Assembly (NCBI RefSeq): GCF_001434475.1
Contig: NZ_AZGF01000004.1
Span: 1 to 64,000, forward strand
Length of the DNA: 64,000 bases
Direction: 5' to 3'
Origin: Paucilactobacillus suebicus DSM 5007 = KCTC 3549
GTDB taxonomy: Bacteria > Bacillota > Bacilli > Lactobacillales > Lactobacillaceae
The notes under the pieces are model-generated. The model was not told where the DNA came from and searched no databases. It saw only the letters and a program-made list of their open reading frames with translations. A program made the translations under genes and the position numbers. Within the stretch, counting starts at the first letter, position 1, and each line of letters opens with the position of its first letter. This document shows, one piece after another, positions 1 through 64,000 of the stretch.

Positions 1-2
1 TA

Positions 3-62
3 TCAGTACCAAATATTGTAGAACCTTTTTTGTACAATGAAAATTTAGCGCCTGATATTTTA
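3..62 (+). CDS. Possible 3' end of an upstream gene (partial)
   Basis: One frame stays open from the left edge of the window to a TGA at 60-62 and reads SVPNIVEPFLYNENLAPDIL. Its 5' part lies outside the window. Twenty residues are too few to recognise a family. It could equally be chance open frame in an AT-rich intergenic stretch. Confidence 0.3.
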
Positions 63-88
63 TGAACAAAACATTATTATTTTGGCTA

Positions 89-676
89 TTAAAAAAATGG
101 TAATCCGTTTTTGCTAATGATGTAACAACCAATTAAAAATAAAATGATTGGAATTGCAATCTGGTTAGTTTTAGCCAGTGTATTTCTGATAATTGGCAGT
201 CGGGCCAAATTATAACCAATGAGAACCCAGATAAATGTCATTATTGCAAAGATAATTAACATGAATGAATATCTTAAAATATTAAATTGACTGAATAGGG
301 GCACGTAGACACTGATATTGTCAGCACCATTACTGATCGTAATTGAGATAACAAATATAAACGAAATGACACTCTGTTGTGGAACGTCTTCACCCATGTC
401 TGAGCTTTTTCTAAAGCGTTTTAACAGTAGATGTATTGCCATGATAATTGGAATCACGCCGATCAGACCAATTAAATGTGGTGACACTCCGTTGATTAGC
501 TTGCCAATGATGGTACCAACTAACGTCAGAACAACTAATCCACAGTATTGGGCAGTGGCAATTGTGATCCGATCCTTACTGGTTTTTGCGATTGAAAAAA
601 GGAAGGTTAGGACAAATAAGTCATCTAAGTTGGTGCTGATAAAAGCTGTGATATCAATAATTAACTGATTAAACAT
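89..676 (-). CDS. CadD-family cadmium resistance-type transporter
   Basis: A 195-residue integral membrane protein with about five or six hydrophobic segments and little else. The opening 'TAFISTNLDDLFVLTFLFSIA' pattern, with an Asn-Leu-Asp-Asp motif in the first helix, and the later 'SNGADNISVYVPLF' motif are typical of the CadD/LysE-like family, whose staphylococcal members give cadmium resistance. The ATG at 676 is preferred over the GTG at 682 because GGAG (684-687) lies 5-6 nt before the ATG but overlaps the GTG. The gene is divergent from the drug exporter at 895. No ArsR/CadC-type regulator is adjacent, so the substrate (Cd2+ or another solute) is inferred from family only. Confidence 0.75.
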   Translation of the reverse strand: MFNQLIIDITAFISTNLDDLFVLTFLFSIAKTSKDRITIATAQYCGLVVLTLVGTIIGKLINGVSPHLIGLIGVIPIIMAIHLLLKRFRKSSDMGEDVPQQSVISFIFVISITISNGADNISVYVPLFSQFNILRYSFMLIIFAIMTFIWVLIGYNLARLPIIRNTLAKTNQIAIPIILFLIGCYIISKNGLPFF

Positions 677-818
677 AAACACTCCAAAATAAATAGTTAC
701 TTATAATATCGCACATTTTGGAATCATAAACCATAGCAATTATCACAAGATATGACATTCTTATTTTCTGTATTATATACATTCAATACTATATTTATTA
801 ACACGTTTGTTAAACTAT

Positions 819-847
819 TTGACAAATATTATTTAGAGGACTATCCT
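819..847 (+). promoter_or_regulatory. Promoter of the MFS exporter operon
   Basis: TTGACA (819-824) and TATCCT (842-847) are separated by 17 nt. The -35 lies inside a partly palindromic stretch (TTTGT...ACAAA, 805-826), which could be an operator for a repressor encoded elsewhere. The AT-rich remainder of 683-894 holds the divergent cadD-like promoter and nothing else recognisable. Confidence 0.6.
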
Positions 848-894
848 TTAGACTAATGTAAGCGCAATATTATTTTATAAAAGAGGTCTTTTTG

Positions 895-2376
895 GTGAGT
901 AAAGCAGTGGATGTTCATGGAAAACCATATAATCGGATTATGTTAATTATTGTTTTATTGGTCGGTGTGTTTTGTACGGTGTTGAACCAAACGATCCTGA
1001 CGACAGCATTTCCAACGTTGATGAATGCATTCAACATTTCTACATCAACGGTACAATGGTTGACTACAGGATTTTTAATGGTTAACGGAGTAATGATACC
1101 AGTTAGTGCATATTTGAGTAATCGGTTTCCAACTAAATGGTTGTACATCGTTGCCATGGTTGTATTTGAAATTGGAACGATTGTAGCTTGGATTGCCCCA
1201 AGTTTTGCTGTCTTATTCGCTGGTCGTTTGATTCAGGCCGTTGGTGTCGGGGTAACAATGCCACTGTTACAAACAATTATGCTGACCATCTTTCCAGCAG
1301 AGAGACGTGGTACCGCAATGGGAATGGCTGGTATTGTCGTTGGGCTTGCTCCAGCCCTTGGACCTTCACTCTCCGGCTGGGTCATTGATAACTTTAGTTG
1401 GCGAGATTTGTTCGGAATGATTGTTCCAATTATGGCAATCGCAATTATTGGTAGTTTTTTCTTTATGAAAGATGTTATTGAAACGTCAAATCCCAAGCTT
1501 GATTATTGGTCACTGGTTCTTTCAACTGCTGGTTTTGGCAGTATGTTGTACGGATTTTCGACCGTTGGTGATAAAGGATGGTCTGATCCGGAAGTGATTT
1601 GGACCATTGTGATTGGTGTTGTTTTAGTTGCCTTGTTTGTTGTTCGTCAACTAAGAATCGATACTCCATTTGTTGAAATGCGAGTCTTCAAATCCTTTCA
1701 GTTTTCACTCGCAACTGTCCTTAGTTCAATTGTGATGATGGCAATGGTGGGTGTTGGTATGATCGTGCCACTATACCTTCAAATTGTTCATGGCATGTCT
1801 GCGTTCCATTCCGGACTAACTATGTTGCCAGGTGCTTTGATGGTTGGGATCATGAGTCCAGTAACAGGAACGTTATTTGACAAGTACGGTGCCCGACGTT
1901 TAGCAATGTGTGGCATGTTCTTACTGACTGTTAGCACTTTGCCGTTTGTCTTTTTGACAAGAAATACGCCAATTATCTATGTCGTATTCTTGTATGCTAT
2001 CAGAATGTTTGGTATTTCAATGGTTACCATGCCAATTACCACTTACGGAATGAATGCCTTGGCGACTAACATGATTTCACACGGAACAGCGGCTAACAAC
2101 ACAATTCGACAAGTTGCTACGTCCGTTGGGACAGCATTACTTGTATCCGTTTTAACAAATGTCACTAAAAACAACATGCCTGCAAAAGGATTGTTGAAGC
2201 AAACACCGTTTGAATACAAGGTTAAGGCAATTAACGCAACAATGAACGGTTATCAAGCTGCATTTTGGATTGCGGTTGGATTTTGTATATTAGGCCTGTT
2301 ATGTACCTTCCTGTTACCTAACGAAAATGTGATCTCAGATGAGGCTAAGGAAGTTAAAGGAGGCGCAAAGGCATGA
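895..2376 (+). CDS. DHA2-family MFS multidrug exporter
   Basis: A 493-residue transporter of the EmrB/QacA (14-TM) drug:H+ antiporter family. Visible signs are 'NQTILTTAFPTLMNAFNISTS' in TM1 and the start of loop 1, the loop 2-3 motif ending 'LSNRFPTKWLY', and the antiporter motif C region 'GMAGIVVGLAPALGPSLSG'. Length is normal for DHA2. The GTG at 895 is chosen over the TTG at 892 because it sits 8 nt after AAGAGG. The stop codon overlaps the start of the DUF4811 gene by 4 nt (ATGA), so the two are translationally coupled. The exported compounds cannot be told from sequence. Confidence 0.85.
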   Translation: MSKAVDVHGKPYNRIMLIIVLLVGVFCTVLNQTILTTAFPTLMNAFNISTSTVQWLTTGFLMVNGVMIPVSAYLSNRFPTKWLYIVAMVVFEIGTIVAWIAPSFAVLFAGRLIQAVGVGVTMPLLQTIMLTIFPAERRGTAMGMAGIVVGLAPALGPSLSGWVIDNFSWRDLFGMIVPIMAIAIIGSFFFMKDVIETSNPKLDYWSLVLSTAGFGSMLYGFSTVGDKGWSDPEVIWTIVIGVVLVALFVVRQLRIDTPFVEMRVFKSFQFSLATVLSSIVMMAMVGVGMIVPLYLQIVHGMSAFHSGLTMLPGALMVGIMSPVTGTLFDKYGARRLAMCGMFLLTVSTLPFVFLTRNTPIIYVVFLYAIRMFGISMVTMPITTYGMNALATNMISHGTAANNTIRQVATSVGTALLVSVLTNVTKNNMPAKGLLKQTPFEYKVKAINATMNGYQAAFWIAVGFCILGLLCTFLLPNENVISDEAKEVKGGAKA

Positions 2377-3086
2377 TATTAATCATTCTAGTGCTTGCTG
2401 CGATTTTGTTTTTCTTGGCTTTCATGTTTACAAATCGAATGGGTACTCGCATTCTAGCCGTTTCGCTGACTGGAATTGTGTTGATCGGATCCTGTGTTGT
2501 GATGGTTGCTAACTATCATGATCATTACGGTATGAAAAAAGTAACGACGCAAACTAATCAACAAATCTATTCTGCATCTGGTTCAAAGTTGCTCAATTTA
2601 TTGTTATATAAACCGGTGGGGACATCAGGAAAAAATAATGTATACATTTACGATAAGAAGCAGTCTCAGAAAACACCATCGCATACTAAGGCGGATGAAT
2701 ATACTTATAATAAAATTAAAACGACCAATTCTCAAACTGCCGCGGTGACGACTAACACAACTAGATGGGAGTATAAAAACGATTTTTACGCCGACTTATT
2801 TATGTGGTCAGGAATGAATCATAAAATTGTAAAGCGGGTGAATACTTTCTATATTCCAAGGACTTGGTTAAAGTTAAGTGTTAGCCAGGCAACTAAGCTT
2901 GAAAAATTAATGAAGAGTAGTGCATTCAAGACACAAATGACTGGACAAGGAAAACAGTATGTTGAAACTGAGTTAAAGGCCGCCATGATGAAAGATCCGC
3001 AAATGACTGCAGCACAGCAAGCTAAACTTGCCAGTCATCTTCAGCAACAGTTTGAAATACAGGCGTTAAAGCAGGCTATTAAATAA
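2373..3086 (+). CDS. DUF4811-type membrane-anchored protein
   Basis: 237 residues. Two hydrophobic segments at the N-terminus (about 1-20 and 25-48) are followed by a hydrophilic, Lys/Thr/Gln-rich domain probably outside the membrane. The arrangement and the coupling to a DHA2 exporter match the DUF4811 proteins of lactobacilli, which regularly follow such exporters. Its biochemical role is unknown. The overlapping start suggests a fixed stoichiometry with the exporter, for example as an accessory subunit; that is inference. No clear terminator follows. Confidence 0.65.
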   Translation: MILIILVLAAILFFLAFMFTNRMGTRILAVSLTGIVLIGSCVVMVANYHDHYGMKKVTTQTNQQIYSASGSKLLNLLLYKPVGTSGKNNVYIYDKKQSQKTPSHTKADEYTYNKIKTTNSQTAAVTTNTTRWEYKNDFYADLFMWSGMNHKIVKRVNTFYIPRTWLKLSVSQATKLEKLMKSSAFKTQMTGQGKQYVETELKAAMMKDPQMTAAQQAKLASHLQQQFEIQALKQAIK

Positions 3087-3167
3087 AAAGGTGCATCCTT
3101 CACAATGCGTTGTAGGTAATCTTTTATGATACACTTATCAATAATAAGGAAATAATGGGGGATGCAT

Positions 3168-4112
3168 ATGTCGCAGCAAAAGATTTATATATATGGCCGT
3201 TTAGGACTACATAAGGCCGGAATGAAGATGCTTGATGATTATGGATGCACAGTCGTGCGTGGCACCGGTGATACAGAAGAACAGTTTTTAACAAATGCTG
3301 GAGATGCACAAGTTATTATAATGGACGACAACTACTTCAAGTCAGAGTGGTTCGACCAATTACCTAACTTAAAACTAATTATTCGGCGCGGTGTTGGGTA
3401 TGATAAAATCCCGTTGTCAGTAGCCACTGAGCATAATGTGTTGGTTGCAAATACACCAGGTGCAAATGAGGTTTCTGTGGCCGAAGTTGCGCTTGGTTTG
3501 ATGATGGAAACAGTTAGACATATTCCACAAGCAAGAGAACAATTGTATAAGTTTGACGGTAAAATGTATCCACTCGAATTGTTAAGCCACACGCTGAGTT
3601 CAAGTACTGTTGGTTTGGTTGGTTATGGAAATATTGCAAAAGCAGCCGAAAAGATGCTGACTGGATTTGGTTCCAGAATTTTAGTGACTGCACATCACCA
3701 ACACCAGCCGAAGTACGGGGAGTATGTTGATTTAGAAACCCTATTGAGAAAATCCGATATTGTTTCACTCCATCTGCCAGCAACGCCATCAACGACGGGG
3801 ATGTTTAATAAAGATTTGTTTAGCAAGATGAAGGACAGTGCCATCATTGTTAATACTTCTCGTGGTGCATTAATTAATGAACCTGATTTGGTTGAAGCCA
3901 TTGAAAATGGACAACTGGGTGGTGCAGGACTAGACACGACCGCACAAGAACCAGTGCCAAAAGATAGTATCTTGTTAGGCCATGATCAAATTGTATTATT
4001 GCCACATATTGGCGGTTTCACAATAGAGGCAGAGATCAAGACTGCTAAAATGGTAGCTCAAAATGCGATTGATTTATTTAATGGCGTTCAGTTAAAATAT
4101 GCAGTAAATTAA
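3168..4112 (+). CDS. D-isomer-specific 2-hydroxyacid dehydrogenase (phosphoglycerate dehydrogenase-like)
   Basis: 314 residues with the two-domain 2-hydroxyacid dehydrogenase layout: N-terminal substrate half, then an NAD-binding Rossmann core at 'GLVGYGNIAKAAEKM' (about residue 148). The catalytic Arg is in 'VNTSRGALIN', the Glu in 'TTAQEPVP', and the His in 'LLPHIGGFT'. It has no C-terminal ACT domain, unlike the true SerA at 58779. The start is ATG 3168 (GGGGG 6 nt upstream); an in-frame ATG at 3162 is also possible. It probably reduces a 2-keto acid with NAD(P)H; the substrate is not evident. It stands alone between the exporter operon and ridA. Confidence 0.8.
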   Translation: MSQQKIYIYGRLGLHKAGMKMLDDYGCTVVRGTGDTEEQFLTNAGDAQVIIMDDNYFKSEWFDQLPNLKLIIRRGVGYDKIPLSVATEHNVLVANTPGANEVSVAEVALGLMMETVRHIPQAREQLYKFDGKMYPLELLSHTLSSSTVGLVGYGNIAKAAEKMLTGFGSRILVTAHHQHQPKYGEYVDLETLLRKSDIVSLHLPATPSTTGMFNKDLFSKMKDSAIIVNTSRGALINEPDLVEAIENGQLGGAGLDTTAQEPVPKDSILLGHDQIVLLPHIGGFTIEAEIKTAKMVAQNAIDLFNGVQLKYAVN

Positions 4113-4169
4113 AAAATGATTAGATAATAATTAGATTTAACGTTGATTGAGCTAATTTAGAGGAGTAAG

Positions 4170-4205
4170 ATGATTGCAAGAATAAATATGAGGGATGATT
4201 ATTGA
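4170..4205 (+). CDS. Upstream open reading frame of ridA (11 codons plus stop)
   Basis: ATG at 4170 follows a good TAGAGGAG site (4158-4165). The frame encodes MIARINMRDDY and ends with TGA at 4203-4205, directly touching the ridA ATG at 4206. The ridA ribosome site (GAGGGATG) lies inside it. The abutting stop and start suggest translational coupling. It may be a chance reading frame; its peptide resembles nothing I know. Confidence 0.35.
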   Translation: MIARINMRDDY

Positions 4206-4589
4206 ATGAAGAAAGTGATTGCAACACCAAACGCACCAGCAGCGTTAGGACCGTATTCTCAGGCGGTATTAACTAATGATGTATTATATGGATCAGGACA
4301 GGTCGGATTGAATCCAGAGACTGGCGATTTTGCCGGATCAACAATTGAAGATCAGGCACAGCAAGTATTTAAGAATATTGCAGCAGTGTTGGATGCAGCG
4401 GGACTAACTCCAGCCAATGTAGTAAAAACGACCATCTTTTTAAATGATGTCAATGACTTTAGTACAGTCAATGGGTTATATGAAACATTCTTTAAAGACA
4501 GTGAGACACTACCAGCAAGATCGTGTGTCGAGGTAGCTAAGTTACCAGCAGGCGCATTGATTGAAGTGGAGTATGTGGCAACAAAATAG
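4206..4589 (+). CDS. ridA: RidA family enamine/imine deaminase
   Basis: 127 residues, the usual size of the trimeric YjgF/YER057c/UK114 family. The family hydrolyses reactive enamine intermediates such as 2-aminoacrylate released by PLP enzymes from serine or threonine. The C-terminal signature 'ARSCVEVAKLPAGALIEVEYVA', with the substrate-binding Arg and final Glu, is intact, as is the N-terminal 'APAALGPYSQAV'. The TAG stop (4587-4589) is part of the TAGAGTG end of the long hairpin that follows, which is the only terminator-like structure here. Confidence 0.92.
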   Translation: MKKVIATPNAPAALGPYSQAVLTNDVLYGSGQVGLNPETGDFAGSTIEDQAQQVFKNIAAVLDAAGLTPANVVKTTIFLNDVNDFSTVNGLYETFFKDSETLPARSCVEVAKLPAGALIEVEYVATK

Positions 4590-4712
4590 AGTGTGGAAAA
4601 AGCATGGGCTGAGGCTGATAAATAAGGCGACCATGTAGATTAATCGTGAATTTTGCGATTGATTTACATGGTCGCCTTATTTATTGAGCCTCAGTGCTTC
4701 TGGAACACGTTT
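4588..4712 (+). repeat. Long stop-codon hairpin element 1 (after ridA)
   Basis: Member of the dispersed hairpin family. TAGAGTG overlaps the ridA stop and CACGTTT closes the element at 4706-4712. Nested arms: CTGAGGCT (4609-4616) with AGCCTCAG (4687-4694), then a perfect 19-bp arm TAAATAAGGCGACCATGTA (4619-4637) with its complement at 4665-4683. The apex is AATCG/CGATT. The remaining AT-rich stretch 4713-4910 shows nothing recognisable. Confidence 0.85.
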
Positions 4713-4910
4713 AGTCTCGATTAATTGGCTAGTTAATCAAAATAAGTAATAGATATTTAAATTTTATTAAGATGATAACCTAAAACATCGTCACATAAAA
4801 ATACCCACCTCGGTTTTAAAATAACAGAACCACAAATAATTACTTTTCCGGTCTCACATTTTTACGCACATAAACCGTTTTACCAACTAAAAAAAGCCTT
4901 TTCATAAGCA

Positions 4911-4954
4911 AAACACGAACAATAATTAAAAAAAGTAAAAAAATGTTTGGAAAA
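4911..4954 (+). promoter_or_regulatory. Two PurBox-like operators upstream of purE
   Basis: AAACACGAACAAT (4911-4923) matches the LAB/Bacillus PurR box AWWWCCGAACWWT at 11 of 13 positions. An inverted copy (4942-4954, reverse complement TTTTCCAAACATT) also matches 11 of 13. Their 18-nt separation and opposite orientation resemble paired PurR boxes. They lie just upstream of the -35, so either activation (lactococcal PurR) or repression (Bacillus PurR) is possible. Confidence 0.55.
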
Positions 4955-4958
4955 TTGA

Positions 4959-4987
4959 TTGACGAATGATATTTCGGTTGGTACACT
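4959..4987 (+). promoter_or_regulatory. purE operon promoter
   Basis: TTGACG (4959-4964), a 17-nt spacer and TACACT (4982-4987). The resulting leader is only about 30 nt, leaving no room for a purine riboswitch; regulation is therefore expected through the PurR boxes just upstream. Confidence 0.7.
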
Positions 4988-5024
4988 GAGAGTGAAAAAT
5001 GATGGATTGAGGAAAGGATATCTC

Positions 5025-5507
5025 ATGAAAAAAATTGCGGTTGTGATGGGTTCAATTTCGGATTGGCCAACGATGCAGTTAACCACTGATTTACTCGACC
5101 AGTTGAAACTACCTTATGAACGTCATATTATCTCGGCGCATCGAATGCCGACTCAGCTCCAAGAGTTCGGCCAAAGTGCTCAAGATGCAGGATTTGGAAT
5201 TATTATTGCAGGAGCAGGTGGCGCAGCACATTTACCAGGCATGTTAGCTGCGAATACCGTTTTACCAGTGATTGGCATACCGATTGAAAGTCATGCACTT
5301 CATGGAATGGATTCTTTGCTGTCAATTGCACAAATGCCTAGCGGAGTTCCAGTCGCCACGATGGCAATTGGCAAGGCAGGAGCCAAAAATGCAGCGTTGA
5401 TGGCTGCAGCAATGCTGGCCATTACCGAACCAGAAGTTAGCGAACGGCTGAAAGCCTTTCGACAAAAACAAACCCAGGAGGCGATTGATAGTGAGCAACA
5501 ATTCTGA
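5025..5507 (+). CDS. purE: N5-carboxyaminoimidazole ribonucleotide mutase
   Basis: 160 residues; converts N5-CAIR to CAIR in purine synthesis. The signature 'VVMGSISDWPTM' near the N-terminus, 'SAHRMP' and 'IIAGAGGAAHLPGMLAA' form the CAIR-binding site of class I PurE, the form that works with PurK. ATG 5025 has AGGAAAGG 8 nt upstream; an in-frame extension to 4959 would start inside the promoter. First gene of the pur operon; its end overlaps purK by 17 nt. Confidence 0.96.
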   Translation: MKKIAVVMGSISDWPTMQLTTDLLDQLKLPYERHIISAHRMPTQLQEFGQSAQDAGFGIIIAGAGGAAHLPGMLAANTVLPVIGIPIESHALHGMDSLLSIAQMPSGVPVATMAIGKAGAKNAALMAAAMLAITEPEVSERLKAFRQKQTQEAIDSEQQF

Positions 5508-6630
5508 GACACCACTGTTGCCACCAGCCACAATTGGGATTGTTGGCGGTGGTCAACTGGGTCAGATGATGGCACTATCTGCCAAGGAGATGGGCTACAA
5601 GGTTGGTGTTTTAGATCCAACGCCGGACAGCCCGACGGCTCAAGTATCTGATTTTCAAATCACCGCTGAATATGATAATCATCAAGCATTATTAGAACTT
5701 GCCAAACGAAGCGATGTTTTAACGTATGAGTTTGAAAATGTTGATGTTGACAGTTTGAATGAGGCTAAGAAGTTTGCGGCATTACCACAGGGTACCAAAC
5801 TTCTTGAAATCACTGGATACCGTATCAATGAGAAGAATTTTTTGTTTGATCATGATATTCCGGTCACTGATTATGAAGCGGTTGAAACCGAAGATCAGCT
5901 TATCAAAGCGATCGATAGAATTGGCTATCCCAGTATATTGAAGACTGCGGATGGCGGTTATGACGGCCATGGACAACAGGACCTAAATTCACCTGATGAT
6001 ATTCCAGCCGCAAAGCAATTAGTTAGTGATGCTGTTTGTATCCTTGAAAAGCGGCAAACCTTTGCTAAGGAACTGTCAGTAATGGTGGCACGCAGCGCTA
6101 GTGGCAAAATTCAGGTATTTCCGGTTTCTGAAAATATTCACCATAATCACATTTTACACAAGAGCATTATTCCTGCACGAGTTAATGATCATGTTAGTCA
6201 GCACGCCAAACAGTTGGCGAAGAGAATTGCAGAAGGTTTAGATCTACGTGGCGTGCTTGGCATTGAATACTTCATGATGACAGATGGTAGTTTGATGGTT
6301 AATGAACTGGCACCACGACCGCATAACTCGGGTCACTACACAATTGAGGCATGCAACGTTTCACAATTCGAAGCTCACATTCGTAGCATTTGTGGTCTTG
6401 AGATTCCTCAACCGGTTTTGAACGAACCAGCAGTGATGGTTAACTTGCTAGGTCAACATTTACAACCGGCGCGAGAAAGATTGTCAAGTAGACCCCAATG
6501 GCATTTTCACGATTATGGTAAGGCAGAAAGCCGGCATGATCGTAAGATGGGACATATTACGATCTTAGGCAATATTGAAGATTCACTAAGACAAATAAAA
6601 TCAGAAGGCATCTGGGAGGCAGAACAATAA
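5491..6630 (+). CDS. purK: N5-carboxyaminoimidazole ribonucleotide synthase
   Basis: 379 residues, ATP-grasp enzyme that carboxylates AIR using ATP and bicarbonate. The N-terminal 'TIGIVGGGQLGQMMALSAKEMGYKV' is the conserved AIR-binding start; 'ILKTADGGYDGHGQ' and 'MVNELAPRPHNSGHYT' are ATP-grasp and substrate motifs. GTG 5491 lies 9 nt after AGGAGG, whereas the in-frame TTG at 5485 is only 3 nt away. It shares 17 nt with purE and 1 nt with purC (TAATG), indicating coupled translation. Confidence 0.95.
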   Translation: MSNNSETPLLPPATIGIVGGGQLGQMMALSAKEMGYKVGVLDPTPDSPTAQVSDFQITAEYDNHQALLELAKRSDVLTYEFENVDVDSLNEAKKFAALPQGTKLLEITGYRINEKNFLFDHDIPVTDYEAVETEDQLIKAIDRIGYPSILKTADGGYDGHGQQDLNSPDDIPAAKQLVSDAVCILEKRQTFAKELSVMVARSASGKIQVFPVSENIHHNHILHKSIIPARVNDHVSQHAKQLAKRIAEGLDLRGVLGIEYFMMTDGSLMVNELAPRPHNSGHYTIEACNVSQFEAHIRSICGLEIPQPVLNEPAVMVNLLGQHLQPARERLSSRPQWHFHDYGKAESRHDRKMGHITILGNIEDSLRQIKSEGIWEAEQ

Positions 6631-7352
6631 TGGAAAAGACAACGTTGATTAAGGAAGGTAAGGCTAAACGCCTATATAACACTGATGAAGAAGGTTACGT
6701 TTGGGTTGAATACATGGATCAAGCCACTGCGTTTAATGGTAAGCGTAAGGATCACATCGTGGGCAAAGGCGTCTTGAATAATAATATCGATACTTTGTTG
6801 TTCACTATGCTTGCCGATAATGGTATTCACACCGATTTCGTTAAGAAGATCTCTGACAACGAGCAAATCAACAAGGAAGTTACTATCATTCCACTTGAAA
6901 CCGTTGTTCGTAACGCCGCATCTGGTAGTTTCCAACGTAAGTTTGCTACCCCATACCTACAAAAATTTGATAAGCCAGTCGTTGAGTTTTTCTATAAGTC
7001 AGATGAACTGGATGATCCATTTATTAACACTAATCAAGCAATTGCATTAGGAATTATCAAACCTGGTGAAAGCGAAAAGTTACAAGAGTTTGCGTTAAAG
7101 ATCAACACATTGTTGAAGGCACGTTTTGAAAAAGCTGGTCTTGAATTAGTTGATTTCAAGGTTGAGTTTGGTAAAACAGCTGATGGTGAAATTATCTTGG
7201 CTGACGAAATTTCACCTGATTCATGCCGGTTAGTTGACTTGAAGACCCGTGAATCATTTGATAAAGACGTGTTTAGAAAACAAACTGGTGATCTTGTTAC
7301 TGTTTATCAAGAAGTCCTTGATCGTCTTAACAACTCACAGGAGGAAGCATAA
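6630..7352 (+). CDS. purC: SAICAR synthetase
   Basis: 240 residues; joins aspartate to CAIR with ATP. The start 'LIKEGKAKRLYNTDEEGYVWVEYMDQATAFNGKRKD' and the signature 'ILADEISPDSCRLVD' are textbook PurC. 'VVRNAASGSFQRKF' is the conserved nucleotide-site segment. It overlaps purK by 1 nt and purS by 1 nt. Confidence 0.97.
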   Translation: MEKTTLIKEGKAKRLYNTDEEGYVWVEYMDQATAFNGKRKDHIVGKGVLNNNIDTLLFTMLADNGIHTDFVKKISDNEQINKEVTIIPLETVVRNAASGSFQRKFATPYLQKFDKPVVEFFYKSDELDDPFINTNQAIALGIIKPGESEKLQEFALKINTLLKARFEKAGLELVDFKVEFGKTADGEIILADEISPDSCRLVDLKTRESFDKDVFRKQTGDLVTVYQEVLDRLNNSQEEA

Positions 7353-7615
7353 TGTATCACGTTAAAGTCTACATTACTTACAAACCATCAATTTTGGATC
7401 CACAAGGCGAGGCCGTTAAGACCGCACTTCACCGGCTTGATTATCAAAATGTTGAAACTGTAACGGTTGGTAAATATTTTGAGATTGATATTAAGGACGA
7501 TGGCCGTTCTATTGAAGATGAAGTTGAAAAAATGTGCGATGAGCTCTTAGCAAACGTCAATATGGAGACTTACCGTTACGAAATTGAATCTGTAACTCAA
7601 ACAGCGGAGGATTAA
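7352..7615 (+). CDS. purS: Phosphoribosylformylglycinamidine synthase subunit PurS
   Basis: 87 residues, the usual size. PurS bridges PurQ and small PurL in the three-part FGAM synthase of Gram-positive bacteria. '[32 protein letters not shown]' is the conserved core. It starts within the purC stop (TAATG) and ends 2 nt before purQ. Confidence 0.95.
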
Positions 7616-7617
7616 GC

Positions 7618-8295
7618 ATGAAGTACGCGATTATTCGTTTTCCAGGTTCCAACTGTGATTGGGATTTGTTTTATGTTCTCAGGGATGTATTGAAAGTTAC
7701 GCCAGAGTTTATTGACTATCGTGAACAACAGTTGCCGGCGGACACAGGAGCAGTTTTGGTACCGGGTGGATTTTCATACGGCGATTACTTACGAAGCGGC
7801 GCAATTGCCCGCTTTTCTCCGATTATGGAAGACGTGAAACACTTTGCGGACACTGGAAAGCCTGTGATCGGAATTTGCAACGGGTTCCAAGTTCTCACTG
7901 AAGCCGGACTGTTGCCTGGTGCTTTACGGCACAACATGAGCTTAGATTTTATTTGTAAGCCGCAACCACTCAGCGTTGTTAATAACCAAACATTATTTAC
8001 CGATCAATTTGAAAAAGATCAAACAGTTATGTTTCCAATTGCTCATGGCGAAGGCAACTATTATTGCGATGATGAGACTTTAACTGAATTAAAGCAAAAC
8101 AACCAAATCGTGTTTATCTATCAAGATAATCCTAACGGAAGTACTGCCGATATTGCGGGGATTGTTAATAAACAAGGCAATGTGCTTGGTATGATGCCAC
8201 ATCCAGAACGTGCAAGTGAATCAATTCTTGGCGGGGCAGATGGAAAGCTTTTGTTTGAGAGTTTGGTGGCGAGTGTGGAGATGGCTGTGGGTTAG
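7618..8295 (+). CDS. purQ: Phosphoribosylformylglycinamidine synthase glutaminase PurQ
   Basis: 225 residues, class I glutamine amidotransferase supplying ammonia to PurL. The nucleophile Cys is in '[19 protein letters not shown]' and the His-Glu pair in 'MMPHPERAS'. '[11 protein letters not shown]' starts the domain. Unlike the other genes of this operon it is followed by a 304-nt gap with two long hairpins. Confidence 0.96.
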
Positions 8296-8337
8296 TTTTG
8301 TTTGGTATTAGAGAGTTTTTAAATAGATACTTATTGA

Positions 8338-8460
8338 CTGAAACGTGTGAAAAGCACCTGATGCACAACAAATAAGCTAAATTAACACCGATCGCAAAGA
8401 ACACGATCGATGTTAATTCATCTTATTTGTAACACATCAACCCGGTGCTTTTCACACTCT
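8338..8460 (-). repeat. Long hairpin element 2 (purQ-purL gap)
   Basis: Family member in minus orientation: CTGAAACGTG at the left, CACTCT at the right. The outer arm GTGTGAAAAGCACC is perfectly paired with GGTGCTTTTCACAC. Inner arms are AACAAATAAG/CTTATTTGT and AATTAACA/GTTAATT. It lies inside the pur operon and, unlike nearly all other copies, does not follow a co-oriented gene. Confidence 0.85.
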
Positions 8461-8580
8461 AAAACGTGTTCGTCGTCCCCAATGCTCGACATATAAGGCC
8501 AATTATCACCGATTACCAAAACCGTAATCAATGATAATTAACCTTATATGACCGCATTGAACCGGGACGACTCACACTCT
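8461..8580 (-). repeat. Long hairpin element 3 (purQ-purL gap)
   Basis: Directly abuts element 2 in the same orientation (AAAACGTG ... CACACTCT). The stem is different: GTCGTCCC/GGGACGAC outside, ATATAAGG/CCTTATAT and AATTATCA/TGATAATT inside. The purL ribosome site (AAAGGAG) starts only 3-4 nt after its end, so the structure could affect purL expression. Confidence 0.85.
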
Positions 8581-8599
8581 AAAAAGGAGAACATACACC

Positions 8600-10804
8600 A
8601 TGATGACCGAACTATCACCTGTTGATATTAAAGCTCAGAAACTTTACCAGCAATGGGGATTGAGCGACGATGAATTTTCTCAGGTTGAAAAACTTTTGGG
8701 ACGTTTACCTAATTTTACTGAAACCGGACTGTTTGCTGCTATTTGGAGTGAACACTGTGCTTACAAGAATTCAAAGCCTCTATTAAAGCAATTTCCAACT
8801 ACCGGTAAGCGAATCTTACAAGGACCTGGCGAGGGTGCCGGGATTATTGATATTGACGATGGTCAGGGAGTCGTTTTTAAGGCTGAAAGTCACAACCATC
8901 CCACCGCTGTCGAACCTTATCAAGGCGCTGCTACAGGTGTCGGTGGTATCGTGCGTGATATTTTTTCAATGGGTGCACGTCCTGTAGCCATGCTTGATAG
9001 CCTTCATTTTGGTGAATTAGATGACACACAAACGAAGTACTTAGTTGACCAAACAATTGCCGGTATTGGTGACTATGGTAACTGCATGGGAATCCCAACG
9101 GTTGGTGGTGAGACCACGTTTGATGATATTTTTAAACATAACACTGTGATGAATGCGATGTGTGTCGGCCTGTTAGATAATGCGGATCAACAAAAGGGTG
9201 CCGCTGCTGGTGATGACAATCCCATTTATTATGTCGGTGCTAAAACTGGTCGTGACGGGATTCAAGGTGCGATTTTTGCATCGGCAGAATTCAGTGATGA
9301 GCAAGAATCCCAACGTTCTGCTGTTCAAGTTGGTGATCCATTTGCTGAAAAGCAACTAATGGAAGCCTGCCTAGAATTAATCCACGAACATACCGACATT
9401 TTGGTGGGGATTCAAGATATGGGTGCCGCCGGACTAGTTTCTTCATCCGCTGAAATGGGTGCTAAAGCTGGATACGGTATGGAACTTAATTTGGACCTTG
9501 TTCCTCAACGTGAAGCTGGCATGATTCCTTACGAATTAATGTTATCTGAATCTCAAGAACGCATGCTTTTATGTATTAAAAAGGGTCATGAACAAGAAGT
9601 TGAAGATTTATTTGCTAAGTATGAATCAGAGGCTGTCCAAATTGGTCATGTGACTGACAGTACTCAATACAAACTATATCAACATGATCAATTAGTTGCT
9701 GACGTTCCAGTTCACGCACTGGTCGATGAAGCACCGGTTTATCACAAACCCAGCCGACGTCCAGCTCGTCTTGATCAGGCTGCTGGTCAATTTGAACCAA
9801 CAATCAATGATTTAAATGAAACATTAATTCAGATGTTGTCACAACCGACCATTGCTAGCAAGCATTCAATTTATGAACGCTATGACTCAATGGTTCAAAC
9901 TAACACGGTTGTCGCTCCGGGTGGCGATGCTGCGGTGATTCGTTTACGAGGAACTGATAAGGCTCTTGCAATGACCACAGATGCTAATCCACGTTACTTG
10001 TACCTTGAACCACATGATGGTGGCCAGATTGCCATGAGTGAGGCAGCACGTAACATCGTTGCTAGTGGAGCCATTCCATTAGGTATTACAGACTGTTTGA
10101 ACTTCGGTAGTCCTGAGGATCCAGAAGTTTATTACGAACTTGAACAGGCTACTAAGGGGATGGCAGAAGCTTGTGAGATCTTTGAAACACCTGTTATTTC
10201 AGGAAACGTTTCGCTATATAACGAGTTTAATAAGCAACCAATTTACCCAACGCCAATGGTGGGGATGGTTGGCTTAATCAAATCATCTGACTTGATCACC
10301 ACCATTGATTTCAAGCACGAAGGCGATTTAATCTATGTGCTGGGCCAGACAAATGGTGATTTCAACGGAACGGAAATTCAAAAAATGCAACAACAAGAAG
10401 TTAGCGGTCGTTTGTTTGATTTTGATATTACCTACGAAAAACAGCAACAAGACCTAGTCACTAACTTGATTAATAGTCATTTACTTCAAAGTGCCCATGA
10501 TTTAGCAGAGGGCGGTTTGGCGGTTGGTTTGGCAGAAAGTAGTTTTAATGGCAATGTTGGCATTGATGTCGCCGTTGACATGCCGCAAAACTATTTATTT
10601 GCCGAAACTCAATCACGCTTTATCGTGTCTGTGGCTCCTGAAAATCAAGCGGCAGCAGAAAAAGTGATTGGTGAAAATGGAGCATTGATTGGTAAAGTTG
10701 GTGGTTCACAGTTGTTAATCAGAACGAATGATCAAGACATAAATCTTGATTTAGCTAAGACAAAACAAACCTGGAGGGAGGCACTCGCATGCCAGCTGAA
10801 TTAA
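8600..10804 (+). CDS. purL: Phosphoribosylformylglycinamidine synthase subunit PurL
   Basis: 734 residues, the small PurL form used with PurS and PurQ. It carries two AIRS-type ATP-binding halves. '[19 protein letters not shown]', '[11 protein letters not shown]', '[25 protein letters not shown]' and '[16 protein letters not shown]' are diagnostic. ATG 8600 is 10 nt after AAGGAG; the next codon is also ATG. The end overlaps purF by 16 nt. Confidence 0.97.
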
Positions 10805-12261
10805 AAGGACTGAACGAAGAATGTGGTGTTTTTGGTGTTTGGGATGATAGCCAGGCAGCACAACGCACATATTTTGGCTTGCACAGCCTTCAACATCGTG
10901 GCCAAGAAGGTGCCGGGATTGTTGTCAAATCTGAAAATGGCCGCCTACTAGCTCACAAAGGGTTAGGTTTGTTATCCGATGTGTTTGATCGACCAGAATA
11001 TTTAGATGAATTAGTTGGCCGCAGTGCCATTGGCCATGTGCGTTACGGAACTGCAGGTAGTCGTGGCATTGAAAATATTCAACCACTGGTTTTCCACTAT
11101 CTGGATGAAGACATTGCACTGGCACATAATGGAAACCTAACGAATGCAGTCAGCATGCGGCGCAAGTTGGAATCTGACGGTGCTATTTTTCAATCGAACT
11201 CCGATACTGAAGTCTTAATGCACTTGATTCAACGACAAAAACAGCCAAAATTTGCGGATCGCTTAAAGGCTAGTCTTCGTGAAATTCGTGGTGGCTTTGC
11301 GTATCTGATTCTGACAAAAGATGCAATGTATGCCGCTCTTGATCCAAACGGCTTTCGACCACTGGTTATCGGTCAGTTAGAAAATGGCTCGTACATTGTC
11401 GCTAGTGAAACATGCGCGTTAGACGTTGTTGGGGCTAAGTTCTTACGGGACGTTCAACCAGGTGAATTAGTTCAAATTGACGACAGCGGTTGTCATATTT
11501 CTAAGTATACGAATGACACACAATTGGCAATTTGTTCGATGGAATATATTTATTTTGCACGCCCAGATTCTAATATTTACGGTGTAAATGTGCATTTGGC
11601 TCGTCAACAAATGGGACGTCAGGTGGCACTAGAAAACCCAGTTGACGCTGACATTGTAGTTGGTGTGCCCAACTCTTCACTGTCTGCCGCCTCTGGTGTT
11701 GCTCAACAATTGGGAATTCCAGATGAAATGGGCTTAATTAAGAATCAATATAGCTCCAGAACCTTTATTCAACCCACTCAAGAGTTGCGTGAACAGGGAG
11801 TTAAGATGAAATTATCTGCTGTCCGCGCGGTTGTTGAAGGTAAAAAAGTGGCGCTTGTGGATGATTCAATTGTCCGTGGTACTACTAGTCGCTACATTGT
11901 TAGAATGCTCAAGGCTGCCGGTGCAAAATCGGTTCATCTACTCATTAGTTCGCCACCATTAAAGTACCCATGTTTCTATGGAATTGATATTGAACATACA
12001 CGTGAATTAATGGCCGCTAACAACACCGTTGAAGAAATGCGTGAAAAAATTGGTGCCGATTCGTTGCATTTTCTCAGTTTACCAGGATTGATTAAATCGA
12101 TTGGCCTGAAGCAGGATGAACCAAATGATGGGTTATGCGTCGCTTATTTCGATGGCAAATATCCAACCCCGCTTTATGATTACGAGGATGGGTTTGAAAC
12201 GCCGAAAACGGCGGATGACCATGCTTTATCAGCATCCGTTAAACAACATCAAGTTATCTAG
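10789..12261 (+). CDS. purF: Amidophosphoribosyltransferase
   Basis: 490 residues; commits PRPP and glutamine to purine synthesis. The N-terminal glutaminase nucleophile is Cys12 in 'NEECGVFG', preceded by an 11-residue propeptide as in Bacillus PurF, which is removed autocatalytically. The PRPP site is '[14 protein letters not shown]'. C-terminal Cys residues fit the Fe-S form of the enzyme. It starts inside the purL 3' end. Confidence 0.97.
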
Positions 12262-12281
12262 ACGGGGAGGATATCCAAGCA

Positions 12282-13334
12282 ATGAAGAATGCTTATGAAG
12301 AAGCCGGGGTCAATATTGCGGCTGGCGAAGCAGTTGTTGATTCATTAAAACAACAAATGGGTAAGCAAGACAATCATGTTTTGAGTGGTATTGGTGGCTT
12401 TGCCGGCTGTTACCAATTAAGTGAAGATCAGTTAACTGATGCACCAGTGTTGGTTGCCGGTAGCGATGGAGTTGGAACTAAGGTGTTACTTGCCGCTCAG
12501 GCAAATCAAGTTAGCACAATTGGACAAGATTTGGTCGCCATGTGTGTTAATGATCTGTTAGCCCAAGGAGCACAGCCGTTATTTTTCTTGGACTATCTGG
12601 CCTTGTCCGAACTGGATGAAGATCAAGTTAATCAAATCTTGAAGGGTGTTTTAGATGCTTGTCAAAATCATCAAATGACACTTTTAGGCGGCGAAACGGC
12701 AGAAATGCCCTGTATTTACCAAGAACACCATTTTGATTTGGCCGGATTTGCGATTGGGTTGGCCAAAAAGAATGATCTGTTGACCCCTGGAGGTGCGCAT
12801 AAAGGCGACTATTTGATTGGTCTGCCATCCAGCGGTCTACACAGTAACGGCTTCTCATTAGTTCGCAAATTACTGTTTAGCGATAACGACTATCATTTCG
12901 ATGAGATTGTTCCATCCATTGGCCATCCACTAATCGAAGAATTGTTAAAACCAACAAGAATTTATACCAACGTTTTGAAACCATTATTGAATCAAAAAAT
13001 AATTGCAGGTGCTGCCCATATTACTGGTGGTGGTTTAATTGAAAACGTGCCGCGAATGCTCGGAGATCAATTACAGGCTGAAATTAACATTGATACCTGG
13101 CCAACCGCCCCAATCTTTAAATTATTAACCGATTTGGGCAAGCTAAGTGTTAACGACAGATATCAGACGTTTAATATGGGAATTGGCATGGTCTTAGCTG
13201 TTCATCCTGATGATTTGGATTCAGTTACCACTGAATTAATTAATCAACATGAACCTTATTATCATATTGGTCGCATTACTTCTCGTGCCAAAGATCAACC
13301 AGCTGTGCAGCTAGTGGGGGTAGAAGATGATTAA
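12282..13334 (+). CDS. purM: Phosphoribosylformylglycinamidine cyclo-ligase (AIR synthetase)
   Basis: 350 residues; cyclises FGAM to AIR with ATP. 'LVAGSDGVGTKVLLA', 'CVNDLLAQGAQPLFFLDYLA' and 'LLGGETAEMP' are the conserved AIRS motifs and 'LPSSGLHSNGFSL' the substrate loop. A GGGGAGG site precedes the start by about 12 nt. The end overlaps purN by 8 nt. Confidence 0.97.
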   Translation: MKNAYEEAGVNIAAGEAVVDSLKQQMGKQDNHVLSGIGGFAGCYQLSEDQLTDAPVLVAGSDGVGTKVLLAAQANQVSTIGQDLVAMCVNDLLAQGAQPLFFLDYLALSELDEDQVNQILKGVLDACQNHQMTLLGGETAEMPCIYQEHHFDLAGFAIGLAKKNDLLTPGGAHKGDYLIGLPSSGLHSNGFSLVRKLLFSDNDYHFDEIVPSIGHPLIEELLKPTRIYTNVLKPLLNQKIIAGAAHITGGGLIENVPRMLGDQLQAEINIDTWPTAPIFKLLTDLGKLSVNDRYQTFNMGIGMVLAVHPDDLDSVTTELINQHEPYYHIGRITSRAKDQPAVQLVGVEDD

Positions 13335-13911
13335 AATTGCAATCTTTGCCTCTGGCAATGGTACTAATTTTGAGGCGCTATATGGTCATATTAAAGAAAA
13401 CAAATTGCCGGTCACAATTACTCATTTGATTTGCGATCAACCGAAGGCACCAGTGATTCAAAAAGCGTTAGACCGTGGTATTCCAGTTTGGACTCATCGA
13501 GTAAAAGAATTTGAAAACAAAATGGTATACGAGCAGGCAATTTTGGACCAATTAAAACAAGATGGAGTTCAAATGCTTGTGTTAGCTGGCTATATGAGAA
13601 TCGTCACTAACGTTTTGCTTGATGCGTATACCAAGCTGATTATTAATATTCATCCGGCCTTGCTACCATCATTTCCTGGCCTTCATGGGATTGATGATGC
13701 GTATGCTGCAGGTGTTAAAGTTACTGGAGTAACGGTTCACTACGTTGATTCTGGGGTTGATAGTGGTCCAATTATTGCACAAGAACCCGTCAAGATTCTG
13801 GATGATGAAACTGTGGATCACCTTGAAGCCAGAATTCATGAAGTAGAACATGAATTATATTTCAAAAGCTTTTGTAAAGTTCTCAAGTCAAAAGGTTGGA
13901 TTGACGCATAA
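13327..13911 (+). CDS. purN: Phosphoribosylglycinamide formyltransferase
   Basis: 194 residues, the folate-dependent GAR transformylase. 'IAIFASGNGTNFEAL' binds the phosphate of GAR. The catalytic triad is present: Asn and His in 'IINIHPALLPSFPG' and Asp in the following 'VDSGVDSGPIIAQ'. It starts within purM. Confidence 0.96.
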   Translation: MIKIAIFASGNGTNFEALYGHIKENKLPVTITHLICDQPKAPVIQKALDRGIPVWTHRVKEFENKMVYEQAILDQLKQDGVQMLVLAGYMRIVTNVLLDAYTKLIINIHPALLPSFPGLHGIDDAYAAGVKVTGVTVHYVDSGVDSGPIIAQEPVKILDDETVDHLEARIHEVEHELYFKSFCKVLKSKGWIDA

Positions 13912-13949
13912 AATAGTGATTTTAAATGGATAAGGAGAGAATTACAAAC

Positions 13950-15488
13950 ATGAAAACAGCATTATTAAGTGTTTCTGATAAAACAGGTATCGTTGAATTT
14001 GCTGCAGGATTAATCAAACGTGGTTACCGAATCTTATCAACCGGTGGCACAAAAAAAGCGCTTGAGCAGGCTCAAATTAAGGTGACGGCCGTTGAAGATG
14101 TGACTGGCTTTCCGGAGATGCTCGATGGTCGGGTCAAGACACTCCATCCTGTCATACACGGTGGCTTGCTGGCTCGTCGTGATTTGCCGGAGCACATGGC
14201 CGCACTAAAAGCTCACAAGATTGATCCGATTGATCTAGTTGCGGTTAATTTATATCCATTTAAGAAAACTATTTTAACTGCTGGGGTAACTGAACCAGAA
14301 GCCATTGAACAAATTGATATTGGTGGTCCAAGTATGCTTCGTTCAGCTGCCAAGAACTTTGCTGGTGTTTTGCCAGTCGTTGATCCAGCTGATTACAATC
14401 GTGTGTTGGATGCAATCAGTAATGATACTGCTGATCTGGCATTTCGTCGGCAATTAGCATTGAAGGTGTTCCGTCATACTTCTGCTTATGACACTTTGAT
14501 TGCTCAGTACCTTGGCCGTGATGATCAAAATGAATTTCCAGATAGCGTTACTCTGACATACACCAAAAAGCAAGAGCTGCGTTATGGTGAAAACAGTCAT
14601 CAGCAAGCCGCTTTTTATCAAGATGAAATTCCAGTACCTTATTCAATTGCACAAGCAAAACAACTGCATGGTAAGGAATTATCATTTAATAATATTAAAG
14701 ACGCTGATGCTGGGTTGCGCACAATTGCTGAATTTGATCAACCGACTGCGGTGGCCGTCAAGCATATGAATCCATGTGGTATCGGTTTAGGTGACAATAT
14801 CGAAGAATCCTGGGATCGAGCTTTTGCTGCTGATTCGACTTCGATTTTTGGTGGCATCATTTTATTGAACCGCAATGTGGATTTGGCAACAGCCGAGAAA
14901 ATGCACAAAATTTTTCTTGAAATTATTATTGCGCCAAGCTTTGATGACGATGCTTATGAAATATTGGCCAAGAAAAAGAATTTACGACTATTGACGGTTG
15001 ATTTTAGCAAACGCTTAGACGCTAAAGAACTTGAAACAGTATCCGTTATGGGCGGTGTACTTCGTCAGGAACAGGATACTGTGGTTGAATCAGCTGATGA
15101 GTTTAAGGTTGTTTCAAAACGTCAACCAACCGAACAAGAATTAAAGGCATTGGAATTCGCTCAAATTGTTGCTAAACACGTTAAAAGTAATGCAATTGTT
15201 GTTGCAACTGACAACCAAACACTTGGTATTGGCGCCGGCCAAATGAACCGAGTTGGCTCAGTTGAAATTGCTATTAATCAGGCTGAACAATCTTCTGAAT
15301 ACGGTCATGCTGTTTTATCATCTGATGCGTTCTTCCCAATGGATGATTCTGTTGAATATGCGGCCAAGCATGGCATTAAGGCAATTGTTGAACCAGGTGG
15401 AAGTATCAAAGATAAAGATTCCATTGCAATGGCCGATAAGATGGGTGTGACGCTTGTCTTTTCAGGCCGTCGCCACTTCAGACACTAG
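13950..15488 (+). CDS. purH: Bifunctional AICAR transformylase/IMP cyclohydrolase
   Basis: 512 residues; performs the last two steps to IMP. The N-terminal MGS-like cyclohydrolase domain has '[13 protein letters not shown]' and 'STGGT'. The transformylase half has '[14 protein letters not shown]' and '[12 protein letters not shown]' with the catalytic Lys-His. ATG 13950 lies 11 nt after AAGGAGAG; an in-frame ATG at 13926 lies upstream of that site. Confidence 0.97.
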
Positions 15489-15506
15489 AATGGAGAGTAA
15501 TTAACT

Positions 15507-16769
15507 ATGGCGACCGTATTAGTCGTTGGTAGCGGGGCACGGGAACATGCCATTTGCCGTCAACTTTTAAAAAGTGAACAAGTAGATACAGTTTATTGTG
15601 CGCCAGGCAATCCTGGAATGGCTGAGGATTCAGTTAATTGCGTTGCAATCGATGAATTAGCTTTTGATGCACTAGTGGGTTTTGCAGAGCAAGAAAATGT
15701 TGATTTAACAATTATTGGGCCAGAATTACCCTTACAACAGGGCATTGTGGATGTGTTTGAAGATGCTGGCTTAAAGGTTTTCGGACCAAATAAGGCAGCA
15801 GCTCAGTTGGAGGGCTCAAAAAAGTTCGCTAAGCAGATTATGAATCAAGCCAACGTTCCAACGGGAAGTTACCAAGATTTTACAGATGAACAATCGGCAC
15901 TAACGGCACTAAAAACAGTTAATTATCCGATCGTTATCAAAGCTAATGGATTAGCTGCGGGCAAGGGTGTTGTGATCGCTAATGATCACAACACGGCCGA
16001 AGCGACCGTTCATGAAATGCTGGGGAAGCATGAATTTGACACAACTGAAGTCATCTTTGAGGAGTTTTTAAGTGGTCAAGAATTTTCATTCATGGCGTTT
16101 GTCAGTGGCGATCAAATTGTGCCGATGCCATTGGCACAGGATCATAAAGCCGCTTATGATGGGGACAAGGGACCAAATACTGGTGGAATGGGTGCATATA
16201 GTCCATTGCCACAATTTCCTGCGGACTTGGCCACAAATAGTATGAAAAACATTTTGAAGCCGGTTATTAATCAAATGACCGCCAACGATACACCATTTCG
16301 CGGTATTTTGTATGCTGGATTGATTTATACCAATCAAGGACCCAAGGTAATTGAATTTAATGTTCGGTTTGGAGATCCAGAAACTGCTGTGGTACTACCG
16401 CAGTTACAAAGTGATTTTTACCAATTATTGATGGACTTGATTGATAATCAACCTGTCACTGCACAATGGCAGACTGAGGATACTTATCTTGGGGTTGTGG
16501 TCAGTACAGAACACTATCCGTTATCCTCGGGAAGCGGGGATGATTTATCGGTAATCGCAAAGTTGCCAGACGATTTGAAGGTTAACTATGCGGGTGTCAA
16601 GCTGGATGACCAGGGGAAGCTGGTCAGCAATGGGGGACGAGTATTATGTGTTCTAACCCACGATCAAGATATTCCAGCAGCACAGCAACGAGTTTATCGT
16701 TGGCTAGATGCACAGAAGTTGGCCGGATTGCGGTATCGGACGGATATTGGAGACAAGGGTATAGTGTAA
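15507..16769 (+). CDS. purD: Phosphoribosylamine-glycine ligase
   Basis: 420 residues, ATP-grasp enzyme joining glycine to phosphoribosylamine. 'VLVVGSGAREHAICRQLLKS' starts the N domain; 'VIKANGLAAGKGVVIA' is an ATP-grasp loop and 'EFNVRFGDPETAVVLPQL' the metal/ATP site. Last gene of the operon. Its final codons GTG-TAA are inside the outer stem of the following hairpin. Confidence 0.97.
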   Translation: MATVLVVGSGAREHAICRQLLKSEQVDTVYCAPGNPGMAEDSVNCVAIDELAFDALVGFAEQENVDLTIIGPELPLQQGIVDVFEDAGLKVFGPNKAAAQLEGSKKFAKQIMNQANVPTGSYQDFTDEQSALTALKTVNYPIVIKANGLAAGKGVVIANDHNTAEATVHEMLGKHEFDTTEVIFEEFLSGQEFSFMAFVSGDQIVPMPLAQDHKAAYDGDKGPNTGGMGAYSPLPQFPADLATNSMKNILKPVINQMTANDTPFRGILYAGLIYTNQGPKVIEFNVRFGDPETAVVLPQLQSDFYQLLMDLIDNQPVTAQWQTEDTYLGVVVSTEHYPLSSGSGDDLSVIAKLPDDLKVNYAGVKLDDQGKLVSNGGRVLCVLTHDQDIPAAQQRVYRWLDAQKLAGLRYRTDIGDKGIV

Positions 16770-16884
16770 ATTAACGCGGTCAGAAGCTGTTGGCATAACC
16801 AAAAAAATCATTAATCGTTGAACTTTACGATTAGTGATTTTTTTGGTTATGCCATGGGCTTCTGCGTTAATTTACACGTTTCAG
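16763..16884 (+). repeat. Long stop-codon hairpin element 4 (after purD)
   Basis: The outer arm GTGTAAATTAACGC (16764-16777) contains purD's last sense codon and its TAA. It pairs perfectly (14 bp) with 16864-16877, followed by the tail GTTTCAG. Inner arms: GGCATAACC/GGTTATGCC, then AAAAAAATCA/TGATTTTTTT. The likely 3' end structure of the pur operon. Confidence 0.88.
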
Positions 16885-16994
16885 AAAATATAGTAATTAC
16901 CCTTAAGAAAAAAAGATGCTATCACACAAAAAAGATGTGAGACTTCTATTTCATTTTTATGGAACCATTTAATTATCTCAATTTTTACTACAAC

Positions 16995-17113
16995 AACGCG
17001 TTCATCAACTCAGCTCGTCACAAAATAACGTCAAAGATCCACCAGGACAAGTTGAGTCCTAATGGATCTTTGACGTTATTTTACACGAGCTACCCGAGTT
17101 AACGAACGCTCTA
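16995..17113 (-). repeat. Long stop-codon hairpin element 5 (after usp)
   Basis: Minus orientation: the usp stop TAG (17111-17113) continues into AGCGTTCG. Arms are GCGTTC/GAACGC, AACTC/GAGTT and CTCGT/ACGAG, then a perfect 17-bp AAAATAACGTCAAAGAT with its complement. The apex is AGGAC/GTCCT. Between elements 4 and 5 (16885-16994) only AT-rich sequence is seen. Confidence 0.8.
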
Positions 17114-17557
17114 CTTAATTTTCACAATCAACACATCACACTTAGCGTTTCGGTTAACATAACTTGTAACCGAACCAACCATGAAACGTTCAACCGCCGA
17201 TAGGCCAGTTGTTCCAACCACGATTAATTCGTTTGCATGGTCAGCTGGAAATTCGCGGGCGATAACTGTCTTTGGGTTACCAAAACGTACATGGATGCTG
17301 ACATCGGTTAAACCGGCATCGATAGCTTTTTGCTTCAGGTCGTTCAAGCGTTGTTCGATTTCTTCAACCAAACTGTAAATTACATCACCGCTAACGGCAC
17401 CTCCGTAACTATCTGAAAACTGGTTCACTTCAACCACATTCAAGATATCTAGGTGGGTATTGTTTTGCTTAGCAATATCGATGGCCTTGTCGATTACTTG
17501 AGAGGTAGCCTTGGAGCCGTCTACCGGGGCCAAAACATTCTTGTACTGTTGCAACAT
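17111..17557 (-). CDS. Universal stress protein, UspA family
   Basis: 148 residues, one Usp domain. 'YKNVLAPVDGSKATSQVIDKAI' is the first strand/helix. The C-terminal 'VVGTTGLSAVERFMVGSVTSYV' matches the G-2x-G-9x-G-S/T ATP-binding motif, so it is of the ATP-binding type. Cytosolic stress protein without defined reaction. The gene is convergent with the pur operon, and its TAG stop is the first part of hairpin element 5. Confidence 0.92.
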   Translation of the reverse strand: MLQQYKNVLAPVDGSKATSQVIDKAIDIAKQNNTHLDILNVVEVNQFSDSYGGAVSGDVIYSLVEEIEQRLNDLKQKAIDAGLTDVSIHVRFGNPKTVIAREFPADHANELIVVGTTGLSAVERFMVGSVTSYVNRNAKCDVLIVKIK

Positions 17558-17781
17558 AAGGCAGATCTTCTTTCTATTTGGATTGGTACCTTAATTATAC
17601 TATTGTTTGCGTTTTCTGTAAGTAAAAGTCCTTAAAAAGTTGGATAAATTACAAAATTAAGCGATACGTCTATGATTAGTGTGAATAGATGATCAAAAAT
17701 CGTTTAAAAAGATTGATAATTACGCCATAAAGCGTCTGATATCATGAATATTTTTCACTAAGTAGATTAACCATAAATTAT

Positions 17782-17871
17782 TGAAAACGTTGATATAGAA
17801 ACAATTGTAATCGTTTCCAGTAAGTGGTAAGCTGTTTTTGAAAACCGTTTGAATGACATTTTTATTCAAAC
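17782..17871 (+). promoter_or_regulatory. cre sites and inverted repeat upstream of lplA
   Basis: TGTAATCGTTTCCA (17806-17819) matches the catabolite-responsive element TGNAANCGNWNNCW at every position. A second site at 17782-17795 misses one. GTTTGAAT (17847-17854) and ATTCAAAC (17864-17871) form a perfect 8-bp inverted repeat, a possible operator. The rest of the 350-nt usp-lplA gap is AT-rich and holds the two divergent promoters. Confidence 0.5.
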
Positions 17872-17907
17872 AGTCTATTAAAACATTTAGGTAAGGAGAC
17901 TTGGACT

Positions 17908-18918
17908 ATGCGCTACGTTTCAATGACATCACACAATATTGGCCGTAATTTGGCAACTGAGCAGTACCTAATGAATAACAAGGATTTTGGTGAACCATTG
18001 CTACTGTTCTATTATGAGGAACCATGTATTATTGTGGGTCGTAATCAAAACACAATGGAAGAAATCAATCAAAAATACGTTGAGGAAAATAACATCCGTG
18101 TTACTCGTCGACTTTCTGGTGGCGGAGCTGTTTATCAAGATCTCGGTAATCTTTGCTTTAGCTTTGTGGTAGACAGTAGTAGCGAAGAATTTGGTGATTT
18201 TAAATCGTTTACTCAACCGATCGTTGATGCATTACACCAAATGGGTGCTACTTCTGCAGAAGTCAGTGGACGTAACGATATCTTAGTCGATGGTAAGAAA
18301 TTCTCTGGTAACGCCATGTACACTAGAAATGGTAAAACATTTTCTCACGGTACATTGATGTTAGATGTTGATCTAAATGTTGTTAGTTCAGCGTTGAATG
18401 TTCCTGAAGATAAAATTAAATCAAAGGGAATTAAATCAGTTCGTTCGCGTGTGACTAATCTAAAACCATATCTATCCGATCAATACCAAGATTTAACCGT
18501 TCCAGACTTCCGCGATATCTTACTTAAAGAACTTTTCCACGTTGATAGTCTTGATGCAATTAAGGATAAAGAATATGTCGTCACCAAGGAAGAACAGGCT
18601 AAGATTGACGATATTTATGAACAGTATTATAACAACTGGAATTGGGTTTACGGTAAGTCGCCAGCATTTACTGTTCAAAAACGTCAGCATTTTGACATGG
18701 GCACTGTTGATGCACGACTAACGGTTGATGATGGGCAAATTACTGATATTAAGTTCTATGGTGATTTCTTTGGCCCAGAAGATGTGACAGCGTTGGCTGC
18801 TCAACTAAAGGGTATTCAATATAACCGTGAAACACTGAAGAAGGTACTTGATCAAGCTCATACTGAAAAGTATATTGTTGGAATTACTACTGACGAATTA
18901 GTTGATTTGCTCGCATAA
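17908..18918 (+). CDS. lplA: Lipoate-protein ligase A
   Basis: 336 residues; activates lipoate with ATP and attaches it to 2-oxoacid dehydrogenase E2 or GcvH. 'EPCIIVGRNQNTMEEIN', 'VTRRLSGGGAVYQDLGNLCFSFVV' and 'GRNDILVDGKKFSGNAMY' are the catalytic-domain motifs. The C-terminal accessory domain (about 250-336) is present. It stands alone, with AAGGAG before the ATG and possible CcpA control. Confidence 0.93.
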   Translation: MRYVSMTSHNIGRNLATEQYLMNNKDFGEPLLLFYYEEPCIIVGRNQNTMEEINQKYVEENNIRVTRRLSGGGAVYQDLGNLCFSFVVDSSSEEFGDFKSFTQPIVDALHQMGATSAEVSGRNDILVDGKKFSGNAMYTRNGKTFSHGTLMLDVDLNVVSSALNVPEDKIKSKGIKSVRSRVTNLKPYLSDQYQDLTVPDFRDILLKELFHVDSLDAIKDKEYVVTKEEQAKIDDIYEQYYNNWNWVYGKSPAFTVQKRQHFDMGTVDARLTVDDGQITDIKFYGDFFGPEDVTALAAQLKGIQYNRETLKKVLDQAHTEKYIVGITTDELVDLLA

Positions 18919-18991
18919 TCACAGGTTATTGGTAGCCCTTTCGTTAAAATAATAGTAAAATAAAATCACTACAATAATTGGAGCGATTTAT

Positions 18992-19390
18992 TTGAAAGAA
19001 GCAAGACGAGTTATTTCATATGCTACTGTATCATTAGTAATTTACTGCGTGGTCAGTGCGATGATGTACGTACAGACAAATGTATCATTGGCGAGTGCTG
19101 AGGTTTGGGAACATTTAGGCATTGCATTAGTTCTATTTTTAGCAATGGCGATTATCAGTTCGCTGGATATGAGAATTTCTGTGTACGTTACAATCTTTGT
19201 TATGTTAATATTCACATTGGCGTTGTTGGGAGCGTTTATTGAGGTTAACTACCATTCTAATACGGGAATGGTTGTCAAAACCATTGTTGATGCGTTAAGC
19301 TTAGTAGGCTTAATCATTAATATAATTTGCGTGACCGCCGCCGTTAAGATGCGCGCACGCCAATCTAACTTCAGAATTAGAAGGAAGTAA
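18992..19390 (+). CDS. Small four-helix membrane protein, unknown function
   Basis: 132 residues with four hydrophobic segments (about 8-28, 42-62, 66-90 and 97-120) and a basic C-terminal tail (RARQSNFRIRRK). The start is TTG at 18992, 8 nt after TTGGAG. The next gene begins 3 nt later, so the two form one operon. I do not recognise the family. Confidence 0.7.
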   Translation: MKEARRVISYATVSLVIYCVVSAMMYVQTNVSLASAEVWEHLGIALVLFLAMAIISSLDMRISVYVTIFVMLIFTLALLGAFIEVNYHSNTGMVVKTIVDALSLVGLIINIICVTAAVKMRARQSNFRIRRK

Positions 19391-19393
19391 CTT

Positions 19394-19867
19394 ATGGAAT
19401 TTAATGTACAGACTTTTATCGATCAGGTCACAGATGAACAGTATGAAAAGCAGACAGTTGACGTTTCACAGAGTGATTTGTCAAAGGTTACTGTGATAAA
19501 AAAAGGAATCGTAGCATTACAATCAAGCATTAATGACAACCGTTTAGCACAGTATGAATGGCAATTTGACGTTAAGAATGTTGAAGATCCGATTAGTGTC
19601 CGGTTAGAAACAGGAATTATTAATTTGCCATTTGAAAATGGCAAAACGATTTCTAAAATCTTAAATGTCACAGATACATTGCCTGTTAATGTTTATTTAA
19701 TCTGTGAATCTCCGGAGTTGAATCGATCTGGTCTGAGAATTGATCGACTTGCGTCTGCGACAGCGTTAGCTGATGATCCTGATAGTGTGACAACTGCCGC
19801 AATGCAGTGGATTGACGAGCAATTAACTATTTTATCCGATAATTTAGCTAATAAAGATGAAAAATAG
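19394..19867 (+). CDS. Hypothetical cytosolic protein, possibly SecB-like (DUF1149-type)
   Basis: 157 residues, acidic, no signal peptide or membrane helix. Alternating hydrophobic strands in the middle ('ISVRLETGIINLPFENG', 'LPVNVYLICES') suggest a beta-rich fold. Size and layout remind of DUF1149/SecB-like proteins of lactobacilli, but no motif proves it. It is cotranscribed with the membrane protein 3 nt upstream. Confidence 0.55.
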   Translation: MEFNVQTFIDQVTDEQYEKQTVDVSQSDLSKVTVIKKGIVALQSSINDNRLAQYEWQFDVKNVEDPISVRLETGIINLPFENGKTISKILNVTDTLPVNVYLICESPELNRSGLRIDRLASATALADDPDSVTTAAMQWIDEQLTILSDNLANKDEK

Positions 19868-19899
19868 GGTACTTGCGGCAGAGTTTAAAAGATGTTAGC

Positions 19900-20103
19900 A
19901 TGTATCTATGCGATGAGTCGAGAAGTCAGGCAATTCTTTGAATTGTTCCGCGCAAGCGGCTAGTGACATTTTGGCGTGGGACACATTTACCTACCGGATT
20001 ATGTAGGGTGTTCGGTTATCATACGTTGTGGAGCGTTCTTAACCTGAGATAATATCAATACACATAAAGACCCCGAGATCGAAAGATCTTGGGGCCTTTT
20101 TTT
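19900..20103 (+). ncRNA. Structured non-coding RNA candidate, 6S-like, with terminator
   Basis: No reading frame, GC-richer than its surroundings. A possible fold is one long interrupted rod: closing pairs ATGTAT/ATAC..AT and TCAGG (about 19927) with CCTGA (20043-20047). An open central region includes CCGC-GCAA-GCGG. The terminal arm pairs GACAC/GTGTT and CCTAC/GTAGG. A strong terminator follows: CCCCGAGATC-GAAA-GATCTTGGGG plus seven Ts. The closed stem, central bubble and terminal stem recall 6S RNA, but I could not confirm this from sequence motifs. Confidence 0.4.
20069..20103 (+). terminator. Intrinsic terminator of the ncRNA candidate
   Basis: Hairpin CCCCGAGATC / GATCTTGGGG with a GAAA tetraloop, then CC and a run of seven T. 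Confidence 0.85.
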
Positions 20104-20122
20104 AATTTATGGTGCCTTTGAT

Positions 20123-20250
20123 AAAACGTGTTCCAAACACGCTGAAGCTTAACTTATAAGGGCTGAATGAGAATCAATTGTCAAAAATCGACAATTAATC
20201 TTCATTCAGCCCTTATAAATCAGCTTCAACCCGTGTGTTTTTCACACTCT
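20123..20250 (-). repeat. Long hairpin element 6
   Basis: Minus orientation (AAAACGTGTTCC ... TTCACACTCT). Arms include GCTGAAGCT/AGCTTCA, TTATAAGGGCTGAATGA paired with TCATTCAGCCCTTATAA, and the apex CAATTGTC/GACAATT. It is the distal member of a tandem pair with element 7. Confidence 0.85.
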
Positions 20251-20254
20251 ATTT

Positions 20255-20383
20255 GAAACGTGTTCCAAACATACTGAAGCTTGAGGTATAAGAAAGAGTT
20301 GGAAATCAATTGTCAAAGCTCGACAATCAATCCCCAACTCTTCCTTATACCACAGCTTCAACCCGTATGTTTTCCACACTCTA
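20255..20383 (-). repeat. Long stop-codon hairpin element 7 (after the methyltransferase-like gene)
   Basis: Minus orientation. The TAG stop of the neighbouring gene (20381-20383) begins TAGAGTG. It has the same plan as element 6 (CTGAAGCTTGAGGTATAAG against CTTATACCACAGCTTCA; apex CAATTGTC/GACAATC). The stem differs in many positions that remain paired. Confidence 0.88.
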
Positions 20384-21235
20384 TTTTACAAAATAAACTC
20401 TCTCATCAATCAAATCAAAGGTTTTTAAATTGCGGTTTACTCTTTCAGCTTGTTCCTCATCTATGAACTTGGCATTACTCCAGAACTCTTTCGAATTCGT
20501 TGCACCATTCTTTTCACCAATCGTAATTAGTGTGATTTGAGGATATTTTTCTCTAATTAATTGCAACAATTGCCAATCGGTTGTTTGTTTGTCGGGTGCC
20601 CATGACATAACGACAAATGATACATATTGTCCATACTTATTCAGTGCCTCAATGGCATCCAGTGATTCAATTTCCGTGACAGGATGTTTACCTGTTTCGT
20701 TTTCCTTTGTCCATGCCTGACTGTCGGTGGTGTAAATAGTCTGATTTGAATTTAGATTTTTAAGTCCTTTAGATATGTATCCATTTCCTGCCATTACTTC
20801 TAGCACTGGCTTTTGATTAATGTAATCTGCGAGATCTTTGACAAATGGGGCACTTGTATATGACCACATACCATACGTTGTCTCAAGGTAATCCCGGTAT
20901 GACCGTAACAACTTGTCAAGTTTTGGTAATGCTTCATTAAATCGATTCCACAAATCGTCTCCAGCCTTATCTCCTGCGGGATACTGATCTGATATTTTCT
21001 TGAAAATAGTATCTTGAATATCATCAGGTAGCAGTAATTGTGGTAGTGGCTGTGGTAATAATCCATTCTTTAATAGTCGGTCACTTTCAATAACATTGTT
21101 GATGAGATATTTGACGGCAGGAATTCCATCAAATAATTCTGCATACTTCGTTAATTGTTGGATGTAACTGCTAGGCATTGATTTTTTGTGAGTTTTAATA
21201 ATTTTTTTTAATTTTTTTCGCTGCTTTGGATTCAT
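20381..21235 (-). CDS. SAM-dependent methyltransferase-like protein
   Basis: 284 residues. A helical, Lys-rich N-terminal half (1-140) is followed by a Rossmann-type segment: 'KPVLEVMAGNGYISKGL' (about 147-163) resembles SAM-binding motif I, and 'QTIYTTDSQAW' fits motif II with an acidic residue after strand 2. The usual catalytic motifs for DNA or protein methylation (NPPY, PPGT) are absent, so the target is unknown. It is third in an operon with the XRE regulator and hydrolase; gaps are 11 and 14 nt. Confidence 0.6.
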   Translation of the reverse strand: MNPKQRKKLKKIIKTHKKSMPSSYIQQLTKYAELFDGIPAVKYLINNVIESDRLLKNGLLPQPLPQLLLPDDIQDTIFKKISDQYPAGDKAGDDLWNRFNEALPKLDKLLRSYRDYLETTYGMWSYTSAPFVKDLADYINQKPVLEVMAGNGYISKGLKNLNSNQTIYTTDSQAWTKENETGKHPVTEIESLDAIEALNKYGQYVSFVVMSWAPDKQTTDWQLLQLIREKYPQITLITIGEKNGATNSKEFWSNAKFIDEEQAERVNRNLKTFDLIDERVYFVK

Positions 21236-21246
21236 GGCAACCTCGT

Positions 21247-21663
21247 TTAGTCGTTTAAGTTAAGATCAAGTTCTTCTTGCTTGCTATAGAACTTATCAGT
21301 ATCCTTGCGGTGAGTTCTACCGTATAAGTAGCCGTCGATTAATTGATAAATTTCATAACGATCTTCACTAGATAAAACACGATGATTGTACGTTAGTTCC
21401 TTACCCGATAAAAACAGCTTGCTGAGGTCATATTCATCTTTTTCAGTCTTGCCAGTCAAATAATCTAAGCTGACATCAAAGTATTCGGCTAGTTTCTTAG
21501 CCTCAATGTACGAGGGCGTCCTGATTCCACGCTCCCAATTGCCAATCTGAGATGGTGTATTAGCCTTTTCATCACCTGATAGGTTTTCATTCAGTGCTTC
21601 AGCTAGTTGTTTTAATGTAATATTTTCTCCTCGTCGGAGGGCTCTTAAACGTTCCGGAAACAT
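21247..21663 (-). CDS. XRE-family transcriptional regulator
   Basis: 138 residues. The helix-turn-helix occupies about 5-70: 'LRALRRGENITLKQLAEALNENL', 'TPSQIGNWERGIRTPSYIEAKKLAEYFDVSLDYLTGK'. A short C-terminal part (71-138) lacks a known ligand domain. It lies in the middle of a three-gene operon and may control it; target sites are not evident. Confidence 0.85.
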   Translation of the reverse strand: MFPERLRALRRGENITLKQLAEALNENLSGDEKANTPSQIGNWERGIRTPSYIEAKKLAEYFDVSLDYLTGKTEKDEYDLSKLFLSGKELTYNHRVLSSEDRYEIYQLIDGYLYGRTHRKDTDKFYSKQEELDLNLND

Positions 21664-21677
21664 CTCATCACATCCCT

Positions 21678-22595
21678 TTAACTCATTTTAACATTCTTAT
21701 CTAACCAACGATCAATAAATTCGTATACGTCGCCACGCTTTGTTTCATTTAAAATTTCATGCCGCATCTGATCAAATAAATGTAATGTAACATGTGAAAA
21801 ATGTGCATTAGTTAGTTGATTAAATAGTCTTTGCGGGCCACGACCAAATTTACCGACCGGATCATGTGCTCCGCTAGCAAATAGAATTGGCAAATTCTTA
21901 GGAATGCCGTTAAACCATGTACTAGTTGTGGCCATCTTGGTAAGTGAAAACAGCGTGTAAAAGCCGTTATAAGTAAATACAAAACCAGACCACGGGTCAT
22001 CTGTGTATTGTTTAAGGATTTTTTTGGAGTGCGTCAACCACGAATACTTAACATGTTTGTTAAATCTTTTAGAAAAGCTACCAAACGCTAGTTTATCGAA
22101 AAATGTCCCTGTTTTGTGTGGAACTGTGATATTTGATAACTTAACCAGTGGCCATACTGGTCCAAGTTCAGGGTGTGAAGCGGTTGTACCGGTTAGAATG
22201 CAACCATCTATTTGATCACCAATTTTTGGCAACAGGGCTTGTCCCATCATTGATCCCATACTGTGACCTAAAATAACATATGGTAGTTCTGGATACTGAT
22301 ATTTCATTTTATTTAGCAAAGTAACTTCATCAGTTAGCAGGTGCTCAACTGGGTGTGATAAACCAAAAAATCCAAGTTGTTTTGGAGAACTATGACCATG
22401 ACCAAGGTGATCATCGCCAACAACCAGCCAACCCTGTTTTACAAGGTGTTCTGCATATTCCTCATACCTGTTTATATGTTCAGCCATACCATGAATTATT
22501 TGAATAATTCCAATTGGGGCTTGTGTTGGGATCCATTTTTTGGCATAAATAGTGGTATGGTTATCACTAGATTGAAAGTGAAATTCGTTAGACAA
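21678..22595 (-). CDS. Alpha/beta hydrolase, lysophospholipase/monoglyceride lipase type
   Basis: 305 residues. The nucleophile elbow is 'VILGHSMGSMMGQ' (Ser about 113); 'IIHGMAEHINRYEEYAEHLVKQGWLVVGDDHLGHGHS' is the hallmark of the Hydrolase_4 family. The acid and His of the triad fit 'SGAHDPVGKFG' and 'MRHEILNE'. No signal peptide. The start is TTG at 22595, 8 nt after AAAGGAG. That ribosome site overlaps the start codon of the divergent hydrolase on the other strand. Confidence 0.85.
   Translation of the reverse strand: MSNEFHFQSSDNHTTIYAKKWIPTQAPIGIIQIIHGMAEHINRYEEYAEHLVKQGWLVVGDDHLGHGHSSPKQLGFFGLSHPVEHLLTDEVTLLNKMKYQYPELPYVILGHSMGSMMGQALLPKIGDQIDGCILTGTTASHPELGPVWPLVKLSNITVPHKTGTFFDKLAFGSFSKRFNKHVKYSWLTHSKKILKQYTDDPWSGFVFTYNGFYTLFSLTKMATTSTWFNGIPKNLPILFASGAHDPVGKFGRGPQRLFNQLTNAHFSHVTLHLFDQMRHEILNETKRGDVYEFIDRWLDKNVKMS
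22521..22549 (+). promoter_or_regulatory. Candidate promoter of the plus-strand hydrolase, inside the divergent gene
   Basis: TTGTGT (22521-22526), 17 nt, CATAAA (22544-22549). Because only 13 nt separate the two start codons, each promoter must lie within the coding region of the other gene; this is the best plus-strand candidate. Confidence 0.35.
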
Positions 22596-22608
22596 GGTAG
22601 GTGCTCCT

Positions 22609-23553
22609 TTGAAGAAAAAATATTGGTACTGGACGATTGCAATTTTAATTGTGGCACTGGGCGGTGGAATGCTAGGTGCTGGATTGTATTTTTATCACGT
22701 CGCCGTTGTGCCGGGACCGAAGAGTTTTTTGAGTAAGAAAACTCCTTTAAAAAAGACAGATCCATTATATCATCAAAAATTATGGTTTGAAAAAGTTCAT
22801 AAAACAAAATGGACGATGAAATCTGCGGGTGGCGATTATAAGTTAGTCGCTGACTATATTCCAGCCGCTAAAAAAAGTAATAAAACTGTGTTGATTGCCC
22901 ATGGATTTAACGGGAGCAAGGAAGATATGGGCGCCTATGCATACCTGTTTCATGAACTGGGGTATAACGTGGTTGCACGAGATGCCCGCGGGCAGGGACA
23001 AAGTCAGGGGGACTATATTGGTTACGGCTGGCCTGATCGTCTTGATGATAAGAAATGGATTAAAAAGATTATTGCTAAAAACCCAGATAGTAAAATTGTC
23101 ATGTTTGGTGTCAGCATGGGTGGTGCCACGACGATGATGGTGAGCGGTGAACACTTACCACACCAAGTTAAGGCGTTCATTGAGGATTGTGGTTATACCA
23201 ATGTTAAGACAGAAATTAACTATCAGGCGGAACAGTTGTATCATTTACCAACGATTATTCGTGTTCCACTGGTGGACATAGTCAGTCTGATAACGCGGGT
23301 TCGTGCAGGATACTTCTTTGGACAAGCCAGTTCTGTAAAACAGTTGGCTAAAAACAAACGGCCAATGTTATTTATTCATGGGACGAAAGATAAATTTGTG
23401 CCAACTAAGATGATTTACGCCAATTATCGTGCGACAAACGGACCTAAGGAAATGTGGTTGGTAAAAGGAGCGGGTCACGCCCGATCATACCAGACAAAAC
23501 CGAAAGCTTATGAGCAACATGTTAAAGCTTTCTTAGATAAATATGTGCATTAA
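22609..23553 (+). CDS. Membrane-anchored alpha/beta hydrolase
   Basis: 314 residues. An N-terminal Lys-rich start plus one hydrophobic helix (about 6-28) act as signal anchor, placing the hydrolase domain outside. The serine elbow is 'VMFGVSMGGATTM'; 'LIAHGFNGSKEDMGAYAYLFHELGYNVVARDARGQGQS' marks the core; Asp is in 'HGTKDKFVP' and His in 'GAGHARS'. Similar proteins are called YfhM/FrsA-like esterases; the substrate is unknown. TTG start with AAGGTAGG 7-8 nt upstream. A terminator follows directly. Confidence 0.85.
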   Translation: MKKKYWYWTIAILIVALGGGMLGAGLYFYHVAVVPGPKSFLSKKTPLKKTDPLYHQKLWFEKVHKTKWTMKSAGGDYKLVADYIPAAKKSNKTVLIAHGFNGSKEDMGAYAYLFHELGYNVVARDARGQGQSQGDYIGYGWPDRLDDKKWIKKIIAKNPDSKIVMFGVSMGGATTMMVSGEHLPHQVKAFIEDCGYTNVKTEINYQAEQLYHLPTIIRVPLVDIVSLITRVRAGYFFGQASSVKQLAKNKRPMLFIHGTKDKFVPTKMIYANYRATNGPKEMWLVKGAGHARSYQTKPKAYEQHVKAFLDKYVH

Positions 23554-23562
23554 TTTTTGTGG

Positions 23563-23598
23563 AGTGTAATTTCCGATTATGGAATTACACTTTTTTTG
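23563..23598 (+). terminator. Intrinsic terminator after the hydrolase
   Basis: AGTGTAATTTCC / GGAATTACACT hairpin with one bulge and a six-base loop, followed by seven T. Confidence 0.85.
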
Positions 23599-23618
23599 TT
23601 CAAATCTATAAATAACGT

Positions 23619-23656
23619 AACTTAGAACCATTCTAAACCTAAGTTAGAATGGTTCT
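23619..23656 (+). repeat. Perfect inverted repeat with alternative pairing
   Basis: AGAACCATTCTAA (23624-23636) and TTAGAATGGTTCT (23644-23656) are perfect 13-bp complements. AACTTAG (23619-23625) and CTAAGTT (23639-23645) form a competing 7-bp hairpin. There is no T-run, so it is not a typical terminator; it could be an operator or a small structured leader. The rest of 23657-23877 shows no feature. Confidence 0.45.
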
Positions 23657-23877
23657 CGAATTGATTTTGTTACAGTTTTGTAATATTAATTGACAATCTT
23701 CATTGACGTGATTTCAGGGGTGTTAAAAGCTAAGAAACTTTTAGTTATTATGGATGACTTCAACCACTGGTATATCTGATTTAAGTGAGGTAATGGTTGG
23801 TATTAGTTAGTGGAGATTACAGTAATCAAATGATTAAAAAATCAGGCAATAAAAAGGGTGGATGCAATCAGTTAATC

Positions 23878-23906
23878 TTGACTTTTATTAGAAATTACAG
23901 AATAAT
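23878..23906 (+). promoter_or_regulatory. Promoter of the iron-type ABC operon
   Basis: TTGACT (23878-23883), 17 nt, AATAAT (23901-23906), 33 nt before the first start. The sequence is AT-rich, but I found no convincing Fur box. Confidence 0.55.
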
Positions 23907-23939
23907 TCACACTAATTTATAATGTTAGGGGATGAATTT

Positions 23940-24449
23940 ATGCAATGGGGATTTATTAATGGCAGTCCAAATGCGCAGGGCCATACATATCAATTAGCAC
24001 AATATTTGTTAGACGGACAATCAAAGGTGGACTGGAACTTAGTGAATTACCAGATTGCTCAGCTAGGCCAGCAACGACATGCTAAAACCGATGAATTTAT
24101 GGATGTGGTTAGTGAAGTATCACATGCAGATGCTCTGCTAATTGGTACGCCAATTTACTGGTCGGACATGACTGGGTTGCTAAAAACATTTTTGGATCGT
24201 TGCACGATGGTTGCCCGTCAATTTGATTTTACCGATATTCCAGTGTATTTGCTTGTCAACGGGACACAGACTCCGGACCAAACCGCACAAGGAATCGCAC
24301 CAGCCGTGTCTCAACTATGTGAGTTTCTAAAGATGGACTACCAGGATACGATTTACGTTGATACAAGTAAAGTGGTTCAACCGTCGGACTATACCTCAGC
24401 GTTACATAAGCAACAAGAACAACTACATACATTCGTTAATGTGAGGTAA
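23940..24449 (+). CDS. NAD(P)H-dependent flavin reductase (flavodoxin-like)
   Basis: 169 residues. 'GFINGSPNAQGHTYQLAQYL' (FMN phosphate loop) and 'LLIGTPIYWSDMTGLLKTFLDR' are the NADPH-dependent FMN reductase/flavodoxin-2 signature. ATG 23940 is used because AGGGGATG precedes it; an in-frame ATG at 23922 has no such site. It is the first gene of the FecCD-type transporter operon (1-nt overlap with the ATPase). A role in reducing imported Fe3+ or its chelator is therefore likely but inferred. Confidence 0.8.
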   Translation: MQWGFINGSPNAQGHTYQLAQYLLDGQSKVDWNLVNYQIAQLGQQRHAKTDEFMDVVSEVSHADALLIGTPIYWSDMTGLLKTFLDRCTMVARQFDFTDIPVYLLVNGTQTPDQTAQGIAPAVSQLCEFLKMDYQDTIYVDTSKVVQPSDYTSALHKQQEQLHTFVNVR

Positions 24450-25246
24450 TGGCGATGGACGCAATATTTGGTGATCAAATTACTGTTGGTTATGGGAAAC
24501 GAAATGTTCTCACCAATCAATCAGTTCATATTCATAGTGGACAAATTACAGGATTAATTGGCCCCAATGGCAGTGGTAAATCAACAATTTTAAAATCAAT
24601 CAGTGGTATCAAACCAATTGAACACGGTAGAATTTCCGTGGAGGGCCAAGACATTGATGTACTGAATCCTAAACAACGAGCTAAACAAATTGCTTATCTG
24701 GAGCAGGCACCTACTGTTCCTGGCGATTTAACCGTTAAAAGTATGGTTAAGCTTGGGCGGTACGCATATTGTCACGGCTTATTTGGTAAGGACGAACATG
24801 GTGAAACACAGATTAAAAAGGCAATGGTAGAAGCACAAGTTGCTGAATTAGCTAATCGACGTATTGATGCTTTGTCAGGTGGTCAACGTCAGCGTGCTTT
24901 TATTGCAATGACATTGGCTCATAATAGCCCGGTAATCATGCTTGATGAGCCAACTACTTATTTAGATTTAACTCATCAACTAGATGTGCTTAATCTACTT
25001 AAGCATCTCAACCATACACAAGATAAAACGGTTGTACTAGTCTTGCATGATCTTAACCAAGCTGCCCAATACTGTGATCAACTAATTTGTATTAACGAGG
25101 GCCAAGTCGTTAAAACTGGGACACCGAAGGAAGTACTGACAGAAGAATTATTAGCGGATATTTTCCAGGTTAAAGCGAAAATTACATTTCAAAGCTCATG
25201 CCAGTATCCACAGCTAATGGACTATGAAACGCTGGTGAATCAATGA
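24449..25246 (+). CDS. Iron-siderophore type ABC transporter, ATP-binding protein
   Basis: 265 residues, FecE/FhuC family. Walker A 'LIGPNGSGKSTI', Q-loop 'AYLEQAP', signature 'ALSGGQRQRAFIAMTLA', Walker B 'VIMLDEPTTYLDL', switch His in 'VVLVLHDLNQAAQYCD'. The coupled permeases and lipoprotein downstream complete a class II importer. ATG 24449 overlaps the flavin reductase stop; ATG 24455 is an alternative. Confidence 0.93.
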   Translation: MAMDAIFGDQITVGYGKRNVLTNQSVHIHSGQITGLIGPNGSGKSTILKSISGIKPIEHGRISVEGQDIDVLNPKQRAKQIAYLEQAPTVPGDLTVKSMVKLGRYAYCHGLFGKDEHGETQIKKAMVEAQVAELANRRIDALSGGQRQRAFIAMTLAHNSPVIMLDEPTTYLDLTHQLDVLNLLKHLNHTQDKTVVLVLHDLNQAAQYCDQLICINEGQVVKTGTPKEVLTEELLADIFQVKAKITFQSSCQYPQLMDYETLVNQ

Positions 25247-26226
25247 AAACAAAAAAATTAACGTGGATTAACGGAGTACTCCTATTAATTTTGATTCTAG
25301 CTTTTGTGGCTAATTTGTGTGGCGGAGTTCAATGGTACGGCTTAAATCAGCTTTGGGCAGATCCAAATTTAATGGCAACCAAGATTATGTGGACGATCAG
25401 GTTACCACGTAGCTTGTCAGTTGTACTGGTTGGTGCCCTGTTAGCATTTAGTGGGCAGCTAATGCAGGCACTGTCGAAGAATCCGATTGCTGATCCATCT
25501 ATTTTAGGTGTCAATGCAGGTGCAATGTTGGCGCTGATGATTGGGTCGTTGTTTGGTATCAGTCTGTCTGTTTTTAATACAATGTGGTTAAGTATTTGCG
25601 GTGCATTAATAACCTTTTTAATTGTGCTTGGTCTGTCAATGACTAAACAGGGTATTGATCCCCTTAGGTTTATACTAGGCGGCACGGTTTTTGCTAGTTT
25701 TATTAGTTGTATTGCCTATGCTGTAAGCTTGTTAACCAATAGTTCAGTTCAATTTCGCAATTTGTTGGTTGGTGGTTTTAGTGGCGCCACGTATTCTCAA
25801 GTTGAGTTATTGACAGTGGGGATTATCGTAGTAATCGTTCTGGTCGTAGTGTTACGTAAAAGCTTGACGTTATTAGTGTTAGATGATGCTACGGCCAGTT
25901 CCTTAGGAGCTAAACCGGGTGTCACTAGGATCATTGCATCTCTGATGGTCGTGATTTGTGCAGGTATTAGCGTTGCGGTTGCCGGTAATATAGGCTTTGT
26001 TGGCCTAGGGATTCCTCAAGTGATTAATTATCTGCATCCAGATGCATTAGAAAGAAACGTTGTTCCAACTATGCTTGCAGGCGGGATCTTTATGCTGGTT
26101 GTTGACCTAATTGCAAAAACGTTGGCGGCACCAACTGAATTACCACTATCAGCATTAAGTGCAATATTTGGTGGTGCGTTCTTGTTCATCATTGTTGCGA
26201 AAGGGTCAAGGGTGACCCAAATATGA
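25243..26226 (+). CDS. FecCD-family permease (first)
   Basis: 327 residues with about nine or ten hydrophobic helices. 'IRLPRSLSVVLVGALLAFSGQLMQALSKNPIADPSILGVNAGAML' is the invariant FecCD start, and 'GNIGFVGLGIPQVINYL' the coupling-helix region contacting the ATPase. It overlaps its neighbours by 4 nt on both sides (ATGA). It pairs with the following permease as a heterodimer. Confidence 0.92.
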   Translation: MKTKKLTWINGVLLLILILAFVANLCGGVQWYGLNQLWADPNLMATKIMWTIRLPRSLSVVLVGALLAFSGQLMQALSKNPIADPSILGVNAGAMLALMIGSLFGISLSVFNTMWLSICGALITFLIVLGLSMTKQGIDPLRFILGGTVFASFISCIAYAVSLLTNSSVQFRNLLVGGFSGATYSQVELLTVGIIVVIVLVVVLRKSLTLLVLDDATASSLGAKPGVTRIIASLMVVICAGISVAVAGNIGFVGLGIPQVINYLHPDALERNVVPTMLAGGIFMLVVDLIAKTLAAPTELPLSALSAIFGGAFLFIIVAKGSRVTQI

Positions 26227-27212
26227 GTATGAAAAGAATATTTGGTAGTTATACAATGGCAATTTTGCTATTAATCGTACTGAGTCTGGCATTATTAGCA
26301 ATTGGTGACATTCATCTGTCGTTGTTAACCACCATTAAAACACTGTTTGGTGATTCATCAGATCGAATCGCCAACATCGTTATTTGGGATATGCGAATGC
26401 CGTACATTGTGGCAGCATTAACTACCGGTAGTTGTTTAGCAATTAGTGGGCTGATTTTACAATCATTGACCTATAATCCATTGGTCGACTCAAGTATTCT
26501 AGGTGTTAATGCTGGAGCAAGCTTGGGAGCAGTCGTGTTAATTGGGCTGGCAGGAATTATTAAAGCAATTAATGTCGATACATATTTACCAGTGGCTGCA
26601 GTGTTTGGAGCGTTAATTAGTTTATTAATTGTTGGTATCATGAATCGGGAAGGTTCCAAAATGCAGATATTGCTAGGTGGTGTTGCTCTGACGGCGCTAT
26701 TAAATGGAATTATTCTGATGGTGGAATTGAGCCTCAATAAGTTCGACTTTGATAAAGTACTAGTGTGGTTAAGTGGTAGCTTTTGGAATTTGGATCCCGG
26801 CTTTTTGACTGGGTATGCAATTGCAGCGGTGATTTTAATTGCTATTACGAGTGGGTTTAGTCGTGAACTGGGTGTTCTTATGTTAGGAGACCTCACGGCG
26901 TTAAGCCTGGGAGTAAATGTAAAATTTGTGAAACGGATGCTCATGCTGATGGCAATTGGTATGGCAGCGGTGGCGGTATCTGTGGGCGGTGCAATTAGTC
27001 TGGTTGGTCTGATGGCACCAAATATCGCCCGAAAAATGTGTGGCAGCAAAATTCAGGTATTATTACCTGTCACATGTTTAATCGGTTGTGTAATTATGTT
27101 GTTATCAACATTGGTTGCCAATAATTTATTTTTACCGTCTGTATTACCAGTTGGACTGGTAGTGGCAGTTATTACGATGCCATACTTCTTGTATCAATTG
27201 TTTAGATACTAA
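26223..27212 (+). CDS. FecCD-family permease (second)
   Basis: 329 residues, same fold as the preceding permease. 'MRMPYIVAALTTGSCLAISGLILQSLTYNPLVDSSILGVNAGASLGAV' and 'GGAISLVGLMAPNIARKM' are the conserved regions. Start overlaps the upstream stop (ATGA). A 62-nt gap precedes the binding protein. Confidence 0.92.
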   Translation: MSMKRIFGSYTMAILLLIVLSLALLAIGDIHLSLLTTIKTLFGDSSDRIANIVIWDMRMPYIVAALTTGSCLAISGLILQSLTYNPLVDSSILGVNAGASLGAVVLIGLAGIIKAINVDTYLPVAAVFGALISLLIVGIMNREGSKMQILLGGVALTALLNGIILMVELSLNKFDFDKVLVWLSGSFWNLDPGFLTGYAIAAVILIAITSGFSRELGVLMLGDLTALSLGVNVKFVKRMLMLMAIGMAAVAVSVGGAISLVGLMAPNIARKMCGSKIQVLLPVTCLIGCVIMLLSTLVANNLFLPSVLPVGLVVAVITMPYFLYQLFRY

Positions 27213-27274
27213 GTGCTGAGTAGTGCAGAGAAATATGTTAGTTAAAAAATAAGAGTAGAGAGGGATTGATTAAA

Positions 27275-28213
27275 ATGAAAAAATGGAAAGTTGTAACAGT
27301 ACTTGCGATGGCAACGCTATTATTTGCGGGATGTGGTAAATCAACGGCAAAATCAAGTAGTGCTGATAAAACAAGGACAATCAAAACTGCAGATGGCAAA
27401 GTGAAGGTACCAGTTCATCCAAAACGAGTTGTTTCAACGGTGTATACAGGTGAAATTCTGTCATTGGGTGCTCATGTTAGTGGATCGACCAGCATGGATT
27501 TGTCTAATCCTTACTTGAGCAAAAAGACAGTAAAGGGTATCAAAAACTTGGGTAACAGTCTAAGCAGTGAGGCTGTACTAAAACAAAAGCCTGATCTGAT
27601 TATTACTGATAATGAATCGGACGTTAAAAAACTGAAGAAAATTGCACCGGTTGTCTATATTCCATATGGTTCAACTGGCAACGTTTACCAAACATTAAAG
27701 AAATTTGGTAACATTCTTAATCGTCAAAAGCAGGCAACAAAGGTTGCTAATGAATTGAAGAACACAGCTAAGACTGAAACGACAAAACTAAAGGCGGCTG
27801 GTATTGACCCAGCCAAAACAACGGTTGGCATGTACGAAATGCAAGACAATAAGTTGTATGTCGATGGTAGCAGTTGGGGTCGTGGTGGCGAGGCACTTAT
27901 CACAGCCTTGAAGTTCAAGTTGCCAAGCTCAATTCAAAAGATTCAAAACGGTGCAGGGTATAAGCAAATTTCAACAGAGTCGCTAGACAAGTACTCAGCA
28001 GATTGGGTGTTCTTTACGAGCTACAGTTCAACATCAAAGGGTAACGACCAAGCTGTATCTGATTTGAAGAGTAATCCGGTTTGGGAAAACCTAAAGGCAG
28101 TTAAGGACGGCCACGTAATTGAGTTGCCATTCAATAAAATGTATTATTACGATCCAGCAGCGGTAAAGGGACAGATGAAGCTGGTGACGAATGCAATGAT
28201 TAAAGCCAACTAG
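27275..28213 (+). CDS. Iron-siderophore type substrate-binding lipoprotein
   Basis: 312 residues. A Lys-rich start and hydrophobic stretch end in the lipobox 'LLFAGC' (Cys about 20), so the protein is lipid-anchored outside the membrane. 'VPVHPKRVVSTVYTGEILSLGAHVSGS' and 'LKQKPDLIITDN' are typical of the FecB/FhuD/FatB periplasmic-binding fold. Ferric siderophore, haem or cobalamin are possible ligands; the adjacent flavin reductase favours iron. TAG stop merges with hairpin element 8. Confidence 0.9.
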   Translation: MKKWKVVTVLAMATLLFAGCGKSTAKSSSADKTRTIKTADGKVKVPVHPKRVVSTVYTGEILSLGAHVSGSTSMDLSNPYLSKKTVKGIKNLGNSLSSEAVLKQKPDLIITDNESDVKKLKKIAPVVYIPYGSTGNVYQTLKKFGNILNRQKQATKVANELKNTAKTETTKLKAAGIDPAKTTVGMYEMQDNKLYVDGSSWGRGGEALITALKFKLPSSIQKIQNGAGYKQISTESLDKYSADWVFFTSYSSTSKGNDQAVSDLKSNPVWENLKAVKDGHVIELPFNKMYYYDPAAVKGQMKLVTNAMIKAN

Positions 28214-28335
28214 ATTGTAAAAACACGCGTTAAGATGCTGGTGATATAACGAAGCCCCACACTAATCGATGAACTTACGATTGGTGTGGGGCTTCGTTAT
28301 ATCATGAGCATCTGCTTGTTTTTACACGTTTTGGC
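28211..28335 (+). repeat. Long stop-codon hairpin element 8 (after the binding lipoprotein)
   Basis: Starts at the stop codon (TAGATTG). Outer arm GTAAAAACA paired with TGTTTTTAC, then AGATGCT/AGCATCT and GATATAACGAAGCCCCAC with its complement. Apex AATCG-ATGAACTTA-CGATT. Tail CACGTTTTGGCAA. Its right half is the parent of the adjoining tandem array. Confidence 0.88.
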
Positions 28336-28740
28336 AAAAAAATAGCGCGAGAGATGAACTTACGATTGGTGTGGGGCTTCGTTATATCATGAGCATCTGC
28401 GTGTTTTTACACGTTTCAGCAAAAAAGTAGCGCGAGAGATGAACTTACGATTGGTGTGGGGCTTCGTTATATCATGGGCATCTGCGTGTTTTTACACGTT
28501 TCAGCAAAAAAGTAGCGCGAGAGATGAACTTACGATTGGTGTGGGGCTTCGTTATATCATGGGCATCTGCGTGTTTTTACACGTTTCAGCAAAAAAGTAG
28601 CGCGAGAGATGAACTTACGATTGGTGTGGGGCTTCGTTATATCATGGGCATCTGCGTGTTTTTACACGTTTCAGCAAAAAAAGTGGCGCGAGAGATGAAC
28701 TTAAGATTAATGGGGCCACTCGCCATATCACTAGCATTTA
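28268..28740 (+). repeat. 85-bp tandem repeat derived from a hairpin half
   Basis: The motif GATGAACTTACGATTGG begins at 28268, 28353, 28438 and 28523, then 28608; a diverged copy starts at 28694. The period is exactly 85 bp four times, then 86. Each unit holds the 3' arm of element 8, the CACGTTTCAGCAA tail and a short linker (AGTAGCGCGAGA). Without the 5' arms the units cannot form the full hairpin. Units 2-5 are almost identical, so the array is young; copy number may vary between strains. Confidence 0.93.
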
Positions 28741-28755
28741 CAATTTCCGAACACT

Positions 28756-28787
28756 AAAAAAACTCAACGCCCTCATGCGGCATTGAG
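28756..28787 (-). terminator. Intrinsic terminator of the Na+/H+ antiporter gene
   Basis: On the minus strand CTCAATGCC / GGCGTTGAG with a short loop, then seven T. Confidence 0.8.
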
Positions 28788-28795
28788 CTTTCAAC

Positions 28796-30772
28796 CTAAA
28801 TATTACCTTGCATATAAACCAGTTCATCAGTTGAAATTTGTTCATTCAACATATTGGCCATTTCTGGAACGATTTTTTGTTTAGCTAAGGCCTGTTGAAC
28901 AAATGTATGCTCGGCTTGGAATACTTCAATGTAAAGTGAAGCGATGAGATCTTCGTCTAATTGGCTACCATGTTGCTGGCTTCGCTGAGTATACGAATTT
29001 TTGACTAGATTAACAAGGTTGATATTATCACTAGTCTGAATCGAATTAAGGTAGTCAATCACGGCTTGATTAACTGTTTTCATCGCATCAACTAATTGCT
29101 GGCGTTGTGCTTTTACTTCTTCCTGATTACCATGTAATTCACGGTTTACTGGCGGCTTAAAACCTTTTTTGCGACGCATCCTGCGAAATTTACGTTGGTG
29201 CCAATATCTTTTGATTTGACGATTGGCAATTTTTAAAAATCCACGAAAACCCGTTGGCCCATTTGTGACGGCTTGGTGTCCAATAATTCTCTGATAAAGT
29301 TGATGGACATCTTCGGTTATTTCACCACGATCAGCCATATCATCGATCTTTTTTAAAACCACATCGTTAGTTTTTTGGGCTAATTGCATGTAATCCTTTC
29401 GGTTAATTCTATTATTAAAATTAGTTTGGCTACTAATCACTTGGCTGACTTGTTCAACCTCACGTGATGCAGGATTATTCTCACGCAAAGACTCAAGTGC
29501 TGCATAGACCATTTCACTTAGAGTCGTATTAAGTTCATCATCAGAAAAACTAGTCGTTTTGGACTCAAGGACAATCGGATAAATAATTGTTCCAACAAGG
29601 ATGCTGATTAAAATAACCAGTGCGGCAATAAAAATCAATTGATTCCGTAATGCAAAACTAGTTCCATTAATGGTTGCGGGAATCGAAAATGCCATTGCTA
29701 AGGTAATAGTTCCGTGGATGCCACCAGTTGCTACTTGGAGTGCAGTTTTAGTATTAGACTGATCCTTCTGATTCACGTGGGCAAAGTTCAATTTAATCCA
29801 TAGAAATCTAATGATGAACATGACTACGTATAGCATTACAGCTATTCCAATCAGGAAACTGATATGGGTTAGTTTTGAAGAAGCAATAACGGAGGGGAGG
29901 GTTGCACCCAGCAACACAAACACAAACCCGTTCAAAACATCAGAAACGATGTCCCATGTAGTTCTAGATACAATTTGTAATTTAGTGGAGGTAAGTTGTA
30001 ACCGATCATATAACAAACCATGCGCCAATCCGGCTGCAACCACAGCTAGGATGCCTGAAACACCTAACTGTTCGGCAACCCAATAAGCAATTAGTGGCGT
30101 CATGACGTTGATCGGAATAACGATCGCGCTGACGTCGGTATGACTTCGTGTTAAGTACATTCGCACGCTGATAAGAAGCATACCAATCACCCAGCCGATG
30201 ATTAATCCGCCAAAGAAGGCCTTTAAGAACGAAAGAATGCCCGTGGCTACATAAAAATTCCCTGAAACCATGCTACTCAGTGCTAAATCAAAAATCACAA
30301 TTCCTGATGCGTCATTAAAAAGTGATTCGTGTTCTAGTGCGGTATTCACATGTTTTGGCATCACTACATTTTGAGTAATTGAACTAACCGCCACCGCGTC
30401 GGTTGGAGTAATGATTGCGGCCATCATAAAGGCAACTGGTAGAGTTGCAATTGGCCAGACTGAATGCATGACAAAACCAACAATAATGACTGTGACGATT
30501 GCTAACCCCACCGCCATTGAAAGCATGGTGGATAAGTTACGGCCTAACTTACTTAAAGATTGGTTTTGTCCGTCATTGAACATGAGTGGTGCAATGATCG
30601 CCAACATAAAAATTTCTGTGTTTAGGTGAATATTAAACTCTGGTACGCCAGATAAAATTAAGCCAGTTGCAATTTGAAAGATTGCAAGAGGTACCTTGTC
30701 CCAGATTAAGCCGATAATGTTAGCAAACACAACGGCGATGACCATTAAAGTGACTGAAATAATGATTGACAT
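28796..30772 (-). CDS. CPA1-family Na+/H+ antiporter (NhaP/YjcE type)
   Basis: 658 residues. About twelve membrane helices fill 1-400 and a charged cytosolic tail the rest. The ion-binding helix 'FNDASGIVIFDLA' carries the ND motif, and 'MMAAIITPTDAVAVSSI' the TP(T)D region of cation:proton antiporters. It exchanges Na+ (or K+) for H+ in pH and salt homeostasis. GAGG precedes the ATG. The TetR gene lies 94 nt upstream in the same direction, so cotranscription is possible. Confidence 0.88.
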   Translation of the reverse strand: MSIIISVTLMVIAVVFANIIGLIWDKVPLAIFQIATGLILSGVPEFNIHLNTEIFMLAIIAPLMFNDGQNQSLSKLGRNLSTMLSMAVGLAIVTVIIVGFVMHSVWPIATLPVAFMMAAIITPTDAVAVSSITQNVVMPKHVNTALEHESLFNDASGIVIFDLALSSMVSGNFYVATGILSFLKAFFGGLIIGWVIGMLLISVRMYLTRSHTDVSAIVIPINVMTPLIAYWVAEQLGVSGILAVVAAGLAHGLLYDRLQLTSTKLQIVSRTTWDIVSDVLNGFVFVLLGATLPSVIASSKLTHISFLIGIAVMLYVVMFIIRFLWIKLNFAHVNQKDQSNTKTALQVATGGIHGTITLAMAFSIPATINGTSFALRNQLIFIAALVILISILVGTIIYPIVLESKTTSFSDDELNTTLSEMVYAALESLRENNPASREVEQVSQVISSQTNFNNRINRKDYMQLAQKTNDVVLKKIDDMADRGEITEDVHQLYQRIIGHQAVTNGPTGFRGFLKIANRQIKRYWHQRKFRRMRRKKGFKPPVNRELHGNQEEVKAQRQQLVDAMKTVNQAVIDYLNSIQTSDNINLVNLVKNSYTQRSQQHGSQLDEDLIASLYIEVFQAEHTFVQQALAKQKIVPEMANMLNEQISTDELVYMQGNI

Positions 30773-30866
30773 AATTTTTTGCCTCGTAATATTGATTGGC
30801 TTAATTTTAACAGAAAAGCCTTGTAAATAAGCAATAACGAATAAAATAATTGTCTGTTAAAATAAT

Positions 30867-31403
30867 TTACCCCGCTAATTTACTCGCCACTTGTGCCAAA
30901 AGTGAGATTGGGGTTTTCTTTTGGTCTTTGATCCAGTCAATGGTCATTTGGTAAAGTCCAGCTGACACAAAACTATTCCAATAGCGGGCGTAGTCACCCG
31001 TAAAGGGGATGGAAGAAACATTATCTAAGTAAAACTTACTAACAAAATGGGTGAAGTGGCTAATGAGCAATGATTCTGCACCACTACTAATGATAACTTC
31101 AAATAGTTCACTATGAAGATCAATATATTCAAAATATGAACGACTGATCATAGTTGGCTGTTTGTCTTCAATTTGGTTCAAAAATTGATAAAACGGTAAA
31201 ATTGAACGATCAAAGTAATCGCCAAGAACGTCTTCTTTGGAGTCGTAGTTTCTATAAAAAGCCATTCGTGAAATGCCAGCTTTTTTCGATAGTTCGCTGA
31301 CAGAAATCTCATTGAACTTTTTAACTTTCATTAGTGAAAATAACGCAATTTGTAAGCTTTCTTGGCTTAGTTGTTTTTGCTCTTTACTATATGGGTTTGC
31401 CAT
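30867..31403 (-). CDS. TetR-family transcriptional regulator
   Basis: 178 residues. The N-terminal helix-turn-helix reads 'LQIALFSLMKVKKFNEISVSELSKKAGISRMAFYRNYDSKEDVLGDYF', typical TetR/DhaS type. ATG 31403 follows GGAGG (31411-31415); the open frame extends 45 codons upstream but has no such site there. It is divergent from the SDR gene with a perfect inverted repeat between them, so it probably represses that gene. Confidence 0.88.
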   Translation of the reverse strand: MANPYSKEQKQLSQESLQIALFSLMKVKKFNEISVSELSKKAGISRMAFYRNYDSKEDVLGDYFDRSILPFYQFLNQIEDKQPTMISRSYFEYIDLHSELFEVIISSGAESLLISHFTHFVSKFYLDNVSSIPFTGDYARYWNSFVSAGLYQMTIDWIKDQKKTPISLLAQVASKLAG

Positions 31404-31443
31404 AACAAATACCTCCATTGTGTAACGGCTCAGGGATAACTGC

Positions 31444-31499
31444 TTGCCATTACTTCTGGGTGAGTATATCATGATTCCAGTAAACGTTACAAGTGTAAC
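31444..31499 (+). promoter_or_regulatory. SDR promoter with probable TetR operator
   Basis: TTGCCA (31444-31449), 17 nt, TATCAT (31467-31472). Just downstream, GTTACA-AG-TGTAAC (31486-31499) is a perfect inverted repeat placed to block early transcription. Another TGTAAC half-site lies at about 31421, near the TetR gene start. Confidence 0.6.
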
Positions 31500-31517
31500 A
31501 CCAGGGAGGACAAAAAA

Positions 31518-32552
31518 ATGACAAAAACACCTCAACAACCAATTAACAGTCCATTCACTATGAAGGCGACAAGTAAACAGGTGATGAAAAATATTAATTT
31601 AGAAGGTAAGACGGTAATTGTCACTGGTGGCTATAGTGGTATTGGATTGCAGGTTACTAAGTCACTGGTTAGGGCTGGTGCGAATGTGATTGTGCCTGCT
31701 AGAACAATTGATAAGGCAAAGAACGCAGTTGGTAATTTGCACAATGTCGAGTTTGGCGAACTTGATTTGATGAATGGTAAATCAATTCAACAGTTTGCAG
31801 AGAATTTTAACCGGCACCATGAACAGCTTGATTTATTAATAGAATGCGCTGGTATCATGTTTGCGCCATTGAGAAGAGATCAGCGTGGCAACGAATCACA
31901 ATTGTCGACAAATTATCTCGGTCACTTTCAGCTAACTAATTATTTGTACTCAGCCTTAAAAAAAGCGGGAAATGCACGGGTTGTGATTGTTACTTCACGA
32001 GCTCAAAGTTGGAATGGCGTTGACTTCGATGACCCGAATTTTGTGCGACGCGAATATGATGCGCATGTGGCATATGCGCAGTCCAAGTCTGCCGATATTT
32101 TATTTGCAGTTGAACTTGATAGGCGGGCTCAAAAGGATGGTATCAGAGCGTTTGCGGTTCATCCAGGATTAGTACCGGGAACCGGCCTTGGGAGATTTGT
32201 TAATCGTAACGCTCAGTTACAAAAGTTCTTAGGATTTGTGATGAATGATCTTCAGTTGACACGAGCAATCAGCACCAAGAATTCGGTTGAAGCTCGGTTG
32301 CATGGTCAAACTGAATATGATTATTTCAAAAACGTCCATCAAGGAGCTGCCGATATATTATGGGCGGCCACTAGTCCCTTACTTAATGATAAGGGTGGTG
32401 TTTTTATTGAGGACTCTAATATTGGTACGGCTGTCGATGCAAATAGTAATTCGAAATTTGGTGCTCGACCTTGGTCAATTGATTCACAGCAAGCTACTGA
32501 TTTATGGAAGTTAGGTGAAAAACTATCTGGGGTAAAATTTGATATTGAGTAG
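31518..32552 (+). CDS. Short-chain dehydrogenase/reductase
   Basis: 344 residues, longer than a minimal SDR and close to the WW-oxidoreductase/retinol dehydrogenase-like group. The cofactor motif is 'VIVTGGYSGIGLQVTKSLVRAGANVIVPAR'; the 'AGIMF' strand and catalytic Ser and Tyr-x3-Lys ('VTSRAQSW', 'YAQSKSADILF') are intact. Arg in 'PAR' suggests NADP(H). The substrate is unknown; control by the divergent TetR suggests an inducible detoxification step. Confidence 0.85.
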   Translation: MTKTPQQPINSPFTMKATSKQVMKNINLEGKTVIVTGGYSGIGLQVTKSLVRAGANVIVPARTIDKAKNAVGNLHNVEFGELDLMNGKSIQQFAENFNRHHEQLDLLIECAGIMFAPLRRDQRGNESQLSTNYLGHFQLTNYLYSALKKAGNARVVIVTSRAQSWNGVDFDDPNFVRREYDAHVAYAQSKSADILFAVELDRRAQKDGIRAFAVHPGLVPGTGLGRFVNRNAQLQKFLGFVMNDLQLTRAISTKNSVEARLHGQTEYDYFKNVHQGAADILWAATSPLLNDKGGVFIEDSNIGTAVDANSNSKFGARPWSIDSQQATDLWKLGEKLSGVKFDIE

Positions 32553-32556
32553 CTAA

Positions 32557-33561
32557 TCAGTCCAATTTTGCCGTTGACCCTCTTTCCACAATTTTCGTAC
32601 TAACAAATATTTTAACGTTAGCGGTTAGTTCGCCACTCAATAATTTCGTGAGTGTGAGTAGGCTTTGGCGAACCATTTCTCTCATAGGTACATGGACGGT
32701 AGAAATTTCCGGATACACTAACTTATCTTCACGATTGTCATTGAATCCCATGATGGCAATGTCCTCGGGGATGCGTAAGTGATGTTGCTGGCAGATTTTG
32801 ACCAGTGAAAGCGCTAGGTAGTCGTCTTCACAAAAGAACACTTCGGGTAAACGAGAGCTGTTCACGATGGGTGATACCTCATCAGGTTGTGGGGTGGTGC
32901 TAATCGGTGATAATTGATAGACGTTATCCTCATCCAATTTTAAATTAACAGAGGCTAGTCCGTCTTCAAATCCCAAGCGCCGTTGGTCATAATTGTACAT
33001 TCTGAAACTTGATTTGATGTAACCCAATTTTTTAAATCCTTGGTTGGCTAAGTAAACAGCAGATTTATAACTTCCTTGGTAGCTATCCATGGTGACAAAA
33101 CTGGCATCCATCACTGGAAAGTTGGTATCTACAACGACTAGATTTGGTTGCAACTCTTGTACTAGACGTGCAGCCTCTTCAGATAAGTCGGTGCCAATCA
33201 AGAAAGCACCATCACCGGTTAATGAGTAGTTACCTTTTCTTAAATCTTGCATATCTAAAATACTGGTATTCAAATGAACATTAAAATTGGATGCTTCATT
33301 CGAGAACAGTGCCAACATCTTTTCAAAAAAGGGCTGTTCACTAAAGTCGGCGGTTAGGATATTGGCTGATTTAATTGCTACAAGATCAAAGTTTAAAACA
33401 TCATTGCGTTTTCGCAGTGGCTTATAGCCGTACTGGCTCACAACTGACTTAATACGCTGCCGAGTTGCTTCGTTGACACCAGGTCGATCATTTAATGCTA
33501 ACGATGTTGTGGCCTTAGACACGTGAGCTAATTTTGCAATATCTTCTAATTTAATCATCAT
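32557..33561 (-). CDS. LacI-family transcriptional regulator
   Basis: 334 residues. HTH and hinge: 'IKLEDIAKLAHVSKATTSLALNDRPGVNEATRQRI', then a periplasmic-binding-like sensor domain ending '...MGFNDNREDKLVYPEISTVHVPMREM'. The start at 33561 (or 33558) follows GGGGA. No sugar operon is adjacent: it is convergent with the SDR (4 nt between stops) and divergent from the YczE-like gene. The effector and targets are therefore open. Confidence 0.88.
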   Translation of the reverse strand: MMIKLEDIAKLAHVSKATTSLALNDRPGVNEATRQRIKSVVSQYGYKPLRKRNDVLNFDLVAIKSANILTADFSEQPFFEKMLALFSNEASNFNVHLNTSILDMQDLRKGNYSLTGDGAFLIGTDLSEEAARLVQELQPNLVVVDTNFPVMDASFVTMDSYQGSYKSAVYLANQGFKKLGYIKSSFRMYNYDQRRLGFEDGLASVNLKLDEDNVYQLSPISTTPQPDEVSPIVNSSRLPEVFFCEDDYLALSLVKICQQHHLRIPEDIAIMGFNDNREDKLVYPEISTVHVPMREMVRQSLLTLTKLLSGELTANVKIFVSTKIVERGSTAKLD

Positions 33562-33706
33562 GTCATCCCCAATCACGGACAGTATATCATAAAACTATTT
33601 AAACTAATTTAAACTAGCAACTAAATAAAATTGAACAAAGCATCTGAACTGATTAGGATAAAGCATGTTAGCTATCAATGTTTGTAAATTAATCTAAATC
33701 AGAAAG

Positions 33707-34387
33707 ATGGGTGTCAATTTGCCAAGACTAAAAGATTTTAAACAACGATTATTCTTTTTAATTGTGTCACTGATCATGAATTCTGTGGGGACTGCACTGA
33801 CAATTTCTACTAATATGGGCAGTGCTGTGTGGGCGGCTTCTTCGGTAAACCTTGCTAATTGGATTGGAGTGCCGCTTGGCACCACAATGTTTTGCTATGG
33901 TGTATTGGTGACGATTGCTAATCAATTATTCATCGGTCACTTTGATCGGCGCCGGTTTATTTCAAACCTGATGTTTACAGTGCCATTTAGTTACTTGGTT
34001 CAGTACGTAACGACTTTTTGGGACTGGATTGGGGTGCCACGTCTTAATTTAGCAGCGCACATTATCTTGGATGTCATTGGAATCGCAATGATTTCAGCTG
34101 CTGTTTCGATTTATCAACGCTCTAACCTGATTATGCATCCTAACGACGACTTGTCATACATTTTAAGATTCAAGTTCATGCATAATTCATCAGTGATGGG
34201 GCAGTGGGCCAGCTACATTCCACCGGTAGTGGTCACGGTTTTAGCGGTTATTTTTACACATCAAATCTACGCAGTCAATTTTGGTACAATACTGGCGCTA
34301 GTGGCACAAGGAGAAATGATGAAATGGTCGGACACCCATGTGTTCCCAAGGTTGAAGCATCATGTGGACATCGGCGTCAGAGTGTGA
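33707..34387 (+). CDS. YczE/YitT-like integral membrane protein
   Basis: 226 residues with five or six hydrophobic segments. 'FFLIVSLIMNSVGTALTISTNMGSAVWAASSVNLANWIGVPLGTTMFCYGVLV' resembles the YczE/YyaS family of Bacillus and lactobacilli; function unknown. The ribosome site before 33707 is weak, so the exact start is uncertain. The last codon and stop (GTG TGA) lie in the outer stem of hairpin element 9. Confidence 0.7.
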   Translation: MGVNLPRLKDFKQRLFFLIVSLIMNSVGTALTISTNMGSAVWAASSVNLANWIGVPLGTTMFCYGVLVTIANQLFIGHFDRRRFISNLMFTVPFSYLVQYVTTFWDWIGVPRLNLAAHIILDVIGIAMISAAVSIYQRSNLIMHPNDDLSYILRFKFMHNSSVMGQWASYIPPVVVTVLAVIFTHQIYAVNFGTILALVAQGEMMKWSDTHVFPRLKHHVDIGVRV

Positions 34388-34500
34388 TGGAAAGCGGTTA
34401 GATGTCAGAATGTAAGCCACCAATGCGAATATTCTGGGTTTGAATATTGGCATTGGTGGCTTACATGGCCGACATCTGCTTTACATCACACGTTTCAGCA
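34379..34500 (+). repeat. Long stop-codon hairpin element 9 (after the YczE-like gene)
   Basis: AGAGTG at 34379-34384. The arm GTGTGATG (34382-34389) includes the stop TGA and pairs with CATCACAC (34484-34491), followed by the tail GTTTCAGCA. Inner arms: AGATGTC/GACATCT and ATGTAAGCCACCAATGC with GCATTGGTGGCTTACAT. The apex is GAATATTC-type. Confidence 0.88.
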
Positions 34501-34539
34501 AATCAAATTTAAAAACCAAATCAAACCAAAACAAACATC

Positions 34540-34584
34540 AAAAAAGCCAGAAACTCGAGAAAAAATCTCGAATTTCTGGTTTTT
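34540..34584 (-). terminator. Intrinsic terminator of the ykoEDC operon
   Basis: Minus strand: AAACCAGAAATTCGAGA / TCTCGAGTTTCTGG hairpin followed by six T. The flanking A-run makes it potentially bidirectional. Confidence 0.85.
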
Positions 34585-34585
34585 A

Positions 34586-35245
34586 TTAATTCATAATCTG
34601 CCAAACAATTGGTACCTGTAACACGATCAACAGTCCAACCATCCAGGTAATATCTCGCGCTTTCACCTGAACCAATTCATACGCACTACGCGGTTGATCT
34701 TCCACAAATCCGTGGGAAATCATTGCCATTGCCAAATTTTCGGACCAGTTAATTGCCACTAAGATAGCCTTAAAGTAAAGATGAGGTGACCACCAAGAGA
34801 GATTGACGCCACGCATAGCGGCAGCACTTTTAATGGTGACAATCGTCTGTTTAATTTTAGGCAACATGTTAAATGCTGCCAACGTTCCATATGCAAATTT
34901 CGAGGGTAGATGACAGTTTTGTTCCAAACTGTGAGCTAAATCTAGTGGCTTAGTGGTCAGTGAAAATGAAGCACCAGCAAATACGTAGGCATACATCCTT
35001 GTAAAGAGCGCTGATGCGGTGGCTAAATCATGTTGACTACTGAAAAAATAAATGGTGGTAAACAGACCAAATGCTGGAATGATTGGTACAATAACGAGCC
35101 AGGCCAGTGTCTTTCCATGAATTCGATGATAAAACAAGTAGGTAACGCTGATCAAAATAACTAAAAGATTGGCCGGCAGATTGTATGTGAAGGAAATTTC
35201 CAGTGAAGCGATTAGAATGAGTGCCAATTTGATTGTTGGATTCAT
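34586..35245 (-). CDS. ykoC: ECF transporter T component (YkoC-like)
   Basis: 219 residues with about five membrane segments. The coupling motif 'SAAAMRGVNLSWWSPHLYFKAILVAINWSENLAMAMISHGF' fits the Ala-Arg-Gly motifs (A-R-G and S-H-G here) through which EcfT proteins grip the ATPases. The start overlaps the ykoD stop by 1 nt (TAATG). Last gene of the TPP-controlled operon; the symbol is assigned by the YkoEDC arrangement. Confidence 0.85.
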   Translation of the reverse strand: MNPTIKLALILIASLEISFTYNLPANLLVILISVTYLFYHRIHGKTLAWLVIVPIIPAFGLFTTIYFFSSQHDLATASALFTRMYAYVFAGASFSLTTKPLDLAHSLEQNCHLPSKFAYGTLAAFNMLPKIKQTIVTIKSAAAMRGVNLSWWSPHLYFKAILVAINWSENLAMAMISHGFVEDQPRSAYELVQVKARDITWMVGLLIVLQVPIVWQIMN

Positions 35246-36630
35246 TAAATCACCTCCTGGTATGTTAACGTTTGGTTGCTAAATAGAACATGATGATCGA
35301 CCCACTGGCTTAACTTAGTCAGCTGGTGACTAATCATGATCACTGTTTGGTGCTGGGCCTCACAGCTTTTTTTTAAAATATCAAAAATACCAGTAATTGA
35401 CTTTTCATCCAGGCCAGTCAATGGTTCATCCAGTAACAGAATTGAGGGGCTGATGATTAACATCAATAGAATTTGTAATTTCTTTTGCTGGCCTTGGCTG
35501 AGCGAATATACCACTCTTTCGCCAAATCCTGATAGTCCCAAACTATTAAGTGCATCGTTAATCATTTGATCGGAAAAATAATTAGATAATCGATGCTTTT
35601 TACTCAATTCGAGTTCTTCATTGACGGTCACGTCCACAAATTGACTGGCGGCTTCTTGAAATACCATTGCAATTTGCTGGTGATATTTGGCCGGACGGAT
35701 TTTTTGAATATTCGTATGGTTAAGCGTAATTACGCCCTTGTAATTGAATAACTTAGCGATCGCACTGAATAGAGTTGACTTGCCGATACCATTCTGACCG
35801 GTGATCAGTGTAATTTGCTGATCGTAAAAATTAAATGAATCAATATCTGCAAGGGTTGTAGTACCCCGTGTTAGTTGAAGGTTTCTGAGTTCGATCACTG
35901 AGTGTTCTTGATCACTAGGTAGCGTGACCGGCACATGATGAATGGAAAAATGATCTGCCAGAACTTTGTGCTTTTCGTCTTCAGATAAATGTTCTATTCT
36001 GTGACGGATCACGTCGAACCGGTACATTTCATCAACTACTTCTTCATATCCAGTTAGATCGTGGTCAGTCACCACGATTGTTTTATTATATTGATCTTTT
36101 AAAACTGCGAGACGCTCAATTAATTGATTACGGGATTGAGGATCAACACTCGCAAATGGTTCATCAAGTAAAAAAATATCACTATTCATAGCAATCATCA
36201 CTGCCAACGCACACTTTTGCTTTTCACCACCAGATAGAGTGCCAAATTGACGATCTGCAAGTGATTCTATGTTGCAAAAATTTAAAGCATCTTGAATCCG
36301 TTGGTCGATCGTATCGTGGTCTAACCGTAAGTTTTCCAGTGCAAAGATGATCTCATGCCGCGGGGTGTCTAGTGTAAACTGTTGACTAGGATCTTGAAAC
36401 ATCATTGCTACGCGCTGATTGGGTTCAATCTTGACACTACCAGAAGATATTGTGCCACCAAAATCTGGATATAGATTGGCAATGATTTTTAACAGTGTAG
36501 ATTTGCCACAACCAGATGGTCCAACTAGGAGTGAAAACTTGCTACTAGGTATATTGACCGTCGCATCTTCAATTGTGGGTAATTGATCATCATATTCAAA
36601 TGTCAGATGTGATACGCTAATTGCCGTCAT
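35245..36630 (-). CDS. ykoD: ECF transporter ATPase with two fused ABC domains (YkoD-like)
   Basis: 461 residues, two ABC modules in one chain. The first has Walker A 'LVGPSGCGKSTL', signature 'LSGGEKQKCALAVMIA' and Walker B 'IFLLDEPFASVD'. The second has 'ITGQNGIGKSTL', 'LSQGQQKKLQILLML' and 'ILLLDEPLTGLD'. It powers uptake of a thiamine precursor with YkoE and YkoC. The gap to ykoE is 9 nt. Confidence 0.9.
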   Translation of the reverse strand: MTAISVSHLTFEYDDQLPTIEDATVNIPSSKFSLLVGPSGCGKSTLLKIIANLYPDFGGTISSGSVKIEPNQRVAMMFQDPSQQFTLDTPRHEIIFALENLRLDHDTIDQRIQDALNFCNIESLADRQFGTLSGGEKQKCALAVMIAMNSDIFLLDEPFASVDPQSRNQLIERLAVLKDQYNKTIVVTDHDLTGYEEVVDEMYRFDVIRHRIEHLSEDEKHKVLADHFSIHHVPVTLPSDQEHSVIELRNLQLTRGTTTLADIDSFNFYDQQITLITGQNGIGKSTLFSAIAKLFNYKGVITLNHTNIQKIRPAKYHQQIAMVFQEAASQFVDVTVNEELELSKKHRLSNYFSDQMINDALNSLGLSGFGERVVYSLSQGQQKKLQILLMLIISPSILLLDEPLTGLDEKSITGIFDILKKSCEAQHQTVIMISHQLTKLSQWVDHHVLFSNQTLTYQEVI

Positions 36631-36639
36631 AAATAAGTC

Positions 36640-37206
36640 CTATCTTGTTGCTAGTACGTGAGCCCTGCTAAGTAACCCATTAATAATTTTGACAAAGACG
36701 CCGCCAAATATGAATGTTGAAATCAAACGTGCAACGAATAAAATAATTAATAATTGAAAATCAAATTTTGCGTATCCGTTTCTAAGCATATCCCAGCCAA
36801 AAGTTAAAATGGTCGTGGTAATTGTAGTGATGGTGAGGGTGATCCAGTTGTAATAGCGATAGCGGGTAATGGTAAATCCTAGTTCAGTGGCAATTCCTTG
36901 GACAACCCCAGAAATCAAGGTTGCTGCACCCCATTGCCCGCCGAAAAACATTTCACCAACTGATGCCAAAAATTCACCAAGAAATGCGGTTCCTGGGATA
37001 CGAATCATAAATCCGGCTAGTGGACCGGCCATGACCCACAGACCCATCATTAAATCGTTAGCCATTGGTGCTAAACCAAATGGTGTTAACATAGCGGTTA
37101 GTGCGTTGTAGACGAAGTCTGTACCAATAAAAATGGCGCCAAACAATATACCAATTAACGCCAGTAAAATAATATCCCGAACATGAAGCTTTCTCTTTTG
37201 ATTCAT
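36640..37206 (-). CDS. ykoE: ECF transporter substrate-specific component YkoE (thiamine/HMP)
   Basis: 188 residues with about five hydrophobic segments. 'LLALIGILFGAIFIGTDFVYNALTAMLTPFGLAPMANDLMMGLWVMAGPLAGFMIRIPGTAFLGEFLASVGEMFFGGQWG' is the YkoE pattern. ATG 37206 follows AGGAGG; the open frame continues upstream into the riboswitch terminator. The TPP riboswitch upstream identifies the cargo as thiamine or its hydroxymethylpyrimidine precursor. Confidence 0.9.
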   Translation of the reverse strand: MNQKRKLHVRDIILLALIGILFGAIFIGTDFVYNALTAMLTPFGLAPMANDLMMGLWVMAGPLAGFMIRIPGTAFLGEFLASVGEMFFGGQWGAATLISGVVQGIATELGFTITRYRYYNWITLTITTITTTILTFGWDMLRNGYAKFDFQLLIILFVARLISTFIFGGVFVKIINGLLSRAHVLATR

Positions 37207-37257
37207 CTGAGTGAATCCTCCTAAAAATAAATTATCAAATCGCATCGTCGGGTAACG

Positions 37258-37405
37258 AAAAAAGCGTCCCTCCGACAGCGGAGAGACGCACAATAAATAT
37301 TCACTAAATCGTGAAAAATAATGTCTATTTCTATCTCCCTTCGCTGGTACTAACCAGAGCAGGTTCTATGGGTATATCTCAGCCAAAAGGCACCCCAGAT
37401 GTAAT
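37258..37405 (-). promoter_or_regulatory. TPP riboswitch with intrinsic terminator
   Basis: On the minus strand the classic THI box is readable: GGGGTGCC, GGCTGAGATATACCC, GAACCTG and TCTGGTTAGTACCAGCG (aptamer about 37325-37400). It is followed by a terminator GCGTCTCTCCG-CTGT-CGGAGGGACGC plus six T (37258-37289). Thiamine pyrophosphate binding is expected to end transcription before ykoE. Confidence 0.96.
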
Positions 37406-37541
37406 ATGATTTACAGTTAATATAATTGATTTTCCGTGAAATTGCAATTAATTTTCAGTTAAATGGCAAGATTTTTGATTACTATTTAGATCGTCAATAG
37501 TATAATACCTTGGTGTGAACTTCAAAAAAGGATGAGATTTC

Positions 37542-38189
37542 ATGTATATTGTCAAATCGCGGGAACGTTTGATAAATATCGGCTTAGCTACTGTACTATT
37601 GCTGATATTGGTGTGGTTATTGTGTCATAAATCAGCCACCATCGTTTTACTAAATGAAGTCTGTCGCCAAATAATATTGAAATTCATAGAAATTCCACAT
37701 GTTTTGGGAATATTAATTGGGGTATTGTCAGCTCCGCTCACGTGTAGTTTGTATATCATTGGCTTGTGGTTTGTCCTCTGGGGTAAAAAGCACAAGATGA
37801 TTGTAGCGTGGGTACTGATGATGTTTTTTATAGGGCAGATTGGACTGAAAATTATTTCGCTGATGTTGCATCTGATCATACACGGTCACGCAGCCTTTGC
37901 GTTTTTAAATGGGACAGTTTTCAGCATTATATTACTTGTTTATGCGGTATATGTTGCGGTAATTCCATTGATTCGCCGATCAACAGGGTGGATCTTAATG
38001 TTAGTGTTGTTCTGTTTTGCGATGCTCACAATTGTGATAGTAATGCAAAAAGCGCAAGTTGGATTAATGGATACAATTGCGACACTGATGTTAGGATATA
38101 TCTGGGTGCAAATAAGTGAGGCAGCTTATTTGCGCTGGTTTATCAATTGGCAGGATCGAAGAATTTTTCGCCATTCAGATTTTAATTAA
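37542..38189 (+). CDS. PAP2-like membrane protein, apparently degenerate
   Basis: 215 residues with six hydrophobic segments and the size of a type-2 phosphatidic acid phosphatase (undecaprenyl pyrophosphatase-like). 'GLKIISLMLHLIIHGHAAFAFLNGT' stands where PAP2 enzymes have K-x6-RP and SGHA. The Arg-Pro is missing and the Ser is His. The later SR-x5-H block is not recognisable ('VGLMDTIATLMLGYIW' remains). It is probably not catalytic or is a distant relative. It lies 21 nt before the L,D-transpeptidase start, perhaps in one operon. Confidence 0.5.
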   Translation: MYIVKSRERLINIGLATVLLLILVWLLCHKSATIVLLNEVCRQIILKFIEIPHVLGILIGVLSAPLTCSLYIIGLWFVLWGKKHKMIVAWVLMMFFIGQIGLKIISLMLHLIIHGHAAFAFLNGTVFSIILLVYAVYVAVIPLIRRSTGWILMLVLFCFAMLTIVIVMQKAQVGLMDTIATLMLGYIWVQISEAAYLRWFINWQDRRIFRHSDFN

Positions 38190-38210
38190 AATGTGAGGGG
38201 CAAAGAGAAA

Positions 38211-38840
38211 TTGTTTAAACATATCAAAGCACGATACAAAATAATTATTAGTTGTGTGTTAATTGCACTGATTGCCGTCAGCGGTTATCTGATGATGGCA
38301 GGAGCTAGTGCGTCTAGTAACACTAGTAGTGCAGCTTCCAGTAGCAGTGAGTCTAGTGCCACATCGAACAATAGTTCAAGCAAGGAAAGTAAGACAGTTG
38401 ATTGGACTAAATCTTCTGAGACAAAAGCTTATCCAGACTTGGATAAGTATCCTAAAGCGTGGCTGGATGTTAACATCGAAAAACAGCGTGTTTACATCCG
38501 CGATGGTGCAGATCATAACAAGATTTTATACACGATGTATTGCTCAACTGGCAAGAATAATTCGACACCACGAGGAACTTACCATATCCAAGCAGAACGC
38601 GGAACCCATTTCTACAACGCAAGTGAAAAAGAAGGGGCTAATTACTACGTATCGTGGAAAAATCATGGCGAGTATTTATTCCACACGGTGCCTGTAGATG
38701 CTAACGGTAACTATAAAAAGTCGGTAGCAGATAATATCGGTAAAAAGGCGTCATCACATGGTTGCGTGCAGTTAACGATTCCAGACGCCAAGTGGGTCTA
38801 TGAGAATGTGCCAGAGGGTATGAAGGTAGTGGTGCACTAA
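38211..38840 (+). CDS. L,D-transpeptidase (YkuD domain), secreted/anchored
   Basis: 209 residues. One N-terminal hydrophobic helix (about 8-28) is followed by a Ser/Asn-rich linker (about 30-70) and a YkuD domain from 'YPKAWLDVNIEKQRVYIRD'. The catalytic motif HGEYLFH...SHGCVQL, with the nucleophile Cys, is complete. It cross-links peptidoglycan or anchors proteins. TTG 38211 is preferred (AGGGG 10 nt upstream); GTG 38193 overlaps that site. The Ser-rich linker fits wall passage. Confidence 0.88.
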   Translation: MFKHIKARYKIIISCVLIALIAVSGYLMMAGASASSNTSSAASSSSESSATSNNSSSKESKTVDWTKSSETKAYPDLDKYPKAWLDVNIEKQRVYIRDGADHNKILYTMYCSTGKNNSTPRGTYHIQAERGTHFYNASEKEGANYYVSWKNHGEYLFHTVPVDANGNYKKSVADNIGKKASSHGCVQLTIPDAKWVYENVPEGMKVVVH

Positions 38841-38960
38841 AAATAATTATGAAAGAAGCCGATTAGTTCATGAGCATTAACATAACAATCAAAATTATCT
38901 CGGTTTTGGGGATGAATTTGATTGTTGGGTAAGTGTAGTGAGCTGGCTTTTGGAGCACGA
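38832..38960 (+). repeat. Hairpin element 10 (after the L,D-transpeptidase), diverged
   Basis: The closest relative is element 19: both contain CCGATTAGTTCATGAGCATTAAC. Arms AAGCC/GGCTT and GTGC/GCAC remain, with AACAATCAAAATT against AATTTGATTGTT inside. The CACG end is kept (GAGCACGAC), but the GTTTCAG tail is lost. Confidence 0.7.
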
Positions 38961-38991
38961 CTAGACTAGTCGATTTGGTAGTATGGTTTAT

Positions 38992-39028
38992 AAAAAGAGT
39001 TGAGGATTTGATTTTCCTCAACTCTTTA
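38992..39028 (+). terminator. Terminator between ldt and nucleoside hydrolase genes
   Basis: AAAGAGTTGAGGA / TTCCTCAACTCTTT with a short loop, A-rich on one side and T-rich on the other, so probably bidirectional. Confidence 0.75.
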
Positions 39029-39043
39029 ATATTTTATAGACTA

Positions 39044-39069
39044 AATGTGTTTCAGGTCCACGCTCTGAT
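39044..39069 (-). repeat. Collapsed hairpin element remnant
   Basis: AATGTGTTTCAGGTCCACGCTCTGATC resembles the two ends of a family member joined with the interior missing (CGTGTT-like and CACGCTCT-like ends). It abuts element 11 through the shared spacer GATCTGAAACGTG. Confidence 0.4.
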
Positions 39070-39071
39070 CT

Positions 39072-39197
39072 GAAACGTGTTCCAGAACACTGAGACTCAA
39101 CGTATAAGATAAAAGCGAGAATCAATTGTCAAAGTGCGACAATCAATCCTCGTTTTTTTCTTATACACCAGTCTCAAAGCGTGTTCCTCCACACTCT
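39072..39197 (-). repeat. Long hairpin element 11
   Basis: Minus orientation, AAACGTG ... CACTCT. Arms GAGACT/AGTCTC, GTATAAGA/TCTTATAC, and the apex GATTGTCGCACTTTGACAATT on the minus strand. About 90 % identical to element 12, to which it is joined in tandem. Confidence 0.88.
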
Positions 39198-39202
39198 GAT
39201 CT

Positions 39203-39328
39203 GAAACGTGTTGCAGAGCACTGAGACTTAACGTATAAGATAAAAGCGAGAATCAATTGTCAAAGTGCGACAATCAATCCTCCTTTTATTCTTATACACC
39301 AGTCTCAAAACGTGCTCTTCCACACTCT
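39203..39328 (-). repeat. Long hairpin element 12 (after the nucleoside hydrolase gene)
   Basis: Tandem copy of element 11. Its CACACTCT end is 4 nt from the nucleoside hydrolase stop (TAA-GATC-AGAGTG on the minus strand). The differences from element 11 (for example AGAGCAC against AGAACAC) lie mainly in the outer stem. Confidence 0.88.
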
Positions 39329-39332
39329 GATC

Positions 39333-40292
39333 TTAATGTTTTACAAACAATCCTGTTAAGTAATTCATGAATGTATCAAGATAACGTTGCTTATCAACGT
39401 TGACCGCGATTTTTACGTTCGTTGTTGGGTCGTTCAGACGGGCGTTGTCACCGACTGTTCGTCCGTAGTTATCTTTGTCATGCAGGACCTGCATGTTCAA
39501 GTCAATCGTTTGAACGAATGATGGATCCAGTGCCACACCAACTGCTAGTGGATCGTGTAGAGCACATCCATTTTTGTCGATGTCCAATTTGTAATACGCG
39601 TCAATGTAAAAGTCGGTAATGTCGGCATAATTTTTGCCGGCATCAGTACCTAAGTTACGCCAAACAGTGGTTTCAGCCTTTGTTAACAGTGTGCGTAGAG
39701 TAACATCGAGGCCAACCATTGTAATATTTAAGTTGCTGCGCATTACGCGATCAGCAGCTTCAGCGTCTTGGTTAATATTTGCTTCAGCATCTGGCGTAAC
39801 ATTTCCTTCAACGGTTAAAGCACCACCCATGAATGTAACATTACCAATTAAATCGGCAATCTCCGGATCTTTGGTTAGTGCTGCGTCAAGGTTAGTCATA
39901 GGACCAGTTGGTACGAAGATCAAATCTTTGCTATATTTATGAGCTGACTCAATCAGAAAATCAACTGCTGATTGAGTTTCAATTGGGCGTTTTGCCTTTG
40001 GTAAATCAACTTCTCCAATACCGTTGTTACCATGAATGTCCTTGCTGACCTGCATTACGTCAAAATGATCAGTTGTGCTTGAGTGGCTTGCTCCTAAGAA
40101 CACTGGAACATCAGTTGCACCCAATAATTCCAACAACTTTAAACTGTTTTCACCGGCCTGTTCAACCAGACAGTTACCATATGAACTTACAATTCCGATT
40201 AAATCAACATCGGGTGCTGCTAGCGAGTATGCGATCGCCAGTGCGTCATCAACACCTGTATCGAGATCTAGAATCATCTTTTTTGTTGCCAT
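39333..40292 (-). CDS. Nucleoside hydrolase (inosine-uridine preferring type)
   Basis: 319 residues; splits ribonucleosides to base and ribose for salvage. The Ca2+-binding start 'MILDLDTGVDDALAIAYSL' (D-x-D-x-G-x-D-D) is intact, as are 'FVPTGPMTNLDAAL', 'MGGAL' and the late 'CALHDPLAVG' with the His-Asp pair. ATG 40292 follows GGAGG; the open frame extends 24 codons further without a ribosome site. No transporter is adjacent. Confidence 0.92.
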   Translation of the reverse strand: MATKKMILDLDTGVDDALAIAYSLAAPDVDLIGIVSSYGNCLVEQAGENSLKLLELLGATDVPVFLGASHSSTTDHFDVMQVSKDIHGNNGIGEVDLPKAKRPIETQSAVDFLIESAHKYSKDLIFVPTGPMTNLDAALTKDPEIADLIGNVTFMGGALTVEGNVTPDAEANINQDAEAADRVMRSNLNITMVGLDVTLRTLLTKAETTVWRNLGTDAGKNYADITDFYIDAYYKLDIDKNGCALHDPLAVGVALDPSFVQTIDLNMQVLHDKDNYGRTVGDNARLNDPTTNVKIAVNVDKQRYLDTFMNYLTGLFVKH

Positions 40293-40458
40293 AAAATACC
40301 TCCAATTGGCTTTGTAAGCCTTTTCTGTACTCTTAATAATAGCTAACTTTGTGTGAAAAGACAAACAAAAAGTTAAGTTAACTATCTAATCTAAACTTGT
40401 TATAATAATTCTAATGGACATTTAATTTTAAATTCCGAGAGATGAAAGGTGAAAAGTG

Positions 40459-41454
40459 ATGGAAGACTTTTACGATGTAACAATTGTCGGCGGTGGCCCA
40501 GCTGGAATGTTTGCAGCTTTTTATGCCGGCTTACGAGAATTAAAGGCGCAACTAATTGAAAGCCTGCCACAACTGGGAGGCCAGGTTAGTGCTTTATACC
40601 CTGAAAAAGAAATCTTAGATGTTGCTGGTTTTGCTAGCGTGACAGGACAAAACTTGGTTGATCAGTTGGAGCAACAAATGACTCAAGCACCAGTTGATCA
40701 GCGTCTAGAAGAAACAGTAGAAGACGTTATTAAAATTGATGGTGGATTTAAAATTGTAACTAATAAATCAACGACGTATTCAAAGACGGTGATTATTGCC
40801 TTAGGGAATGGTGCATTTTCACCGCGTAGATTAGCAATTGACAGTGCTGAACAATTTGAGGGCAAAAAATTGTTCTATGCGGTGAAACATCGTGATGACT
40901 TTCGTGATCAAAGAGTATTGATTGCTGGTGGTGGAGATTCCGCCATTGATATGGCATTAATGCTGGAACCTGTAGCCAAAGAAGTTCACTTAATGCACCG
41001 ACGAGAGAAATTCCGTGGTCTTGAACATGAAGTAACGAAACTAAAACAATCTAGCGTTGCACTAGAATTGCCATACTTGCTTAAAGACATTGAAGAAAAT
41101 GACGACCAATCACTGCATTTAACGATGAAGAAGATGCGTTCGGATGATGAAAAAGAACTTGATGTAGATGATGTGATCGTAAACTATGGCTTTACGTCGG
41201 ACAACAAGGCATTGACGAGTTGGTCGCTGGATCTAGAACAGGAACGCCACGATATCGTGGTAAAAAATAATATGCAGACGAGTGTACCAGGTGTTTATGC
41301 GATTGGTGATGGCATCAATTATGATGGCAAGATAAAATTGATTGCGTCGGCTTTTGGAGAGGCACCAACGGCGATTAGTGCGGTATCAAAGCAGTTGTAC
41401 CCAGATAGGCACGCACCAGTGCACAGCACTTCGTTGGCTTCACGAAAAAAGTAA
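40459..41454 (+). CDS. Ferredoxin/flavodoxin-NADP+ reductase, thioredoxin-reductase-like
   Basis: 331 residues. FAD motif 'DVTIVGGGPAGMFAAFYAGLRE' and NADPH motif 'RVLIAGGGDSAIDMALML'. The CxxC redox centre of thioredoxin reductase is absent, as in the YumC/FNR2 group. C-terminal 'GVYAIGDGINYDGKIKLIASAFGEAPTAI' holds the FAD. ATG 40459 has AAAGGTG about 9 nt upstream; the preceding GTG 40456 is too close. Confidence 0.9.
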   Translation: MEDFYDVTIVGGGPAGMFAAFYAGLRELKAQLIESLPQLGGQVSALYPEKEILDVAGFASVTGQNLVDQLEQQMTQAPVDQRLEETVEDVIKIDGGFKIVTNKSTTYSKTVIIALGNGAFSPRRLAIDSAEQFEGKKLFYAVKHRDDFRDQRVLIAGGGDSAIDMALMLEPVAKEVHLMHRREKFRGLEHEVTKLKQSSVALELPYLLKDIEENDDQSLHLTMKKMRSDDEKELDVDDVIVNYGFTSDNKALTSWSLDLEQERHDIVVKNNMQTSVPGVYAIGDGINYDGKIKLIASAFGEAPTAISAVSKQLYPDRHAPVHSTSLASRKK

Positions 41455-41458
41455 GAAC

Positions 41459-41582
41459 AGAGTGATGCAAGAGACGGGTTGTGACGTCTTAAATAAGCCG
41501 GAAGATTGGGAACCCTGAACTTGGGTTCATAATCTTCCGGCTTATTTAATGTGGATCAGTCTCTTGCATCACGTTTCAGCAA
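41459..41582 (+). repeat. Long hairpin element 13 (after ferredoxin reductase)
   Basis: AGAGTG 5 nt after the TAA stop. The outer arm GTGATGCAAGAGAC (41462-41475) is perfectly paired (14 bp) with 41559-41572, with the tail GTTTCAGCAA. The inner arm TTAAATAAGCCGGAAGATT pairs with AATCTTCCGGCTTATTTAA, with apex GGGAACCC/GGGTTC. One of the most regular copies. Confidence 0.92.
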
Positions 41583-41706
41583 GTTTGTGTAAAAGTGTTG
41601 AGTAGCGAGGTTATTCAATAAATCCTATATGATCAAGTATTTGTGACACGATTGCACAAAAATCAGTAACAAACATGATCCCTGATCACAACATACTAAA
41701 CTTGAC

Positions 41707-41815
41707 AAAACGTGTTTTCCAAAACCGCTCCACATCAAATAAACGAAGGCAGATGCAATCCCTAAAGTTCAGGAATCGTGTTTGCCTTTGCTTATTTGAA
41801 ATGGAGCAACCTTTC
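41707..41815 (-). repeat. Hairpin element 14, eroded
   Basis: Minus orientation. The AAAACGTG end is present. Inner arms GCTCC-acat-CAAATAA / TTATTTG-aaat-GGAGC and AAGGCA/TGCCTT survive, but the CACTCT end is lost. It lies behind element 15 relative to the LTA synthase gene. Sequence 41583-41706 shows nothing recognisable. Confidence 0.7.
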
Positions 41816-41836
41816 TTAAAATATTCTGATGATGCT

Positions 41837-41962
41837 AAAACGTGTAAAAAAGCACAGATGCTCATGATACAACAAAGAAGCTGGATAATCGCTCAAAGGG
41901 CGAGCAATTATCCAGCTTCTTCGTTGTATCAACAGCATCTAAACGTGCTTTTTTACACTCTA
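41837..41962 (-). repeat. Long stop-codon hairpin element 15 (after LTA synthase)
   Basis: Minus orientation. The TAG stop (41960-41962) starts TAGAGTG. The outer arm GTGTAAAAAAGCAC is paired with GTGCTTTTTTACAC, then AGATGCT/AGCATCT, TGATACAAC/GTTGTATCA and GAAGCTGGATAATCGC/GCAATTATCCAGCTTC. Confidence 0.92.
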
Positions 41963-44092
41963 ATTCTTATTATCATCCGGGTTAGTAATCTTAATCCGGT
42001 TTGAATCCGTTGATGAGTGATTCAACTCTGGAGCATCCGTTGAGTATTCACTCACAGTACTCTGGTTGCCATTTTCAGAGTACAAACTCGTTGATTTACC
42101 TTTCAATTGATCTTCAATTTTAATCTCTTTATCGAGGCCATTTGAGTAATTGTACTTCGAAGCGTTGATCGATTTGAAGCCTTTTGGATGGTAGAAACGG
42201 AGTAAGTTTTTAGTGTTTAATGAATCAGACAAACTAAGTTCCTTGTTGACTTTGTTACCATCTTTTTTAATTTGTGTCTGCTGTTTCTTGTCAAGCTTGG
42301 CCTTCTTACCAGTCTTGTTATTGTAAACCACCCCAGATAAGCTAGTGTAGGTCGGAGTTACAAAATCTTGGTTTCTAAATGCCACCACTTGATCGTGTTG
42401 ACTAGAGAAGAGGTCCGTTCCGAATTGGATATAGCGCTTCGAGCTGACACCAAGCAAATGCATTAGAGTTGGCAATACGTCAATTTCACCACCATAGGTG
42501 TTAATAATGTGACCATGGTTGCCGGAGTTGGGGATGAGGAACATTAGTGGGACACGCTGCAATTGTGCATCGTCAAAATCGTTCCACTTGTCAGAATTTA
42601 TGCCAAGCACAGGTGCCAACTTTTTGTTTTCAGAATCCGAAATTCCATAATGATCACCATAAATTACGAAGATCGATTTGTTGTATAGACCGGTTTTCTT
42701 CAAGTAGGTGAAAAATTCTTTCAACGACTGATCAAGGTAATGAGCAGTTACAAAGTAATTATCAACAGATTTGTCACCCGTGTCGACAGTCTTAAAGTTA
42801 GGATCTTCATCTTCGGAATCCAAATCATAAGGGAAATGGTTCGTGACGGTAATATACTTAGCGTAGAATGGTTGTTGCAACTGTTCCAGATACTTGATTG
42901 AGTCGTTAAACAGCAGCTTATCTTTTAGACCATAACCGGTTGATTTATCTCCAGAAGTATCATAGTAACTGGCGTCAAAGAAGTACTGATACCCCATGTT
43001 TTTATACACGTTGTTGCGATTCCAGAAGCTGGTAACGTTACCATGGAAGACAGCGCTCGTATAACCTGCACGCTGATTTAAGATGGCAGGGGCGGCCTGG
43101 AACGTGTTGTCACTACCTAGAGTGGCGAATAATGATCCTTGAGACAGTCCATAAGTACTAGTTTCCAGCATATTTTCAGCATCGCTAGTTTTTCCCTGAC
43201 CGACTTGGTGGAAGAAGTTATCAAATGCATATGTGTTATTACCGTGGTAGATTGAATTTAAGAATGGCGTGACTTCTTTGCCGTTTACTTTTTTATCAAT
43301 CAAAAATTGCTGGAAACTCTCCAAGTGAATCACAAAGACGTTTCGTCCCCGGGCAATACCATACATGCTCTTGTTGGGTGCCGCGTAGTGAGCATCAGTA
43401 AACTTCTTGACGTCCTTAAGCTCAGATTTAGTAGCGGGCTTACGAACGTTACTAGTGTGCTGTGATTTAATGCCATCATATGCAGTAAATGCATCAATAC
43501 CCAAATATTTGACGATGTATGTTCGATCAAAAGTTCTAGACAGTAGTTGTGGCCGATCCATTTCACCTAAAGATAGGTTTACCCCAAATAAAACAATTGC
43601 CATTGAGCTAATGGCAAACGCCATTCGATGATTGATGCTGCGTGGATCAAATTTAATTTTACGAAACAGCATCAATAAAAGGATGATTACAATATCAATC
43701 CAGTACAGAACATCGTGAACGTTGGTCAGTGCCAGTGAACTGCCGCTGAGACCTTGGTCAACCTTTGAATATCCGGTCATCGTTGCAACGGTCATGAAGT
43801 CGGTGAATTCACGAAAATAAATCACGTTAAGATACAGTAATACTGTGTTACCAATATCGATGGCCATTAGGACTGGGTAAAAGAAACGTGACCGTTTGAA
43901 GTAAAACGCTAATCCAAATAGAAAAATAGTTGTCGCAAATGGATTAATTAATAAAATAAAGTATTGGAAAAATCCTTCCGCACCTAATCGAAAATCAACG
44001 AAGTAGGCCAAAAGTGTTTTTAACCAAAAAAGAAAGACAAGAATGGTAAAAAAGCCCATTCTAGTGTCTTTCATCGCATTTAATTTATGCAT
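41960..44092 (-). CDS. LTA synthase family protein (LtaS-type sulfatase-fold enzyme)
   Basis: 710 residues. Five N-terminal membrane helices (to about 200) are followed by an extracellular alkaline-phosphatase-fold domain. Metal/active-site residues: Glu in 'VIHLESFQQF', catalytic Thr in 'GQGKTSDAE', 'FHGN' and 'IYGDHYGIS'. It polymerises glycerol phosphate from phosphatidylglycerol onto a lipid anchor. A tail of about 100 residues after the domain, rich in Lys, Asn and Ser, is longer than in the minimal enzyme. ATG 44092 follows GAGGAT; ATG 44074 is an alternative. Confidence 0.92.
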   Translation of the reverse strand: MHKLNAMKDTRMGFFTILVFLFWLKTLLAYFVDFRLGAEGFFQYFILLINPFATTIFLFGLAFYFKRSRFFYPVLMAIDIGNTVLLYLNVIYFREFTDFMTVATMTGYSKVDQGLSGSSLALTNVHDVLYWIDIVIILLLMLFRKIKFDPRSINHRMAFAISSMAIVLFGVNLSLGEMDRPQLLSRTFDRTYIVKYLGIDAFTAYDGIKSQHTSNVRKPATKSELKDVKKFTDAHYAAPNKSMYGIARGRNVFVIHLESFQQFLIDKKVNGKEVTPFLNSIYHGNNTYAFDNFFHQVGQGKTSDAENMLETSTYGLSQGSLFATLGSDNTFQAAPAILNQRAGYTSAVFHGNVTSFWNRNNVYKNMGYQYFFDASYYDTSGDKSTGYGLKDKLLFNDSIKYLEQLQQPFYAKYITVTNHFPYDLDSEDEDPNFKTVDTGDKSVDNYFVTAHYLDQSLKEFFTYLKKTGLYNKSIFVIYGDHYGISDSENKKLAPVLGINSDKWNDFDDAQLQRVPLMFLIPNSGNHGHIINTYGGEIDVLPTLMHLLGVSSKRYIQFGTDLFSSQHDQVVAFRNQDFVTPTYTSLSGVVYNNKTGKKAKLDKKQQTQIKKDGNKVNKELSLSDSLNTKNLLRFYHPKGFKSINASKYNYSNGLDKEIKIEDQLKGKSTSLYSENGNQSTVSEYSTDAPELNHSSTDSNRIKITNPDDNKN

Positions 44093-44329
44093 CTGGTTAA
44101 GATCCTCACATTCTCAAAATAAAATAAAAAAGCACTAAATCATCAATATTTTATCATACTTCTTGAAGAACCTGTTTCGATTGTGAAGGAATATATAATA
44201 AAAAGTTAAGTGTTTTAATTCGTTTTACCAGTAAAATTGACCAAATCTCAAAAAAATAATGGTGGATTATGATGACTTGCGGTAAGGTAAATGTGATGTG
44301 AGGTCCATAATGAAATTGGAGGGGTTACA

Positions 44330-44989
44330 TTGACACAATTAAACGTCTACGTTGTCCGCCACGGACAAACCTACTTTAATATATACAATAAATTACAGGG
44401 GTGGAGTAATTCTCCACTGACACAAAAGGGAATTGATGATGCAAAAAAAGCCGGTGCTAAGTTAGCATCGACCCATTTTGCGGCCGCTTATTGCAGTGAT
44501 ACGACTAGAGCACAGGATACAGCCAATATGATTTTAACTGCCAATCAAGCAGACTCCGTGAAGTCACCAATTGTTGCACCGTATTTTCGCGAGGAATTCT
44601 ACGGCTACTATGAAGGCACTAACATGGATGAAGCGTGGTACATGGCAGGTGCCCCACATGGATTAAACACATTTAAGGAGATTGTTGGTAAGTATTCGAT
44701 TGGTAAGGCTAAAGATTTTCTTAAAGATGCGGACCCGTTTCACGATGCTGAAAATAATGCGGAGTATTGGCAACGCCTTGATCAAGGATTTGCGCTGATT
44801 AGAGGTAATGACAGCTTAAAAGATGGTGATAACATTTTACTGATTAGTCATGGCAACACAGTGCTCAGTATGATGGAACGATTTGGTCAAGGTCAGTATG
44901 ATTTGACCGTGCGGCCAGCCAATGGCAGTGTTACCAAGATGAATCTAACTGATGATGATGTTACCGTAGAATATTATAATCGAACATAA
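44330..44989 (+). CDS. Histidine phosphatase superfamily protein
   Basis: 219 residues. The phosphoacceptor motif 'VYVVRHGQTYFNIYNKLQGWSNSPLT' is typical of phosphoglycerate-mutase-like phosphatases, with the second His in 'ILLISHGNTVLSMM' and Glu in 'FREEFYGYYEG'. It is a phosphatase of unknown substrate rather than glycolytic mutase (too short, lacking mutase elements). TTG start, 5 nt after GGAGGGG. Confidence 0.88.
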   Translation: MTQLNVYVVRHGQTYFNIYNKLQGWSNSPLTQKGIDDAKKAGAKLASTHFAAAYCSDTTRAQDTANMILTANQADSVKSPIVAPYFREEFYGYYEGTNMDEAWYMAGAPHGLNTFKEIVGKYSIGKAKDFLKDADPFHDAENNAEYWQRLDQGFALIRGNDSLKDGDNILLISHGNTVLSMMERFGQGQYDLTVRPANGSVTKMNLTDDDVTVEYYNRT

Positions 44990-44990
44990 T

Positions 44991-45872
44991 CTAGGAGAGC
45001 TGGTCTTCAATGACCGCTCTCTTATTTTCTAACCAAGGCGGCAATACGAGACTAGTACCAAGATCGTCAAGTTGCTCATCAATTGTGAAACCTGGTGAAG
45101 TGGTAGCCAGTTCCAGCCGGTTATTGCTGGGGTCTCTCAAGTAGATACTTTTAAACCAATGACGATCACGATAAATTTCAAGTTGCCAACCTTGTTGAAC
45201 TGTTTTTTGCCAATAGGCAAATAGTTCGTCTTCACTGTCAACTTGAAGTGCCAAATGATCAACACTTCCCCGCCCAAATCTGGTTCTCTTTGTAGGTTCA
45301 TTTGTTTGCACTAATTTAATGAATTGGTTATTATCAAGGTCTACTTTTTGGTCGTCAGTGTTCGTGCTAAGAAAATCATGGAAGAAAGTGGCACTGTTCA
45401 CGATGGCTGGTCCAGCCCAAGAAGTCCCAAGAATTTGGACAATTTGTTTGTCAGCTGGGACGAGCGATTGTGAATTGATTTGTTTTTCTGCCAACATAGC
45501 AGGACCTTCGGTTAATGTAATCGTAAACTGATCAGGATCATCAAAGGTCAGTAAGGAATTTGTTTGATGGAAGACAATGTCATTTTTTGTCAGCCAAGCT
45601 GCCCACCATTGAAAACTACCCCTTGGAATTTGCATGGTAACACTGTTAATGTAGTGATTACCATCTGTGCGCTTCCCAAGTAGAGGAACGATAAAAAATG
45701 TTAGAACCGTTCCTGGAGATCCGAGATAATCTCCGTAGAAGACGTGACGCATGCTCGGATTTTCTTGGTTGACTGTATTTTTAACGAGCCGTAATCCTAA
45801 GACCTTAGTATAAAAGTTCAAATTAGGCTTAAATTGACTGGCCAAAGTAGAAATATGGTGAATTTTCATCAT
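44991..45872 (-). CDS. Two-domain VOC (glyoxalase/ring-cleavage dioxygenase-like) protein
   Basis: 293 residues with two vicinal-oxygen-chelate modules, starting 'IHHISTLASQFKPNLNFYTKVLGLRLVKNTVNQ' and, near 150, 'PADKQIVQILGTSWAGPAIVN'. Metal-ligand candidates are His in 'KIHHIS', His in 'VDHLALQVDS' and Glu in 'NRLELATTSPGF'. Family members are annotated as ring-cleaving dioxygenases, but activity in lactobacilli is unproven. It converges with the phosphatase gene (1-nt gap). Confidence 0.82.
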   Translation of the reverse strand: MMKIHHISTLASQFKPNLNFYTKVLGLRLVKNTVNQENPSMRHVFYGDYLGSPGTVLTFFIVPLLGKRTDGNHYINSVTMQIPRGSFQWWAAWLTKNDIVFHQTNSLLTFDDPDQFTITLTEGPAMLAEKQINSQSLVPADKQIVQILGTSWAGPAIVNSATFFHDFLSTNTDDQKVDLDNNQFIKLVQTNEPTKRTRFGRGSVDHLALQVDSEDELFAYWQKTVQQGWQLEIYRDRHWFKSIYLRDPSNNRLELATTSPGFTIDEQLDDLGTSLVLPPWLENKRAVIEDQLS

Positions 45873-45987
45873 AATCGCTTCCCTTGTGTTAACGTTTTCC
45901 TAAGTATAATTTTCATCAATGATTTATGCACGAAATATGTTTCAGTTGATGATACAATGGTAGATGGAATAATTGAGGGGTGAAGGC

Positions 45988-46422
45988 GTGGAAATTAAGC
46001 AAACGGTTGGCAAACATGGACAAGTGTTTAATGACGCAATAGCGATTAGAATGGCTGTATTTGTTAAAGAACAGCAGGTACCAGAAGAGTTGGAAAAAGA
46101 CGACGGCGATGCGATTGCAACTCATTATGTTGGCTATGTTGGTGGACTGCCGGTTGTCACCCTTCGAATTATAAAAGAAGGCGTCCAGGTTCATGTTCAG
46201 CGTGTCGCAACTATTAAAAATTCTCGGCACCATGGCTACGCCGCTGAGCTGCTTAATGATGTGTTACACCAAATTAGTGCAGATGGAGAGGCAGAACTTG
46301 TATATTTAGGTGCGCAACTCACTGCCATAGGCTTTTATGAGACGTTGGGATTTGAAACCGTTGGACCGATCTTTTTAGATGCAGGTATTCAGCATAAAAG
46401 AATGGAACTTCGGCTAAAATAG
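45988..46422 (+). CDS. GNAT-family N-acetyltransferase
   Basis: 144 residues. 'AIAIRMAVFVKEQQVPEELEKDDGDAIATHYVGYV' is the ElaA/YjcF-like start and 'VQRVATIKNSRHHGYAAELLNDVL' the acetyl-CoA loop. The substrate is unknown. GTG 45988 lies 7 nt after GAGGGG; the in-frame TTG at 45973 overlaps that site. The MerR gene starts 10 nt after its stop. Confidence 0.82.
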   Translation: MEIKQTVGKHGQVFNDAIAIRMAVFVKEQQVPEELEKDDGDAIATHYVGYVGGLPVVTLRIIKEGVQVHVQRVATIKNSRHHGYAAELLNDVLHQISADGEAELVYLGAQLTAIGFYETLGFETVGPIFLDAGIQHKRMELRLK

Positions 46423-46432
46423 AGGAATAAAG

Positions 46433-46900
46433 ATGGAACAAAACAAAATTGCAAATATGATTGATACCAGTTTGCTCAGGTTCAAGATTGGTGAATTAAG
46501 CAAGATGACTGGAGTATCAACACGTCAGCTTCGTTATTGGGAGAAAAAAGAATTTATATCTGCCATGGATCGCGTAGATGATCACGATGCACGAGTATTT
46601 GGATTTAAGTCATATATTAAGGTTGCGTTAATTAAACGTTTGCTAGATGAAGGATATACGCTCACGGCCGCAAATGAGAAGAGTAAATCGTTGATTAAGG
46701 ATTCTAAGTGGTTTCATGAATTTGTTAGGAAATCATTCTGTGGTGTTGAGAAAATTAATGGTGAACGAGCTGTAAATATGGGCTACTTTGACGACGATCA
46801 CACTAAAGTTTTGTATGGTTTTAATGATGAAAGTGGTGTGCATTACGAAGTTCGTGACGCAAAAAGCGAAATGGAAGACTCAAAGCCAACAAAATGGTAG
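46433..46900 (+). CDS. MerR-family transcriptional regulator
   Basis: 155 residues. The winged-helix part 'LRFKIGELSKMTGVSTRQLRYWEKKEFISAMDR' covers about 14-46. The C-terminal region is not a known metal- or drug-binding domain, and no conserved Cys pair is seen. It lies between the acetyltransferase and asd in an apparent operon. Confidence 0.85.
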   Translation: MEQNKIANMIDTSLLRFKIGELSKMTGVSTRQLRYWEKKEFISAMDRVDDHDARVFGFKSYIKVALIKRLLDEGYTLTAANEKSKSLIKDSKWFHEFVRKSFCGVEKINGERAVNMGYFDDDHTKVLYGFNDESGVHYEVRDAKSEMEDSKPTKW

Positions 46901-46936
46901 AATAGGTTAAATTTTAGATAAGTGAGGTCCTTTTCT

Positions 46937-47998
46937 GTGAGTGAATACAACGTGGCAATTGTCGGTGCAACGGGGGCGGTCGGTTCCCGAATGATTGAGA
47001 TGGTATCGGAGTCTAAACTGCACGTCAAATCGCTTAAATTATTAGCTTCAAAACGATCAGCTGGTACTAAGCTAAAGTACAAGGATCAAGAACTAACGGT
47101 TGAAGAAACTACCCCAGATTCGTTTGCAGGAATCGACCTGGCTCTGTTTTCAGCTGGCGGTTCGGTGTCTAAGAAGTTCGCACCTGAAGCAATCAAGCGT
47201 GGGGCAGTGGTTGTTGATAACACATCGGCCTTTCGAATGGATCCTGAAGTTCCATTGGTGGTACCAGAAGTAAACTCTGAGGCCTTAGCAGAACATCATG
47301 GATTGATTGCAAATCCTAATTGTTCAACTATTCAAATGGTGATGTCTTTGGAACCAATTCGTGAACGATATGGATTATCACGTGTGATCGTCACTACCAT
47401 GCAAGCTGTTAGTGGTGCTGGCAACCGTGCAATCAAAGAAACACTTGATGAAAGTCGTGCTTATTTGGATGGCGAAGATTATAAACCAGAAGTTCTACCG
47501 GTCAAGGGTGATAAGAAACATTACCAACAAGCGTTTAACGTGTTACCACAAATTGATGTTTTTGAAGATGATGGATATACCCACGAAGAGTGGAAGATGA
47601 TCCATGAAACCAAGAAGATTATGTGCGGCGGCGATATGGATAGCAATGATATCCAGGTGACAGCTACATGTACTCGTGTACCAGTTCCAATTGCCCATAG
47701 TGAGTCTGTGTACTTTGAAGTACTAGACAAAAATGCAAATGTTGCTGGTATTCAAGAGGCAATTTCACAGTTTGATGGTGATGTATTACAAGATGATCCA
47801 GATCATCAAATCTATCCACAGGCAATCAATGCTGCTGGCAAACGAGATACGTTTGTAGGTCGCATCCGGCCTGATCAAGAAAATAAGGGCGCGTTCCACC
47901 TCTGGAATGTGTCGGATAATTTATTGAAGGGTGCAGCATGGAATTCGGTGGAAATTGCCGAGTACTTGGATAGAATGGATTTATTACATGTAAAATAG
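46937..47998 (+). CDS. asd: Aspartate-semialdehyde dehydrogenase
   Basis: 353 residues; reduces aspartyl phosphate with NADPH, the branch point to lysine/diaminopimelate, threonine and methionine. '[18 protein letters not shown]' binds the cofactor; the catalytic Cys is in '[13 protein letters not shown]' and the His in '[14 protein letters not shown]'. GTG 46937 is 7 nt after GAGGTC. The TAG stop continues into AGTG of hairpin element 16. Confidence 0.94.
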
Positions 47999-48122
47999 AG
48001 TGTTTTTAGAGACGGGTTGCTCCGTTTCAAATAAGCACCTTAATCGAAAGCCTCTGAACTGTGAGGCTTTTGATTAAGGTGCTTATTTGATGTGGAGCAG
48101 TCTCTAAAACTACCAGTGTTTA
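47996..48122 (+). repeat. Long stop-codon hairpin element 16 (after asd)
   Basis: TAGAGTG contains the asd stop. The outer arm GTTTTTAGAGAC (48002-48013) pairs with GTCTCTAAAAC (48100-48110). Middle TTGCTCC/GGAGCA, inner CAAATAAGCACCTTAATC with its complement, apex GCCTC/GAGGC. The tail is diverged (CAGTGTTTAC). Confidence 0.9.
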
Positions 48123-48141
48123 CTGTATCAACCTCAGCAAA

Positions 48142-49059
48142 CTACTTCTTCCACCAATGATTGTTCATCAACAAGAACAAGGTAGTGACCGCAAGAACGA
48201 GCATTACAATAATCGTTAATTCCCAACCGATGGGTGATTTTTCAAATGGTAAATGGACATTTTGACCAAAGAAACCAAAGACGATTGACGGAATTGTCAG
48301 TACAATCGAATAAATGGTTAAGAAACGCATGGTGTTGTTTAGATTACTGTCTAAGACTTTTGAGTAGGCGTTGGATACCCGTTCAATAATGTCAGACGTC
48401 ATTTGAGCCATTTTCAAACCTTGTTGAGCTTCAACTAAAACGTCGTCTAAGTCATTTGTCTGTTGGGTGGTTAAATCTCGAGAACGCCGTTTTAAATCTT
48501 GAAGTAACGTAACGTTGCCACGAAGAGATGTTAGAACGTAAACTAGACTAGTTTCAATACTGACGAAGTTGTTAATGGCAGTTCTATCAGTTCGGCGCTG
48601 CAACGAACGTTGAATTTCAACTCGTTGAGAGTCAGCTTGACGAATCGGAGCAAAATAGTCCGTTGAAAGTTGGTATAGTAGTGGCAACACAAGGTCGATT
48701 TGGTCAACAACCTGTTTATTTTTCTTTTGGTATTCAACTTCATCATGCAATAACTCGGTTACAAAATTAGTTTGTTCGGTTGTAAATGTGATTAAATTAT
48801 CGCCTGTGAACATGATGCCGACTGGTGCTGTCTGCGAAGATGCATCGTCGTCTGGCACACAATAAACGTCGAAAATCAGTAACGTAATATTTGCTTGTGG
48901 ATCAGATTCAACACGTGCACGTTCATCCGGGTCAATTGCGTAAGCCAGCATTTCATCAGTGACTTGGTATTCAGTGATTAGTTTGATGGTTTCATCACTT
49001 GAAGGATTTTGAACATTAATCCATTTAATATTGTTGTTAACGTTGGTTATGGTTAGCAT
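48142..49059 (-). CDS. CorA-family divalent metal transporter
   Basis: 305 residues. A long cytosolic N-terminal domain with coiled helices is followed by two C-terminal membrane helices, as in CorA pentamers. At the selectivity loop the usual Gly-Met-Asn is replaced by Gly-Gln-Asn ('FGFFGQNVHLPF'). ATG 49059 follows AGGAG 9-10 nt upstream; the frame continues ten codons further without a good site. Mg2+ or Co2+ transport is expected. Confidence 0.88.
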   Translation of the reverse strand: MLTITNVNNNIKWINVQNPSSDETIKLITEYQVTDEMLAYAIDPDERARVESDPQANITLLIFDVYCVPDDDASSQTAPVGIMFTGDNLITFTTEQTNFVTELLHDEVEYQKKNKQVVDQIDLVLPLLYQLSTDYFAPIRQADSQRVEIQRSLQRRTDRTAINNFVSIETSLVYVLTSLRGNVTLLQDLKRRSRDLTTQQTNDLDDVLVEAQQGLKMAQMTSDIIERVSNAYSKVLDSNLNNTMRFLTIYSIVLTIPSIVFGFFGQNVHLPFEKSPIGWELTIIVMLVLAVTTLFLLMNNHWWKK

Positions 49060-49167
49060 ATAAATTTTCTCCTTGTTTGACGCCATCAATTAAACACTTT
49101 CATTTGGCGAAAGTAAAGGCCTGATTTACAATTAACTTATTCAATAAATGACGGGAGGATGATCAGC

Positions 49168-50163
49168 ATGTGCACCAGTATTTATCAAATTGCAATTGAC
49201 GGCACACACATGTTGTCTCGGACCATGGACTGGCCTTCACTTGAAAATGCACCAATCTACTTACCAAGAAATTTTAAGTGGCAAACACGCTTCAATCACC
49301 ACACATATTCAAATGAATATGCGATTGTCGGTGGTGGAAATTATAGAGGAATGCGAGCCAACGTTTCCGATGGCGTGAATGAGTATGGTTTGTGTGGACA
49401 AAAACTGACCTTTGCAAACGGAGCACGCTTAATGAGTGAACGCAACGCGGATAAAACTCAGTTAGCGGCCTTTGAATTTGTTCTTTGGGCACTGGGCAAT
49501 TGTCGTAGTGTGGATGAACTAATTGAAAAATTACCTCAAGTAGAATTAATGGATGACACTAATAGCGATACTAAATATGGATATCCGGAACTACACTTTG
49601 CATTTGCTGACAAAACTGGTCGTATCGTGGTTATTGAACCCACTCAAAACCCTATGCGGGTAATTGATAATCCATTAGGGATTGTAACTAATAGTCCTCA
49701 TTTTGAAAAACAATTAGATCGTCTGAAAAAGTATGTTGAATTTTCACCTGCATTTTTGAGAGGTAATGTACCGTTGAATACTGCTAAGGTGACAACTGGT
49801 AGTCTGTCTGGCAAGTCAATTCCACCTGGTTCATACTCGCCTGGTGCCCGTTTTATCAGAGCAGCATACTTTAAGGAACGTGCAAATCAGCCGGCTGATG
49901 AATCTGAATCACTCGTCAGTAGTTGGCGGTTATTGGACGGAGTTACTGTTCCTAAAAATACTGATCATCAACCGACGTATTCGGTTTACAGATCTGCAAC
50001 AACTTCTGAAAGCCGCTCATTTTACTTTCAAGCATACAACCAAATGACAGTGACTAAATTACAATTAACTGATAATTTGTTAAAACGCACAACACCAATT
50101 ATGTATGAGGTAAGTAACCAACCGCATGTTATAGATTTGAACCATAGTGGGGACCTGGAGTAA
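49168..50163 (+). CDS. Choloylglycine hydrolase/penicillin V acylase family (Ntn) enzyme
   Basis: 331 residues. Met-Cys start: Cys2 is the N-terminal nucleophile after Met removal, which fixes the start at 49168 (GGGAGG 9 nt upstream) rather than 49159. 'LSRTMDW' with Arg and Asp, Asn in 'IVTNSPHF', and the C-terminal Arg in 'YRSATTSESRSFYFQ' fit the family. It cleaves a linear amide; bile-salt hydrolase or penicillin V acylase activity cannot be separated by eye. Confidence 0.85.
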   Translation: MCTSIYQIAIDGTHMLSRTMDWPSLENAPIYLPRNFKWQTRFNHHTYSNEYAIVGGGNYRGMRANVSDGVNEYGLCGQKLTFANGARLMSERNADKTQLAAFEFVLWALGNCRSVDELIEKLPQVELMDDTNSDTKYGYPELHFAFADKTGRIVVIEPTQNPMRVIDNPLGIVTNSPHFEKQLDRLKKYVEFSPAFLRGNVPLNTAKVTTGSLSGKSIPPGSYSPGARFIRAAYFKERANQPADESESLVSSWRLLDGVTVPKNTDHQPTYSVYRSATTSESRSFYFQAYNQMTVTKLQLTDNLLKRTTPIMYEVSNQPHVIDLNHSGDLE

Positions 50164-51071
50164 TGAATTATAGATGGATAATCAAGCAAACTGTCAGCTT
50201 ATTGAATCAGCCAATTAGTTTAAGGAATCTGTTAGAAGGTAATTGGCTATTGCCACGACGAATTGTGCACTACTTACGAATTCGGAAAAATGTGCTTGTT
50301 AATGGCAGTTATCGAACAATGAACTTGCCTGTCAATAACGGGGATAAGATTGAGATGAGATTTGTAGGGGATGAGTTTAGAACTAACGAATCACGATACC
50401 TTATTGATAATCATCAATCTGTTCAGGTGCTTTTTGAAAACCGTGATTTAATGGTCGTCAATAAGCCGGCGGGGATTAAGACACATCCTAACTGGCAGGG
50501 TGAAACTGGGACTTTGATGAACTTTGCGGCTGCTTATTTGTCCCAAAGCAATCAGGTTCCATACATGGTTCACCGGATTGATCAACAAACTAGTGGAGCT
50601 GTGATTATTGCGAAGAATCCGGTGGTAGTTCCGATTTTAGATCGCTTAATCAGTAGTAAACAGATTAAACGCCAGTATCTTGCCATCACCGATGGTACTT
50701 TGCCTCAAATTGCAGGTGTCATCAGTGCACCGATTGGCCGTGATCCAGATGATAAACGGAAACGAAAGGTGAATGGAGATACCCCTCAACAAGCTTTAAC
50801 GGAGTATAAAGTGATTTCACAGTCAAGACAGCATGCTCTCGTACGTCTGAATTTACAAACTGGCCGTACTCATCAAATTCGGGTGCACTTAAAATCGCTA
50901 GGTGCTCCAATTGTTGGTGATCCATTGTATAATGATATTTCAGCGGAGCATATGCTGTTACACGGAGCCACGTTGCACCTTGTAATTCCGTTTGAAAGTG
51001 AAAGCAAGATAATCAATGTGAAAAATCCAACCTATTTCAATCAAAATATAGTAAAATGGCACTTAATATAA
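50163..51071 (+). CDS. RluA-family rRNA pseudouridine synthase
   Basis: 302 residues. An N-terminal S4-like part ('HYLRIRKNVLVNGSYRTMNLPVNNGDKIEM') is followed by the catalytic domain with motif 'MVHRIDQQTSGAVIIAKN' (catalytic Asp) and 'LNLQTGRTHQIRVHLKSLGAPIVGDPLY'. RluD-like, modifying 23S rRNA; exact uridines unknown. The start overlaps the preceding stop by 1 nt (TAATG). Confidence 0.9.
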   Translation: MNYRWIIKQTVSLLNQPISLRNLLEGNWLLPRRIVHYLRIRKNVLVNGSYRTMNLPVNNGDKIEMRFVGDEFRTNESRYLIDNHQSVQVLFENRDLMVVNKPAGIKTHPNWQGETGTLMNFAAAYLSQSNQVPYMVHRIDQQTSGAVIIAKNPVVVPILDRLISSKQIKRQYLAITDGTLPQIAGVISAPIGRDPDDKRKRKVNGDTPQQALTEYKVISQSRQHALVRLNLQTGRTHQIRVHLKSLGAPIVGDPLYNDISAEHMLLHGATLHLVIPFESESKIINVKNPTYFNQNIVKWHLI

Positions 51072-51093
51072 ACTGGTTAAAGGGGGGAATTAA

Positions 51094-51843
51094 TTGTCAC
51101 TAATTGAAAAGCTTTATGGACCATTCTTTGATCTCAACAATTGGGCCTCTGTGATCAGCTCAGGACAAGATTGGATGATTATTCTTTCGTTGGTCATGAT
51201 TGAATGTCTCTTGTCGGTAGATAATGCAATTGTGTTAGCAACGCAAACACGAGCACTACCCACGCTTAAAGAACAGGAAAAATCACTGTTCTATGGTCTG
51301 TGGGGCGCCTATTTGTTTCGATTTTTGATAATTGGTGTCGGAGTTTTTCTGATTCACTTGTGGGAAATTAAAGTAATTGGGGCACTGTATTTGATGTACC
51401 TAGTGTACAGGTTCTTTAGCCATAAATTTTTTGGCACTAAAACAGTGATACGAACCCACAAATTAAAACGCAAACGTATTTTGCCGTTGTTCTGGTCGGT
51501 GGTGGTACAGATTGAAATGATGGATATTATTTTTTCCGTTGATTCAGTACTTGCATCATTGGCAATTTCATCAAATCCTGTAATTGTCCTAATTGGTGGA
51601 CTGATTGGTATTTTATGTATGCGGGGGATTGCCGAAATTATTATGAATTTAATGAGAAAAATCCCCGAACTAGAGCCGATGGCCTATATATTAATCGCTG
51701 TGATCGCAATTAAGCTATTTTTGACAATCCCAATGATTGATATCGAAATATCATCGGGGGCATTTGGCATCTTTATGCTATGTATGTTTGCTGTGACAAT
51801 GATCATTCATTTTGTTCGTCGCAGTTTAAAGAAAGGAAAGTGA
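51094..51843 (+). CDS. TerC-family integral membrane protein
   Basis: 249 residues with about seven membrane segments. Hallmark acidic motifs 'MIECLLSVDNAIVLA' and 'IEMMDIIFSVDSVLAS' lie in helices 1 and 4-5. Some TerC members support manganese export and membrane metalation; the role here is inferred from family. TTG start 6-7 nt after AGGGGGG. The thioredoxin gene begins 4 nt after its stop. Confidence 0.88.
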   Translation: MSLIEKLYGPFFDLNNWASVISSGQDWMIILSLVMIECLLSVDNAIVLATQTRALPTLKEQEKSLFYGLWGAYLFRFLIIGVGVFLIHLWEIKVIGALYLMYLVYRFFSHKFFGTKTVIRTHKLKRKRILPLFWSVVVQIEMMDIIFSVDSVLASLAISSNPVIVLIGGLIGILCMRGIAEIIMNLMRKIPELEPMAYILIAVIAIKLFLTIPMIDIEISSGAFGIFMLCMFAVTMIIHFVRRSLKKGK

Positions 51844-51847
51844 CATA

Positions 51848-52171
51848 ATGGCGCAAATTGCCAATAAAAAAAATTTTGATGATTTAACTACTGGTAAACT
51901 AACAATTGTCGATTTTTGGGCGCCATGGTGTGCACCATGTAAGATGATGGAACCGGTGCTTGATCAGTTAGAAGAAGAATTTAATGATCAAGTTAACTTC
52001 GTCAAAATGAACGTTGATGAGGGACAAGATATCGCAGAAAGATATAAAGTAATGAGCATCCCCAGTCTGGTCGTGTTCAAGGATGGCACGGCAAAAGAAA
52101 AACTAACAGGTCTTTTTTCAAAAGATAAGTTAGCGAGGTATGTTGAGAAAAAAATAAATGAGAGTGTTTAA
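51848..52171 (+). CDS. trxA: Thioredoxin
   Basis: 107 residues, single thioredoxin fold. The active site reads 'VDFWAPWCAPCKMMEPVL': WCAPC instead of the commoner WCGPC. The cis-Pro is in 'VMSIPSLVVFKDG'. Cytosolic disulfide reductase. It is coupled to terC and closed by an intrinsic terminator. Confidence 0.92.
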   Translation: MAQIANKKNFDDLTTGKLTIVDFWAPWCAPCKMMEPVLDQLEEEFNDQVNFVKMNVDEGQDIAERYKVMSIPSLVVFKDGTAKEKLTGLFSKDKLARYVEKKINESV

Positions 52172-52224
52172 GAAGCATGGCTCAAGAGCTTTTGGAACAC
52201 AGTTAATCAATATGTAATTGCACT

Positions 52225-52264
52225 AAAGATTGCGAGAAAATTATCTCTGGCAATCTTTTTTATT
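52225..52264 (+). terminator. Intrinsic terminator after trxA
   Basis: AAAGATTGCGAGA / TCTCTGGCAATCTTT hairpin and a T-rich tail. Confidence 0.82.
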
Positions 52265-52323
52265 GTGCCAACGTTCTTAAAACGGCGTAAACTATGGATA
52301 ATAATTAGTAAAGGGGAACAGTT

Positions 52324-52965
52324 ATGCTGGATTATTCAAAGCAGGATCAATGGACAAACGGATTTGGCAAACAACAATCACCAATCGAATTAAATACTCG
52401 TGAATCTGGACGAACCGAACCGGAAGCACTGTTTAACTGGCAACCAGTGACTGGTACCAGTATTAGTGACATGGAGATCAACTTTCAGGTAAACGGGAGT
52501 GGCTTTGTTGTCATTGAAAATCATCTGTATCAATTTCAACAACTACACTTTCATTCACCATCGGAACATCAAATTGATGGTCACAAGGCATCGATGGAAT
52601 GGCATTTTGTGTTTCAGGATCAAATTGGCCAATTAGTAGTGGTCGCTAGAATGGCTGAACTTGGCGATTCAAATCCTGATTTTGATAAGATGTTGGCAAC
52701 GTTTCAAGCGGGACAGACGACCAATTTTGATGAATCAATTGAGATTCAAAAACTATTACCCACGCAAGGACCTATTTTCCGTTACCTAGGATCACTAACC
52801 ACTCCGCCGCTAACGGAAGGTGTTCGTTGGTATGTAGATCAAACACCGTTGTCAGTTTCTCAGAATCAACTAGATCAATATAATGGCTTGTTTGAACAAA
52901 AAAATACTCGCAATTTACAAGAGTTAAATGACAGGAATGTTTGGCTGACTGAGTTAGATAATTAG
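52324..52965 (+). CDS. Alpha-class carbonic anhydrase
   Basis: 213 residues. Zinc ligands are His-x-His in 'QQLHFHSPSEH' and the third His in 'SMEWHFVF'. The gatekeeper Thr region is 'YLGSLTTPPLTEGVRWYV', and the substrate-site start 'WTNGFGKQQSPIEL' is present. It interconverts CO2 and bicarbonate. No signal peptide is seen, unlike most bacterial alpha enzymes, so it is probably cytosolic and could supply bicarbonate, for example to PurK. The dehydrogenase gene starts 12 nt later. Confidence 0.93.
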   Translation: MLDYSKQDQWTNGFGKQQSPIELNTRESGRTEPEALFNWQPVTGTSISDMEINFQVNGSGFVVIENHLYQFQQLHFHSPSEHQIDGHKASMEWHFVFQDQIGQLVVVARMAELGDSNPDFDKMLATFQAGQTTNFDESIEIQKLLPTQGPIFRYLGSLTTPPLTEGVRWYVDQTPLSVSQNQLDQYNGLFEQKNTRNLQELNDRNVWLTELDN

Positions 52966-52977
52966 GAGGCACGCATC

Positions 52978-53844
52978 ATGAAAATTGGATTTATCGGCAC
53001 GGGTGTTATGGGAACAGGAATTATAAAGAACATGCTCAAGCAAGGTAATCAGGTGACTGTTTATAATCGAACAAAACAACATGCCAAGTCAGTATTAGAT
53101 AGTGGTGCGATTTGGGCGGAGACACCATCGCAAGCTACTGAAAACCAGGAAGCAGTTTTTACTATGGTTGGTTACCCACAGGATGTAGAAGAAGTATATT
53201 TTGGTAAGAATGGTATTTTGTCTGTGGCAACTGGAGATCAAATTTTGGTTGATATGACAACTAGCACACCGTCCTTAGCACAAAGAATTGGCCATTACGC
53301 AGAAAAGCAAGGACTAAAAGTAATTGATGCCCCAGTTTCCGGTGGTGATATAGGTGCACAGAACGCAACTTTGACGATTATGGTCGGAGGCAATCGTGAC
53401 GCTTATAACCAGCTTGAGGATGTCTTCAATTCAATTGGCCAACGACATAACTATTTTGGCACTTATGGTGCAGGACAACATGCCAAAATGGCTAATCAAA
53501 TTATGATTGCTGGCACAATGACTGGCCTAACCGAAATGTTAGTCTACGCAAAGAAGGCTAATTTGAATTTACCAATGGTTTTGGAAACACTGAGTTCAGG
53601 TGGTGCAGATAATTGGAGCATGGAGACCTACGTTCCTAGAATTCTACGTAATGATTACACACCAGGATTCTTTGCAAAACATTTTTTGAAGGATCTACGA
53701 ATTGCGATTGATGAAGCTCAAAAAATGGAAATAGAATTACCAGCGACCATGCAGGCCAAACAGTTGTATGAGCAGTTGGTAGATGAAAAGGGATTGGGGG
53801 ATGATGGAACCCAGGCCTTGGTTAAGCTATGGTGGCAAAAGTAG
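52978..53844 (+). CDS. 3-hydroxyisobutyrate dehydrogenase-family oxidoreductase
   Basis: 288 residues. 'KIGFIGTGVMGTGIIKNMLKQGNQVTVYNRTK' binds NADP(H) (Arg after strand 2); 'VIDAPVSGGDIGAQNATLTIMVGG' and the catalytic Lys in 'GAGQHAKMANQIMIA' define the beta-hydroxyacid dehydrogenase family (GarR/MmsB/GlyR1). The substrate is unknown. TAG stop continues into AGCG of hairpin element 17. Confidence 0.9.
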   Translation: MKIGFIGTGVMGTGIIKNMLKQGNQVTVYNRTKQHAKSVLDSGAIWAETPSQATENQEAVFTMVGYPQDVEEVYFGKNGILSVATGDQILVDMTTSTPSLAQRIGHYAEKQGLKVIDAPVSGGDIGAQNATLTIMVGGNRDAYNQLEDVFNSIGQRHNYFGTYGAGQHAKMANQIMIAGTMTGLTEMLVYAKKANLNLPMVLETLSSGGADNWSMETYVPRILRNDYTPGFFAKHFLKDLRIAIDEAQKMEIELPATMQAKQLYEQLVDEKGLGDDGTQALVKLWWQK

Positions 53845-53964
53845 AGCGTTTCATGTGACGGGTTGCTTCGTTTCAAATAAGGCAGGTAATCGAAAATCCT
53901 CGGTTTTGGGAATTTTGATTACCTGCCTTATTTGATGTGGAGCAGTCACTTGAAACGCGTTTTA
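53842..53964 (+). repeat. Long stop-codon hairpin element 17
   Basis: Starts TAGAGCG at the stop. Outer arm CGTTTCATGTGAC (53847-53859) against GTCACTTGAAACG (53945-53957), 12 of 13 paired. Core TTGCTTCG / TGTGGAGCA and CAAATAAGGCAGGTAATC with its complement; the core is nearly identical to element 18 but the outer arm is unrelated. Confidence 0.9.
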
Positions 53965-54158
53965 GTAATAAAAAACTAAAATTGATTATACCAGTTAATC
54001 TGACAATTTTTATCAACCGACATTCGAATATTCAATATCCAAAGACTCTATCAAAAGGACACAAAAAATTCTTAAACCTTCCTTATGAAACACATATATA
54101 TCGGGTAGACTTACGCTATAAGATAAAGTCGACACAGGCAAGAAAGGCGGTATCCCAG

Positions 54159-54293
54159 ATGGCAGCCATGATTAAACAAGTTAAGCAAAAGAAAAAAATT
54201 AAATTACATCAATCAGCAAAAGATACGCTGCTGATTATCAGTTGTTGGATTGTGATTATGGCCGTCGTGACGGTGGTTATGATACTAACCTAA
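54159..54293 (+). CDS. Small single-helix membrane protein (44 aa), hypothetical
   Basis: ATG 54159 follows AAAGGCGG at 8 nt. The product has a basic start (KQVKQKKKIKLH, about 6-17) and one strong hydrophobic helix (about 24-43). The frame is open further upstream into hairpin 17, but that extension has no ribosome site and unlikely composition. The gene is framed by hairpin elements 17 and 18. No family is recognised; a small membrane peptide or type I-toxin-like protein is possible. Confidence 0.45.
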   Translation: MAAMIKQVKQKKKIKLHQSAKDTLLIISCWIVIMAVVTVVMILT

Positions 54294-54296
54294 CAA

Positions 54297-54420
54297 AGAG
54301 TGATTCAGCAAATGGGTTACTCCGTTTCAAATAAGGCAGGTAATCGAAAATCTCCGGTTTTGGGAATTTTGATTACCTGCCTTATTTGATGTGGAGCAGT
54401 TTACTGAATCACGTTTCATC
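54297..54420 (+). repeat. Long hairpin element 18
   Basis: Follows the 44-residue gene (TAA-CAA-AGAGTG). Outer arm GTGATTCAG (54300-54308) paired perfectly with CTGAATCAC (54404-54412), tail GTTTCATC. The inner core matches element 17 almost base for base. Confidence 0.9.
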
Positions 54421-54474
54421 TATAAAATTTAGGCGGTTTCACTTTTTTTCGTCAGTCAATATAAAAAAGGTAAT

Positions 54475-55239
54475 TTACATTTCAAAATACTCGTATAAGT
54501 TTTCAGCCGTAAGTTTATCCTTTTCTTCACCACGTAAATCTGCCTTAATTGTACCGTTATTCAAAACAATTAAACGATTACCAAACTTTAAAGCATCTTC
54601 TAGATGATGGGTGATCATCAGAGCAGTTAGGTGATCTTGAGTGATTCTTTCGTTGGTCGCGTGTAAAAGATTATTGCTGGTTCTTGGGTCCAAGGCTGCG
54701 GTATGCTCATCTAGTAATATGATGTCAGGACGCTTTAGTGTTGCCATTAGGAAACTCAGTGCCTGGCGTTGCCCACCAGACAGATTACCGGTAGCTGTTG
54801 ACATCCGTTCTTCAAGACCGTTGTTCATGGTTGTAGCAATCTTAGTAAACTTATCTATGTGTTGCTTCATGTGACGAGGGACAAGACGACGCTTTTCACC
54901 ACGCTTTTCTGCCAGCAACATATTTTCTGCAACGGTCATCCGTGGTGCTGTGCCAAGCTTTGGATCTTGGAAAACACGGCTTAAAAAGTGAGTTCGGTCT
55001 TCCTCATTTTCGTGCGTGATATCTTCTCCGTGTAACAAGATTTGACCACTATCAGCAGATAGGTTGCCTCCAATGACATTAAATAATGTTGATTTGCCGG
55101 CGCCGTTAGATCCAACAATTGTGATGAAATCTCCTTCATTAATCGTCAAATTCAATTCCTTGAGAATGGTTGTTTCATTACTGGTACCCTTATTAACCAC
55201 AGTTACAATGTCTTTTAATTCTAAAATTGGCTTAGTCAT
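54475..55239 (-). CDS. TrpZ-like ABC transporter ATP-binding protein
   Basis: 254 residues. Walker A 'IVGSNGAGKSTLF', signature 'NLSGGQRQALSFLMATL', Walker B 'IILLDEHTAALD' with the unusual His after Glu that is normal in this LivF-like subgroup. It drives the permease encoded just upstream (8-nt overlap). The operon is TrpXYZ-like; the Trp-Trp leader upstream supports tryptophan as cargo. No intrinsic terminator is seen before the convergent hairpin 18. Confidence 0.85.
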   Translation of the reverse strand: MTKPILELKDIVTVVNKGTSNETTILKELNLTINEGDFITIVGSNGAGKSTLFNVIGGNLSADSGQILLHGEDITHENEEDRTHFLSRVFQDPKLGTAPRMTVAENMLLAEKRGEKRRLVPRHMKQHIDKFTKIATTMNNGLEERMSTATGNLSGGQRQALSFLMATLKRPDIILLDEHTAALDPRTSNNLLHATNERITQDHLTALMITHHLEDALKFGNRLIVLNNGTIKADLRGEEKDKLTAENLYEYFEM

Positions 55240-56131
55240 GAGACTTAACCTCCTTTTTAAATATGCGATCCAAATGAAGCGCCCGACGGAATTGTGGCAG
55301 CATCATGCAGATTGCAAGAACTAATGACGACAGTAAGTTGAGATCGTTGGCACTGAAACCTAATTGAAGGACAGCCAATAAGATCAATCGGTAAATGATA
55401 CTACCAAGAGTCACAGCAATTAGTCGTTGGTTTAGTGTTAATTCGCCAAAGGCAACTTCACCAATGATGATGGAAGCAAGAGCAATAACGATGGTACCGA
55501 TCCCCATGTTGATATCAGCGTAACCATTACTTTGCGCAACTAATGCTCCACAGATACCGACCATACCATTTGAAACCATTAGTCCCATAATTTTCATGTT
55601 GTCAGTATGAATCCCCAATGACTTAGCCATTTTTTCATTATCGCCAGTGGCAATGAATGCCTGTCCTAAATCAGTTTGAAGGAAGAATACCAGGATCAAA
55701 GTAATTACAGCAATAACCACCATTCCTAGAAATACTGAGTTAAAGTAGTTAGGCATTGCTTCAAAAAACTTTGAACTTAATAGTGTTTTGTGACCGAGTA
55801 ATGACGTGTTTGATTTACCCATAATTTCTAGGTTCACTGAGTAGGCTGCCGTCATTACCAGAATTCCGGCTAATAAAATATCGATTTTACCCTTGGTGTA
55901 TAGCAAACCAGTAACTAATCCGGCCGCCATGCCCGCAAGAAAGGCAAATAACGTGGCGGTCATCGGTGAATAGCCATGAACAATGGCGGTGACCGCTACT
56001 GCGGCACCCATTGGAAAGGTTCCTTCGACCGTCATATCAGCAATGTTTAAAATTCTAAATGTTAAAAATAGTCCCAGGCCTAAGATTGCCCATAGGAGGC
56101 CTTGACCGATTGCGGAAACAATTAAGCTCAT
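55232..56131 (-). CDS. TrpY-like ABC transporter permease
   Basis: 299 residues with about eight or nine membrane helices, branched-chain permease (BPD_transp_2) type: 'FRILNIADMTVEGTFPMGAAVAVTAIV' at the start and 'GTIVIALASIIIGEVAFG' late. The start overlaps the binding-protein stop (TAATG). It forms a homodimeric channel with the ATPase. Confidence 0.87.
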   Translation of the reverse strand: MSLIVSAIGQGLLWAILGLGLFLTFRILNIADMTVEGTFPMGAAVAVTAIVHGYSPMTATLFAFLAGMAAGLVTGLLYTKGKIDILLAGILVMTAAYSVNLEIMGKSNTSLLGHKTLLSSKFFEAMPNYFNSVFLGMVVIAVITLILVFFLQTDLGQAFIATGDNEKMAKSLGIHTDNMKIMGLMVSNGMVGICGALVAQSNGYADINMGIGTIVIALASIIIGEVAFGELTLNQRLIAVTLGSIIYRLILLAVLQLGFSANDLNLLSSLVLAICMMLPQFRRALHLDRIFKKEVKSHD

Positions 56132-57123
56132 TATTTGTAGACCTCCCCGTTTGCTTTAGCGTCTTTCAAGAACTTAGCTGGTACATGTAAGCCTAATTTT
56201 TTAGCCTGTTTCAAGTTCAAAGTAGGTTCACCATTTTTGATGTACTTAACAGGTGTTGTGGCCGTTTTCTTTTTGCCTTTAAGAATTTGACCAGCTAGCT
56301 TCCCACCTTCAATACCAAGTTTGTATTGGTTGATACTATAGGTAGCAACTCCACCATCCTTAACCATTGTGTCAACAGCAGGGAAGACTGGCTTCTTAGC
56401 AGCATCGGCATTGGCGACTAATGTACTCATTGCGCCGGCAATTGTATTATCTGTTGGCACGAAAATTGCATCACATTGTGAGACAGCTTCTTGAGAAACC
56501 TGGTTCAAGTCGTTACTGTTAGAAATTGAATATGACTTTACATTGACGTGTTCTTTTTTGCAAAGTGCAACAAATAATCTGTGCTCAGTGGTGGCTGAAC
56601 TGTCACTCGAAGTGTAAATGATACCTAACGTCTTCATATGTGGCATAAATTCCTTAATTAACTTAAGATCCCGTGCCAGTGGTGCTTGATCAGACACACC
56701 AGTGATGTTTCCACCAGGCTTCTTATTATTCTTAACTAAACCGGCTCCGTGTGGATCTGTAACAGCACCAAGTACGATTGGAATCTTAGTTGTGGCGTTT
56801 GCTAAAGCCTGAGAAGCGGGGGTAGTGATACCAACCAGCACATCATTATCCTCATTAACCAATTTTGAGGCCATGGTTTTTAGATTACTTTGATCTCCCT
56901 GTGCGTTTTGGTAGTCAACCTTAACGTTCTTGCCTTCATGATATCCTTCGTCAGCAAGTCCCTTAATAACCCCTTTGTGAATCTGGTCTAACGCCGGTTG
57001 ATGCATTAGTGTTAAAATCCCAACGTGTGGGGTTTTAGTTTTAGTGGTACCGCCGCCTTCCATAAAATACGCGAATCCCAAAAATACCAATAGAATCGCG
57101 ATGAACGTGTACATTCGTTTCAT
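56131..57123 (-). CDS. TrpX-like ABC transporter substrate-binding protein
   Basis: 330 residues. An N-terminal hydrophobic helix (about 4-20) with no lipobox acts as membrane anchor. The domain begins 'HVGILTLMHQPALDQIHKGVIKGLADEGY' and includes 'LVGITTPASQALANATTKIPIVLGAVTDPHGAGLV', the ABC_sub_bind family of streptococcal TrpX. Binding of tryptophan is inferred from family and from the WW leader peptide. First gene of the operon. Confidence 0.87.
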   Translation of the reverse strand: MKRMYTFIAILLVFLGFAYFMEGGGTTKTKTPHVGILTLMHQPALDQIHKGVIKGLADEGYHEGKNVKVDYQNAQGDQSNLKTMASKLVNEDNDVLVGITTPASQALANATTKIPIVLGAVTDPHGAGLVKNNKKPGGNITGVSDQAPLARDLKLIKEFMPHMKTLGIIYTSSDSSATTEHRLFVALCKKEHVNVKSYSISNSNDLNQVSQEAVSQCDAIFVPTDNTIAGAMSTLVANADAAKKPVFPAVDTMVKDGGVATYSINQYKLGIEGGKLAGQILKGKKKTATTPVKYIKNGEPTLNLKQAKKLGLHVPAKFLKDAKANGEVYK

Positions 57124-57159
57124 CCTTTTTCACCTCGTAGAAATAATTGCTAATCCCAA

Positions 57160-57196
57160 AAAATAAAGGAAGCCTCATGAGGCTTCCTTTATTTCA
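57160..57196 (-). terminator. Second leader terminator before trpX
   Basis: A palindrome with arms AAATAAAGGAAGCCTC / GAGGCTTCCTTTATTT (AT as loop centre) followed on the minus strand by a T-rich run. It stands between the attenuator and the trpX start, so the operon must read through it. Confidence 0.75.
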
Positions 57197-57199
57197 AAG

Positions 57200-57303
57200 A
57201 AAAAAGCCTGCATGAGAGAATCCATGCAGACTAAAGTAAGCTAAAGTCAGCACAGATACAATCTGAAACATCAGGTTGTATCCGCGATGAGTACACAACC
57301 TGA
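57200..57303 (-). promoter_or_regulatory. Trp attenuator: alternative hairpins and terminator
   Basis: On the transcript, in order: segment 1 TCAGGTTGT (57303-57295) pairs with segment 2 ACAACCTGA (57279-57271). Segment 2 with its upstream bases can instead pair with segment 3 TCAGATTGTATCTG (one mismatch in 14). ATCTGTGCTGACT (57257-57245) can pair with AGTCTGCATGGAT (57232-57220) at 12 of 13 positions, which excludes the terminator AGTCTGCATG / CATGCAGGCT plus T6 (57232-57200). This is a complete 1:2, 2:3, 3:4, 4:5 attenuator. Confidence 0.8.
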
Positions 57304-57304
57304 A

Positions 57305-57352
57305 TTACCGACTTTGCCACCAAATATTCAGTTGTTGTGTTGGATAACTCAT
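57305..57352 (-). CDS. Trp-Trp leader peptide of the trpXYZ-like operon
   Basis: Fifteen codons, MSYPTQQLNIWWQSR, with an AGGAGA site 7-8 nt before the ATG. Tandem Trp codons at positions 11-12 lie just upstream of attenuator segment 1, which starts 1 nt after the stop. A ribosome waiting for tryptophan would leave segment 1 free; one reaching the stop would cover it. Confidence 0.85.
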   Translation of the reverse strand: MSYPTQQLNIWWQSR

Positions 57353-57387
57353 CTGACCATTCTCCTATGTCGTCTTAATGATTTTTA

Positions 57388-57416
57388 GTATAAGGAAAGT
57401 CAGAAACCTTGTCAAC
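57388..57416 (-). promoter_or_regulatory. Promoter of the trpXYZ-like operon
   Basis: Minus strand TTGACA (57416-57411), 17 nt, TATACT (57393-57388): near-consensus, as expected when control is by attenuation. The region 57417-57619 is AT-rich and shows no other feature. Confidence 0.85.
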
Positions 57417-57619
57417 GCGTTTTTAAGATTTACTCAATAGATGAATCATAAAAACAATAAATATAAAAAAATTATATAAATTATTTTATATACTTTAGAA
57501 TACTGACAAATAAAGCCTCTAAGTGGATAATTCACAGGATGAGGAATATTATAAAAATAATTATGATAATTAGTGCAAAACATTATCAGTGCTTTGGTGG
57601 CCAGTGATTAGGGTGATTT

Positions 57620-57647
57620 TTGAAAATTTTAGATAGCTGTGTACATT
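57620..57647 (+). promoter_or_regulatory. Candidate serC promoter
   Basis: TTGAAA (57620-57625), 16 nt, TACATT (57642-57647), leaving a leader of about 50 nt without riboswitch-like structure. Confidence 0.4.
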
Positions 57648-57704
57648 GCAATCAATTTTATTAACTGTAAGATGATAATCAAATTGAAAACGGAGGAATT
57701 TAAA

Positions 57705-58778
57705 GTGGGATATAATTTTTCGGCTGGGCCTGGGATCATGCCTGCAGCGGTAGTAGAACAAATCAAAAGGGACATGCCGTCTTATAAAGATAGCGGTATG
57801 AGTATCATGGAAATCAGCCATCGATCTGCACTTTATGACGAAATGGCACAACAGGCAGAAACTGACCTGCGTGATTTAATGCAAATCAGTGATGACTACG
57901 AAGTATTGTTCCTTCATGGTGGTGGGACTCTTCAATTCACCAATGTTCCGTTGAATTTAGCAACCAAAAATCACCACGTGGCGTACTTAAATTCTGGCCA
58001 TTGGGCAAAGAAGGCTTTGGATGCGGCCAATCGAATTGATGGTTTGACTGTTGAAGACATTCAACCGGAGAAAACGGGGTATTTACCATCTATTAAAAAT
58101 CCATCGGTTGGGCCTCTGGATTATTTGTATGTGACCACAAATAATACGATTGAAGGGACAACGTACCATCAGATTCCGAAGATTAATACGCCATTGGTGG
58201 CTGATATGTCATCAAACATTCTGGCCGAACCATACGATGTTAATCAGTTTGATTTGATTTTCGCAGGAGCACAAAAAAACATTGGGCCTGCGGGAATGGC
58301 AATCGTGATTGTCAAAAAGAATCGATTACACGAGCAACCAATTTTGTCAGAAATCATGGATTATCATCTTGAAGCGAAAAAACATTCAGCACTCAATACC
58401 CCACCTGTATTTTGCATTTATGCCGCTGGCCTGACGTTCAAGTGGTTGAAACAGTTTGGTGGTGTTGACAGAATTTATGAGCAAAATCAAGAACAGGCAA
58501 GAACTTTATACGATTCTATCGATAACTCGAAGCTATTTAAGAATGATGTGCCAACACGGGAACGTTCACTGACTAACATTGTCTTTAAAACAGGCGATGA
58601 CAATCTTGACCAGCAGTTTGTTACGCAGGCCAACCGTCAAGGATTGATCAGCCTTGGGGGCCATCGACTAGTAGGTGGCATGCGAGCTAGTTTATATAAT
58701 GCAATGCCAAACGAGGGTGTTGATGCACTGATTGATTTTATGAAACGATTTGAAATAGACAACGGAGGACTTCATTAA
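57705..58778 (+). CDS. serC: Phosphoserine aminotransferase
   Basis: 357 residues, PLP enzyme of serine synthesis. It begins 'NFSAGPGIMPAAVVEQIKRD'; 'MEISHRSALYD' and 'FLHGGGTLQFTNVPLNL' bind substrate and cofactor. The PLP lysine is in 'LIFAGAQKNIGPAGMAIVIV'. GTG 57705 is 8 nt after GGAGG. serA starts directly after the stop, so the pair is coupled. No serB is present in the window. Confidence 0.95.
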   Translation: MGYNFSAGPGIMPAAVVEQIKRDMPSYKDSGMSIMEISHRSALYDEMAQQAETDLRDLMQISDDYEVLFLHGGGTLQFTNVPLNLATKNHHVAYLNSGHWAKKALDAANRIDGLTVEDIQPEKTGYLPSIKNPSVGPLDYLYVTTNNTIEGTTYHQIPKINTPLVADMSSNILAEPYDVNQFDLIFAGAQKNIGPAGMAIVIVKKNRLHEQPILSEIMDYHLEAKKHSALNTPPVFCIYAAGLTFKWLKQFGGVDRIYEQNQEQARTLYDSIDNSKLFKNDVPTRERSLTNIVFKTGDDNLDQQFVTQANRQGLISLGGHRLVGGMRASLYNAMPNEGVDALIDFMKRFEIDNGGLH

Positions 58779-59972
58779 ATGTACGCAATTAAAACATATA
58801 ACGTAATTTCAAATGTTGGGTTAGCTGTGTTTCCAAAGGATCAGTACGTGATTAATGGAGCGCAGGAACCTGACGCACTTCTGATTAGAAGCCAAAATTT
58901 ACATCGTGGTGTCCTGCCAGTTAGCTTGTTAGCAATTGGTCGTGCTGGTGCAGGTGTCAATAATATTCCGCTTGATAAAGCTAGCGAGAACGGTGTGGTA
59001 GTGTTCAATGCACCGGGTGCCAATGCCAATGCGGTTAAAGAATTAGTTATTGCCATTTTAATTTTAGCAGCACGCCCTGTGTTGCCAGCAATTGAATGGA
59101 CAAAGTCGTTAAAGAGTGGCGACACGGCGGATGTAACACTTCAGGCGGAAGCGGGTAAGAACCATTATCGTGGAACCGAATTAGCAGGCAAAACACTGGG
59201 CGTCATTGGACTCGGTGCTGTTGGCTCAAAGGTGGCGGATATGGCCAATCAAATGGGGATGAATGTTATCGGATATGATCCATATATTTCTGTTGAGCAT
59301 GCATGGCAGGTACAAAGTGACATTCCCCGTGCCGATTCTTTGAAAGAGGTCCTAGCCGAAAGCGACTATGTCACAATCCATATTCCATATAATGAAGAAA
59401 ACAAGAATTTGATTGGTGCAGAAGAGCTATTGATGATGAAAAAGGGTGCGGTATTGCTAAACTATTCTCGTAATGGCATCGTTGATGAGACAGCTGTCTT
59501 AGCAGCCCTAAATGTTAATCAACTAGACCAGTACTGGACTGATTTTGCATCAGATGGATTAATTAACCATGATAAGGTTGTGGTTACTCCACATCTTGGT
59601 GGAACTACAAAAGAGGCAGAAGATAATTGTGCTTACATGGTTTCTACCACATTGCGAAAGTATTTAGAGACGGGAGAAATTGAACATTCAGTTAATTACC
59701 CGGATGTGAGAATGCCATTTAATTCACCTTACCGACTAACGCTTCTTCACCAAAATGTTCCTAACATGGTCGGACGAGTGGCCACCATTCTGGCTGACTT
59801 GAATATTAACATTGCTAACATGATTAACTCGTCACGTGGAGATTATGCGTACACGATGATTGATGTCGATCAAATGGATGAAGAACATTATCAACGGTTT
59901 GAAGAAAAGTGCCTGTCAATTGATGAAGTAATCAGAGTACGCGGTATTAGACACCCGTCCGTTAAAAATTAG
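58779..59972 (+). CDS. serA: D-3-phosphoglycerate dehydrogenase
   Basis: 397 residues, first step of serine synthesis. 'RAGAGVNNIPLDKASENGVVVFNAPGANANAVKELVI' and the NAD motif 'LGVIGLGAVGSKVADMANQMGMNVIGYDPY' are clear; Arg in 'NYSRNGIVDE', His in 'VVTPHLGGTTKEAEDN'. From about 320 a C-terminal ACT domain ('NMVGRVATILADLNINIANMINSSRGDYAYTMIDVD') suggests feedback by serine. It abuts serC with no gap. Confidence 0.95.
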   Translation: MYAIKTYNVISNVGLAVFPKDQYVINGAQEPDALLIRSQNLHRGVLPVSLLAIGRAGAGVNNIPLDKASENGVVVFNAPGANANAVKELVIAILILAARPVLPAIEWTKSLKSGDTADVTLQAEAGKNHYRGTELAGKTLGVIGLGAVGSKVADMANQMGMNVIGYDPYISVEHAWQVQSDIPRADSLKEVLAESDYVTIHIPYNEENKNLIGAEELLMMKKGAVLLNYSRNGIVDETAVLAALNVNQLDQYWTDFASDGLINHDKVVVTPHLGGTTKEAEDNCAYMVSTTLRKYLETGEIEHSVNYPDVRMPFNSPYRLTLLHQNVPNMVGRVATILADLNINIANMINSSRGDYAYTMIDVDQMDEEHYQRFEEKCLSIDEVIRVRGIRHPSVKN

Positions 59973-60001
59973 AATTAATTAAAAAATAATGAGAAATTAT
60001 A

Positions 60002-60031
60002 TTGACAGTTGGTATCAATATTAGGTATACT
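60002..60031 (+). promoter_or_regulatory. Promoter of the T-box transcript
   Basis: TTGACA (60002-60007), 18 nt, TATACT (60026-60031). It sits 30 nt after the serA stop, so the T-box has its own transcription start. Confidence 0.75.
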
Positions 60032-60037
60032 CATACT

Positions 60038-60312
60038 AATGAATTGATGAACGGCGTGCTAATTAGCCGGTGGAGTAATGGTAAGCGAACCTTACAGCAA
60101 GCATCGTTAATGGGAAGATGCAGGTTCCTTATTATGAAAGATTGACTAGAGCGCTCATCCTTTTCGAGGGATGATGGGCAGACACCCAATATAATGTCGG
60201 GGTATTAATAGTACCTGTTGAGATGGTATATGTGAGTATGCCATAAATTAAGGTGGTAACACGCGAAAGCGTCCTTGTTGCAGACAATGTTCTGTAGCAA
60301 GGACGCTTTTTT
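60038..60312 (+). promoter_or_regulatory. T-box riboswitch
   Basis: The T-box sequence AAGGTGGTAACACGCG (60250-60265) precedes the terminator GCGTCCTTG (60269-60277) / CAAGGACGC (60298-60306) plus T6. Upstream are several stem-loops (AACG..TGCT/AGCA..CGTT; TCATCC/GGGATGA) fitting Stem I-III. The bulge UGGU pairs with ...ACCA, so the sensed tRNA should have an A discriminator, which argues against Ser, Trp and His. I cannot place the specifier codon securely; ATC (Ile) or ATG (Met) are candidates. Confidence 0.9.
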
Positions 60313-60429
60313 CATTCAATTCACACATATAAAACATAGGCTTTCAGTACTCACAACACATAATAGTTACATAACACATAGAACAATATATTATTCAACA
60401 CATAAACTTTGGTGAAAGGATGATAAGAC

Positions 60430-60492
60430 ATGACACATATTCATAGAACCACCAACGTAAACTGGCCACATTTATGGAGCTTACAAAAATAA
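60430..60492 (+). CDS. T-box-controlled 20-residue peptide gene
   Basis: ATG 60430 has GAAAGGATG 7-8 nt upstream. The product begins MTHIHRTTNVN; it has His at 3, 5 and 14 and Trp at 12 and 16, and ends SLQK. It is the only reading frame between the T-box and the ndk promoter. It may be a leader peptide, the remnant of a lost gene or a functional micropeptide. No family is recognised. The stretch 60313-60429 is AT-rich without features. Confidence 0.5.
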   Translation: MTHIHRTTNVNWPHLWSLQK

Positions 60493-60495
60493 TTA

Positions 60496-60546
60496 ACGGG
60501 TCTAACCCTTGGTGTATCAGTATTACCTGTATACACCTGCTTTTAT
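60496..60546 (+). terminator. Possible weak terminator after the peptide gene
   Basis: GGGT-CTA-ACCC followed by GGTGTAT / ATACACC around a 12-13-base loop, then TGCTTTTATC. The T-run is short, so it could also be an RNA switch element. Confidence 0.45.
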
Positions 60547-60549
60547 CAA

Positions 60550-60578
60550 TTGAAATGTAATCGGTTTCACAACATAAT
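60550..60578 (+). promoter_or_regulatory. ndk promoter with embedded cre site
   Basis: TTGAAA (60550-60555), 17 nt, CATAAT (60573-60578). The spacer contains TGTAATCGGTTTCA (60556-60569), a full match to the cre consensus TGNAANCGNWNNCW, so CcpA could block this promoter. Confidence 0.6.
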
Positions 60579-60626
60579 ATAAATTGTGGGTAGTTGGTTA
60601 TGGTTTTGATGAAAGGTAGGGGTTAT

Positions 60627-61067
60627 ATGGACGATGAACGCATATTAATTTTGGTAAAACCAGATGGGGTCGCTAGCGGCCACATTGGCGAAGTTGTATC
60701 CCGACTGGAAAAGAAAGGGTATCACATTGATGACCTTAAAATAGTGTTAGCAACTAAGGATCAGTTAGCACGCCATTATAAACAATTAGTAGACAAGCCA
60801 TTTTATCCTGAAATTGAAAGTTACATGCAGGAAGGGCCAATCGTGGCAATGATTGCCAGCGGAACTAATATTGTCAAAGTATTTCACCGAATGGCCGGAG
60901 CGACAAACCCATCAGACGCTGATTTTGGCACGATTAGGGGAGATTTTGGCCGTGAATGGCCGGATGGAATTTTAAGAAATGTAGTCCACAGCTCGGACAG
61001 CGTCCCAGCTGCGGAGGAGGAGATCGGGATTTGGTTTCCGGAAAAGAGTGCGGAGAAATCCGATTAG
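60627..61067 (+). CDS. ndk: Nucleoside diphosphate kinase
   Basis: 146 residues; balances NTP pools. 'RILILVKPDGVASGHIGEVVSRLEKKGY' is the nucleotide-binding start and the phospho-His is in 'ILRNVVHSSDSVPAAEEEI'. ATG 60627 follows AGGTAGGGG; the frame continues upstream but without a site. The last residues (EKSAEKSD) and the TAG are encoded by the left part of hairpin element 19, so the insertion appears to have changed the C-terminus. Confidence 0.93.
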   Translation: MDDERILILVKPDGVASGHIGEVVSRLEKKGYHIDDLKIVLATKDQLARHYKQLVDKPFYPEIESYMQEGPIVAMIASGTNIVKVFHRMAGATNPSDADFGTIRGDFGREWPDGILRNVVHSSDSVPAAEEEIGIWFPEKSAEKSD

Positions 61068-61168
61068 TTCATGAGCATTAACGGACAAACACCGATTATT
61101 CCTGGTTTTGGAATGATTGGTGTTTGTTGGTTAAGCGGAATGAACTGGATTTCGGAGCATGTTTCAGA
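61045..61168 (+). repeat. Long hairpin element 19 (reaching into ndk)
   Basis: AGAGTG (61045-61050) lies inside the ndk coding region, and the stop TAG (61065-61067) lies in its 5' arm. Arms GAAATCCG/CGGATTTC-like, GTTCATGAGCATTAAC against GGTTAAGCGGAATGAAC, and ACAAACACC with its complement. Tail CATGTTTCAG. Related to element 10. Confidence 0.85.
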
Positions 61169-61170
61169 AA

Positions 61171-61293
61171 AGAGTGCTAAAAAAGCCGATTAACTCCCTG
61201 TATATAAGGCGCTGAATCAGATACTCTGGGCTTGAGTATTTGATTCAGCGCCTTATATGCGCGGGAGTTGGCTTTTTTAGCACGTTTCAGCAA
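61171..61293 (+). repeat. Long hairpin element 20
   Basis: Tandem to element 19. AGAGTG, then GTGCTAAAAAAGCC perfectly paired with GGCTTTTTTAGCAC; AACTCCC/GGGAGTT; TATATAAGGCGCTGAATCA with its complement; apex GATACTC/GAGTATT. Tail GTTTCAGCAA. Confidence 0.92.
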
Positions 61294-61310
61294 TAAAAAG
61301 TAAATAAACA

Positions 61311-61362
61311 AAAAAAGGAACTCACCAATCGTAAAATTTCACGATTAATGAGTTCCTTTTTA
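61311..61362 (-). terminator. Intrinsic terminator of the glutamate synthase operon
   Basis: Minus strand AAAGGAACTCA / TGAGTTCCTTT stem with an inner AATCGT/ACGATT extension and flanking T-run; near-symmetric, so possibly bidirectional. Confidence 0.85.
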
Positions 61363-61374
61363 TAACACAAACAT

Positions 61375-62820
61375 TTATGCGCGTGCCTTCACGCTCTGGC
61401 TTGCAAGTGCGTTCAATGAATCATTAACTCTTTCTGCGCACATCCGGCCCTCGTGAATACCCCAAATAACAAGACTTGGTCCACGACGACAATCTCCTGC
61501 CACAAAAATTTGGTCATCATTAGTAGTATAATCTTTGTTCTTTTCTGTAATGCCAAATTCATCAAACAGCCATTGTTCAGCACCAGTGAATCCCATTGCC
61601 AGTAGAACCAAATCTGCCGGAACACGTTTTTCACTACCTGGAATGGGTTTGAAATGATCCACACCACTAACCTCAACCTCACTGACATGGCCATTCCGAC
61701 CAGCAAAGGCCGTAGCTGTGGCTGTGTACTCGGTGATTTCACCGAACAGAGTTCTTGCTTCCTGTTGTCCGTAACCATTCTTGAGCACCATTGGCCATTC
61801 GGGCCACTGATTTTCAGGTGTTCGTTCCTTTGGAAGCGCTGGTGTGATTTCCAACTGTGTTATACCGGCACAACCTTGACGAATGGCAGTTGCAATACAG
61901 TCATTACCTGTATCACCACCACCGAGTACTAGCACATGCTTGCCAGCTAACTTGGTACTGGCCTTAGTGCCGTCTTTAAGGACAGACTGTGTTGCTATTT
62001 TTAGGTATTCTGCTGCCTGATAAATTCCTTCTAATTCACGACCAGGAACATCGAGATCACGAGCCTGACGGGATCCAGTACAAATAACCACTCTGTCGTA
62101 CTGTTCTTTGATTGCTTCAGCAGTAATATCTTTGCCAACTTCGGTATTTGGCATTAATTTGATGCCAACTTGGCGTAATGCATCGATTCTGCGTTCCACA
62201 ATTTCCTTTGGCAATTTCATATTAGGAATGCCATACATGAGGAAACCGCCGAAACGATCATCCCGTTCGTATAAAGTGACTGAATGGCCTAGCTGATTAA
62301 GGCGCCACGCTGCTGAAATACCAGCGGGTCCACTACCGATAACTGCAATTTTTTTGCCTGTTCTCCGGATTGGTCTGCCGGAATCAACAACCCAACCATT
62401 TTTGAACGCCTGTTCAATAATAAACTTTTCATTATTACGGATTGTAACGCCGGGGCCGTTCAACGCATTAACACACGAAACTTCACATGGAGCAGGACAA
62501 ACTCGGCCAGTCATGTCTGGTAGGTAGTTGGTTCTGGTCAATCGTTCAAAAGCACGTTTATCTTGGTTTTTGTAAACCAAATCGTTCCATTCTGGAATTA
62601 AGTTGTCGTTAGGACAGCCACTGACGGCTTTACCATCTCCATAGAATACGCCGTGATGGCAGAATGGAATCCCGCAGTTCATACATCGTGCGGCCTGGAT
62701 ACGTCGATCTTCATCACTCAAGTCCAATTCCATCACGTCAAAGTCCTTGATTCGTTTCATGATTGGACGCATTGGGTTATTTTTCCGGGCATATAATAGA
62801 AAGCCTCTCGGATTTCCCAT
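61375..62820 (-). CDS. gltD: Glutamate synthase (NADPH) small subunit
   Basis: 481 residues. The N-terminal Fe-S part has the Cys pattern 'CMNCGIPFCH', then 'GCPNDNLIPEW' and 'CPAPCEVSCV'. FAD motif 'KIAVIGSGPAGISAAWRLNQLGHSVTLYE', NADPH motif 'HVLVLGGGDTGNDCIATAIRQG', and the final FAD motif 'IFVAGDCRRG'. It passes electrons from NADPH to GltB. The start 62820 follows AGGAGGAATCAACA; gltB ends 12 nt upstream. Confidence 0.95.
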   Translation of the reverse strand: MGNPRGFLLYARKNNPMRPIMKRIKDFDVMELDLSDEDRRIQAARCMNCGIPFCHHGVFYGDGKAVSGCPNDNLIPEWNDLVYKNQDKRAFERLTRTNYLPDMTGRVCPAPCEVSCVNALNGPGVTIRNNEKFIIEQAFKNGWVVDSGRPIRRTGKKIAVIGSGPAGISAAWRLNQLGHSVTLYERDDRFGGFLMYGIPNMKLPKEIVERRIDALRQVGIKLMPNTEVGKDITAEAIKEQYDRVVICTGSRQARDLDVPGRELEGIYQAAEYLKIATQSVLKDGTKASTKLAGKHVLVLGGGDTGNDCIATAIRQGCAGITQLEITPALPKERTPENQWPEWPMVLKNGYGQQEARTLFGEITEYTATATAFAGRNGHVSEVEVSGVDHFKPIPGSEKRVPADLVLLAMGFTGAEQWLFDEFGITEKNKDYTTNDDQIFVAGDCRRGPSLVIWGIHEGRMCAERVNDSLNALASQSVKARA

Positions 62821-62832
62821 TGTTGATTCCTC

Positions 62833-64000
62833 CTAACTTTGGCTGCTGGTAGCGGCGTAAAATGCCTTTTCAACTACCTGTTCTTCAGGTACACCAGCAT
62901 CTTCATATTGTTTAATCAGATCGTGCATCTTGTGATAATCACGTGGATAGACTTTGATGAACGTATCTTTTTCTTCGTCCCAGTTGTCCAAAATCTTTTT
63001 GGCAGTGAATGAATTAGTAAAGTAGTAATGTTTTTGCAACAGATCTTTCAATACCGTTGTATCATCACTAGTTTCGTCGAGTTTAAAAGTATCAACCAAT
63101 TCTGGATTAAGTTGTTTCTTAAATTGGTGAGTCCAGTCGTACACATAAGCTACACCACCAGACATGCCGGCAGCAAAGTTACGTCCAGTTCTGCCAAGGA
63201 TAACGGCCACACCACCGGTCATGTATTCACAACCGTTATTGCCGACACCTTCAACGACGACTTTTGCACCGGAATTACGAACGCAGAAACGCTCGCCAGC
63301 ACGGCCATTAAAGTATGCTTCACCACTAGTGGCACCAAAGCATGCAACGTTGCCAACGATTGGAGCGTGTGCGTAAAGGTCTTGAGCCTGTTTTGGAGCA
63401 GCAACGATCAAACGCCCACCGGATAATCCTTTACCAACATAATCATTGGCTTCACCAGTTAGTTTGATTTCCAAACCCTGAGTGATAAATGCACCAAAGC
63501 TTTGTCCTGCAGTACCCTTGTAATTGAATTTCATTAGTCCAGGTTTCAAAGTGTTATTGCCGAAGTGAGCTGCAATCCAGCCACCCATACGGGCGCCAGC
63601 AGTTCTGTCCGTATTATTGATTGGCAGATTAATGGTCGTAGCATTGCCATTTTCCAAGCTGGTCTTGGCAAACGCATCCAAATCTGGCCAGTCGTACTTC
63701 GGTTTGAATGGATCCTTTGCTTTTCTTTCAATCGAAATGGTTTTACCAATCATCCGATCGTAGTTCAGTGATTTAGCCTTACCTGCGGGTATATACCGTG
63801 GGGATAGGTGTTCACCGTGGCCAACCATTTCATCAATTGTCCGGTATCCCAGTTTGGCCATTTCTTCACGCAGGTCCTGTGCCAAGAAACGCATCATGTT
63901 CATGACGTGTTCAGGCTTGCCAGCATAAAGTTTGCGTAAATCTGGATTCTGAGTCGTAATACCAATTGGACAAGTATTCAAGTTACATTTGCGCATCATG
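62833..64000 (-). CDS. gltB: Glutamate synthase large subunit, C-terminal part (cut by the window)
   Basis: The last 388 or so residues of a protein of about 1500. The Fe-S cysteines appear in 'MRKCNLNTCPIGITTQNPDLRKL'. The C-terminal Gly-repeat domain (GXGXG) follows: 'YVGKGLSGGRLIVAAPK', 'GNVACFGATSGEAYFNGRAGERFCVRNSGAKVVVEGVGNNGCEYMTGGVAVILG'. The glutaminase and FMN domains lie beyond the right edge. It makes glutamate from glutamine and 2-oxoglutarate. Confidence 0.95.
   Translation of the reverse strand, partial: MMRKCNLNTCPIGITTQNPDLRKLYAGKPEHVMNMMRFLAQDLREEMAKLGYRTIDEMVGHGEHLSPRYIPAGKAKSLNYDRMIGKTISIERKAKDPFKPKYDWPDLDAFAKTSLENGNATTINLPINNTDRTAGARMGGWIAAHFGNNTLKPGLMKFNYKGTAGQSFGAFITQGLEIKLTGEANDYVGKGLSGGRLIVAAPKQAQDLYAHAPIVGNVACFGATSGEAYFNGRAGERFCVRNSGAKVVVEGVGNNGCEYMTGGVAVILGRTGRNFAAGMSGGVAYVYDWTHQFKKQLNPELVDTFKLDETSDDTTVLKDLLQKHYYFTNSFTAKKILDNWDEEKDTFIKVYPRDYHKMHDLIKQYEDAGVPEEQVVEKAFYAATSSQS

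Follow-up and report, generated by a model that had tools for sequence, protein, structure and literature searches.

A leader reading frame with tandem tryptophan codons ahead of trpX in Paucilactobacillus suebicus: a very likely ribosome-mediated attenuator related to the trpB motif RNA (RF04312)

The RNA family RF04312, known as the trpB motif or SRC-39-1, was published in 2024 as an untested riboswitch candidate (Narunsky et al., PMC11109978), and over 900 members have been reported (PMC11109978). Its authors ranked it as a strong riboswitch candidate, though they left a protein factor or a classic attenuator possible (PMC11109978). The family as described shares a P1 hairpin, a linker and a terminator with the element studied here, lies upstream of an ABC transporter or trpB as the present elements do, and has the right arm of P1 proposed as the antiterminator, which is also our assignment (PMC11109978). 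The two accounts differ in that the published one is of a riboswitch candidate with unknown ligand, whereas we propose an attenuator that reads codons (PMC11109978). The sections of that paper that bear on the question are without a leader ORF, the segments we call A, B and L, a second terminator or codon swaps (PMC11109978). In the open-access literature that we searched, the trpB motif or RF04312 appears only in this paper, and other printed leader attenuators of lactic acid bacteria may have been missed.

The enteric his and trp attenuators, including the six-segment his leader, have a leader peptide with regulatory codons, and their RNA chooses between the pairings A:B, C:D, E:F and the pairings B:C, D:E. 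The element described here has the same kind of leader and the same alternative pairing scheme, but differs in an extra pairing (L:D), in a second, putatively coupled terminator and in having an importer as its target. Leader-peptide attenuation has also been reported earlier in Firmicutes, for the His leader peptides of hisZ and hisS paralogs in bacilli (PMC2965389) and for a leucine-rich leader in S. aureus (PMC5794164). The statement in a first-pass annotation of the locus that such attenuation is best known from enteric bacteria and actinobacteria needs correcting in this respect. The bacilli His leaders resemble our element because a stretch of regulatory codons replaces a T-box in a Firmicute, though the genes and organisms are others and specificity swaps are not described in the sections that bear on this (PMC2965389). 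A noncoding RNA motif has been re-read as an upstream-ORF attenuator before, as is done here, namely the ilvB-II motif; it differs in belonging to Corynebacterium, in using branched-chain codons and in having reporter assays (PMC10272879). The trpXYZ operon of S. suis encodes the same importer family and is induced in Trp limitation by transcription attenuation, but there the tRNA is bound directly by a T-box and no leader peptide is involved (PMC9382623).

The window, i.e., the whole stretch of 64,000 nucleotides of P. suebicus DNA that was analysed, carries the importer operon on its minus strand. TrpX (56131..57123) is a tryptophan ABC transporter substrate-binding protein, since it passes the NCBIfam equivalog NF041285 with 478 bits against a cut-off of 390. 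It is followed by an ABC permease (55232..56131, PF02653) and an ABC ATPase (54475..55239, PF00005). Upstream on the same strand there is a sigma-70 type promoter (TTGACA-17-TATACT, 57387..57415) with 11 of 12 consensus matches, then a Shine-Dalgarno sequence (AGGAG, 57362..57366) and a leader ORF of 15 codons, MSYPTQQLNIWWQSR, which runs from the ATG at 57352 to the TAA at 57305 (57305..57352); the last two were read from the sequence. Codons 11 and 12 (W11 and W12, 57317..57322) are tandem Trp codons, and Trp is conserved in relatives. A terminator with a U tract was called at 57205..57232 and is referred to as terminator 1. The leader RNA folds at -76 kcal/mol, compared with -49.5 (sd 4.6) in 200 shuffles (z = -5.8). 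The first-pass annotation had claimed the promoter, the Shine-Dalgarno sequence, the 15-codon ORF with tandem Trp and the terminator, all of which held at these places on the minus strand, and its TrpX assignment is supported by the equivalog match. It did not mention segments A or L, a second terminator or any link with RF04312.

This link rests on a match of RF04312 to 57288-57194 (57194..57288, minus strand) over the whole model, with 48.5 bits and E 4.2e-6. The gathering score is 59, and at gathering level Rfam found no family for the window leader. The window element is thus a relative of RF04312 and not a filed member, though it meets the architecture of the family, i.e., a P1 hairpin and terminator ahead of amino-acid transport genes. 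We searched 301 genomes of the family Lactobacillaceae (E <= 0.01), 395 of the order (E <= 5e-4) and 348 of the phylum (E <= 1e-4). Only nine of the 301 family genomes pass the RF04312 cut-off, and 153 match at E <= 0.01; in the order, 196 of 395 genomes match at E <= 5e-4. Among the 348 phylum genomes there were two with a match, the window's own and one of the same order, so nothing was seen beyond Lactobacillales in this set, nor were the reported members from Fusobacteria. Other Rfam families gave no convincing match to the window leader. A T-box was considered and rejected, since none of the 24 matches that 57100-57700 gives up to E 10 is to RF00230.

The leader can be divided into segments, all on the minus strand, that compete for each other. 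Segment A (57334..57353) is the start of the leader ORF and pairs with B (57286..57304), which lies after the leader stop codon and can pair with A or C. Segment C (57271..57285) is the 5' arm of P1, in agreement with P1 of RF04312. Segment D (57243..57266) is the extended 3' arm of P1, with C, L or E as partner, where L (57305..57318) is the end of the leader ORF and E (57218..57235) is the 5' arm of terminator 1. Segment F (57196..57214) comprises the 3' arm of terminator 1 with the U tract and pairs with E or with H. Terminator 2 (57161..57194) is a perfect inverted repeat followed by a T tract, read from the sequence, with arms H (57194-57179) and I (57174-57161). For the window, duplex energies (kcal/mol) come to -14.5 for A:B, -16.1 for B:C, -17.0 for C:D, -11.5 for L:D, -14.4 for D:E, -16.2 for E:F, -11.3 for F:H and -20.1 for H:I.

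In the partner-swap test, segments A, B, C, L, D, E and F were cut at each locus and duplex energies within a locus were compared with those between loci. The sample was 90 non-redundant loci (80% redundancy cut), and the p values are not corrected for further kinship. All six pairings are stronger when matched: A:B (p=3e-4), B:C (1.6e-12), C:D (8.7e-17), L:D (1.3e-12), D:E (1.9e-12) and E:F (8.7e-17; n=90 throughout). Eleven of twelve other segment combinations were not stronger when matched in this test, the remaining one being C:F (p=0.015). Eleven further combinations were tested, where L:D0 (1.9e-4) and D0:E (1e-7) restate known pairs, G:E gave 0.042, R:B 0.064 and the rest exceeded 0.2. 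The partner-swap tests thus support an off state of A:B, C:D and E:F, an on state of B:C and D:E, and a brake, L:D. The end of the leader, C and E are all able to pair with D, and the pairing L:D would explain why the end of the leader ORF is conserved. A pairing R:G between the ribosome-binding region of the leader and a stretch after D reached p=1.6e-3 overall and was left out of the main model. The R:G complementarity is strong in a subset of loci only, such as L154, L143 and L013, and there it may shut the leader ORF once the RNA is made.

We consider it very likely that the element is a ribosome-mediated transcription attenuator that senses charged tRNA-Trp and turns the trpX operon on in Trp shortage, though there are no expression data. 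In the proposed mechanism, RNA polymerase would start near 57380 and a ribosome would start on the 15-codon ORF. When charged tRNA-Trp is short, the ribosome would wait at the two Trp codons and cover most of A and L, leaving B free. B would then pair with C, so that D, barred from C, would pair with E and terminator E:F would not form. The freed F may in turn pair with H and disarm terminator 2 (H:I) as well. When charged tRNA-Trp is plentiful, the ribosome would reach the stop codon and cover B; C:D would form, E:F would terminate, and polymerase leaking past terminator 1 would meet H:I. Without translation, A:B and L:D would hold the off state. What the comparison of loci shows is the ORF, its codons, the codon swaps and the pairings. 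How the switch proceeds in time, in which direction it responds, how it stands without translation and whether F:H disarms terminator 2 are matters of inference, and the response to starvation has not been measured.

To relate pairing to ribosome position, RNA was folded up to C with a ribosome footprint of 31 nt (an assumed size) masked. In the window, a ribosome on W11 or W12 lets B:C form, with 11.5 bp expected. With the ribosome at the stop codon or absent, B:C does not form, and without a ribosome A:B takes over. Over 184 loci folded in the same way, B:C is favoured on Trp over stop in 84-85% and the reverse holds in 3%. The first-pass annotation had proposed that a Trp-starved ribosome allows a pairing 1:2; it gave no coordinates for its segments, and we took its segment 1 as B and 1:2 as B:C. 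This is supported by the folding up to C, with the direction of the response still inferred. The footprint test is a check of geometry and is partly built in, since a ribosome at the stop codon must cover B. One locus with a mixed aromatic leader (YYWF, L076) has merely 2 bp of B:C in every state except stop. Without a ribosome, B:C still averages 6.6 bp over the 184 loci folded up to C, and in the 20 Tyr/Phe elements that were folded it is as large, or nearly as large, without a ribosome as with a stalled one. Because B:C persists without a ribosome, the off state of untranslated RNA rests on L:D. It is likely that L:D does keep such RNA off, though this is inferred and L:D has not been shown to win.

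Folding at equilibrium does not by itself reproduce the switch in the window. There, the equilibrium fold up to E keeps C:D in every ribosome state, and D:E amounts to only 0.4-1.2 bp and is lowest on the first Trp. Since C:D is kept at equilibrium, the switch would have to be kinetic, and the model needs B:C to form before D is made. Averaged over the 184 loci folded up to E, D:E has 4.7 bp when the ribosome sits on the first Trp, compared with 2.3 when it is at the stop and 3.0 when it is absent; in 48% of the loci D:E on Trp exceeds D:E at the stop, and in 8% it falls short of it. Attenuation calls for mutually exclusive hairpins placed so that the position of the ribosome decides between them. 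The pairings and the geometry agree with this, though equilibrium folding does not show the switch in the window and shows it only in part at other loci.

Evidence for codon reading comes from the leader ORFs of relatives. We read 200 loci: 112 of the family, made up of the best-scoring matches together with L002 and the window, and 88 that belong to the order but not to the family. They are part of all RF04312 matches and were drawn from the better-scoring end. When the leader is chosen by Shine-Dalgarno sequence and start codon only, Trp is present at 183 of the 200, compared with a mean of 28.3 (max 40) per 200 after shuffling and 85 of 400 control positions (any Trp, no score limit). Under a strict criterion, where the best short ORF must score at least 6 including an ATG bonus and hold Trp in its last nine residues, 168 of 200 pass; dinucleotide shuffling, repeated 30 times, gave a mean of 2.2 (max 7) per 200, and control positions of the same loci gave 3 of 400. 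Sorted by leader type, the loci comprise 181 Trp, 5 Tyr, 3 Phe, 2 YYWF, 1 His, 1 Ser-rich and 1 ambiguous, and 6 have none. For this tally two loci were assigned by eye (L187, L226), two were set to a Trp ORF that had been passed over by score (L156, L157), and L113 was counted as a miss although a chance ORF there holds Trp. The RF04312 hits counted as misses for want of a credible leader are L101, L110, L113, L115, L116 and L223. One of the 181 Trp loci (L017) is a decayed leader copy with a weak Shine-Dalgarno sequence and a TTG start. An Arg leader was considered at L112 (IRLRSQ, before an SBP-permease operon beside an argininosuccinate synthase gene) and was not counted, being ambiguous.

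The first-pass annotation would have been refuted by orthologous leaders without conserved Trp codons, which is not borne out, as Trp is kept in those 181 loci. The tandem Trp that it described for the window is uncommon among relatives. Only 8 of the 179 Trp leaders that were counted by script have WW; two Trp with no more than three residues between them occur in 98 and a single Trp in 80. Trp leaders precede trpB at eight family loci (by sequence cluster) and three order loci (by eye), and they also precede oligopeptide-binding proteins (L010, L092, L182). Two observations on other operons may be added. The top RF04312 match of the family sample (L008 in G049, 86.6 bits) lies upstream of a reverse transcriptase ORF (PF00078); an intron or another insertion may separate this leader from its operon. 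At L368 and L369 the leader ends in WQVWYIS or WQAWYIL and precedes an unnamed protein, with an M20-type peptidase in L368; the protein behind this type of leader had no Pfam or NCBIfam match where tested (L075) and is possibly a Trp-linked transporter.

On the same scaffold, other codons replace Trp. A covariance model, R1, was built from 56 elements, nine of them non-Trp, and was meant to reach non-Trp elements; run on 56 chosen genomes, it has matches in 38. In eleven stretches from eleven genomes (L261, L262, L263, L265, L266, L268, L269, L271, L272, L276 and L280), neighbouring TrpX-like paralogs have one Tyr and one Phe leader, with the elements about 1.3-1.9 kb apart; two of the genomes (G016, G156) are nearly the same. 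The Tyr leaders end in YYYGYYG or YYYGYFG, and the Phe leaders in FFAGFFG, FFFGFFG or similar. Some of these genomes have a separate Trp-leader copy (G016, G056, G231 and G178, in G178 beside a TrpX hit), and TrpX at those copies is closer to the window protein, with 48-58% identity where computed. The TrpX cut-off of 390 bits is not reached by the three Tyr/Phe-leader proteins that were tested (308, 320 and 350 bits). A quick tree was made of TrpX-like proteins (102 rows, 100 of them different), where the Tyr/Phe-leader rows (23, with 21 different) group in a single clade apart from the Trp-leader rows (SH-aLRT 100). Neither the Tyr nor the Phe leaders were recovered as a clade of their own in this tree, and single origins are not ruled out.

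Three further leader types were read. A YYWF leader precedes transketolase, DAHP synthase, aroB and aroD. An HHHLHR leader precedes a permease like a basic amino acid antiporter, which passes the cut-off of subfamily TIGR00905 but not that of the arginine-ornithine equivalog, and a gene whose protein has the His racemase CntK as its sole NCBIfam match (85 bits against a cut-off of 300). Ser-rich leaders stand before serC (L090/L244 and L260), and a phosphoglycerate dehydrogenase-like gene also lies behind a Ser-rich leader. Thus, the codons fit the amino acid of the operon for Trp with trpX and trpB, for the mixed aromatic leader with the aro genes and for His with the permease and racemase-like gene. 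For Ser we regard the case as no more than possible; the codons fit serC, though the geometry is doubtful and L090 fails the footprint test.

These swaps bear on two rival explanations. The first is that RF04312 is a small-molecule riboswitch, with P1 as the aptamer for an amino acid and no role for the ORF. In its favour, P1 and the terminator are conserved, and the authors' ranking has been given above. Against it, an ORF with a Shine-Dalgarno sequence is present in nearly all loci read and its codons track the downstream gene; the pairing of P1 is kept while its sequence varies, and D is complementary to L and E too; and only 3 of 164 columns are invariant in 56 sequences, though this alone does not exclude a conserved ligand pocket. 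We consider this rival very unlikely, though there are no binding data. The codon swaps, together with the conservation of Trp, make it most likely that the element reads codons via ribosomes and does not bind a ligand. The second rival is an arrest peptide of the TnaC kind, in which the nascent peptide with free Trp stalls the ribosome, here altering the folding. In its favour, 73 of 89 non-redundant Trp leaders have Gln right after the first C-terminal Trp, and the next residue is mostly Ser, Asn or Thr. Against it, leaders with Tyr, Phe or His codons are built on the same scaffold yet encode other peptides, and L:D pairing could account for the conserved end of the ORF. This rival is also very improbable, and we favor the codon-reading attenuator. 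The Gln codon after the first Trp is always CAA (73 of 73), where codon bias or a constraint on the RNA is possible, and some of the conservation may lie at the RNA level.

A second hairpin with a T tract within 75 nt occurs at 132 of 194 loci. The family accounts for 75 of these (107 loci) and the other families of the order for 57 (87 loci), whereas base shuffling leaves only 3 of 194. The duplex of H, the 5' arm of terminator 2, with F and its U tract has -12.1 when matched and -7.8 when mismatched (p=3.4e-11, n=58). We infer that read-through at terminator 1 frees F to disarm terminator 2. Alternatively, terminator 2 is independent and F:H is a by-product of its having arisen as a copy of terminator 1, which would leave the reading of Trp unaffected. 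This is favoured by the complementarity of both E and H to F and by a weakly matched E:I (p=4.4e-3). Against it, F:H is much stronger than E:I, a pairing that mere copying should have preserved as well (-12.1 vs -7.4, p=2.7e-10, n=58), and remains at -9.7 without the U tract (p=5.6e-5), and an independent second terminator would hamper the on state. We lean slightly against independence and prefer the coupled arrangement.

A bolder reading follows the proposal that the same scaffold with other codons would serve other amino acids in relatives. We think it likely, as one joint claim, that RF04312 is a codon-programmable attenuator scaffold of Lactobacillales, re-aimed at Trp, Tyr, Phe, mixed aromatic amino acids, His and perhaps Ser, with two terminators coupled like dominoes in about two thirds of the loci read. 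If true, the neighbouring TrpX-like paralogs with Tyr and Phe leaders become predicted tyrosine and phenylalanine importers. For RF04312, so far a riboswitch candidate that lacked a ligand, the proposal puts forward a mechanism, and it points experimenters to translation, not ligands. It also suggests that attenuation by leader peptides is widespread in an order for which T-boxes are the more familiar device. The elements form a set of natural variants in which a single scaffold carries different specificities, and they yield substrate predictions for importer paralogs.

There is counter-evidence in the genus itself, where five of seven Paucilactobacillus genomes have the element and two (G003, G004) have trpX without it. 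In these two (L006, L007), trpX lies behind a promoter-like sequence by eye. For the wider family of TrpX proteins, contigs were scanned and the best 80 loci of a larger number were examined. At E <= 0.01, R1 detects 42 of the 80, with 43 matches in all, one being on the reverse strand of L312. Named carriers with leaders include Ligilactobacillus salivarius (L301), Enterococcus rivorum (L310) and Streptococcus hyovaginalis (L331). A WWRR leader without an R1 match is found in Weissella paramesenteroides (L307), Weissella viridescens (L311) and Fructobacillus ficulneus (L317). Of the 80 loci, 20 were scanned with Rfam, and four of these have a T-box that passes the cut-off: two Streptococcus, Breznakia and Desulfosporosinus. 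Two genomes labelled Clostridia were also seen. In Sedimentibacter sp. SX930 (L320, L330) the R1 matches resemble those of Trichococcus. Faecalicatena absiana YH-C36a (L292) has the leader MNFKLSMIQSWWQFR and a TrpX 63% identical, without an R1 match. These three loci look like those of Lactobacillales and, by their labels, do not fit a restriction to Lactobacillales; possibly the records are mislabelled or mixed, which is a guess.

R1 finds one element in the window's own genome at E <= 0.01. The genes for Trp synthesis lie on another contig and encode a PRAI protein, a trpE-like protein (387 bits to its best match, trpE_most, whose cut-off it does not reach), a trpG-family protein, a glycosyl transferase 3 protein and a PALP protein. 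Between the trpG-like gene and the next there is a T-box-like match of 60 bits (cut-off 93), and weaker ones precede the trpE-like gene. Because of these matches, one cell may use a T-box for Trp synthesis and the ribosome for import. The window itself has a further T-box-like element on the plus strand at 60060-60279 (59.8 bits, cut-off 93), after serA; no ORF of at least 80 aa lies right behind it, and the next listed plus-strand ORF starts at 60594 and is nucleoside diphosphate kinase-like by eye. Two other RNAs in the window are above gathering, a TPP riboswitch at 37319-37407 on the minus strand and a Ref68 (Lacto-3) RNA at 19909-20036 on the plus strand.
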